In this document: piece after piece, positions 1 through 36,222 of the stretch | How the letters are laid out: each line of letters begins with the position of its first letter | Numbering within the stretch: the first letter of the stretch is position 1 | Assembly (NCBI GenBank): GCA_003605065.1 | Contig: QZJM01000009.1 | Location: forward strand, 1-36,222 | DNA: 36,222 nucleotides | Direction of reading: 5' to 3' | Source of the DNA: Dethiobacter sp. | Lineage (GTDB): Bacteria > Bacillota > Dethiobacteria > DTU022 > UBA8154 | Translations under genes and position numbers: made by a program | The notes under the pieces: generated by a model | Database searches by the model: none | Seen by the model: only the letters and a program-made list of their open reading frames with translations | Told to the model about the DNA's origin: nothing

Positions 1-1
1 G

Positions 2-892
2 AGAGGGCAGCCCGTTGCGGTGGACGATATGGCCGCTGCCGGGCCTGGCATGCAGCTGCCCTATTACGCGCCCGAGATGCGGGCAATGGCCGTGGCGCCG
101 GTAAGAGCGGGAGGGAAGATGCTGGGCACCCTGAAGGTCTACTCTCCGGTACCGCGGCGCTGGTTAAAGGAGGAGCTTGGGTATCTGGCCACCGTGGCGG
201 GCCAGGTGGGCCTGATGCTGGAAAACGCCCGCCTGTACGCGTCCCTGCGCCAGTACTACCTGAGCGCCCTGCAGGCGCTGGCAGCGGCCCTGGAGGCCAA
301 GGACGTCTACACGCGGGGGCACTCTGTGCGGGTGTCCCGGCTGGCGCAGGCGTGCGCGCGGGCGCTCGGCCTGAGCGATGAACAGCAGGAGCATCTCTAC
401 CTGGCTGCGCTGCTGCACGACATAGGCAAAATCGGCGTGCCCGAGAGCATTCTTCTGAAGCCCGGACGCCTTGATCCGGCGGAGTGGGAGGCGATTAAGA
501 ACCACCCTGTGACGGGGGCCAGGATTCTGGAGCCGGCCAGGTTTCCGGCGGCGGCGGTCGCGGCCGTGCGGCACCACCACGAGGACTACGGCGGCGGCGG
601 CTACCCGGGCGGCCTGGCAGGGGAGGAGATACCCCTCCTGGCGCGGGTTATCCGCGTGACCGATGCCTACGACGCCATGACATCCGACAGGCCTTACCGG
701 CGCGGAATCACGGCCGCAGAGACAATCGAGGAGCTGCGCCGGGGAGCAGGGCGGCAGTTCGACCCGCGCGTGGTGGAGGCGTTCCTGCGAATACCCGCCC
801 CAGAAATGGAAGAAATTGGACGGGGGGGGGGTACCCTGATTACCCTTCTCACCGAGATTTTGTGCAGTTTGGCGCATTCAGCACATGATTAA
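2..892 (+). CDS. GAF/HD-GYP domain signalling protein, 5'-truncated by the window edge
   Basis: The reading frame is open to the window edge, so the N-terminus is missing; GTG at 20 is only the first internal start codon. Residues 25-70 (counted from that GTG) look like the end of a GAF sensor domain, followed by a short helix and an HD-GYP domain. Visible metal-site motifs are H101, HDIGKIGVP (133-141), NHP (161-163), HHHE (185-188) with GGGGYPGG (191-198), and DAYDAMTSDRPYR (215-227). HD-GYP proteins usually hydrolyse cyclic di-GMP; the cyclic-di-GMP role here is inferred from the family. The Asp/Asn usually found just before the Gly of the GYP signature is a Gly. The last 20 residues follow a run of ten G (822-831) and do not look like a normal HD-GYP end, so the C-terminus may be frameshifted. 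The DNA is much more GC-rich than everything downstream. Confidence 0.85.
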   Translation, partial: RGQPVAVDDMAAAGPGMQLPYYAPEMRAMAVAPVRAGGKMLGTLKVYSPVPRRWLKEELGYLATVAGQVGLMLENARLYASLRQYYLSALQALAAALEAKDVYTRGHSVRVSRLAQACARALGLSDEQQEHLYLAALLHDIGKIGVPESILLKPGRLDPAEWEAIKNHPVTGARILEPARFPAAAVAAVRHHHEDYGGGGYPGGLAGEEIPLLARVIRVTDAYDAMTSDRPYRRGITAAETIEELRRGAGRQFDPRVVEAFLRIPAPEMEEIGRGGGTLITLLTEILCSLAHSAHD

Positions 893-901
893 CAAGATGA
901 A

Positions 902-948
902 GCCTGCCTGCCGAGCGCGGCGCAGCCAGGCCTGCCTGCGCAGACAGG
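902..948. repeat. Direct repeats and near-palindrome at a composition junction
   Basis: The 10-mer GCCTGCCTGC occurs at 902-911 and again at 930-939. The second copy opens an 18-bp near-palindrome, CCTGCCTGCGCAGACAGG (931-948), with a single mismatched pair. It lies exactly between the GC-rich HD-GYP gene and the methylase remnant. It could be a short mobile or REP-like sequence, or the scar of a rearrangement. No transposase is visible. Confidence 0.5.
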
Positions 949-954
949 GACCCG

Positions 955-1451
955 AAGGAGGGAGGTACACGCCTCGCCATAGTTTTCAATGGGTCACCGC
1001 TCTTCACAGGGGGCGTCGGCTCTGGCGAAAGCGAAATCCGCCGCTGGATTATTGAAAACGATTGGCTTGAGGCGATAGTTGCCCTGCCGGATCAGCTTTT
1101 CTACAATACAGGCATCTATACTTACCTCTGGATTGTTACGAACCGCAAGGAGCCACATCGTAGGGATAGGAATTTGCTTTTAGTTCACCTAAAAGAGAAC
1201 ATGCGCTATATTCTGGCCTTTAGCAGGCAGCTTTACCAGGACCAGCAGCAAAACAGGAAAGAACGTCTGCCGCATTAGAGATATTTCGCCAGTGCCAACT
1301 AAATCGTATCGGTCCCAAAGATAGTGATACTTATGTAGAAAGTATTACGGAAGTGACTGCCGGGCAAGCCGAACTTCTGAAAAACCTTGGCCTGGAACAT
1401 CTCGTGGAAAAAGAGTACTTGAGCAAGGTTCTGGAATATTTTACCATGTAG
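955..1451 (+). pseudogene. Remnant of a type I restriction-modification methylase (HsdM-like), frameshifted
   Basis: The frame from 955 to the stop at 1276-1278 encodes a stretch typical of HsdM N6-adenine methylase subunits: FNGSPLFTGG, then GSGESEIRRWIIENDWLEA, then VALPDQLFYNTGI and TYLWIVTNRK. There is no start codon, and the N-terminal half with the SAM-binding and NPPF motifs is absent. The similarity fades after about position 1165. A second frame, open through about 1260 to a stop at 1449-1451, encodes LEIFRQ followed by about 50 charged residues ending in VLEYFTM. I do not recognise that piece; it may be the frameshifted continuation or part of another gene. No hsdS or hsdR partner is in the window. 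Most likely this is a decayed fragment of an accessory defence locus. From 1452 to 1558 I see nothing further. Confidence 0.75.
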
Positions 1452-1558
1452 TAGAGAAAAAAATGTTTTTAGCCCTTTAAAGCCCCATGGCTACGCGACT
1501 GGAAAATTTTAACGCCAAACTTGGGTTAGAATGGTCGAAAAGTTGCCGCTGATTCATT

Positions 1559-3247
1559 TTATACATTGATATTATGTAAATTGTAGTACCGCAGCACAGC
1601 CCGGTAAAGGGCTTCCGCTGCCAGTCTGAGGCAGTCATCGGAGCGAAGGATTGTTTCGTCCGCGGCGTTGGTGAGGAAGGCCAGTTCCACCAGGGCTGAA
1701 GGTATGCTGGTTTCCCTTATAACGTGGAATGGAGCCTTTTTGACTCCCAGGCTGGGCAGCTTGAGAGCAGCGGAAACTTCCTGCTGGATAAGGGAGGCCA
1801 GGTAAAAGCTCTGGGGAGAGGTTTCTTTGTTCTGAAAGTAATAAGTTTCCGTCCCCGAAGCAAATTTATTATTCGGGCTGGCGTTGGCGTGAATACTGAT
1901 AAACAGGTCGGCCTTGACTCTTTCCGCCAGGGCCACTCTTTCCGCCAGGGTTATTTTGGTATCATTCTGGCGCGTCATTACCACGTTAAAACCCCTGGAC
2001 TTTAATAATTCGGCCAGGTATAGAGAAACAGTAAGATTAACATTTTTTTCTTTTAAACCACTGAAACCGGTAGCTCCGTGATCCTGCCCTCCATGACCGG
2101 GATCGATGACAACAGTTATGTTCCGGGATGGCAGGCCTGGTCCGGCGAAGGAAAGATTGACCGGCTGGGGGCCGGAGATTCCCTGCGAAACCACGTTTAT
2201 GATGGCGGCATGATCCCCGCTGATCCACCCATAGTCACCGGCTGGAGTGCGGACATAATACCAGCCGTTTTGTTCCTGCAAAGTTAAAAGGTGATTTCCG
2301 GAGAAAACCCTGCCTATTTGTGAATATTGAAGCCCCGGGCCGGAACGCACTCTTAAAACATCTACGTTTACAGCGGCAAGGCGAAAGACAGTATCTTCTT
2401 TATTCTCCTCATTTCCCTCCAGTTTCTGTGTATACCATCCGGCGATCCACCCCTGCCTTCCATCGGGTAGTTGAACCTGCAGCCAATCCTCCTTTGTTCT
2501 ATGCAGGACGGTAAGAATTGTATCTCTGGGAATTTCACCCACAGGTGTGTTGTTTAAGCCCGGTTGTTCCCTCAGGCGCAGGGGGCTGGCCGTAACGATT
2601 ACTTTATAAGGATACTGTTCCCCCTCTTTTACCGGTGTTTGCTGTTGGGAAGACAGTAGTTCCGGTTTTTCTGCAGGCTGGCTTATTTTTTCCGTCTTCG
2701 TTTCCGGCGCTTTGGGTATAAATGAGGTGTGCTGGCGGTAAACCCACCCGCTTGTTCCATCGGACAGCCCGGCTAAAAGCCAGTCGCCTTCATGAAAATA
2801 AACTGTTATGGTGCTGTTCTGAGGAAGCTGGTTTATCCGCTGGTAATTTAACCCTGGCCCAAGCCTGATATTCAACAGACTGCCTGTGATGGCAGCTTTT
2901 TCTCCTATAACAGGAGGGAGCTTGTCCGCCATGCCTGGAGAAAAATTGGTATAGCTGCCGTCAACCCACCCGGTGCTCCCGTCTTTAAGCTTTACGAGAA
3001 GCCATTCCCTTTCTCGGAAAAGTACTTCCAGGGGAGTCCCGGAAGGCAGTCCCTGTACCCGTGTATGGGTGATAGAAGGTCCAACCCGTAAATTGAGTAA
3101 ATTTACTTCCACTTTTATATTAACCGGGCTGCTTACAGCTTCGGCAGCAGAAGGAGTTGTAAGCACTGCTGTAAAAACAGCTGCCAGTATAAAACTTATG
3201 TAAAAAATGTTCTTGCACAGGGATTGAACTTTATTTATTTTTAACAT
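1559..3247 (-). CDS. Secreted N-acetylmuramoyl-L-alanine amidase with four SH3 domains
   Basis: This 562-residue protein should cleave the amide bond between N-acetylmuramic acid and the stem peptide outside the cell. An N-terminal signal peptide (hydrophobic 13-31, likely cleavage after AEA near 37) is followed by four bacterial SH3 repeats at about 44-100, 118-174, 215-273 and 290-347, each with an RxGPG-like turn and a GW core. The Amidase_3 domain (about 377-558) keeps the expected zinc ligands H385 (DPGHGG), E400 and H453 (SIHAN), and the catalytic E521 (LVELAFLTN). The ATG at 3247 is chosen because GGGAGG lies 8 nt upstream; an in-frame start 10 codons earlier lacks this. It is transcribed divergently from hisS. 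It could serve vegetative wall turnover, spore germination or mother-cell lysis; the sequence does not decide. Confidence 0.9.
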   Translation of the reverse strand: MLKINKVQSLCKNIFYISFILAAVFTAVLTTPSAAEAVSSPVNIKVEVNLLNLRVGPSITHTRVQGLPSGTPLEVLFREREWLLVKLKDGSTGWVDGSYTNFSPGMADKLPPVIGEKAAITGSLLNIRLGPGLNYQRINQLPQNSTITVYFHEGDWLLAGLSDGTSGWVYRQHTSFIPKAPETKTEKISQPAEKPELLSSQQQTPVKEGEQYPYKVIVTASPLRLREQPGLNNTPVGEIPRDTILTVLHRTKEDWLQVQLPDGRQGWIAGWYTQKLEGNEENKEDTVFRLAAVNVDVLRVRSGPGLQYSQIGRVFSGNHLLTLQEQNGWYYVRTPAGDYGWISGDHAAIINVVSQGISGPQPVNLSFAGPGLPSRNITVVIDPGHGGQDHGATGFSGLKEKNVNLTVSLYLAELLKSRGFNVVMTRQNDTKITLAERVALAERVKADLFISIHANASPNNKFASGTETYYFQNKETSPQSFYLASLIQQEVSAALKLPSLGVKKAPFHVIRETSIPSALVELAFLTNAADETILRSDDCLRLAAEALYRAVLRYYNLHNINV

Positions 3248-3431
3248 ATGTATACCCTCCCAAAAGCAAAAAGTCATTTTTAATCATAGTTTTGTTAATT
3301 TAGACAAGTTTTGCTAAAATTTTAACATATTTTTGTCTTTTTGTATAGGAGGTAAATTATACCAGCAGTTTAATAGATGAGAACAGTTGGAGAGCAATTA
3401 TTAAAAAAAGGCCGGTGAAAAGAATGCCGAG

Positions 3432-3460
3432 TTGACAAGGGAGTCCTCATTAGCTAAAAT
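3432..3460 (+). promoter_or_regulatory. Sigma-A-type promoter for hisS-aspS
   Basis: TTGACA (3432-3437) is separated by exactly 17 nt from TAAAAT (3455-3460), a near-consensus housekeeping promoter in the 286-bp gap between the divergent amidase gene and hisS. Transcription would start near 3467. I found no T-box specifier or antiterminator sequence in the leader. Confidence 0.7.
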
Positions 3461-3533
3461 CAATGTGTAGTTGCCATATTTTATTAAAATTATTTAAGAG
3501 TTAAGTAATCAGCTTTAGGAAAGGGGTGGGGAA

Positions 3534-4841
3534 ATGGGCTACAAAGCGCCTCGCGGGACAAGGGATATTCTCCCACAGGAAGCCTCAAGATGGCATATCC
3601 TGGAGGAAAAATTTAAGGAGTTATGTTATATTTACGATTTTGCCGAAATTCGCACCCCGATCTTTGAGGAAACCGAGCTTTTTGTGCGCAGTGTAGGAGA
3701 AGAAAGCGACGTTGTAAAAAAAGAGATGTATGCCTTTAAAGACAGGGGAGGAAGGGAACTGGCCCTCCGTCCTGAAGGGACTGCCGGAGTGGTACGGGCT
3801 TATTTGGAGCACGGAATGCACAATATCACCCAACCTGTGAAGATTTTTTATTACGGTCCCATGTTCCGTTATGACAGGCCCCAGGCAGGCAGGCAGAGGC
3901 AATTTTACCAGATGGGTATCGAGGTTTTTGGTACAAAAGAACCCTCAGCCGATGTGGAAGTAATTAAATTTACAGCGGAATTCTTTTTTAAACTTGGTTT
4001 TAAAAATCTGAAATTACATATAAACAGTGTGGGATGCCCGCAGTGCAGGCCTTCTTACCAGGAGGATTTAAAAGAATTTGCCCGGGAGAAACTTTCGTCG
4101 TTATGCCCGGATTGTCAGAAAAGAGCACTGCTTAATCCCCTGCGTCTTTTAGATTGCAAGACAGAAAGCTGCAGGAATCTGATGAACGATTCCCCCCAAA
4201 TAGATGGTTATTTTTGTAATTCCTGCCGCGAGCACTTTAGCGAAGTGTTAAAGCTTTTAAAAGTTTTAAATGTATCATATTACGTAGATCCACGTCTGGT
4301 TAGAGGGCTTGATTACTATACCAATACGGCTTTTGAGTTTATCTCTGAGAATATTGGCGCCCAGGGCTCTCTGGGGGGTGGGGGACGTTACGACAACCTG
4401 GTGGAAAGTTGTGGAGGCCCGCCTGTCCCCGGGGTAGGCATGGCTGTGGGTGTGGAAAGAATAGTACTGGCCATGGAGAAAGAGGAATTTTCGCTGGGAA
4501 AAAATGAACCCGAAGGCGTTTTTTTGGCTATTGACGGCCATGATTTCCGTGAAGAAGGCCTGATCATGCTTTACTCCATGCGCGAAAAGGGTTTGAGGGC
4601 GGAAATCGATTACTTGAACCGCAGCTTAAAAGGCCAGATGAAATTTGCACACCGCAGCGGATTTCGTTATGTGATTATTTTAGGGAGGGAAGAAAAGCTT
4701 AAAAATGAGGTTAAGCTTAGGGATATGCTCAAAGGGGAGCAGCTGGAACTTTCCTATGAAGAAGCCCTTATTTTTTTAATAGCGGAAAGGGGACACACCT
4801 TTTTCAGAGGAATGTCCCCATGTAGCGAAAAGAATAATTGA
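3534..4841 (+). CDS. hisS: Histidyl-tRNA synthetase
   Basis: Class IIa synthetase that charges tRNA-His in the cytoplasm. The start ATG follows a purine-rich AAAGGGGTGGGG. The N-terminus KAPRGTRDILP (4-14) is typical. Motif 2 is at 106-133 (MFRYDRPQAGRQRQFYQ), the histidine-specific HisA motif LVRGLDYYTNT is at 255-265, and motif 3 with GVGMAVGVERI is at 300-310. The insertion domain carries paired cysteines (168/171, 191/194, 228/231), as in Bacillus-type enzymes. At 435 residues it is slightly long. The extra tail, starting near ERGHTFF, is encoded by a palindromic repeat-like sequence (4789-4819), so the native C-terminus was probably extended by that element. aspS follows after 81 bp, a common Firmicute pairing. 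Confidence 0.97.
   Translation: MGYKAPRGTRDILPQEASRWHILEEKFKELCYIYDFAEIRTPIFEETELFVRSVGEESDVVKKEMYAFKDRGGRELALRPEGTAGVVRAYLEHGMHNITQPVKIFYYGPMFRYDRPQAGRQRQFYQMGIEVFGTKEPSADVEVIKFTAEFFFKLGFKNLKLHINSVGCPQCRPSYQEDLKEFAREKLSSLCPDCQKRALLNPLRLLDCKTESCRNLMNDSPQIDGYFCNSCREHFSEVLKLLKVLNVSYYVDPRLVRGLDYYTNTAFEFISENIGAQGSLGGGGRYDNLVESCGGPPVPGVGMAVGVERIVLAMEKEEFSLGKNEPEGVFLAIDGHDFREEGLIMLYSMREKGLRAEIDYLNRSLKGQMKFAHRSGFRYVIILGREEKLKNEVKLRDMLKGEQLELSYEEALIFLIAERGHTFFRGMSPCSEKNN
4789..4819. repeat. REP-like imperfect palindrome inside the 3' end of hisS
   Basis: GGGGACA (4789-4795) pairs with TGTCCCC (4813-4819). A further CCT/AGG pairing lies inside a short internal loop, giving a hairpin with loop TTTTCAG. 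The GGGGACA...TGTCCCC outline resembles interspersed palindromes associated with REP-type (RAYT) transposases in many genomes. It is translated as part of the HisRS tail. It is not followed by a T-run, so it is not an obvious terminator. Confidence 0.5.
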
Positions 4842-4871
4842 GCATAAGTAAATAAGTTAAGAATAAGTTAA

Positions 4872-4913
4872 GTGCCAGGCACCTAAAGGAAGGGGGTAAA
4901 GCCCAGGTGGGCT
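4872..4913. repeat. Two small palindromes in the aspS leader
   Basis: GTGCCAGGCAC (4872-4882) is an 11-bp palindrome of a kind often seen in interspersed repeats. A second, AGCCCA-GG-TGGGCT (4900-4913), overlaps the AGGTGG that is the only plausible ribosome-binding sequence for aspS. The second could hide that site in a hairpin; this is inference. Confidence 0.4.
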
Positions 4914-4922
4914 GAAATTTTT

Positions 4923-6713
4923 ATGCGCTTAAAAAGGACTCATTACTGCGGTCTGTTAACCAAAGAGGATATAAATGAAAAAGTGGTTCTAGCCGGCTGG
5001 GTACAAGGGAAAAGGGATCATGGCGGGCTGATATTTCTTGATTTGCGGGATCGTTACGGGATAGTCCAGGTCGTTTTCGATTCCCAGCAAAATGTCTCCT
5101 TTTTTAACCAGGCGGAGAAGCTGCGCTCTGAGTACGTTATGGCTGTGAAAGGTGAAGTTAAACACCGTTCACCGGAAACCGTCAACCCTAACCTGGCCAC
5201 GGGAGAGATAGAGATATATGCTGAAGACCTGGAAGTGTTTAACCCTTCTCAGACACCGCCTTTTTATATTGAAGATGGTATTGACACCGATGAAAACCTG
5301 CGCTTAAAATACCGTTATTTGGATTTGCGGCGCTTTGAAATGCAGCGCTCTCTCCAGATGCGCCACAAGGTCATGATGTCGACCAGGGAATATCTGGATA
5401 AGCACGGTTTCTGGGAAATCGAAACGCCAATGTTAACCCGCAGTACACCGGAAGGGGCTCGTGACTACCTGGTGCCAAGCCGGGTTTCTCCAGGCAGTTT
5501 TTTTGCTTTGCCTCAATCGCCGCAGCTGTTTAAACAACTTCTCATGGTTTCCGGAATGGACAGATATTTTCAGATTACCCGTTGTTTTCGTGACGAAGAT
5601 CTCCGGGCTGATCGGCAACCTGAATTTACCCAGGTAGACATTGAGATGTCCTTTTGTACTAATCAGGATATTATGAAAGAAATGGAAGGGCTCATAAGTC
5701 ATATTTTCAAACAGGTACTGCATAAAGAATTGAGTACCCCCCTGGAAGTTATTACCTACAAGGAAGCCATGGAGCGCTTTGGTTCCGATAAACCCGATAC
5801 CCGTTTTGCCATGGAGATTGTGGATATTTCAGAAATCGCCGGGCAGTCCCAGTTTCAAGTTTTTAAAGGAGTTCTGGAAAAAGGCGGAGCCGTAAAAGGT
5901 TTGAATGCCCGCGGGTGTGGGCACTTCAGCCGCAAAGAACTGGATGATTTAACCTTGCAGGTGCAGTTATGGGGAACTGGCGGCCTGGCCTGGATAATTT
6001 TAACAAAGGATGATTATAAAACCCCCATTGCCAAATTCTTTACCTCCTCGCAGCTGGCCGAAATTAAAGCTAAAATGCAGGGGGAACCGGGGGATCTTTT
6101 ATTTTTTGTGGCAGATCAATGGGAAACGTCCTTGAAGGTTCTGGGGCAGCTCAGACTTTCCCTGGCCGAACGGTTGGAGTTAATTCCAGATGACAAGGAT
6201 CATTTTCTCTGGGTGATAGACTTTCCCCTGGTGTCTTATGACCAGGAAGAAAAAAGGTACTTGGCTAACCACCATCCTTTTACTGCACCGCTGGATGAAG
6301 AGACCTCCTTGTTGGATGAGGATCCTTTAAGAGCACTGTCCCAGGCTTATGACCTGGTTTATAATGGTGTCGAAGTTGCCGGGGGAAGTGTACGTATTCA
6401 TAAAAGAGAAATTCAGGAGAAAATATTTAACCTGTTGGGCATAAACGCTGTGGAGGCTGAGGAGAAGTTCGGGTTTTTTCTGAAAGCCTTCGAATACGGG
6501 GTTCCCCCGCACGGAGGTATTGCTTTCGGTCTTGACCGCTTAGTTATGCTTATGGCTGGCAAAAAAAGCATCAGGGATGTTATTCCTTTTCCTAAAACAG
6601 CGGGAGGAACATGCCTGCTTACCGGTGCCCCTGCACCGGTTTCCCCAGAACAGCTGAAAGAGCTGCATATTTCCACCATATTGAGGGACAATAAGAAGGA
6701 AAAGGTGCGATGA
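4923..6713 (+). CDS. aspS: Aspartyl-tRNA synthetase (bacterial type, with GAD insertion)
   Basis: Class IIb synthetase charging tRNA-Asp. The 596 residues match the bacterial form: an N-terminal OB-fold anticodon domain (about 1-110), motif 2 region CFRDEDLRADRQPEFTQ, the bacterial GAD insertion in the middle third, and motif 3 near the C-terminus (GIAFGLDRLVMLMAG), followed by IRDVIPFPKT. In the anticodon domain, RDHGG places His33 where Pseudomonas-type non-discriminating AspRS have a histidine, so it may also charge tRNA-Asn for the GatCAB route. This is inferred from one position. The start ATG has AGGTGG 12 nt upstream, lying within a small palindrome. It is downstream of hisS and probably in the same transcript. 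Confidence 0.97.
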   Translation: MRLKRTHYCGLLTKEDINEKVVLAGWVQGKRDHGGLIFLDLRDRYGIVQVVFDSQQNVSFFNQAEKLRSEYVMAVKGEVKHRSPETVNPNLATGEIEIYAEDLEVFNPSQTPPFYIEDGIDTDENLRLKYRYLDLRRFEMQRSLQMRHKVMMSTREYLDKHGFWEIETPMLTRSTPEGARDYLVPSRVSPGSFFALPQSPQLFKQLLMVSGMDRYFQITRCFRDEDLRADRQPEFTQVDIEMSFCTNQDIMKEMEGLISHIFKQVLHKELSTPLEVITYKEAMERFGSDKPDTRFAMEIVDISEIAGQSQFQVFKGVLEKGGAVKGLNARGCGHFSRKELDDLTLQVQLWGTGGLAWIILTKDDYKTPIAKFFTSSQLAEIKAKMQGEPGDLLFFVADQWETSLKVLGQLRLSLAERLELIPDDKDHFLWVIDFPLVSYDQEEKRYLANHHPFTAPLDEETSLLDEDPLRALSQAYDLVYNGVEVAGGSVRIHKREIQEKIFNLLGINAVEAEEKFGFFLKAFEYGVPPHGGIAFGLDRLVMLMAGKKSIRDVIPFPKTAGGTCLLTGAPAPVSPEQLKELHISTILRDNKKEKVR

Positions 6714-6780
6714 ACAAAAATTAACCAGCTTATAATTGCGTAATTGTCGAATCTTTCTCTTGCTAAAAACCTGTGTTTAT

Positions 6781-6808
6781 GCTATCATAATATTGCTATC
6801 ATAATATT
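6781..6808. repeat. Perfect 14-bp tandem duplication
   Basis: GCTATCATAATATT occurs twice head to tail (6781-6794 and 6795-6808) in the AT-rich stretch between aspS and the candidate 6S RNA. Each copy carries -10-like sequence, and a TTGCTA...TATTAC pair with a 16-nt spacer (6793-6820) could serve as a weak promoter for the RNA. Confidence 0.7.
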
Positions 6809-6830
6809 GCAAAATATTACATCTTAAAAA

Positions 6831-7019
6831 ATACCCTACTGTGCACGTGAAAAGTCGCTAAAGTTTTGAGCTAACACTGATGATACGGGAGCCTAACTTT
6901 ATGTGTGGCGTAGAAGCCCCAGGTTTTAAGGGGACCTATAAAGCATGTAAGAGGGCACCCACCTGCTGGGAGAGCAGTTCAAAACAACGACTCCCACGTC
7001 ATGGTGGGGTTATTTTTTT
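6831..7019 (+). ncRNA. ssrS: Candidate 6S RNA
   Basis: A roughly 180-nt element occupies the 407-bp gap between aspS and mgtE. Its ends form a long closing stem: 6834-6843 pairs with 7000-7009, then after one bulged C 6845-6849 pairs with 6995-6999, and AGTCG (6853-6857) pairs with CGACT (6988-6992). A run of T (7013-7019) follows the stem, so the stem also acts as a terminator. Inside is a large open region with a small hairpin on the 3' side (CTGCT-GGGAG-AGCAG, 6963-6977). An extended arm includes CTTTAT (6896-6901) against ATAAAG (6938-6943) and a tip near 6917-6937. A closing stem, central bubble with a 3'-side hairpin, and long apical arm is the 6S RNA plan. As I recall, 6S-1 lies beside aspS in Bacillus subtilis. 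6S RNA binds the housekeeping RNA polymerase holoenzyme. It could instead be another structured leader. Confidence 0.55.
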
Positions 7020-7058
7020 GTAGGGGTTTTTTAAAAACTTATATGCTTTAAAAGAATA

Positions 7059-7067
7059 TGCTATAAT
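7059..7067 (+). promoter_or_regulatory. Extended -10 promoter for mgtE
   Basis: TGCTATAAT combines a perfect TATAAT (7062-7067) with the TG of an extended -10 element. The -35 region (TTATAT, 17 nt upstream) is weak, which suits an extended -10 promoter. It lies downstream of the candidate 6S terminator and 54 bp before mgtE. Confidence 0.55.
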
Positions 7068-7120
7068 AAACATAGTTTTTTTGGAAAAAAGGGTAGCTTA
7101 ACCATAGGGGGTGAGGAAAG

Positions 7121-8440
7121 TTGTCTATTCAGCAGACTCTGGAAAAAATACTGCGCCAGGTTAAAGAGGGCATGCATCCCAGCGATCTTGTGGACCTGGT
7201 AGATGAGCTAAATGATGAGCAGAAAAAAGAACTTTTTGAGCTCCTTTCCGATGAAGAGGCTGCCCTTATTATTCAGGAAATGGAAGAATTTGACCGGGTC
7301 TCTTTATTGAAGCTGCTGACAAAGCACCGGGCTTCAGCCATTCTTAAGGAGATGGCTATCGATGACGCCACGGATTTGCTGGGGGAGCTTCCCTCTGAAG
7401 AAGCAAGGGAGCTTCTGTTACTTATTGAAGAAGAGGCAGAAGAAATACGGGGTTTGCTGAAATATCCCGAAGATACCGCCGGCGGTATTATGACTACGGA
7501 TTTTATTTCCCTGCCGGAAGACATTCCCGTTGAAGAAGCCATTATCCGCCTGCGTGAAGTTGCCCCGGAGGCAGAAATCATTTACTACGTTTATATTGTT
7601 GATACCCAGACCAAGTTAAGCGGAGTTATTTCCCTGCGTGATTTAATTGCCGCCCAGGACGGGACTTTACTTAAGGAAATAATGTACCGTAATGTGATCA
7701 GCGTACCTGCCAATATGGACCAGGAAGAGGTCGCCCGGGTCGTGGCCCGCTATGACTTACTGGCTGTACCTGTTGTAGATGAAGAACAGCGCCTGCTGGG
7801 AATCATCACTGTAGACGATATCCTGGACGTAATCGAAGAAGAGGCCACCGAAGATATATACCGTTTAGCAGGGACTGGTGAGGTGGAAGGGGTAAATATT
7901 CTTGATGCCTCTGTTTTCAGCCTGGCCGGCAAAAGATTGCCCTGGCTGCTAATCTGCCTTCTGGGGGGGCTTCTTTCAGGAAGTGTTATCGGAGCCTTTG
8001 AAGCAACACTGCAATCCATAGTGATCCTGGCTGTTTTTATCCCGGTGATTATGGATATGGGTGGTAATGTGGGGACCCAGTCCTCAACAATTTTTGTTCG
8101 GGGTCTGGCCACCGGTGAGATTGAACCCAAGGATGTCTGGAGCTATTTTTTTCGTGAAGTTAAAGTGGGCCTGACCATGGGCTTAACCAATGGTATTATT
8201 ATTGCGCTTGCGACCCTGTTCTGGCAGGGGATACCGGTGCTGGGTCTTATCGTGGGCTTGGCTATGTTTTTTACCATTACGCTGGCAGCTCTAATCGGAA
8301 TCCTGGTACCCATAATTTTTAACCATTACGGAATTGACCCCGCCATATCGGCAGGACCCTTTGTTACCACCATCAAAGATGTGACCGGCTTGTTAATTTA
8401 TTTCTATACTGCTTCCATGTTTTTAAGGTATTTAATCTAA
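7121..8440 (+). CDS. mgtE: MgtE-type magnesium transporter
   Basis: A 439-residue membrane channel for Mg2+ and other divalent cations. The family layout is complete: an acidic helical N domain (about 1-130), two CBS domains (about 130-255) that sense Mg2+ from inside, a connecting helix, and about five membrane segments (about 270-439). MGGNVGTQSSTIFVRGLATG lies in the pore region, and a conserved final segment contains AGPFVTTIKDVTGLLIYF. Translation starts at TTG, with GGGGGTGAGG just upstream; no better ATG is available at the expected N-terminus. It has its own extended -10 promoter and a strong terminator behind it, so it is probably monocistronic. I looked for an M-box Mg2+ riboswitch in its leader and did not find its signature. 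Confidence 0.95.
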   Translation: MSIQQTLEKILRQVKEGMHPSDLVDLVDELNDEQKKELFELLSDEEAALIIQEMEEFDRVSLLKLLTKHRASAILKEMAIDDATDLLGELPSEEARELLLLIEEEAEEIRGLLKYPEDTAGGIMTTDFISLPEDIPVEEAIIRLREVAPEAEIIYYVYIVDTQTKLSGVISLRDLIAAQDGTLLKEIMYRNVISVPANMDQEEVARVVARYDLLAVPVVDEEQRLLGIITVDDILDVIEEEATEDIYRLAGTGEVEGVNILDASVFSLAGKRLPWLLICLLGGLLSGSVIGAFEATLQSIVILAVFIPVIMDMGGNVGTQSSTIFVRGLATGEIEPKDVWSYFFREVKVGLTMGLTNGIIIALATLFWQGIPVLGLIVGLAMFFTITLAALIGILVPIIFNHYGIDPAISAGPFVTTIKDVTGLLIYFYTASMFLRYLI

Positions 8441-8534
8441 TCTTTTGTCGAGACAGGGTAGAACCGTGTTTTTTCCCTTTGGACCTTTTTCTCTCCTGAA
8501 TGTCGTAGTTAATGAGAAAATCGGGATTTATTCA

Positions 8535-8566
8535 AAACACCAGCAAAAAATGCTGGTGTTTTTTTA
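8535..8566 (+). terminator. Rho-independent terminator after mgtE
   Basis: A perfect stem AACACCAGCA (8536-8545) / TGCTGGTGTT (8551-8560) has an AAAAA loop and is followed by a T-run to 8565. It separates mgtE from the dcw cluster. Confidence 0.9.
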
Positions 8567-8775
8567 TGGTTTTTGGGTTCCCCCACTTTTCAGAAATTTT
8601 TTTAACCATAAAAGGCGCTAAATCTTAAAATTAAACGACGGCATTCCCCCTTTTTTATACCGTTCCTTTAACTAATTTAAACATAATTAAAGATAAAGTT
8701 ACAGAAAAAAGAAGATTATTACATATATCTTACTACTTTTTTCTATAAATTTTTAATATTTTTTTTTAATTAAAA
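8567..8775. other. AT-rich intergenic stretch without a recognisable gene
   Basis: Between the mgtE terminator and the mraZ promoter the sequence is strongly AT-rich with long A and T runs. I see no gene with a ribosome-binding site and no structured RNA. The A/T tracts could act as an UP-like or bent-DNA segment for the promoter that follows. Confidence 0.5.
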
Positions 8776-8802
8776 GCAGGAATTTCTAAAAGGGGGTAGA
8801 AT
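8776..8802 (+). promoter_or_regulatory. Sigma-H consensus promoter upstream of mraZ
   Basis: GCAGGAATT (8776-8784) matches the sigma-H -35 pattern RNAGGAWWW at every position. After an 11-nt spacer, GTAGAAT (8796-8802) matches the -10 pattern RNNGAAT at every position. Transcription would start near 8809, just before the MraZ boxes. No convincing sigma-A pair with normal spacing is seen, although TATAAA (8802-8807) overlaps the site. Confidence 0.6.
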
Positions 8803-8810
8803 ATAAAATG

Positions 8811-8840
8811 AAAGTGGTTTAATGTGGTGCAAAGTGGTGG
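8811..8840 (+). promoter_or_regulatory. MraZ operator: three 10-bp direct repeats
   Basis: AAAGTGGTTT, AATGTGGTGC and AAAGTGGTGG follow one another in exact 10-bp register, one DNA turn apart. This matches the known MraZ-binding repeats of the AAAGTGKNNN kind. They lie at or just past the predicted start of transcription and 39 bp before the mraZ start codon, suited to autorepression of the cluster. Confidence 0.75.
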
Positions 8841-8879
8841 ATTATCCGGGACATTTTCTTGCAGGTGGGGATGCAGATC

Positions 8880-9311
8880 ATGTTAATAGGTGAATATTAC
8901 CATACACTTGACAACAAGGGTCGCGTCATAGTCCCTTCCCGTTTACGTGAAGAACTGGGGGAAAAGTTTATTATTACTCGCGGGCTGGATAACTGTCTTT
9001 TCCTTTACCCTATGCAGGAATGGAAAAACCTGGAGAGAAGGCTCAAAAGTTTACCTTTTACCAAGTCTGAAACCAGGGCTTTTATGAGGTTGTTTTTTTC
9101 CGGGGCTTCAGAGGTGGATATAGACAAACAGGGGCGTATTTTGCTTCCACCGCTTCTCAGGGAACATTCCCATCTCCAAAAAGACGTGGTTTTTATCGGT
9201 GTATCCAACCGGGCTGAGATTTGGAGTAAAGAGATCTGGGAAGAATATAACCATAAATCGGACCTGTCTTTTGAACAGGTTGCGGAGAACCTGGTAGATT
9301 TCCAGTTTTAA
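8880..9311 (+). CDS. mraZ: Transcriptional regulator MraZ
   Basis: MraZ is a ring-forming DNA-binding protein of the AbrB-like fold that controls the division and cell-wall cluster it heads. Two half-domains are visible, each with the family DxxGR signature (DNKGR at 11-15, DKQGR near 83-87). The ATG at 8880 gives 143 residues, the normal family length, with AGGTGGGG 9 nt upstream; earlier in-frame TTG and ATG codons would add an atypical N-terminal tail. Three 10-bp boxes in its leader are its likely operator. rsmH follows after 18 bp. Confidence 0.96.
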   Translation: MLIGEYYHTLDNKGRVIVPSRLREELGEKFIITRGLDNCLFLYPMQEWKNLERRLKSLPFTKSETRAFMRLFFSGASEVDIDKQGRILLPPLLREHSHLQKDVVFIGVSNRAEIWSKEIWEEYNHKSDLSFEQVAENLVDFQF

Positions 9312-9329
9312 GTTTAAAGGAGTGGGAAT

Positions 9330-10286
9330 ATGGTTCCTGAAGGCAGGAACTATCGCCATACTCCGGTTATGTTACCGGAAGTGCTTGAATACCTGGAACC
9401 TGTTCCGGGAAAAATTGTGATCGATGCGACCCTTGGGGGGGGAGGACACGCCGAATTTATCCTAAAACAGCTGTTACCTGGTGGAAAATTAATAGGTATC
9501 GATCATGATTACGATGCCCTTGAGGCAGCCCGGACCCGCCTTTCGCCTTTTGGCCGGGCATTTCATCCGGTAAAAGCTAATTTCAGTAAGATAGGCGAAG
9601 TAATTGGACAACTTGACCTGGAAGGCATAGACGGCTTGTTACTCGATCTCGGGGTCTCTTCTTACCAGTTGGATTGCCCCGGGCGGGGTTTTTCTTACCG
9701 GGACGATGTTTTCCTTGATATGCGCATGGACCAGGATTTACCACAAACTGCTGCGGGGCTTTTAAGGGATTTATCCCAGCAGCAACTGGCCGGGATTTTT
9801 CGGGAATACGGGGAGGAAAAGTGGGCTGGGCGTATTGCCTCTTTAATTGTTAAATACCGTCTCAGCAAGGGGCCTGTAGCTTATAGTAAACAGCTTGTGG
9901 AAATAATCAGGGCTGCTGTTCCCGCCGCGGCCAGGCGCAGAGGTGGTCATCCGGCTAAACGGGTTTTCCAGGCCTTACGTATTGCCGTAAATAATGAGCT
10001 CCACAGTCTGGAAGCGGGTTTAAGACAGGGGATTGAGGCCTTGCGCCCGGGAGGGAGAATTGTCATAATTTCCTATCACTCCCTGGAGGATGAAATTGTT
10101 AAAAAGCAGTTTAAAGAAAGTGCGCAAAAGTGTGTTTGCCCGCCGGGAATACCGGTATGCAGGTGCGATAAAGTGCCGGTTATAAAAATATTAACTAAAA
10201 AACCCCTTTATGCCAGTAAAGAAGAAGTAGCAGAAAATTCCAGGGCCAAAAGCGCCCGTTTAAGATCAGCAGAAAAGTTAGCATAA
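9330..10286 (+). CDS. rsmH: 16S rRNA (cytosine-1402-N4)-methyltransferase RsmH (MraW)
   Basis: This SAM-dependent enzyme methylates N4 of C1402 in the 16S rRNA decoding centre. The N-terminus HTPVMLPEVLEYL and the SAM-binding loop IDATLGGGGHAE (about 30-41) are characteristic. Also seen are LLLDLGVSSYQLD, the catalytic-region RGGHPAKRVFQALRIAVN, and IISYHSLEDEIVK. The length of 318 residues is normal. The start follows AAAGGAGTGGG. It is second in the dcw order, as in most bacteria. Confidence 0.97.
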   Translation: MVPEGRNYRHTPVMLPEVLEYLEPVPGKIVIDATLGGGGHAEFILKQLLPGGKLIGIDHDYDALEAARTRLSPFGRAFHPVKANFSKIGEVIGQLDLEGIDGLLLDLGVSSYQLDCPGRGFSYRDDVFLDMRMDQDLPQTAAGLLRDLSQQQLAGIFREYGEEKWAGRIASLIVKYRLSKGPVAYSKQLVEIIRAAVPAAARRRGGHPAKRVFQALRIAVNNELHSLEAGLRQGIEALRPGGRIVIISYHSLEDEIVKKQFKESAQKCVCPPGIPVCRCDKVPVIKILTKKPLYASKEEVAENSRAKSARLRSAEKLA

Positions 10287-10315
10287 CTATTTCAAAGTTC
10301 TAAGTAGATTGGCAG

Positions 10316-10723
10316 GTGAATAAGTTGTTAGTAGCAAAAGATAATCCAAGATCAGGTTATTTCCCGGAGCAGAAATCAAGAAGCAACTTTGTTCCCGAAC
10401 CCGGAAGGTATGATTTTCCTTCTGCAAGACCGAAGAGGGTTTATTCGCCGCGTGAAAGTATGTTGTTATGCGGCTTGCTCTTATGTTTAATCATAATCAG
10501 TGTGGGAATTATCAGCCAGTACGGCCGGATAGTTGCCGGTAATTACCAGCTCCAGCAAATGCGCAGGGAAATCACCTTATTACAGGAAGAAAGAGAGTAT
10601 CTGCGTATCGAGGTAAAGCGTCTAAGTTCCCTGGAACGAATTGAAACTATTGCTATTAACGAGCTGGGTTTGCAATACCCGGAAAAAAGGCAATGGCTGA
10701 TCCTTTCTGCAAGAGGGAACTAA
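10316..10723 (+). CDS. ftsL: Cell division protein FtsL (FtsL/DivIC family)
   Basis: A small bitopic division protein, 135 residues from the GTG at 10316. It has a basic, disordered cytoplasmic N-terminus, one membrane segment at about 45-66 (MLLCGLLLCLIIISVGII), and an extracytoplasmic coiled coil (about 75-110). It ends with the family pattern IAINELGLQYPE. FtsL joins FtsB/DivIC and FtsQ/DivIB to activate the septal synthase. Start choice is uncertain: AGGTGA (10314-10319) overlaps the GTG and sits 5 nt before a TTG at 10325, which may be the true start. Identity rests on position between rsmH and the penicillin-binding protein plus topology. Confidence 0.88.
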   Translation: MNKLLVAKDNPRSGYFPEQKSRSNFVPEPGRYDFPSARPKRVYSPRESMLLCGLLLCLIIISVGIISQYGRIVAGNYQLQQMRREITLLQEEREYLRIEVKRLSSLERIETIAINELGLQYPEKRQWLILSARGN

Positions 10724-10747
10724 CTCTGCTGTAGAAAGAGAGGAAAA

Positions 10748-12850
10748 ATGGTTAGGGATACTACTTCAAATTTACATATACGCAGGAGACTTTTGTTTAT
10801 TTTTTTTCTCACGATTTTGATAATTGCCGCCCTGATCTTCCGGCTTGGTTGGGTACAGTTTGTTATGGCCGGGGAATTACAGCAGAAAGCATGGGAGCAA
10901 TGGAACCGAAGTATACCGACGCGCTCCTCCAGGGGTAACATTTACGACCGTAACGGGCGCTTGCTGGCCGGAAGTGCTACTGTGGAAACTGTCGTAGCCG
11001 TTCCTCCCCAGATTGAGGACCCTGTTTTTACTGCCCGTGTCCTGGCACCTATCCTGGGGATGACTGAGGAGCGGGTTTATGAGCTTATTACCCAGGAACG
11101 CGCTGCCGTTTATGTAAAAAGAAAGGTTGAAGAAGAAGTCACGAAAGAGATTAGACTTTTAAACCTGCCCGGTATTACTTTTACTCACGAGACAAAAAGA
11201 TTTTACCCTAATGGCAGCCTTTTATCCCAGCTTTTAGGTTTCGTGGGGATGGATCAGGGCTGGGCAGGACTGGAAATATACTATGAAGAGCTGTTAAAAG
11301 GCCGGGATGGACATATTGTTTTCCCTACCGATAACAAGGGAAGAGAGATTCCGGGGGTACGCCGCTATATCCCTCCCAAAGAGGGAATGGATCTGTATTT
11401 GACTATAGATGAGACCATTCAGTTTATAGTGGAAAGAGAACTTTCCAGGGCCATGATCGAATTTGATCCGGAAAGGGTAATGGCAATAGCTGTGAATCCG
11501 AAAACGGGTGAAATCCTGGCAGCAGCTTCCAAGCCGGATTTTGATCCCAATGATTATAATAAATATATTAAAGATTACTGGAGATTGTATCCTGTCACAG
11601 ATACCTTTGAACCCGGTTCCACTTTTAAATTGGTAACCCTGTGTGCTGCTGTTGAAGAAAACATTTATAATGAAAATGAATATTTCTTCTGTTCGGGTTC
11701 CGTTACCATAGCCGGTCACACCATAAGGTGCTGGACCTCGCATAAGGGCGGGCACGGTTCCATATCTTACCTGGAGGCTGTCCTGGGTTCCTGTAACCCG
11801 GCTTTTATACGGCTGGGGGAAAGGCTGGGCCCGGAAAGGATGTTTCAATACATACGTGCCTTTGGTTACGGTACCAAATCAGGCCTGGATTATCCCGGTG
11901 AAGGAACGGGTTTAATTTTCCGTCCTGGACAGATAGGTCTCCTGGAACTGGCTACCTCTTCCTTTGGCCAGGGAATTTCTGTAACACCCTTGCAGCAGGT
12001 CATGGCCGTTTCCGCCATTGCCAATGGCGGGTACTTGCTGCGCCCCTATGTTATCAGGGAGATCCGGGATGATCAGGGGGGAGTTGTGGAGAAGAGAGCA
12101 CCGGAAATTATAAGGCAGGTTATTTCCAGGGATACCTCAAAACGCGTTACTTTAATTATGGAGGAAGTGGTAAAGCAGGGCAGCGGTGTAAATGCTACGA
12201 TTGAAGGCTACCGTATCGCCGGGAAAACAGGCACGGCACAGAAGGTCGGGCCAGGCGGAGTTTATATGTCCGACGCATACATACTGTCTTTTATCGGTTT
12301 TGCTCCCGCGGAAGACCCCCAGGTGCTGCTTTACATAGCGGTGGATGGTGCCAAGAGAGGGCCCCAGTGGGGCTCTCAGGTCAGTGCTCCTTTGTTCCGG
12401 GCCATTATCAAAGATGTTCTTTCCTACCTGGAGATTTCTCCATCGCAGTTTCCCGGAAAACAGGAAGTAAAGCTGATAGAAGTCCCTGAGTTAAAGGGTT
12501 TGACTGTGGATGAAGCAGGAGCACTGCTGGATACCCGGGGTTTGCTTTTGAAGCTGGTGGGAAAAGACGGTATTATTAAGGACCAGACGCCCAAATCTGG
12601 CGCACAGGTTCCTATGCAGACGGGTATAATAGTTTACCTGGAAGATCTCTGGGACGATGAAAATCCGGAACAGGTTCGTGTACCCGATCTAAAGGGTATG
12701 ACGGTAAAAGAAGTCGGGGAGATATTAAGCCGGCTAAATTTAAAAATGGAGCCTGTCGGGTCCGGTGTTGTCGTTAAGCAGGAGCCGGCTGCAGGGAAGC
12801 TTAAAAGAGGTACTGCTGTAAAAGTTTATTTCTCGTCTCCTCTCCAATAA
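10748..12850 (+). CDS. Class B penicillin-binding protein with two PASTA domains (FtsI/PbpB/SpoVD type)
   Basis: A D,D-transpeptidase that cross-links septal or spore peptidoglycan, 700 residues. One membrane anchor (about 14-34) is followed by the dimerisation domain (STRSSRGNIYDRNGR-like region, 58-71) and the transpeptidase with S291-T-F-K294, S348-C-N350 and K493-T-G495. Two C-terminal PASTA repeats occupy about 573-632 and 640-700. Two PASTA repeats resemble Bacillus PBP2B, while SpoVD has one. Only one such gene is present in this cluster, so it may serve both vegetative division and sporulation. The pairing with ftsW/spoVE 5 kb downstream supports a SEDS/bPBP complex. The start ATG follows GAGAGGAAAA. 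Confidence 0.95.
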   Translation: MVRDTTSNLHIRRRLLFIFFLTILIIAALIFRLGWVQFVMAGELQQKAWEQWNRSIPTRSSRGNIYDRNGRLLAGSATVETVVAVPPQIEDPVFTARVLAPILGMTEERVYELITQERAAVYVKRKVEEEVTKEIRLLNLPGITFTHETKRFYPNGSLLSQLLGFVGMDQGWAGLEIYYEELLKGRDGHIVFPTDNKGREIPGVRRYIPPKEGMDLYLTIDETIQFIVERELSRAMIEFDPERVMAIAVNPKTGEILAAASKPDFDPNDYNKYIKDYWRLYPVTDTFEPGSTFKLVTLCAAVEENIYNENEYFFCSGSVTIAGHTIRCWTSHKGGHGSISYLEAVLGSCNPAFIRLGERLGPERMFQYIRAFGYGTKSGLDYPGEGTGLIFRPGQIGLLELATSSFGQGISVTPLQQVMAVSAIANGGYLLRPYVIREIRDDQGGVVEKRAPEIIRQVISRDTSKRVTLIMEEVVKQGSGVNATIEGYRIAGKTGTAQKVGPGGVYMSDAYILSFIGFAPAEDPQVLLYIAVDGAKRGPQWGSQVSAPLFRAIIKDVLSYLEISPSQFPGKQEVKLIEVPELKGLTVDEAGALLDTRGLLLKLVGKDGIIKDQTPKSGAQVPMQTGIIVYLEDLWDDENPEQVRVPDLKGMTVKEVGEILSRLNLKMEPVGSGVVVKQEPAAGKLKRGTAVKVYFSSPLQ

Positions 12851-12897
12851 TATGGTGGAAATTATTTATTGTTTACATAAGAGGAAAAGTAAGGGTA

Positions 12898-12903
12898 TAT
12901 AAT
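12898..12903 (+). promoter_or_regulatory. Possible internal -10 element upstream of murE
   Basis: A perfect TATAAT lies in the 105-bp gap before murE. TTTACA (12872-12877) is upstream but 20 nt away, longer than ideal for sigma-A, so this is a weak candidate for an internal promoter. Confidence 0.3.
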
Positions 12904-12955
12904 AGAGGTAGATAAATATTTAATGTTAAGTTTGCCGGAGAAGAAGGGGAAAATT

Positions 12956-14464
12956 GTGGAGATAGTCAAGGAACTCAGCGAGTTGTTAAAGTTCATCCAT
13001 GTCATTAAGGTAGAGGGACAAATCCATATCCCGGTCAGAGGTCTGGCCTACCATTCCGGTCGTGTTCAGCCCGGGTATATTTTTTTCTGCCTGAAGGGAA
13101 GCAAAGTTGATGGTCATGAATTTATACCACAGGCCGTAGATGCCGGGGCGGTAGCCGTAGTTTTGGAAAAAGAGCGGGAAGTCCGGGGAGCAGCTAAAAT
13201 TCTTGTTTCCAGTGTAAGGGCGGCTATGGCGGCTATTTCGCAAATATTTTTCGATTCGCCTTCTCAAAGACTCAGGCTTATCGGTGTTACGGGAACGAAC
13301 GGGAAAACTACCACCACTTACCTCATAGAAGCTGTTATGGCAGCCCAGAATTATAAAACAGGGTTGCTGGGGACAGTAAAATATAAAGTAGGTTCTGAAA
13401 ACCTGCCTGTAATGGCGACTACTCCCGAAGCTCCCGATTTGCAGAAGATGCTGCGAATTATGGTAGATAGCGGAGTAAGTTTTGCTGTTATGGAGGTTTC
13501 TTCTCATGCCCTGGAGTTAAACAGGGTTTCGGGTTGTGATTTTGATACGGTTGTACTTACCAATGTAACTGAAGATCACCTGGATTTTCACCAGACATAT
13601 GAAAGATACCTTGCTGCCAAGGGAAAGCTTTTTTCCCAACCGGGGGGCAGTTTTCTTAAAGGTACAACCCCGCGTTTTACCGTTCTTAACAGGGATGATA
13701 CCAACTATGAGTACTTCCTGAGGCAGTCCACAGTCCAGTCTGTTTCTTACGGTATTAAGAATCATGCTGAGGTTCAGGCGCAGAATATTGAGGTAACAGG
13801 TGATGGAGTAAAATATCGGGTGGTATCTCCCTGGGGAGAGGAGTATTTTTCTCTCAGGCTTACGGGGTATTTTAACATCTATAATACCCTGGCAGCAACT
13901 TCTGTAGCTCTTCTGGAGGGGGTTCCTCTTCAGGCCATTAAAGAGGTGCTGGAAAGCGTGACGGGGGTACCCGGCCGTTTTGAAAGGGTGGATATGGGCC
14001 AGGATTTCCTGGTCATCGTTGATTATGCTCATACTCCCGATGGACTGGATAATATTTTACAAACTGCCAGGGGTTTTGCCCGGGGGAAAATTATTACTAT
14101 TTTCGGTTGTGGAGGAGAAAGAGACAGGGCCAAAAGGCCCGTTATGGGTAGAATAGCCGGTAAATACAGCGATTATTGTATTCTGACTTCTGATAACCCC
14201 AGGGGGGAGGATCCATGGCAGATAATTAATGAGGTTGAGGCTGGACTGCAAGAGGTAAAAGCACTGGGGAGCGGGTATACCGTCCAGCCCGATCGTTATG
14301 AAGCTATTAAACTGGGTATCGAGCTGGCCAGGGCTCGTGACATAGTGATTATTGCCGGCAAAGGGCATGAGAACTACCAGATATTCAGTGATTATACCAT
14401 TCCGTTCAGTGATCGGGAAGTGGCAGCGGGAATAATTGAACAGAGGCTGAAAAAAAGGGTTTAA
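12956..14464 (+). CDS. murE: UDP-MurNAc-L-Ala-D-Glu:meso-diaminopimelate ligase MurE
   Basis: Cytoplasmic ATP-dependent ligase that adds the third amino acid of the peptidoglycan stem. Seen are the Mur P-loop VTGTNGKTTTTYLIE, TTPEAPDLQ, MEVSSHALELNRV, the NVTEDHLDFH segment, and DYAHTPDGL in the C-terminal domain. TSDNPRGEDP contains the DNPR motif that selects meso-diaminopimelate rather than lysine. The GTG at 12956 is preferred (502 residues): AAGGGG lies about 6 nt upstream, and the product then begins near the usual family N-terminus. An ATG at 12923 would add 11 residues. murF follows 11 bp later. Confidence 0.95.
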   Translation: MEIVKELSELLKFIHVIKVEGQIHIPVRGLAYHSGRVQPGYIFFCLKGSKVDGHEFIPQAVDAGAVAVVLEKEREVRGAAKILVSSVRAAMAAISQIFFDSPSQRLRLIGVTGTNGKTTTTYLIEAVMAAQNYKTGLLGTVKYKVGSENLPVMATTPEAPDLQKMLRIMVDSGVSFAVMEVSSHALELNRVSGCDFDTVVLTNVTEDHLDFHQTYERYLAAKGKLFSQPGGSFLKGTTPRFTVLNRDDTNYEYFLRQSTVQSVSYGIKNHAEVQAQNIEVTGDGVKYRVVSPWGEEYFSLRLTGYFNIYNTLAATSVALLEGVPLQAIKEVLESVTGVPGRFERVDMGQDFLVIVDYAHTPDGLDNILQTARGFARGKIITIFGCGGERDRAKRPVMGRIAGKYSDYCILTSDNPRGEDPWQIINEVEAGLQEVKALGSGYTVQPDRYEAIKLGIELARARDIVIIAGKGHENYQIFSDYTIPFSDREVAAGIIEQRLKKRV

Positions 14465-14475
14465 AGGGGGAAAAT

Positions 14476-15879
14476 ATGCTTTTCTCAGTTGAAGAGGTTT
14501 TGAATGTAACCGGAGGGAAGCTATGGTTGGGGGATTTAAAGGGTTCTTTCCATGGAGCTGTTATTGATTCCCGGGAAGCCGGAGGCGGGGAACTTTTTTT
14601 CCCTTTACAGGGCGAAAAAGAAAATGGCCATAAGTTTATTCTTGATGCCTTAACTAGAGGAGCTAACGGCTCCCTTCTAGAGGAGGAACAAATTCCCCGT
14701 TTTACTGCGCAGTCTTTTCCGCCCGGGAAATCGGTAATTACCGTTAAAGACAGCCTCCAATCCCTGCAAAAGCTGGCCGGTTATCATCGCGGTAAATTTT
14801 CACTTTCCCTGGTAGCTGTGACGGGAAGTAACGGTAAGACAACTACAAAGGATTTTATTGCTTCTGTTCTTTCGACCCGGTATAATGTGCTTAAAACGGA
14901 AGGAAATCTTAACAATCACCTTGGTCTGCCCCTGATGCTCTTGCGTTTGAAAAAAGAGCACCAGGCCGCCGTACTGGAGCTGGGGATGAGCGGCCTGGGA
15001 GAGATAGCCCTGCTTACTTCGCTATGCAGACCTGACCTGGGTGTAATTACCAATATCGGAGAAGCTCATCTGGGGCTTCTGGGAAGCAAAGAGAATATTG
15101 CCAGGGCTAAGGGAGAACTCCTGGTTAACATGGATTCCCGGGGCAAAGCAATTTTAAATGGAGACGACCCTTTTTTAAAGCAAATGGGCAGGGAGTTCGC
15201 CGGCCAAACTTTCTATTATGGCTTTACTGAGGGGACGAGCCTGAGAGTTTTAAATTCTTTTATGGATAATGGGGGTTATAAATTCGAGGTTTTGCTTCCC
15301 GACAGCAGGGTGGAAAGTTTTTGGATTTCTTTGCCGGGAAAACATAATGTTTATAATGCCCTGGCAGCAATAGCGGTAGGCCTCGATTTCTCCCTCAGTC
15401 TTCAGGACATTAAAGAAGGATTGGCTGAAAGCGTTTTTTCCAGGATGAGGATGGAAAAAACGCCGGTAAAAAGCGGTTTTTGGGTTATAAATGATGCTTA
15501 TAATGCCAATCCTACGTCTATGAAGTATTCTCTGCAATCTTTAAAAGAACTGGCCCGAAATAATGTCAAAATTGCTATTCTGGGAGATATGTTCGAACTG
15601 GGCCCTGCAGCAGAGGATAGGCATTATGAGCTGGGGAGAATCCTGGCCGATCTGGGGATAGACTATCTAATCAGCGTAGGCAGGCTGGCTGTTTGGATAG
15701 CACAAGGAGCCGGAGATGCGGGCTTGCCTCCGGAGAGAATTTTTCTGGCCGGTAACCACGAGGAAGCTGTTAAGCATGTTGATTCCCTCAATTTACCGGG
15801 ATCCTATATTCTTATCAAGGGTTCAAGGGGCATGCAGATGGAAAAAATTGCCGGGGAGTTGTTAAAAAAATACAATTAG
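14476..15879 (+). CDS. murF: UDP-MurNAc-tripeptide:D-alanyl-D-alanine ligase MurF
   Basis: Adds the D-Ala-D-Ala dipeptide to complete the UDP-MurNAc-pentapeptide. It has the Mur ligase three-domain plan in 467 residues: an N-terminal substrate domain with VIDSREAGGGELFFPL, the ATP-binding loop VTGSNGKTTTKDF, NLNNHLGLPLMLL, ELGMSG, and the C-terminal NDAYNANPTSM and LGDMFELG motifs typical of MurF. The start ATG follows AAAGGGGGAAAAT, 11 bp after murE. It is part of the continuous murE-murF-mraY-murD run. Confidence 0.97.
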   Translation: MLFSVEEVLNVTGGKLWLGDLKGSFHGAVIDSREAGGGELFFPLQGEKENGHKFILDALTRGANGSLLEEEQIPRFTAQSFPPGKSVITVKDSLQSLQKLAGYHRGKFSLSLVAVTGSNGKTTTKDFIASVLSTRYNVLKTEGNLNNHLGLPLMLLRLKKEHQAAVLELGMSGLGEIALLTSLCRPDLGVITNIGEAHLGLLGSKENIARAKGELLVNMDSRGKAILNGDDPFLKQMGREFAGQTFYYGFTEGTSLRVLNSFMDNGGYKFEVLLPDSRVESFWISLPGKHNVYNALAAIAVGLDFSLSLQDIKEGLAESVFSRMRMEKTPVKSGFWVINDAYNANPTSMKYSLQSLKELARNNVKIAILGDMFELGPAAEDRHYELGRILADLGIDYLISVGRLAVWIAQGAGDAGLPPERIFLAGNHEEAVKHVDSLNLPGSYILIKGSRGMQMEKIAGELLKKYN

Positions 15880-15904
15880 AACTTTTAAAAAGGAGAACTA
15901 ACCT

Positions 15905-16873
15905 GTGACGTTACCGGTATATTCCGCGGCGATGGTTGCTTTTTTGTTAAGTGTAATTATCTGTCCCCTTTATATCAAATATTCCCGCCGCCGGCGTTAT
16001 GGACAGCAGATAAGAATGGATGGGCCCCGGGGGCACTTCCATAAAGCCGGCACCCCTACCATGGGAGGCGTTGTATTTTTACTTTCTCTGTTAATAACAA
16101 CGATTTTTTTCGCCCCAAAGACGCCTTTGCTTTTGGTGGCCCTTTTTATGATTTTCAGCAGTGCTTTTTTAGGTTTTATGGATGATTACCAGAAAGTTGT
16201 CCGCCGCCGTTCCCTGGGGCTTAAAGCCAGGGAAAAGCTGCTGGGACAGTTTATTTTTGCGCTGTTCTTCTATTTTGTGCTGCTCGCTTTGGGCCATTCT
16301 ACCGTGGTCGATATACCTTTTACGGCAATACAGGTTAATTTTGGATATTTTTATCCTTTACTTATATTTGCCATGATGATGGCTACTTCTAATGCTGTAA
16401 ATCTAACCGATGGCATTGACGGCCTGGCGGGGGGGACGGCCATACTGGCGCTCCTGGCCTTTCTCTTCCTGGCGTCACTGCAGGGATTACAGGAGATAGT
16501 TTATTTTTGTGGAGCTCTTATCGGAGCTTGCTTTGGTTTTTTAATTTTTAACCTGCACCCGGCCCGTGTCTTTATGGGGGATGTAGGTTCTTTATCCCTG
16601 GGAACAGCACTTGCCGTGGTTGCCATTTTAACAAAAGCCGAATTTTCCCTTATTATTATTGGGGGGGTTTTTGTGCTGGAAACCCTTTCCGTAATAGTAC
16701 AGGTAATATCTTTCCGGTTGACAGGAAAAAGAATATTTCTAATGAGCCCCCTGCATCATCATTTTGAAATGAAGGGATGGTCCGAGTGGCATGTAGTAAC
16801 GGGATTTTGGGCCCTGGGCTTTTGCTTCGCTGTACTGGGACTTCTGGAATTTACACCTATTCTGAGGTGGTAG
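15905..16873 (+). CDS. mraY: Phospho-N-acetylmuramoyl-pentapeptide transferase MraY
   Basis: Integral membrane enzyme that transfers phospho-MurNAc-pentapeptide to undecaprenyl phosphate, making lipid I. The 322 residues contain about ten membrane segments and the family landmarks: GPRGHFHKAGTPTMGG, the Asp pair and following basic loop in MDDYQKVVRRRSLGL, NAVNLTDGIDGLAGG, FMGDVGSLSLG, and the HHHFEMKGWSEWHVV cytoplasmic loop. It starts at GTG with AAAAGGAGAA about 9 nt upstream. murD begins 3 bp after the stop, suggesting coupled translation. Confidence 0.98.
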   Translation: MTLPVYSAAMVAFLLSVIICPLYIKYSRRRRYGQQIRMDGPRGHFHKAGTPTMGGVVFLLSLLITTIFFAPKTPLLLVALFMIFSSAFLGFMDDYQKVVRRRSLGLKAREKLLGQFIFALFFYFVLLALGHSTVVDIPFTAIQVNFGYFYPLLIFAMMMATSNAVNLTDGIDGLAGGTAILALLAFLFLASLQGLQEIVYFCGALIGACFGFLIFNLHPARVFMGDVGSLSLGTALAVVAILTKAEFSLIIIGGVFVLETLSVIVQVISFRLTGKRIFLMSPLHHHFEMKGWSEWHVVTGFWALGFCFAVLGLLEFTPILRW

Positions 16874-16876
16874 GAT

Positions 16877-18280
16877 ATGATCGAAAAGATTAAAGGTAAA
16901 AAGGTCCTGGTTCTGGGGCTGGCCAGAAGCGGCCGGGCTGCTGTTCAACTGCTGGTAAAGGCGGGAGCCTCCAGGGTTGTAGCCAATGATCATCAGGAAC
17001 TGCAGCTGCTGCCAAGGGAAATAGTGGAAGAATATCAGAAGCACCCCCGGATAGAATTGGCAGCTGGAGGCCATCCTGAAAGTTTGCTGGAAGGGGTAGC
17101 TCTTATTATTAAAAGCCCAGGAATCAAACCGGGGCTGGCCCTGCTGCAAAAGGCCAGGGAGAAAGGCATCCCCGTTTGTTCGGAAATAGAGCTCGCCTTC
17201 CATTTTAGTGCAGTGCCTTTTATCGGCATTACCGGGACAAACGGGAAGACAACAACTGCCTCCCTGACCGGAGATATTTTCAGGCGGCAGTTTCCAGGCG
17301 TTTATGTCGCAGGAAACATCGGTTTTCCTCTTTGCGAGGCGGTTATGGAGGCTTCGAAGGGAGATATTATTATTGCGGAATCGAGCAGTTTCCAACTGGA
17401 GGACATTAGAAATTTCCGGGTGCATATTGCTGCTGTCTTGAATATTACTCCCGATCATTTGGATTACCATGAATCCATGGAAAACTATGTGGATGCCAAA
17501 AGGAAAATTCTTTTAAACCAGAATAGCGATGACTGGGCCGTGCTTAACTGGGATGATCCTCTGGTCAGGACTTTCAGCTCTTATATAAAGGGGAAAATGC
17601 TGCCTTTCAGCCGCAGAGAAGAACTTAATCCCGGGGTGTGTCTCAGGGATAATAACATTTTTATAAACAATGGCTTGGATATGTTTCTGGTCTGCCCTGC
17701 CGGGGAAGTAAAGATCCCAGGTCTTCACAACCTGGAAAATGCCCTCGCGGCTGTTGCCATTTCCTGGGCCGGAGGCGTTAAAGTGGAAAATATAGCTTTG
17801 TCTCTAAAAACTTTTCCGGGTGTTCCTCATCGCCTGGAGAAAGTTGAAGAGATAGGAGGAGTAACTTTCATCAATGATTCCAAAGGGACAAATCCTGATG
17901 CTACTTTAAACGCGTTGCGAGCTCTTCCCGGCCCCAAGATCCTTATCGCAGGGGGGCTGAACAAAGGAAGTGATTTCCGCCACCTGGCGCAGGTCATGGC
18001 AGGAGAAGGGGTTAAAAGCCTGGTCCTCCTTGGCGAAACGGCTTCCCTTATTGCTTCAGCCGCCCGTATGGAAGGGCTTAAAGATGTGTATGTTGTTCCG
18101 GACTTGCAGGCGGCGGTTTTAAAGGCATTTACTTCGGCCGTGCCTGGAGATACAGTGCTTCTTTCCCCGGCCTGTGCCAGTTGGGATATGTTTAAAAACT
18201 TCGAAGAACGGGGTGAGCTTTTTAAATCCGCAGTAATCTCTTTAAAGGAGGGCCTTGAAAGTGAAAAGAGCCCCCACTGA
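16877..18280 (+). CDS. murD: UDP-N-acetylmuramoyl-L-alanine:D-glutamate ligase MurD
   Basis: Adds D-glutamate to UDP-MurNAc-L-Ala. It shows the N-terminal VLVLGLARSGRAAVQLL uracil-binding fold, IKSPGIKPG, the P-loop ITGTNGKTTTASL, AESSSFQLE, NITPDHLDYH, VPHRLEKV, and FINDSKGTNPDAT in the C-terminal domain, all MurD hallmarks. The length of 467 residues is slightly above average but normal. It overlaps the following ftsW/spoVE gene by about 20 bp, so the two are probably translationally coupled. Confidence 0.97.
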   Translation: MIEKIKGKKVLVLGLARSGRAAVQLLVKAGASRVVANDHQELQLLPREIVEEYQKHPRIELAAGGHPESLLEGVALIIKSPGIKPGLALLQKAREKGIPVCSEIELAFHFSAVPFIGITGTNGKTTTASLTGDIFRRQFPGVYVAGNIGFPLCEAVMEASKGDIIIAESSSFQLEDIRNFRVHIAAVLNITPDHLDYHESMENYVDAKRKILLNQNSDDWAVLNWDDPLVRTFSSYIKGKMLPFSRREELNPGVCLRDNNIFINNGLDMFLVCPAGEVKIPGLHNLENALAAVAISWAGGVKVENIALSLKTFPGVPHRLEKVEEIGGVTFINDSKGTNPDATLNALRALPGPKILIAGGLNKGSDFRHLAQVMAGEGVKSLVLLGETASLIASAARMEGLKDVYVVPDLQAAVLKAFTSAVPGDTVLLSPACASWDMFKNFEERGELFKSAVISLKEGLESEKSPH

Positions 18281-19376
18281 GCGTGACTTAAGAAAACCAC
18301 CGGATTTTACCGTTTTTTTTACCGTCCTTATTTTAGCCGGTTTTGGGCTGATCATGGTTTTCAGCGCCAGCTATATAACATCACTGGAATCCAGGGGAGA
18401 CGCCTTTTTTTTCCTCCGGCGCCAGGTTTTTTGGGTGATCCTGGGCCTGGTGGGCATGATTACCACGGCTAACTTCAGCTACTGGAAATGGCGTAAAATG
18501 GTTCCCGCACTTCTTATTTTAAATTTTTTGCTCCTGCTGGTCGTGTATATTCCCGGGGTGGGTATGGAAATTAACGAGGCCAGACGCTGGATTGCTCTGG
18601 GAGGATTTACGATACAACCTTCGGAGTTTAGCAAGCTTGCTCTCGTTCTTTTTACAGCAGCTTTTTTGAGCAAGAAAAACCTGAACATGGAAAACTTCTG
18701 GAGCAGCAGTTTTATTCCCCTGGCAATGACGGGGGGCACATTTTTGCTTATTCTGGATCAGCCTGACCTGGGGACAGCGCTGGCCCTGGCTGCAGTAGTC
18801 GGTATAATTATATTTGCCGCCGGTATACCGTTTAAACAATTGATGTATCTTATTTTTACCAGTCTCCCTGTTTTTGTTTATTTAACATTAAATGAGCCTT
18901 ACCGGATGCGTCGAATTTTTTCTTTTTTGGATCCCTGGGCTGATCCACTGGATACGGGTTATCATATTATCCAGTCTCTTTATGCCCTGGGACCGGGAGG
19001 GCTTTTTGGGGTGGGTTTAGGCCGGAGCCGTCAGAAATTATATTATCTTCCTGAACCGCAAAACGACTTTATTTTTGCTATTATTGGCGAAGAACTGGGC
19101 TTTCTTGGCGCTGTTACCATCATGCTGCTTTTCTTCATTCTTTTCTGGAGAGGATTCAAAACTTCGCTGATGGCGCCGGACGCTTTTGGAAGCCTTCTGG
19201 CTGCCGGTATAACGGCCATGGTGGCGGTGCAGGCCTTAATAAACATCGGTGTGGTAACCGGCTCTATCCCTATTACCGGTATTAACCTGCCCTTTATAAG
19301 CGCAGGGGGGAGTTCTCTCTTTTTTACCATGTGCGGGATGGGTATATTAATGAATATCTCAAGGTATAACCGCTAG
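18261..19376 (+). CDS. ftsW: SEDS-family peptidoglycan glycosyltransferase FtsW/SpoVE
   Basis: A polytopic membrane protein (about ten segments, 371 residues) that polymerises glycan strands with a class B penicillin-binding partner. Family signatures are FSASYITSLE, GINEARRWI-like ARRWIALGGFTIQPSEFSK, DQPDLGTAL, QSLYALGPGGLFGVGLG, PEPQNDFIFAIIGEELGF, and ITGINLPFISAGGSSL near the end. GTG at 18261 is preferred because GGAGG (18247-18251) lies 9 nt upstream; TTG at 18255 leaves only 3 nt. In spore formers the copy at this position is often spoVE. With a single SEDS gene here, ftsW and spoVE cannot be told apart from sequence. Confidence 0.93.
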   Translation: MKRAPTERDLRKPPDFTVFFTVLILAGFGLIMVFSASYITSLESRGDAFFFLRRQVFWVILGLVGMITTANFSYWKWRKMVPALLILNFLLLLVVYIPGVGMEINEARRWIALGGFTIQPSEFSKLALVLFTAAFLSKKNLNMENFWSSSFIPLAMTGGTFLLILDQPDLGTALALAAVVGIIIFAAGIPFKQLMYLIFTSLPVFVYLTLNEPYRMRRIFSFLDPWADPLDTGYHIIQSLYALGPGGLFGVGLGRSRQKLYYLPEPQNDFIFAIIGEELGFLGAVTIMLLFFILFWRGFKTSLMAPDAFGSLLAAGITAMVAVQALINIGVVTGSIPITGINLPFISAGGSSLFFTMCGMGILMNISRYNR

Positions 19377-19392
19377 TTGGGAGGAAAGCAGG

Positions 19393-20493
19393 TTGCGTGT
19401 AATTCTTACGGGTGGTGGGACAGGCGGGCATATATATCCAGCCCTGGCCCTGGCACGATATCTAAAAAAAGTTAACCCCGGGGCAGAAATATTATTCGTA
19501 GGGGCAAGTGGAGGCATGGAAGAAAAAATAATCCCGGAGTCTGGTTTTCGTTTAATAACACTTCCCGTTAGGGGCCTTCCCCGCAGGTTAAATTTGCATT
19601 TGCTTAAAACTTTTTATATGCTGGGGAAAAGCAGTACCCTGGCCAGAGAAATAATTGAAGAATTCCGACCGGATTTTGTGGTGGGAACGGGGGGATATGC
19701 AGCCGCCCCCATTATCCTGGCGGCTCTCTTCCAACGCAAAAAAGTAATTATTCATGAACAAAATGTCATCCCGGGGGTAACAAACCGTTTAGTAGCTCCC
19801 TGGGTTTTTAAAGTCTGCCTTTCCTTTGAGGCTTCACGTAAATATTTTTTAAAACGTTCTAATCTATGTGTCACGGGTAATCCCCGGGCTTCAGAGGTTG
19901 GACATCTAGAGAAAAAAACCGCCCGGCAGATATTAAATATGGATGTTAATTTGCCTTTCTTACTGGCTGTGGGCGGCAGCAGGGGCGCTGCCAGGCTTAA
20001 CCAGAGTATGGTCGAATTTCTGTTAAGGGCTTCCGGGAATAAAAACGTTCAGATTTTGTATATAACGGGAGAAATATATTACGAAGAAATAATGGCAAGG
20101 CTCAAGGCCAGTAAAATAATGGAAATTTATGGCGGCCGCCTGCAGGTCCGCCCTTACCAGCAGGAAATGTCCCTGGCCCTGGCTGCAGCCGATCTGGTTA
20201 TCACCAGGGCAGGGGCTACCACCCTGGCGGAAATAACAGCCCTGGGGATCCCTGCCATCATTATTCCTTCGCCCAATGTTGTTCATAATCACCAGATGGT
20301 AAATGCCCGGGAACTTTCCAGGCAGGAGGCTGCTGTTGTCATTGAGGAGGAAAATTTAAGCGGGCAGGCTTTGCAGGAAGAAGTATATGCCCTGTTACAA
20401 AATCCTGCAAGGCTGGTGCAGATGCAGGAAAACTGTAATAAATTAGGGTATCCGGAAGCGTCGGGAAATATTTACAAACTTATGCTTCTTTAA
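19393..20493 (+). CDS. murG: UDP-GlcNAc:lipid I N-acetylglucosamine transferase MurG
   Basis: Peripheral membrane GT-B glycosyltransferase that converts lipid I to lipid II. The N-terminal GGGTGGHIYPALALA glycine loop, VGTGGYAAAPIILAA, and HEQNVIPGVTNR are diagnostic. The C-terminal half has the second glycine loop VGGSRGAARLNQ and the UDP-GlcNAc site TRAGATTLAEITALGIPAI. Length is 366 residues. It starts at TTG, with GGGAGGAAAGCAGG directly upstream. In related clusters murC commonly follows; here the next gene is murB after a small hairpin. Confidence 0.97.
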   Translation: MRVILTGGGTGGHIYPALALARYLKKVNPGAEILFVGASGGMEEKIIPESGFRLITLPVRGLPRRLNLHLLKTFYMLGKSSTLAREIIEEFRPDFVVGTGGYAAAPIILAALFQRKKVIIHEQNVIPGVTNRLVAPWVFKVCLSFEASRKYFLKRSNLCVTGNPRASEVGHLEKKTARQILNMDVNLPFLLAVGGSRGAARLNQSMVEFLLRASGNKNVQILYITGEIYYEEIMARLKASKIMEIYGGRLQVRPYQQEMSLALAAADLVITRAGATTLAEITALGIPAIIIPSPNVVHNHQMVNARELSRQEAAVVIEEENLSGQALQEEVYALLQNPARLVQMQENCNKLGYPEASGNIYKLMLL

Positions 20494-20508
20494 AAGAACA
20501 GTGGACAA

Positions 20509-20523
20509 GTGCCAAAAAGGCAC
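20509..20523. repeat. Hairpin between murG and murB
   Basis: GTGCC-AAAAA-GGCAC forms a 5-bp stem with an A5 loop. Flanking AGTG (20500-20503) and CACT (20526-20529) extend the symmetry. A T-run after it (20528-20532) is short, so it may be a weak terminator or an interspersed palindrome related to the GTGCCAGGCAC at 4872. It sits where murC would be expected. Confidence 0.45.
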
Positions 20524-20601
20524 GACACTTTTATTAGTTGCATAACATATAGTATGAAAAAGGAAGGTTCGATTATTTTAAAATTCGGGGTGTTTTATAA
20601 A

Positions 20602-21543
20602 TTGGATTGGCAGGAAAAGTTAGACCGGATTTTAAGCAAGCGTTTCCTAAAAGACGAACCAATGTCACTGCATACTTCTTTAAAAATTGGCGGCCCGGCA
20701 GATTTTTTGGTTTTTCCCCAGAATAGAGATGAACTGTGCCGCGTGCTGGAACTGGCCGGGGAGCATAATATTCCCCTTTTTGTCCTGGGTCAGGGTACTA
20801 ACCTGCTGGTTAAAGACGGCGGAATCAGGGGAATAGTTATAAGCCTGGCTGACATGTGCTCCTCCTGTGATTTTTCAAATCACGGTTTCAGGGCAGGGGC
20901 GGCATTGCCCCTGTGGAAGCTGGGGTGGGAAGCCGCCAACAAGGGGCTGTCGGGACTGGAATTTACAACAGGGATACCCGGGAGCCTGGGAGGAGCCATA
21001 TATATGAATGCCGGCGCATACGGGACTTCCATTAGTGAACTGATCCGCGAGGTTTCCACAATTGATTTTGCCGGAAACTACCTGCTGCGCTCCCGGGAGG
21101 GACTGGAGTTTGCTTATAGATGGAGCACCTTTCAGGAAGAGAAGGTTATTATACTGGAAGGGGTTCTGGAACTTGTTCCCGGAGATAAAAATGAAATAAT
21201 GCAGCGGGTAAAGGCGATCCAGGAGGACAGATCAGCTAAACACCCGCATTTTCCCAGTGCGGGCAGCGTTTTTCGTAATCCTCCCGGGAAACCGGCCGGA
21301 TTTCTTATTGAACAGGTAAATTGTAAGGGCATGGCAGCCGGAGGCGCCCAAGTTTCTCTTCAGCATGGAAATTTTATTATTAACAGGGGAAATGCTACCG
21401 CTGGCGATGTTTTAACTCTCATGGAGCTGGTCAAACAAAAGGTTAAAGATACTTTCCAGGTAGAGCTGGAACCGGAAATAAGGGTTATTGGAGAAAACGG
21501 CGGTGAACAGGGGAGAAGAAAAGATGGAAAAGTTCGTTATTGA
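20602..21543 (+). CDS. murB: UDP-N-acetylenolpyruvoylglucosamine reductase MurB
   Basis: FAD- and NADPH-dependent reductase making UDP-MurNAc. It shows the MurB features HTSLKIGGPADFLVFP, LGQGTNLLVKDGGIRG, GLEFTTGIPGSLGGAIYMNAG, YRWSTFQEE, HPHFPSAGSVFRNPPG and GAQVSLQHGNFIINRGNATA. The TTG at 20602 gives 313 residues and puts KIGGPAD at the same distance from the start as in Bacillus MurB; GGGGTG lies 9 nt upstream. The frame is open further upstream, with an ATG at 20554 and a GTG at 20509, but these lack ribosome-binding sites and would translate the hairpin region. The end overlaps murA by 20 bp. Confidence 0.94.
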   Translation: MDWQEKLDRILSKRFLKDEPMSLHTSLKIGGPADFLVFPQNRDELCRVLELAGEHNIPLFVLGQGTNLLVKDGGIRGIVISLADMCSSCDFSNHGFRAGAALPLWKLGWEAANKGLSGLEFTTGIPGSLGGAIYMNAGAYGTSISELIREVSTIDFAGNYLLRSREGLEFAYRWSTFQEEKVIILEGVLELVPGDKNEIMQRVKAIQEDRSAKHPHFPSAGSVFRNPPGKPAGFLIEQVNCKGMAAGGAQVSLQHGNFIINRGNATAGDVLTLMELVKQKVKDTFQVELEPEIRVIGENGGEQGRRKDGKVRY

Positions 21544-22777
21544 AGGAGGCAACAGGTTAGAGGGTTCTTTGTCCGTAAAAGGAGGCAAGAACTCCATACT
21601 TCCTATTTTGGCTGCCGCCGTTCTCTGCAGCAGCAGTGAAGGCGTGGAGCTGTATAACATACCTGATATTGTCGATATGCATGTTATGACCAAAATATTG
21701 CAGTCTCTGGGTGCCAGGGTTAAATATAAAAACAACACGCTGCTGGTAAATGTGGAGGATTTGCAAAGTTATACCATCTCTGATGAACTTATGAGGGAAA
21801 TGCGCTCCTCTATTTTTCTTATGGGACCACTTCTGGCGCGTCTGGGAAAAGTAAGGGTTACGTACCCTGGAGGGTGTGCCATTGGCCCCCGTCCCATTGA
21901 CCTGCACTTTAAGGGTCTGGAGGCCATGGGTGCCAGGATTAAAGAGGAGAAAGGCTATATAATGGCTTCCGCTTCCAGGCTCCAGGGTACGGAGATCCAT
22001 CTTGATTATCCCAGTGTAGGTGCCACAGAAAACCTGATGATGGCGGCAGTGTTGGCCAGGGGAAAAACGGTTATTAATAATGCCGCAAAAGAACCGGAAA
22101 TAGTGGATTTGCAAAATTTTCTAAATGCTATGGGAGCCGATATCCGGGGGGCCGGAACGGAAACTGTACGTATAATTGGTGTTGAAGGGCTGGGAAAGTG
22201 TTCTTATCGCATTATACCCGACCGCATCGTGGCCGGGACTTATTTAATGGCTGCAGCTATAACAGGGGGAAGGTTGCTGCTTAAGGGAATTATTCCTGTC
22301 CATTTAGATGCCGTAGTTGCTAAAATGAGGGAAGCAGGAGTTGGGATTGAAGCTACGGAAGACAGCCTGGAAGTTATAGGCGGCAGGCTCAAAGGCGTGG
22401 AAACCGTGCGCACTCTTCCTTATCCCGGTTTTCCAACAGATCTGCAAGCCCCCATTATGGCTTTGCTGACCGTAGCAGAGGGGAACAGCACAATTATCGA
22501 AAGTATTTTTGAGAATCGTTTTAAACATGTGAATGAGCTGAAACGGTTAAATGCTGATATCTCTGTGAAAGGGAGAACTGCCTTTATTCAAGGGGTAAAA
22601 AAACTTTATGGGGCTGAGGTTGAAGCGACTGACCTGCGAGCGGGGGCAGCCCTGATCCTGGCCGGCCTGGCTGCAGAAGGAACTACAGTGATCAGCGAGA
22701 TTAAGCATATTGACCGCGGTTATGAGCGTATTGAACTGGACCTCCAGCAGCTGGGTGCAAAAATAATGAGAATTTAG
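21524..22777 (+). CDS. murA: UDP-N-acetylglucosamine 1-carboxyvinyltransferase MurA
   Basis: First committed enzyme of peptidoglycan synthesis; it transfers enolpyruvate to UDP-GlcNAc and is the fosfomycin target. With ATG at 21524 (AGGGGAGAAG just upstream) it has 417 residues, the normal length. It keeps K22-N23 (GGKNSILP), the PEP-binding catalytic Cys118 in GGCAIGPRPIDLH, and RRGID-type C-terminal features including DLRAGAALILAGL. Cys118 implies ordinary fosfomycin sensitivity at the target. An earlier in-frame start 12 codons upstream lies deeper inside murB and gives an atypical tail. Confidence 0.97.
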   Translation: MEKFVIEGGNRLEGSLSVKGGKNSILPILAAAVLCSSSEGVELYNIPDIVDMHVMTKILQSLGARVKYKNNTLLVNVEDLQSYTISDELMREMRSSIFLMGPLLARLGKVRVTYPGGCAIGPRPIDLHFKGLEAMGARIKEEKGYIMASASRLQGTEIHLDYPSVGATENLMMAAVLARGKTVINNAAKEPEIVDLQNFLNAMGADIRGAGTETVRIIGVEGLGKCSYRIIPDRIVAGTYLMAAAITGGRLLLKGIIPVHLDAVVAKMREAGVGIEATEDSLEVIGGRLKGVETVRTLPYPGFPTDLQAPIMALLTVAEGNSTIIESIFENRFKHVNELKRLNADISVKGRTAFIQGVKKLYGAEVEATDLRAGAALILAGLAAEGTTVISEIKHIDRGYERIELDLQQLGAKIMRI

Positions 22778-22825
22778 AAAAATTTATGATTAAGTGATTA
22801 TATATAATTGAAGGTGATTTAAAAA

Positions 22826-23614
22826 GTGGATAAGCCCAATAATACATACTCTTTTGGACGCCATGAGCTTATTGTGCAGCGCAAGGCCAAAAAAAAGATC
22901 AAAGATAAACTGGTTTTTATTTTACTGTTCTTAATCTGCAACCTGTCTTTGCTTCTTTTCCTGCGTTCCCCCCTATTTACCATTCAGGAGATATCTGTTA
23001 AGGGCCTGGACAAGCTCTCCCTGGAGGAGATCCGTACAGTAATGAGCATACGGGAAGGAATGAATATCTGGAAAATCAGTCCTCCAGATCTTCAGGAACG
23101 TATTTTGGCCATACCCAGAGTAGCCAGGGTGGAAGTGGAAAGAATTTTGCCGGACAAGCTATTCATTCATATTCAGGAAAAATACCCTCTCGCTCTGGTA
23201 CCTTATCATGGTTACTACCTTGAACTGGCCTCTGATGGTATTTTTATCGGCATAAGGGATGACTACGGGGGGGAATTACCTCTCGTGAACGGTCTGCTCT
23301 GGGGGAAAATGGATGTGGGGACCAGTATTGCCGATAGATCTCGCGGGGAAGTAATAGAATCATTTATAGAGGTTCTGAAAAATACCCCCTCGTTGCCACT
23401 GGCTGAAATTAATGTGGAAAACCCGCAACAAATAATTGTATATACATGGGAAGGAATGGAAGTGTGGCTGGGAAACAGTAGTAATTTGGCGAAAAAACTC
23501 GAAGTATTACAATACATTTATCACCGTTTGCATGTCCGGGAAAATGATCCCATGGTAGGGTACCTGGATCTACGGGTTGCCGAAGCACCGGTATTCAGAC
23601 CTATTAAAAAATAA
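22826..23614 (+). CDS. ftsQ: Cell division protein FtsQ/DivIB
   Basis: A bitopic divisome protein of 262 residues. A basic cytoplasmic tail rich in Arg/Lys (10-30) is followed by one membrane segment (about 29-47, LVFILLFLICNLSLLLFL) and a POTRA domain with the typical FTIQEISVKGLDKLS opening (about 51-120), then a beta domain. It bridges FtsL/DivIC to the septal synthase. It starts at GTG with AAGGTGAT about 10 nt upstream. Position between murA and ftsA agrees with the dcw order. Confidence 0.93.
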   Translation: MDKPNNTYSFGRHELIVQRKAKKKIKDKLVFILLFLICNLSLLLFLRSPLFTIQEISVKGLDKLSLEEIRTVMSIREGMNIWKISPPDLQERILAIPRVARVEVERILPDKLFIHIQEKYPLALVPYHGYYLELASDGIFIGIRDDYGGELPLVNGLLWGKMDVGTSIADRSRGEVIESFIEVLKNTPSLPLAEINVENPQQIIVYTWEGMEVWLGNSSNLAKKLEVLQYIYHRLHVRENDPMVGYLDLRVAEAPVFRPIKK

Positions 23615-23626
23615 TTTTTTACGATA

Positions 23627-23653
23627 AAAGGAAAATAATTAAAAATGTGGAAT
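23627..23653 (+). promoter_or_regulatory. Sigma-H consensus promoter upstream of ftsA
   Basis: AAAGGAAAA (23627-23635) fits the sigma-H -35 pattern RNAGGAWWW at every position. After exactly 11 nt, GTGGAAT (23647-23653) fits RNNGAAT at every position. Spacing and match equal those of the site upstream of mraZ. Bacillus subtilis ftsAZ is known to have a sigma-H promoter at the same place. Transcription would start near 23660. Confidence 0.65.
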
Positions 23654-23706
23654 ATGTAAATTAAGTGAAAAAAATGAAGGCCCGTTACTTTTGGGGGGGT
23701 GTGAGA

Positions 23707-24936
23707 TTGACCAGAAGAGACTTTGTAGCAGGAATGGATATAGGAACTTCTAATATCCGAGTGATAGTCGGGGAAATGATAACGGATGGTACCATTAATA
23801 TTATCGGGGTGGGGACAAGCCCTTCTGAAGGAATAAAAAAGGGTGTCATTATAGACCTGGAACGTACTGCTGAATCCATAAACAAAGCTTTAGCCGAAGC
23901 AGAGAGGATGGTAGGGGCCAGGATAGGGCTGGTAAATGTAGGAATTGTGGGAACTCATGTAGGTCTGGTAAATAACAGGGGTATTGTTGCTGTGGCCAGA
24001 GATGATAAGGAAATAACAGAACATGACGTAGAAAGAGTCATGCAGGCGGCCAGGGTAATTGCCCTTCCTCAGGAGAGGGAGATCATCGATGTTATTCCAC
24101 GGGAATTCGTCGTCGATGGATATGATGGTATCCGCGACCCGGTCGGTATGCTGGGGGTGCGTCTGGAAGTAGAGGCCATGATTATCACCGGGGCGATGAC
24201 TTCTTTAAGAAATCTTTTGCGCTGTCTGAACATGACCGGCCTTGAAGTTAATGCCCTGATTTTAAATTCACTGGCTAATGGAGAGATTTGCCTTTCCCGT
24301 GATGAAAAAGAATTGGGTGTCTTTTTAGTTGATCTGGGAGGTGGGACAACTGAAGTTGCTCTTTTCCAGCAGGGAGTGCTGAAAGATATCGTTGTGTTAT
24401 CTGTAGGCGGAGATCATATCACCAATGATCTTGCTGTAGGTTTAAGGACTACATTTCAACTGGCAGAAAAACTGAAGGTGGAACATGGCTTTGCCATTAC
24501 GGATCTGGCTTCGGATAACGAGGATATTAAAATCGAGGGCATTAGCGGCAAAGAAAAACGCAAGATATCTTCCAGAGAACTTGTTACCTATATCGAGCCA
24601 CGGGTACAGGAAATGCTGCAGCTTTGCAGTCAGGAAATGGCTCGTATGGGATTCACCAAAATGCCGCCGGCAGGGGTAGTGCTGACAGGGGGAGTTTCCC
24701 TTTTAAGGGGAATAACGGATCTGGCAGAACTTGTATTTGAATGCCCTGTTCGCATCGCTCAACCGGAATACCTTGGAGTTAAGAGCCCGATCTATTCAAC
24801 TGCTGTCGGTATTATAAATTATGTCACACGAAACCATTCCATAGGAAGGTTAAGCAAGCGTCCTGAAAGCAAGTCCAAATTCTTTTATAATATATGGCAG
24901 CGCATCAGGGCATTTGTTGCAGATATCTGGGAATAG
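23707..24936 (+). CDS. ftsA: Cell division protein FtsA
   Basis: Actin-like ATPase that anchors FtsZ to the membrane. It has the actin-fold phosphate loops MDIGTSNIRVIVGE (near the N-terminus) and LVDLGGGTTEVALF, the SHS2/1C insertion, VLTGGVSLLRGI, and a C-terminal amphipathic helix (KFFYNIWQRIRAFVADIW) for membrane binding. TTG at 23707 is preferred: it gives 409 residues, leaves the usual short lead before DIGTS, and has a GGGGGGGTG run just upstream. A GTG at 23665 would add 14 unusual residues and would sit almost on the predicted sigma-H transcription start. Confidence 0.96.
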   Translation: MTRRDFVAGMDIGTSNIRVIVGEMITDGTINIIGVGTSPSEGIKKGVIIDLERTAESINKALAEAERMVGARIGLVNVGIVGTHVGLVNNRGIVAVARDDKEITEHDVERVMQAARVIALPQEREIIDVIPREFVVDGYDGIRDPVGMLGVRLEVEAMIITGAMTSLRNLLRCLNMTGLEVNALILNSLANGEICLSRDEKELGVFLVDLGGGTTEVALFQQGVLKDIVVLSVGGDHITNDLAVGLRTTFQLAEKLKVEHGFAITDLASDNEDIKIEGISGKEKRKISSRELVTYIEPRVQEMLQLCSQEMARMGFTKMPPAGVVLTGGVSLLRGITDLAELVFECPVRIAQPEYLGVKSPIYSTAVGIINYVTRNHSIGRLSKRPESKSKFFYNIWQRIRAFVADIWE

Positions 24937-24975
24937 CGTAATAAAGTTATTGTTAACGGGGGAGGTTTTAAAAGT

Positions 24976-26028
24976 ATGATTGATTTTGAAATGGAAATGG
25001 AACCTTATGCTCAGATAAAAGTGATCGGGGTCGGCGGGGGCGGAAGCAATGCTGTAAACCGTATGATTGCCGCAGGATTAAAAGGCGTCGATTTTATTAC
25101 TGTAAATACAGATGCCCAGGCCCTGAAACAGGCCAGGTCCGTCTCGAAGTTAAAAATCGGCAGCAAGCTTACCAAAGGACTTGGTTCAGGGGGGAACCCG
25201 GAAATCGGGCATCAGGCGGCGGAAGAGAGCAAGGAAGAAATCCAATCGGTCTTAAAAGGAGCCGATATGATTTTTATTACAGCCGGTATGGGTGGGGGTA
25301 CTGGAACGGGGGGTGCTCCTGTTATAGCGGAAATTGCCAAAAGTCTGGGGGCCTTAACTGTAGGGGTAGTTACCCGCCCCTTTACCTTTGAAGGTCGAAG
25401 ACGAATGGGTCAGGCAGAAAAAGGTATCTCTAACCTGAAAGAAAAAGTTGATACCCTTATTGTTATTCCCAATGACAAGCTTCTGCAGGTTGTGGATAAA
25501 CGGACTCCCCTGGTTGAAGCTTTTCGTATCGCTGATGATGTTTTACGCCAGGGTGTTCAGGGTATTTCAGACCTGATCGCCATCCCCGGTTTGATTAATT
25601 TGGACTTTGCTGATGTCAGGACTATCATGAAGGAAACGGGGACTGCCTTGATGGGTGTTGGTGTTTCCAGTGGTGAAAACAGTGCTGTTGAAGCTGCTAA
25701 AGCTGCCATATTCAGCCCCCTGCTGGAAACCTCTATCGAAGGTGCCCGGGGAGTCTTGATCAATATAACAGGAGGCACTAATCTCAGTCTGTTTGAAATT
25801 CATGAAGCGGCGGAGACGGTTGCGGAAGCTGCTGATCCCGATGCCAATATCATTTTTGGCGCTGTCATTGATGAGAATCTTAAAGATGAATCCCGGGTGA
25901 CAGTCATCGCTACTGGTTTTGATAAGAAAACGACTGCCAGGAAAGAAGAAGCTGTTTTACGTCCCGGTTTTAATGACGCAGATATTGACATACCGGCATT
26001 TTTAAGGCGCCGCAGGTCTGGAGCCTAG
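24976..26028 (+). CDS. ftsZ: Cell division protein FtsZ
   Basis: Tubulin-like GTPase that forms the Z-ring. It carries the N-terminal [13 protein letters not shown] loop, [11 protein letters not shown], the tubulin signature [12 protein letters not shown], the T7 loop region [11 protein letters not shown], and a short C-terminal linker ending in the conserved tail peptide [12 protein letters not shown], which binds FtsA and SepF. The linker is short, giving 350 residues in all. The start ATG follows GGGGGAGG. It shares the sigma-H promoter upstream of ftsA and is followed by a terminator. Confidence 0.98.
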
Positions 26029-26061
26029 GCATAATAAAGTTTTTTAAACAGGCATTTTTTC

Positions 26062-26095
26062 AGGTATGGTACTTTTCCATACCTTTTTATTTTTA
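26062..26095 (+). terminator. Rho-independent terminator after ftsZ
   Basis: AGGTATGG (26062-26069) pairs perfectly with CCATACCT (26077-26084) around a TACTTTT loop, followed by a T-rich tract. It closes the dcw cluster and isolates the sporulation sigma genes. Confidence 0.88.
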
Positions 26096-26133
26096 TATGC
26101 CAAATTATAACAAATTTCTAACCTGAGAGCAGT

Positions 26134-26169
26134 TATAATCTAGGTAATATGAATAATCGCTCCTAGATT
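26134..26169 (+). promoter_or_regulatory. spoIIG promoter -10 with overlapping inverted repeat
   Basis: A perfect TATAAT (26134-26139) has no good -35 box at 17 nt, as expected for an activator-dependent promoter; Bacillus spoIIG is activated by Spo0A. AATCTAGG (26137-26144) and CCTAGATT (26162-26169) form a perfect 8-bp inverted repeat that starts within the -10 and ends 55 bp before spoIIGA. It could be an operator or a leader hairpin. I see no clear Spo0A box (TGTCGAA). Confidence 0.45.
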
Positions 26170-26224
26170 GAAGGAGAAACGCAGGTATCAGTATCGGGCC
26201 TTTGTCCTATGGGCAGGTGGGAAA

Positions 26225-27139
26225 ATGTATCTCGATCTGGTAATAGCTCTAAACGCCGCTGTCAACTTTTTTCTGCTTTGGCTTACAGGTCTTATCATCC
26301 ATCAAAAGACTACTTTAAAAAGGCTTGTGGCGGGCTCAGTACTGGGTGCTGTATTTATATTAGTTTTATTGCTGCCATCAGGGTCTTCTCTTTTTACGTG
26401 GTTGGGAAAGACATTGCTGCCTCCGGTTATGATTCTGGTATCCTTTCGACCGCGGCTCGTAAGCCAGGGAATTTTGCTGTTGCTGGTATTTTATTTTTGC
26501 TCAATAGCTATGGGTGGATTGGTGCTGGCTTTCAGTTTGTGGGGAAGATATCCTGTAGATTTTTCCAGAGGCATTTATTACCTGCCTGCTCCTTCACTAT
26601 TTTGCCTGCTTTTTGCCGGTATATTCCTTTATTTTCTGGTTCGTTGGCTTCAACCTCTTTTATTGGAAAAGCTCAACTTCCATCTTCCTTCTGTGGATCT
26701 ACAGCTGGAGATAAGTTTTTGTGGAAAAAGTAAAAAGCTTTCTGCTTTTTTGGATACGGGTAATATGCTGAAAGAGCCTTTTTCCGGTTCTCCTGTTGCT
26801 GTGGCCGCATACCCCGTGGTGGAAGAATTGCTTCCTCCGGAAGTATGTAAAGTTCTGAACAGCAGCAGGAAAATTGACTGGGACAAACTGGAAAAAGCTT
26901 TAACCGGAATTAATAATGCTGCCAGGTTTTGCCTCGTGCCTTATCGTTCGCTTCAGGGTGAGGGGTTCTTATTAGGCTTCAAACCTGAAAATGTAAAGCT
27001 GTGGCAAAAAGGCCGGAACATAAATTTTAAAGGAAAAATTGTCATAGGTATACAGCAGGAACAATTTGCCTCAGGGACCGAGTATGAGGTTTTGCTGCCA
27101 ATGGAGGTATGTCGTTTTGCTGGAAGACAAGAAGGTTGA
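26225..27139 (+). CDS. spoIIGA: Sigma-E processing peptidase SpoIIGA
   Basis: Membrane aspartic protease that cleaves the pro-sequence from sigma-E in the mother cell after engulfment signalling from SpoIIR. The N-terminal half has about five hydrophobic membrane segments (residues 5-25, 36-52, 64-75, 82-105, 122-140). The C-terminal domain carries the catalytic motif AFLDTGNML with Asp177 and the following loop with substrate-pocket residues. ATG at 26225 has AGGTGGG about 5 nt upstream and gives [19 protein letters not shown], the typical SpoIIGA beginning; an earlier in-frame start would add 19 basic residues. sigE begins 4 bp after its stop. Confidence 0.94.
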
Positions 27140-27143
27140 AAAA

Positions 27144-27875
27144 ATGAAAAATTTATTTATCAGGCAATGGAAATTCAGGTTAACCTTTTTATATTTAAGT
27201 TACAAGCTGGGTTTTAAATACAGCAGGGTTATCTGTTATGTTACTAACAGTAAAGCTTTACCGCCCCCCCTCTCCTCTGAAGAGGAGAACGAACTTCTGG
27301 AACGTCTCCGGGCGGGAGAAGACGAGGTAAGGGGGACACTTATAGAACGTAACCTGCGCCTTGTGGTCTATATTGCCAGAAAGTTTGAAAATACGGGTGT
27401 GGCCGTTGATGACCTGGTATCTATCGGTACGATCGGTTTAATTAAGGCTGTCAATACCTTTGACCCACATAAAAAAATAAAATTGGCCACCTATGCTTCC
27501 AAATGTATCGAAAATGAAATTTTAATGTACTTGAGAAGGAACAATAAACTCAAGGTGGAGATTTCTTTTGATGAACCTCTTAACGTGGACTGGGATGGTA
27601 ATGAACTTTTGCTTTCCGATGTCCTGGGAACGGAAAATGACCTTGTTATACGTAACTTGGAAGATGAAGTAGATCGAAAATTGTTGCATTTGGCTATGGA
27701 GAAACTTTCCCAAAGGGAAAGGGAAATAATGCAGCTTAGATTTGGTCTTCACAACGGGCGAGAAAAGACACAAAAAGAAGTAGCGGAGCTGCTTGGTATT
27801 TCCCAGTCTTATATTTCACGTTTAGAAAAACGTATCATTAAAAGATTAAAAAAGGAAATTAAAAAAATGGAATAA
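27144..27875 (+). CDS. sigE: RNA polymerase sporulation sigma factor pro-sigma-E
   Basis: First mother-cell sigma factor. ATG at 27144 gives 243 residues with GAAGG upstream. The amphipathic pro-sequence (about 1-33, [20 protein letters not shown] and on) precedes SKALPPPLS, which corresponds to the SpoIIGA cleavage region. Region 2 is almost identical to Bacillus SigE ([48 protein letters not shown]). Region 4 has [19 protein letters not shown]. The tight linkage to spoIIGA, its protease, confirms the call. Products are silent until cleaved. Confidence 0.98.
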
Positions 27876-27885
27876 ATTTGTCCAC

Positions 27886-27915
27886 AGTATAAAAAAAAGA
27901 TGCAAGGAAATACTT
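27886..27915 (+). promoter_or_regulatory. Sigma-F-type promoter upstream of sigG
   Basis: AGTATA (27886-27891) fits the sigma-F -35 consensus WGCATA at five of six positions. After 14 nt, GGAAATACTT (27906-27915) fits the -10 consensus GGNRANAMTW at all ten. Known sigG genes are switched on by sigma-F in the forespore. The site is in the 79-bp gap between sigE and sigG. Confidence 0.65.
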
Positions 27916-27954
27916 TTTATTAAAGTAAAAGGTTCAGTCAGGAGGACTTCTCCA

Positions 27955-28725
27955 GTGAATAAGGTAGAAATTTGCGGAGTTAACACAGCCAAACTGCCTG
28001 TATTGAACAATAAGGAAATGCGGAAATTATTTGCCAGGATGCTGGAAGGGGACATAAAGGCCAGAGAAAAGCTGGTAAGCGGCAATCTTAGGCTTGTTTT
28101 AAGTGTAATACAGCGATTTAATAACAGGGGGGAACTTGTAGACGATCTTTTTCAGGTTGGTTGTATAGGACTTATTAAAGCAATCGATAATTTTGACTTG
28201 AAGCAGAATGTCAAGTTTTCAACTTATGCGGTTCCCATGATCATAGGAGAAATTCGTCGTTATTTACGTGATAATACCCCGGTAAGAGTGAGCAGATCTT
28301 TAAGAGATATTGCTTACAAAGTTTTACAGGTAAGGGATCAACTGGCCCACAGATTCTCAAGGGAGCCGACCCTGGAAGAAATAGCTGCTGAACTGCTGGT
28401 AAGCAGGGAAGAAATAATTTTAGCCCTGGATTCCATTCAGGAACCCGTTTCCCTTTTTGAACCAATTTATCATGATGGCGGCGATCCTATTTTTGTTATG
28501 GACCAGATTAGCGACGAAAAAAATCAGGATGAAAAGTGGCTGGAAATCATTTCTATCAAAGATGCCCTGCAGAAATTAAACGAAAGAGAAAAGCTTATAT
28601 TAACACTCAGATTTTATCGGGGAAAGACACAGATGGAGGTTGCCGATGAAATAGGCATTTCCCAGGCGCAGGTTTCCCGGCTTGAAAAATCAGCCCTGGG
28701 TCAATTACGCAAGCATATTCAATGA
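27955..28725 (+). CDS. sigG: RNA polymerase sporulation sigma factor sigma-G
   Basis: Late forespore sigma factor, 256 residues, starting at GTG with AGGAGG about 10 nt upstream. The N-terminus NKVEICGVNTAKLPVLNN is diagnostic for SigG and interacts with anti-sigma factors. Region 2 reads NLRLVLSVIQRFNNRGE, DDLFQVGCIGLIKAIDNFD and FSTYAVPMIIGEIRRYLRD. Region 3 contains RVSRSLRDIAYKVLQVRDQL, and region 4 contains KTQMEVADEIGISQAQVSR. A sigma-F-type promoter lies immediately upstream, matching the normal forespore cascade. Confidence 0.98.
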   Translation: MNKVEICGVNTAKLPVLNNKEMRKLFARMLEGDIKAREKLVSGNLRLVLSVIQRFNNRGELVDDLFQVGCIGLIKAIDNFDLKQNVKFSTYAVPMIIGEIRRYLRDNTPVRVSRSLRDIAYKVLQVRDQLAHRFSREPTLEEIAAELLVSREEIILALDSIQEPVSLFEPIYHDGGDPIFVMDQISDEKNQDEKWLEIISIKDALQKLNEREKLILTLRFYRGKTQMEVADEIGISQAQVSRLEKSALGQLRKHIQ

Positions 28726-28776
28726 ACTATCCGGATAAGCCGTTCTTAAATTATAGCAGAAGAAGGAGGTAAAGTT

Positions 28777-28998
28777 ATGACAGGACCTTTACAGAAGTTC
28801 AAAAAAAGTCTGGGCTTATTATTTCTAGGTTTCATTCTTTTTGGTTTTTCTTTTAACTTCTCCTTCCGGGAGGGCGAAGTAATATTTGCCTATAATATGA
28901 ATAACCTGGGGCGCAGTATAACGGAAAAGCTGGTACAAAGCCCGGATTTTGAGAGTACTTTAAACAATTATGATCTGAATTGCCTTAGAATATTTTAG
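28777..28998 (+). CDS. Small membrane or exported protein, apparently frameshifted
   Basis: I do not recognise this protein. It begins at ATG with an excellent AAGGAGG 9 nt upstream and has 73 codons. A basic start (KFKKS) and one hydrophobic segment (about 12-27, LGLLFLGFILFGFSF) suggest a signal sequence or membrane anchor, followed by a polar region with NNLGRSITEKLVQS. The frame ends at TAG (28996-28998), but the -1 frame continues with protein-like sequence to 29084 (see next entry). It lies between sigG and ylmC, so a sporulation role is possible but not shown. Confidence 0.6.
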   Translation: MTGPLQKFKKSLGLLFLGFILFGFSFNFSFREGEVIFAYNMNNLGRSITEKLVQSPDFESTLNNYDLNCLRIF

Positions 28999-29084
28999 AT
29001 GAAAATGGCGCAGCATTTGCTGGTGGCGGAGTTCCGGGTCGTCATATTCCTTTGGGATTTTCCAAAGGATATTTTATTTGGTAA
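28989..29084 (+). pseudogene. Out-of-frame continuation of the small gene after sigG
   Basis: In the -1 frame relative to the 28777 gene, 31 codons encode ILDENGAAFAGGGVPGRH and then IPLGFSKGYFIW before TAA. There is no start codon or ribosome-binding site, and the Gly-rich stretch looks like real protein. The two frames overlap only within 28989-28995, so the shift must lie there, at the T4 run 28993-28996. One additional T would join both parts into a protein of about 102 residues. Between 29085 and 29150 nothing else is seen. Confidence 0.5.
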
Positions 29085-29164
29085 TTCTTCTGATTAGCAT
29101 CTGGAAAAAATTACTAATAAGCTTAAGAGTTTTTTAAATACTATTCAAGGTACAAAAAGTATAC

Positions 29165-29170
29165 TATAAT
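29165..29170 (+). promoter_or_regulatory. Possible -10 element upstream of ylmC
   Basis: A perfect TATAAT lies 52 bp before the gene. ATACTAT occurs twice, 23 bp apart (29138-29144 and 29161-29167), the second copy overlapping this element. No consensus -35 is present, so the sigma factor is not clear. Confidence 0.4.
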
Positions 29171-29222
29171 AGAGCTAGATAAATTGAGAAAATGTGGAAG
29201 GTTTTACAAAGGAGGCAGGCAT

Positions 29223-29474
29223 ATGGTACGCATGAGCGATCTGCGTGATAGGGATGTGATCAACGTCAATGACGGGAAAAGGCTGGGGGTTATCAGCGAT
29301 ATTGATCTGGATTTAGAAAGCGGAAAAATCAAGGCGATCATTTTACCGGGGACGGGCGGCTTTATGGGTGTAATCGGCAGGAAGAATGATTTGGCAATAT
29401 CCTGGGAAAAAATAAAGAAGATTGGTGTGGATACCATACTGGTGGATTATCCGGTTGAATCCGAAGGGGCCTGA
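29223..29474 (+). CDS. ylmC: PRC-barrel protein of the YlmC/YmxH sporulation family
   Basis: An 83-residue PRC-barrel protein. ATG at 29223 has AAAGGAGG about 8 nt upstream and starts MVRMSDLRDRDVINV. The sequence contains GKRLGVISDIDLDLESGKI and ends after VDTILVDYPVE, matching YlmC/YmxH in length and pattern. The family is nearly restricted to endospore formers and is linked to sporulation, but its molecular role is not known. YlmC and YmxH cannot be reliably separated here; position after sigG favours ylmC. Confidence 0.88.
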   Translation: MVRMSDLRDRDVINVNDGKRLGVISDIDLDLESGKIKAIILPGTGGFMGVIGRKNDLAISWEKIKKIGVDTILVDYPVESEGA

Positions 29475-29478
29475 AGCC

Positions 29479-29507
29479 TGGACATAATTTTGACGTTGTA
29501 ATATAAT
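29479..29507 (+). promoter_or_regulatory. Sigma-A-type promoter for nrdR
   Basis: TGGACA (29479-29484), a 17-nt spacer and a perfect TATAAT (29502-29507) make a good housekeeping promoter directly after the ylmC stop. No clear NrdR box pair is seen around it. Confidence 0.65.
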
Positions 29508-29553
29508 GAAAATGTTTTTTAAATAAGCGGTAAAAAGGGGGGACTTCTACACA

Positions 29554-30021
29554 ATGAGATGCCCCTATTGTGGAGAATATGAGAGCAAGGTAGTTGATGC
29601 ACGTTCGTTTGATGAGGGTGATTCTATTCGCAGGCGTCGCGAGTGTTTGCAATGCAATAAACATTTTACAACTTTTGAAAAGGTAGAAGAAATCCCTCTT
29701 TTTGTTTTAAAAAGAGATGGAAGAAAACAGCTTTTTGATCGAAATAAAATACTGGAAGGCCTTGTCAGGGCCGGAGAAAAATGCCAGATTTCCATGCAAA
29801 CTTTTCAAAGCATAGTGGATGAAGCAGAAAGAGAATTGCGCTGTGGTGATGTTCAGGAGATATCTTCTGACTATATCGGGGCAAAAATTCTGGAAAAACT
29901 TTTACCCGTTGATGAAGTTGCCTATGTCCGGTATGTTTCTGTTTTTTATAGATACAGGGATATTGAAGAGTTTAAAAAAGAGCTCGATAAAGTTATTTCC
30001 TTACGTCAGAAAAAGAATTAA
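29554..30021 (+). CDS. nrdR: Transcriptional repressor NrdR
   Basis: Zinc-finger and ATP-cone repressor of ribonucleotide reductase genes. It has 155 residues, starting MRCPYCG. Zinc ligands C3, C6, C31 and C34 are all present, with the basic RRRREC stretch used in DNA binding. The ATP-cone (about 49-139) reads FVLKRDGRKQLFDRNKILEG and on to YVRYVSVFYRYRDIEEF. NrdR measures the ATP/dATP balance. The next gene also begins with an ATP-cone, so two nucleotide-sensing modules are adjacent, probably in one transcript. Confidence 0.97.
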   Translation: MRCPYCGEYESKVVDARSFDEGDSIRRRRECLQCNKHFTTFEKVEEIPLFVLKRDGRKQLFDRNKILEGLVRAGEKCQISMQTFQSIVDEAERELRCGDVQEISSDYIGAKILEKLLPVDEVAYVRYVSVFYRYRDIEEFKKELDKVISLRQKKN

Positions 30022-30073
30022 AGAGGGTGAAAGTTAAGGAAACAAAGGCATTGGGAGCAGAAAGGGTGGTTCT

Positions 30074-31912
30074 TTGACGACAGATGTTTTTCCTTTTAAG
30101 GAAATCAGGAAGAGAGATGGGAGAGTAGTACCATTTGATGCCGAAAAGATCACCCAGGCCATTTTTAAAGCTGCCAGGGCTGTAGGAGGGGAAAACTATT
30201 CACTGGCAGGTGAATTGACCAAAGAGGTCATTATTTATCTTAACGGGTATAAGTTGTCTGGTTTAATTCCTGCCGTAGAAGAAATTCAGGATACAGTGGA
30301 AAAAGTCCTAATTGAAAGAGGACATGCCCGTACGGCTAAGGCCTACATTTTGTACCGGGCGAAAAGGACCCGCATCAGAGAGGCCAAGTCGGAGTTAATG
30401 GATGTAGTCAAAGATATTTTAATGGAAGGAAACAGAAGGGAAGAAGAAGGTAATTTCTCACCTGCTGAAAAAATGCACCGCATCGCACTGGCTGCCAGTC
30501 AAAAATACTACCTGGATAATTTACTCCCGCCGGATATAGCTAATGCTCATCAGGGGGGGGGGGTTCATATACACAGCCTGGGGTATTATAGTAAAACTCT
30601 TGATTCCCTGCAAATAGACTTACAACCTTTGCTAAAAAATGAGTTTGCCTCAGAAAAATCACCTCCCGGGGATCTTTTATCAGCTCTTTTAAGGGTCGCT
30701 GCAATCGTTCAGAAAAACCAGAATGACATGTATGGTGAACAGGCTCTGCCCTTTTTTGACAGCGTTGTGGGGGAATTAATCCGCAGCTTTAAAAATAAAC
30801 CCGGCAATAGAGAACTTTCCAGAGGCTTAAAGGAGTTTCTTTCCTATATAGAGGTGCTTCCCAGTTCTATGGGTGGAAATATTTTACAATGCAGCCTGCA
30901 ATTGGGTCTGGACGTTACTGAAGAAGGAAGGGGCATAACCAGGGTTTTACTGGAGGAGATCAAGAAGCGGCAGTGGCCCAAAGTGATTTTTACAATCAAA
31001 AAAGGAGCCAATTTTCAGGAAGGAGATCCTAATTACGATTTATACAAATTCGCCCTCAAGTCAGCTATAAAAAACGGTAACCCTTCTTTTGCTTTTCTTG
31101 ATACTTCATATAATATCCCCTTCGGGACGAATATAAGTTATTTCAGCAGTGGCATGAGACTGGCTGAAAACAGGCATGGTATCCCGGGAGGGAAAAAAAG
31201 AGGCAATATAGCTACTTTAACAATAAACCTGCCGCGCCTGGCGCTTGGTTCCCTGGATCAGGAGTTGTTTTTTGTGGAACAGGACCGGCTTTTAAGGCTG
31301 GGGATACGCCAGTTATTGCACCGTTTTGAAGTGCTGACCTCTCTTAAGTGTAAAGATCTTCCCTTTTTAATGGGTGAAAAGCTTTATATGGGAAGTGAAA
31401 ACCTGTCCACGGGGGACAGTATTAAAGAGTCCCTTAAAAATGGCCTTATTACTATAGGTTTTACCGGCTTGCCGGAAGCTGTCCGCGTTTTGACAGAAGG
31501 ACAGCAAGAAAGGGAACAGGGGTACGGGTTGGCGGTAAAAATTGTGGAACACATGTCCAGGCGTGTCAAATCATTCGCCGAAGAATATGATCTTAATATT
31601 GAACTTTGTGGTGCCTTAAGCAACGGTAAATTGCAGGGCCTTGTCAATAAAGATCGGCAGGATTTCGGTTTTGTCAGTGGGGTTACTGATAAAGATTTTT
31701 ACAGTCCATGCTTCGTTCTTTTTCAGGAAGACGAGGGTCTGAAAAATAAGATTGCACTGGAAGGAGAGATACATCAATACTGCTCTGCCGGATATTCGTC
31801 CAAGATGGTGCTGCTTCCCGGAATGGACGTAGGGGGAGTGGAGGAGATAATATCTAAATTGGCTGGTGCCGGTATCGGTTATCTCAGTATAGCACCCCTC
31901 ATGAAGGAGTAA
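30074..31912 (+). CDS. ATP-cone/NrdD-like protein, probably a non-catalytic class III ribonucleotide reductase homologue
   Basis: The 612 residues begin with an ATP-cone (about 8-98, EIRKRDGRVVPFDAEKI to AYILYRAKR) and continue with an NrdD-like barrel: NAHQGGGVHIHSLGYY (157-172), LQLGLDVTEEGRGI (275-288), EGDPNYDLYKFAL (316-328) and RGNIATLTINLPRLAL (376-391). Residues required for catalysis are missing. The first active-site cysteine region (CCQIDL-like) reads DSLQIDL (177-183), the GCR motif with the second reads GMR (360-362), and the chain ends after GIGYLSIAPLMKE, before the Cys4 zinc site and the glycyl-radical RVCGY motif. pgeF begins 5 bp later, leaving no space for a lost tail. The frame is intact although it crosses a run of eleven G (30553-30563). 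I infer a nucleotide-binding pseudoenzyme, perhaps regulatory. It starts at TTG (30074), with AGAAAGGGTGG upstream. Confidence 0.8.
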   Translation: MTTDVFPFKEIRKRDGRVVPFDAEKITQAIFKAARAVGGENYSLAGELTKEVIIYLNGYKLSGLIPAVEEIQDTVEKVLIERGHARTAKAYILYRAKRTRIREAKSELMDVVKDILMEGNRREEEGNFSPAEKMHRIALAASQKYYLDNLLPPDIANAHQGGGVHIHSLGYYSKTLDSLQIDLQPLLKNEFASEKSPPGDLLSALLRVAAIVQKNQNDMYGEQALPFFDSVVGELIRSFKNKPGNRELSRGLKEFLSYIEVLPSSMGGNILQCSLQLGLDVTEEGRGITRVLLEEIKKRQWPKVIFTIKKGANFQEGDPNYDLYKFALKSAIKNGNPSFAFLDTSYNIPFGTNISYFSSGMRLAENRHGIPGGKKRGNIATLTINLPRLALGSLDQELFFVEQDRLLRLGIRQLLHRFEVLTSLKCKDLPFLMGEKLYMGSENLSTGDSIKESLKNGLITIGFTGLPEAVRVLTEGQQEREQGYGLAVKIVEHMSRRVKSFAEEYDLNIELCGALSNGKLQGLVNKDRQDFGFVSGVTDKDFYSPCFVLFQEDEGLKNKIALEGEIHQYCSAGYSSKMVLLPGMDVGGVEEIISKLAGAGIGYLSIAPLMKE

Positions 31913-31917
31913 TAAAA

Positions 31918-32733
31918 ATGAATGAAGCCCTGAGCTTAACCGAAAAAGATGGTATTTACTATTTGTTCTTCCCCCGCTGGGAAAAATCGGGTATGGTGGG
32001 CCATGGTTTTTCCACCCGCCTTGGTGGGATAAGTAAAGGACCATTCGCTTACCTTAACCTGGGACTAAAGGGGGGAGACAGTCCCGAAAACGTCAGCAAA
32101 AACCGGAAAAGCTTTCTGGGGATCTGGGGGAAACAGGAAGGGGATCTTCTTTACGGTGAGCAGGTTCACGGCAAAGAGGTTTTCCTGGTTGATAGAGACT
32201 TTTTAGATAAAGGCAGCAGGGAAATTCCGGCAACGGATGCACTTATCACCAAAGAACGGCAGGTCTTGCTGGGTGCCTTTTCGGCAGACTGTTTCCTGAC
32301 TTTTTTTCTGGACCCCGAAGTTCCGGCTATTGGGGTAGCTCATGCAGGGTGGCGAGGTACCTTAATGGGTATATTGGCCGGTGTAGTGGAGGCTATGAAT
32401 GAAAAATTTAGCAGCAAACCTGATGCTCTGGAGGTTTTATTGGCCCCTGCCATAGGACCCTGCTGCTATGAGGTTGGAAAAGAAGTTTTGGAATTATGTA
32501 ATGCGTCCCCGTGGAGCAGCGATACTGTTTTCTATCCCGGGATAAGACCGGGACATTCTTTTCTGGATTTACAAAAAACCAACTGCAACATCCTTCGTAA
32601 GGTGGGAATTAAACCTGCCAATATCATTACAAACGGATTTTGTACATGCTGTAACCAGGATCTCTTTTATTCCTACCGGGGTGCTAAAGGAAAAGCAACG
32701 GGAAGTCATCTGGGTATCATTTTTCTAAGGTGA
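31918..32733 (+). CDS. pgeF: Purine nucleoside phosphorylase of the YfiH/PgeF/LACC1 family (YlmD)
   Basis: This family acts on adenosine and inosine, and Escherichia coli PgeF also removes mis-incorporated serine from UDP-MurNAc. The 271 residues show the zinc ligands H84 (EQVHGKEV), C125 (FSADCF) and H142 (VAHAGWRGT), and the later GPCCYEVG and NGFCTCC motifs. In other members the SADC motif is usually followed by small residues and Pro; here it is SADCFLTFF. The start ATG lies 5 bp after the NrdD-like gene with AAGGAG upstream, so the two are co-transcribed. In Bacillus the same gene (ylmD) heads the ylm group. Confidence 0.93.
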   Translation: MNEALSLTEKDGIYYLFFPRWEKSGMVGHGFSTRLGGISKGPFAYLNLGLKGGDSPENVSKNRKSFLGIWGKQEGDLLYGEQVHGKEVFLVDRDFLDKGSREIPATDALITKERQVLLGAFSADCFLTFFLDPEVPAIGVAHAGWRGTLMGILAGVVEAMNEKFSSKPDALEVLLAPAIGPCCYEVGKEVLELCNASPWSSDTVFYPGIRPGHSFLDLQKTNCNILRKVGIKPANIITNGFCTCCNQDLFYSYRGAKGKATGSHLGIIFLR

Positions 32734-32739
32734 GAACGT

Positions 32740-33852
32740 ATGAATCAGAAGAAGCACAAGCCGGAACATTTAAAAGTGATTCAAGGTAGCGGAAAAGCTC
32801 CGATAAGCAAAATGGGGGGGGGTAAAAACCCTGTTTACTTTATTCTGCTATCCCTTGCTCTTTTTTTGCTGGTTCAGATCTTATTTGGCTGGATTTGGGG
32901 GAATGTTAACCAGGGTGCTATTAATACTACACTGGCCAGTGAAGGCTTTGTAAATGTTTCTTTTACTGCTGCGGGAATAACAACCTATTCAGAGAAAGTT
33001 GTTCCTGCTCCCCGTTCCGGTTTTGTATATTATCAAGTTGCAGAAGGTGAGAGAGTACCTGTCGGTAAAGGGCTGGCCAGGATTACAGAATTCCCTTTGG
33101 ATGAAGAAATTAACGAGCAAAATGAGGAACAGGGGTTTACGGAGTATTTTCAGCGCATTAAAAACTGGTTTCTGGGAGAAAAAAATGAGGATTACTCTTA
33201 TTTTTTTGTTACCAATGAAGAGGTGCATGTAGAAGCCCCCCTGCCAGGACTGGTAAGCTTCCGGGTGGATGGTTTTGAAAAATTCGGCCCGGATACGCAT
33301 TTTCCGTACCTTACACCCCAGGAATTTGAGGAAAAAGGACCAGATGAACAAAATTTGGATTCAGGGGAAAAGGTCTTCCGCCTCATGCCTCTTTTGAAGC
33401 TTATAAATAATTATTACTGGTATTTCAGTACTGTTTTAACCCCTGAACTGGGACAATTAGTCGCTGAAAAACCACGGGTAAAAATTTATTTTTCTTTTGC
33501 CCCGGATGTACCCGTATGGGGTGAACAGGTGGAGGCAGGGAAAAGGGATGATGGGCAGCTGGAAATAACATGGTATATTGACCGTGAACTGCCGGGCCTT
33601 TTTAATCAGCGCTGGTGCAGTGCCGAAATTGTTTATAAGAATTTACAGGGAATACTCGTTCCCAAAAGTGCCCTTATGGAAATAGACGGGAAAAAAGGCG
33701 TTTATGTTTTAGAAAAAGGGTTTATACATTTCCGGGAAATAACCGTCCTGGCGGAAAGAGAAAACGACTTTCTGGTTAAAAACCTGGAACTTTATGAAAG
33801 GTTAATTACGAAGCCGGCCACTGTGAAAGAGGGACAGCGTTTTTACTGGTAG
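32740..33852 (+). CDS. HlyD-like single-pass membrane protein
   Basis: A 370-residue protein with a basic cytoplasmic tail (1-28), one membrane segment (about 31-53, VYFILLSLALFLLVQILFGWIW) and a large outer part. SGFVYYQVAEGERVPVGKGLARI (about 89-111) looks like a lipoyl/biotinyl half-motif of membrane-fusion proteins, and VEAPLPGLVSFRVDGFE (about 164-180) like a second. A C-terminal segment (VPKSALMEIDGKKGVYVLEKG) resembles the HlyD/RND adaptor end. No ABC or RND partner is in the window. Its place between pgeF and yggS suggests a wall or division-linked role, but its function is unknown. The N-terminal tail contains a run of nine G (32814-32822) in frame. The start ATG follows AAGGTGAGAA. 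Confidence 0.75.
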   Translation: MNQKKHKPEHLKVIQGSGKAPISKMGGGKNPVYFILLSLALFLLVQILFGWIWGNVNQGAINTTLASEGFVNVSFTAAGITTYSEKVVPAPRSGFVYYQVAEGERVPVGKGLARITEFPLDEEINEQNEEQGFTEYFQRIKNWFLGEKNEDYSYFFVTNEEVHVEAPLPGLVSFRVDGFEKFGPDTHFPYLTPQEFEEKGPDEQNLDSGEKVFRLMPLLKLINNYYWYFSTVLTPELGQLVAEKPRVKIYFSFAPDVPVWGEQVEAGKRDDGQLEITWYIDRELPGLFNQRWCSAEIVYKNLQGILVPKSALMEIDGKKGVYVLEKGFIHFREITVLAERENDFLVKNLELYERLITKPATVKEGQRFYW

Positions 33853-33874
33853 TAGAGAAGGGAGGTAATAAAGG

Positions 33875-34564
33875 GTGCCCGCTGCTTCCGTGATCAAGAG
33901 CAACCTGGAACAAATAAGAGAGCGCCTGACGAGGGCTGCTTCCAAAAGAGGGGTCTCTCCCGGAGAAATCACCCTTGTTGCGGTAACAAAAACAGTGCCG
34001 GTTGACGTAATCGGCGTGGCACATGCATTGGGAATCAATGATTTCGGAGAAAACCGGGTACAGGAGGCCCTGACCAAGATTGAGTTTTTACCACCGGATA
34101 TTCGCTGGCATTTTATCGGTCACCTGCAAACCAATAAGGTCAGGATTGTTCTTCCTGTTTTTGATCTCATCCATTCCCTGGACAGTATTAAGCTGGCCGG
34201 GGTTATAGAAAAGGAAGGGAAAAAGAACAATAAAAAAGTTAATGTCCTCCTCCAGGTTAATATTGGTGCTGAGGAAAGTAAATATGGCTTTAAACAGGAA
34301 GAAGTAAGCGATGCTCTGGGAGAGCTGGCTGATTACCGTAATCTGAAAGTGCTGGGTTTAATGGCTGTTGCCCCTTTTTTGCCTGATCCCGAAGAAGTGA
34401 GGCCTTATTTTCGCCAGCTTTACCGCATCTTCAAAAATGTTAAAATTCCGGGAATAGAAATGAAGTACCTTTCTATGGGCATGAGTAATGATTTTGAAGT
34501 GGCTGTGGAAGAGGGTGCCAATGTTGTTCGTTTGGGGAGTGCCCTTTTCGGGGAGCGAAGCTAA
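33875..34564 (+). CDS. ylmE: YggS/PROSC-family pyridoxal phosphate homeostasis protein (YlmE)
   Basis: A PLP-binding protein without known catalytic activity that balances vitamin B6 and amino acid pools. It is a single TIM-barrel domain of 229 residues. LVAVTKTVPVD contains the PLP lysine K39. INDFGENRVQEAL, WHFIGHLQTNKVR, HSLDS, LLQVNIGAEESKYGF, GLMAVAP and the C-terminal phosphate-binding LSMGMSNDFEVAVEEGAN are all present. It starts at GTG with GGGAGG about 11 nt upstream. sepF follows 17 bp later, the usual ylmE-ylmF order. Confidence 0.96.
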   Translation: MPAASVIKSNLEQIRERLTRAASKRGVSPGEITLVAVTKTVPVDVIGVAHALGINDFGENRVQEALTKIEFLPPDIRWHFIGHLQTNKVRIVLPVFDLIHSLDSIKLAGVIEKEGKKNNKKVNVLLQVNIGAEESKYGFKQEEVSDALGELADYRNLKVLGLMAVAPFLPDPEEVRPYFRQLYRIFKNVKIPGIEMKYLSMGMSNDFEVAVEEGANVVRLGSALFGERS

Positions 34565-34581
34565 ACGTAGGGGGTGATTTG

Positions 34582-35013
34582 ATGAATTTCTGGGAAAAGC
34601 TTTTACATTCTTTGGGTTTACTGGAAGAAGAGGAAGAGGAGCTGCCGGGCCCCAATGTTGCCAGAAGAACTTCTAAAAAGGGAAAAATTGTGGACTTTCC
34701 CACCCAGGAAACAACTTACCGGCTTATTGTAAGTAACCCTGCAAGTTTTGCAGAGGTAGAGGAAATTGGCAGTCATTTAAAAAATAAAAGGACTGTTGTT
34801 GTCAACCTTGAAGGGATGGAGACAGCGGAAGCAAAAAGGACCATTGATTTTTTAAGCGGGGTGATATTTGCTCTAAACGGCAGCTCCCAGAAAATCAATA
34901 ACAATATCTTTGTTTTTGTGCCTTCCGGAGTGACTTTAAATCCTCTTCATCACCAGGGGTTGAGTGAACGGGATTATCTTCTCAGGGATACGGACAAATA
35001 CCCTAAGGATTAG
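34582..35013 (+). CDS. sepF: Cell division protein SepF
   Basis: Membrane-bound organiser of FtsZ filaments. It has an N-terminal amphipathic membrane helix (MNFWEKLLHSLGLL), an acidic stretch (EEEEEE), a linker, and the C-terminal domain (about 48-130) with VVVNLEGMETAEAKRTIDFL and GVIFALNGSSQKINNNIFVF, typical of the family. ATG at 34582 (143 residues) has GGGGGTG about 6 nt upstream; a TTG one codon earlier is also in frame. SepF binds the FtsZ tail peptide encoded 9 kb upstream. Confidence 0.96.
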   Translation: MNFWEKLLHSLGLLEEEEEELPGPNVARRTSKKGKIVDFPTQETTYRLIVSNPASFAEVEEIGSHLKNKRTVVVNLEGMETAEAKRTIDFLSGVIFALNGSSQKINNNIFVFVPSGVTLNPLHHQGLSERDYLLRDTDKYPKD

Positions 35014-35117
35014 AACAACCCTTTATAGCTATAATTTTAGTTGTTTCCACTGTTTTTAACTTGAAGAATGTATAAACTAAAATTACTTTAAAAAACTTAT
35101 GTGGAAAAACAGAGGGG

Positions 35118-35405
35118 GTGGGCAGGATTCTTTTAAGAAATATGGTTAACGTTTTCTTTGAGATTGTTCGTTATTTGATCCTCATTCGCATCATATTTAG
35201 CTTTTTCCCTGTTAATCCGTACGGCAGTCCGCTTATTTTCAATATTGTCCAGTTTATCCGCCAGCTTACAGAACCTTTCCTTGCTCCTTTCCGCAGCCTG
35301 GTTCCGCCGCTCAGAGTTGGCGGCGGGGGGTACATTGATCTTTCTCCGATTTTGGCCATTATTGTCTTGGGTTTAGTGCACCGCCTCCTGTTGGGGTTGC
35401 TATAA
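35118..35405 (+). CDS. ylmG: YggT-family membrane protein (YlmG)
   Basis: A small protein with two membrane segments (about 11-30 and 75-95) and the YggT pattern FSFFPVNPYGSPLIFNIVQF, then LTEPFLAPFRSLVPP between them. Members are involved in division-site or nucleoid placement, but the mechanism is unknown. The GTG at 35118 gives 95 residues, yet the purine run AGAGGGGG abuts it. An ATG at 35142 (87 residues) matches the usual N-terminus better but has only a weak ribosome-binding site. The gap of 104 bp before it contains AT-rich sequence without a convincing promoter. Confidence 0.9.
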   Translation: MGRILLRNMVNVFFEIVRYLILIRIIFSFFPVNPYGSPLIFNIVQFIRQLTEPFLAPFRSLVPPLRVGGGGYIDLSPILAIIVLGLVHRLLLGLL

Positions 35406-35434
35406 TACTTTTTCTTTAAGAAATGTGTGATTAA

Positions 35435-36222
35435 ATGCAAAGAGATAAGCCTTTCTTTAATTATCCACTACCCACGGAAAAAAAATGGGCTGCCTGTTTC
35501 TGGTCGTTGCTGGAGAAGGCGGTGGAGCTCAATATGGAGCAACGCACGCATTTTGCCGATCCCCGGCAGCAACAGATAGCCAGGGACTTGTTGCACCGCT
35601 TTCCCGGTGTTAATTGCTCTTTTTTTGGAGGATATCCCGAGGCAGAGAGGGTCAGGATATACGCCCGCCCCCTTTCCCTTCCCGGTGGAGGGGAAAGAGA
35701 AACAATTAGCTGTCTGGTCTTAAAGGGCGATTTTCCCGAAGGAGTTTTAACTCACAGGGACTTTTTGGGAGCGCTGCTCAGCCTCGGTATTAAACGGGAG
35801 GCGGTTGGAGATATCATTTACCGGGGAGGGGAAAAGGCCTTTATTTTTCTGGTAAAAGACCTGGCAGCCTTTGTAAAACTAAATCTGCAAAAGGCAGGGC
35901 GTTATAACCTGGAAGTCCAAGAAGTGGAACTCGATGCGACGGCGGCGGAGTTTGAACCCCGGCGTGTTAAAGAAATAAGGGGGACAGTGGCTTCCATGCG
36001 TCTTGACGCTGTGGCCGGGTTAGGATTCGGACTATCCCGCTCCAAAATTGCTCCCTTGATCAAGGGTGAGCAGGTCAAGGTAAACCACCAGTTAGTAAAC
36101 CAGCCCTCCAGGCCTGTAAAAGAGGGTGATGTTATTTCCCTGGCGGGTAAGGGAAGGCTCGAGGTGGTTGAAAAAAAGGGGGAAAGTCGAAAGGGGAGGA
36201 CACACTTGTTGCTGTTTAGAGA
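35435..36222 (+). CDS. ylmH: YlmH-type RNA-binding protein with S4 domain, cut by the window end
   Basis: Beginning at ATG 35435 the frame stays open to the last base, giving 262 codons, so only a few residues should be missing (Bacillus YlmH has about 257). The N-terminal part contains HFADPRQQQIARDLL and FFGGYPEAERVRIYA, the mid part LKGDFPEGVLTHRDFLGALL (family pattern LTHRDFLGALLGLGI), then FIFLVKDLAAFV. The C-terminal S4 domain reads ASMRLDAVAGLGFGLSRSK, IKGEQVKVNHQLV and EGDVISLAGKGRLEV. YlmH binds RNA on stalled large-subunit ribosomes and takes part in quality control. It is the expected last member of the ylm group. The ribosome-binding site is weak. Confidence 0.92.
   Translation, partial: MQRDKPFFNYPLPTEKKWAACFWSLLEKAVELNMEQRTHFADPRQQQIARDLLHRFPGVNCSFFGGYPEAERVRIYARPLSLPGGGERETISCLVLKGDFPEGVLTHRDFLGALLSLGIKREAVGDIIYRGGEKAFIFLVKDLAAFVKLNLQKAGRYNLEVQEVELDATAAEFEPRRVKEIRGTVASMRLDAVAGLGFGLSRSKIAPLIKGEQVKVNHQLVNQPSRPVKEGDVISLAGKGRLEVVEKKGESRKGRTHLLLFR

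Follow-up and report, generated by a model that had tools for sequence, protein, structure and literature searches.

A short NrdD homologue in relatives of Dethiobacter keeps its ATP-cone after losing the class III ribonucleotide reductase active site

We propose that, in the bacterial family of the window (the window being the whole 36,222-nucleotide stretch of Dethiobacter sp. contig QZJM01000009.1 analyzed here), the nrdD gene of an ancestral nrdR-nrdD-nrdG-pgeF cluster now encodes a pseudoenzyme that responds to ATP/dATP as a regulator and may control dNTP synthesis in trans. We give this reading a probability slightly above one half (about 0.55). The status of the short protein as a pseudoenzyme is well supported, as catalysis is lost while the protein is widely conserved and under purifying selection.

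The short gene (30074..31912, + strand) is an intact reading frame encoding a 612-residue NrdD homologue that is catalytically dead and lacks the glycyl-radical domain. It opens with a TTG start, preceded by AAAGGGTGG, and closes with a TAA stop. The local order is ylmC - nrdR - short gene - pgeF, all on the + strand: a ylmC-like PRC-barrel gene (29217..29474) is the conserved upstream neighbor, nrdR (29554..30021) is intact in the window with its zinc ribbon and ATP-cone (Pfam PF22811 and PF03477), and a pgeF-like gene (31918..32733; PF02578), the conserved downstream neighbor, begins 5 bp after the short gene, the spacing and clean frame being as the sequence-only reading had described them. 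A promoter-like TGGACA-17-TATAAT sequence (11/12) at window positions 29479-29507, between ylmC and nrdR, fits an nrdR-short-pgeF transcript; such sites are no commoner in this region than chance.

Pfam assigns an ATP-cone to residues 10-99 (30101..30370, + strand; PF03477, 78.4 bits) and an NRDD domain to residues 128-608 (PF13597, 254.8 bits against a cut-off of 26.2), and the motifs, cone, and barrel first picked out from the sequence are all present. These two domains are the only Pfam matches, with no zinc-ribbon DNA-binding domain of the NrdR type among them. The NRDD match runs from position 7 to 506 of a 562-position profile; the C-terminal end of the family is missing, and the protein scores under the curated cut-offs of all NCBIfam NrdD models that it matches (TIGR02487, 247.8 bits against 326.35; PRK07111, 443 against 764). 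An AlphaFold2 model (mean pLDDT 85.3, pTM 0.77) finds its closest PDB fold in P. copri NrdD (8p2c; E 3.4e-40, TM 0.77). The predicted fold is thus the NrdD fold, and the window protein belongs to NrdD both by sequence family and by its ten-stranded barrel.

Alignment of 18 complete short forms from the window's family with 24 full-length enzymes, with residue roles taken from P. copri NrdD (PMC11226230), reveals extensive loss of catalytic and substrate-site residues. The first-strand catalytic cysteine (P. copri Cys171), present in 24/24 full-length enzymes, is serine in 18/18 short forms (S178 in the window protein; 30605..30607, + strand). In the finger loop, the radical cysteine (P. copri Cys416) and the arginine that follows it occur in 24/24 full-length enzymes; the cysteine is found in 0/18 short forms and glycine stands at the arginine position in 18/18 (S359-G360; 31148..31153, + strand). 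Alteration of both cysteine regions had been noted from the sequence and holds at S178 and S359, but the pairing of GMR with GCR was one residue off, YMGCRTRV aligning with YFSSGMRL. The losses reach further than first noted. Both asparagines of the NxN substrate flap (24/24 full-length, 0/18 short) are gone from the connector at that site (residues 118-132; 30425..30469, + strand; RREEEGN against RENAN in full-length enzymes). Equivalents of the specificity-site Asn298 and of loop-2 Arg305 and Gln309 follow the same 24/24 to 0/18 pattern, and just 5/18 short forms have glutamate at the position of the substrate-contacting P. copri Glu581. The second glycine of GGQ, Gly in 24/24 full-length enzymes, is Glu in 17/18 short forms (E222; 30737..30739, + strand). 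Hand-counted equivalents of Asn167 and Lys171, ATP-bound core contacts in S. thermophilus NrdD (PMC12662201), are unconserved in the short forms and were set aside. As had also been recognized, the zinc Cys4 and glycyl-radical segments are missing from the window protein, whose C terminus (31880..31912, + strand) lies just behind the final barrel strand of the model (603-608). Chance is excluded because 18 complete relatives show the same losses, and the alignment demonstrates that radical ribonucleotide reduction by the known route is unavailable to the short form.

The ATP-cone has fared differently in that, as homology shows, the residues that would bind two ATP or dATP are retained. Residues K13, R14, D15, R17, Y94, and R98 of the window protein, together with R102 just past the cone, match the nucleotide-site residues of P. 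copri NrdD (PMC11226230); in P. copri numbering, Lys7, Arg8, Asp9, Arg11, Arg87, and Arg91 are kept in 18/18 short forms and Tyr83 in 17/18. Within-group pairwise identity in the cone is 0.78 for short forms versus 0.71 for full-length enzymes, and 0.41 versus 0.72 in the specificity-site region, which is relaxed in the short forms.

We searched 60 relatives. In the window's family (f1), a group that takes in public metagenome-assembled genomes labelled Dethiobacter and Syntrophomonadaceae, 22/23 genomes carry the short form, with lengths of about 610-630 aa and identities of 53-90%; three copies are partial, at or near contig ends, and the sole genome without it, G008, is 79% complete. Complete copies in this family carry no stops in frame. 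By the Nei-Gojobori method, the short protein as a whole has a dN/dS of 0.10-0.16 and its cone 0.00-0.11; the full-length orthologues have 0.10-0.15 and pgeF has 0.15-0.24. Purifying selection on the short form is strong, above all in the ATP-cone. The proposal that this is a maintained protein and not decay is borne out by these figures, and the absence from relatives with relaxed selection that was named as speaking against it was not seen. In sister families within the order, the homologue is full-length (about 680 aa, about 50% identity) and lies in loci arranged nrdR - nrdD - nrdG - pgeF, and the more distant loci of Desulfofundulus (L117) and Peptococcaceae (L115) read nrdR - nrdD - nrdG. 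The short gene therefore sits in the ordinary nrdD position and, judged by gene order, is the positional orthologue of the sister families' full-length nrdD; nrdG is missing from its locus.

Conversion of this kind occurred more than once. Genome G033, from the sister family f3, has a short-like frame of 659 aa that has lost its zinc/glycyl end and nrdG, with NCLQIDL changed to NSLQIDL, MGCRSRV to TGSGSRV, RENAN to RESAA, and ATPAEG to ATEAGG, and with the cone nucleotide-site residues retained. In trees it falls beside the full-length NrdD of G037, a genus-mate, and apart from f1 (support 89); a tree of slow regions supports the pairing with 100/98. Its D170G, C178S, G222E, and R360G changes yield the residues dominant in f1 at four active-site positions, replacements whose identity is suggestive, each needing one or two base changes and the comparison being post hoc. 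Comparing G033 with G037 gives a dN/dS of 0.175 for the protein and 0.064 for the cone; comparisons between full-length forms give about 0.08. Neither nrdR nor a second NrdD was detected in the G033 genome; class II NrdJ is present. Two further genus-mates (G063 and G064, genus g21) gave no match to nrdR or nrdD at the thresholds applied; G064 has a class II NrdJ and G063 a partial NrdJ match.

Degenerate copies occur in two other families. The 574-aa copy of G025 (family f4) lies beside nrdR and pgeF, joins f1 in the tree by a long branch, and shares the serine at the Cys171 position, the glutamate at position 222, and the retained cone residues. In the distant family f60, genomes G131 and G170 have copies of 608 and 602 aa directly after nrdR; at another place the contig also carries a full nrdD with nrdG in divergent orientation. 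The f60 copies retain the zinc cysteines and Gly-Gly-Tyr and have alanine at the first catalytic cysteine; in the radical loop Ser-Gly replaces Cys-Arg, as in G033. Between the two genomes the cones are 88% identical and the whole proteins 55%. In these loci (L204:4386-5675, L205:4283-5587) an HlyD-like gene directly follows the short gene and no pgeF-like gene does so within the fetched stretch, so pgeF adjacency is not universal. The first tree to include f60 joined it to f1 on long branches. A single origin for the two was rejected, as a slow-region tree without G025 separates them, with weak placement; because the position is unstable, f60 is counted only as a probable origin. Two independent conversions (f1 and G033) are thus shown, and a third, in f60, is probable. 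The three forms differ, and their functions need not match.

Catalysis in most f1 genomes is provided by a second NrdD and/or class II NrdJ, both of which turned up when the window's genome was searched for the full reductase that the sequence-only reading thought worth seeking. On contig C12, that genome encodes a complete NrdD that belongs to another subtype and has its own ATP-cone. This subtype is found in 19/23 f1 genomes and in G025, with none in the order's other families at E 1e-100, and class II NrdJ in 18/23 f1 genomes. No canonical NrdG (TIGR02491 above cut-off) was found in the 23 f1 genomes. A likely history would have the second NrdD gained and nrdG lost, with conversion of the resident nrdD thereafter. 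The 1192-aa NrdJ of the window's genome (L192:2217-5792, G000 C12, - strand) contains a LAGLIDADG-type intein inside its barrel, and similarly enlarged NrdJ frames occur in several f1 and f3 relatives. Inserts also enlarge the second NrdD in f1 (G004 C102, G008 C40, G011 C110, G015 C67) and the locus NrdD in f3 (G027 C77, G044 C1, G047 C123, G067 C26), giving frames of 885-1253 aa; these inserts are probably inteins, and their positions differ.

In active NrdD, dATP causes cone dimerization or enzyme tetramerization (PMC12662201, PMC11226230). We suggest that the short form likewise binds ATP/dATP and shifts its association state and, less certainly, that this switch may regulate another component of dNTP supply in trans. 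There would be two best candidates for the partner. One is class II NrdJ, which lacks a cone and gains appeal from G033, where a second NrdD was not detected; the other, possible in f1 and f60, is the second NrdD. We favor a regulator because the cone is better conserved than in the active enzyme while the specificity-site region is relaxed; because G033 converted independently and the degenerate f60 copies have a conserved cone; and because positional orthology, conservation in 22/23 genomes, low dN/dS, a cone-less NrdJ, and an NrdD-like predicted fold all point the same way. Against it, f1's second NrdD comes with a cone and has no obvious need for another in trans. We advance only tentatively the broader idea that an nrdR-linked NrdD turned at least twice, and probably three times, into a dead ATP/dATP sensor acting in trans on cone-less reductases, replacing or bypassing NrdR.

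A narrower form, in which the short protein is a trans-acting ATP-cone that restores dATP feedback to class II NrdJ, is rather unlikely. The inspected NrdJ proteins of f1 and f3 have no ATP-cone, the reductase complement of G033 would suit such a role, and relocation of a cone to class I NrdB offers a precedent (PMC5794259). However, f3 relatives with cone-less NrdJ have an ordinary full NrdD, and the cone is absent in many class II enzymes (PMC9669993). It is similarly doubtful that the cone is kept just for folding or assembly while a remodelled barrel binds another ligand or carries out a non-radical reaction. Residues 133-184 and 381-470 are conserved equally to or above the active enzyme and could serve a non-nucleotide role, and the fixed or nearly fixed G360, S178, and E222 suggest a defined new pocket; yet the strongest constraint falls on the nucleotide-contacting cone residues, and the f60 copies retain mainly the cone.

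The sequence-only reading had cast the short protein as a partner, decoy, or effector of NrdR, in a regulatory pair. This fits the adjacency of the two genes in the window and in f60 and the ATP-cones on both proteins, but we now consider it improbable, and as a general function it is largely refuted. The expected short, cysteine-less clade is conserved across f1; its place beside nrdR is not, as nrdR is intact in only 6/23 genomes, with a remnant in a seventh. In the window's genus, nrdR occurs in one of five genomes, the window's own; in G004, whose short protein is 90% identical to that of the window, ylmC lies directly before the short gene. Mapped onto a tree of the short forms, the presence of nrdR must change six times or more, and well-supported branches force three of these changes. 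This indicates that nrdR was lost about six times while the short protein persisted. In G005 (L018:1230-1391), a C-terminal remnant of nrdR just upstream of an intact short gene offers a snapshot of such loss. The independent G033 form also lacks nrdR. Adjacency is weak evidence for a new partnership because it is inherited from the ordinary nrdR-nrdD-nrdG-pgeF cluster, and a weak test, with a weak consensus, gave no convincing NrdR-box pairs upstream of nrdR/short, the second nrdD, or nrdJ.

A decaying relic on its way out is very improbable: the loss of catalytic parts and nrdG, and the G033 genus-mates with neither nrdD nor nrdR, would suit one, but in f1 the stop-free complete copies and a dN/dS near 0.1 over deep divergence reject it, the view being less excluded for the single G033 copy with its dN/dS of 0.175. 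Although split and rescue glycyl-radical domains occur in other systems, an active reductase completed in trans by such a domain has a negligible chance and is refuted, unless another residue substitutes, by the missing cysteines; the domain, named beforehand as grounds for doubt, was sought in all 23 f1 genomes and no conserved stand-alone copy was found, 16/23 lacking PF01228 and the other matches lying nearly all inside whole glycyl-radical enzymes, and canonical NrdG is missing too.

Work on reductase allostery has so far dealt with cones that control the enzyme carrying them. That a family keeps its cone on a dead reductase, and that such conversion recurs in another lineage with the same replacements in the active site, suggests a second, separable function of the NrdD scaffold, and nucleotide sensing in trans by a ribonucleotide reductase fold becomes testable. 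An annotation of NrdD based on domain matches may also name a protein that is incapable of ribonucleotide reduction.

Betaherpesviruses carry pseudoenzymes of the class I large subunit with a role in host interaction; there, too, the reductase fold is kept after loss of activity, from an unrelated origin. In the open-licence PMC papers searched, nothing relevant turned up on an NrdD or other ribonucleotide reductase pseudoenzyme or on a dead nrdD paralogue, and none of them described a class III pseudoenzyme. The short form resembles cone-bearing NrdD (P. copri 8p23/8p2c; S. thermophilus 9d3x/9dca) in its two-domain architecture, cone nucleotide residues, and barrel fold, and in operon position in relatives, but its catalytic cysteines, flap, specificity site, zinc site, and glycyl radical are gone, as is nrdG. 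With NrdR, an ATP-cone transcriptional repressor, it shares the cone and, in the window, the neighborhood; unlike NrdR, it has a barrel and no zinc-ribbon DNA-binding domain, and it persists after nrdR is lost. Regulatory dead enzymes and cones shifted between reductase subunits (PMC5794259) are already known kinds; the independent repeat of the dead-NrdD form in another lineage suggests a regulatory role that is new to the literature searched. In some class I reductases the ATP-cone has moved to NrdB (PMC5794259), likewise placing activity control off the catalytic subunit, although the subunit to which that cone is fused still works and generates the radical, whereas here the cone sits on a dead catalytic subunit. 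The trypanosome AdoMetDC prozyme, a catalytically dead paralogue that regulates its enzyme, is likewise a conserved enzyme copy without catalysis; it is a proven allosteric partner (PMC5201418), whereas the partner of the short form is a candidate that we infer.
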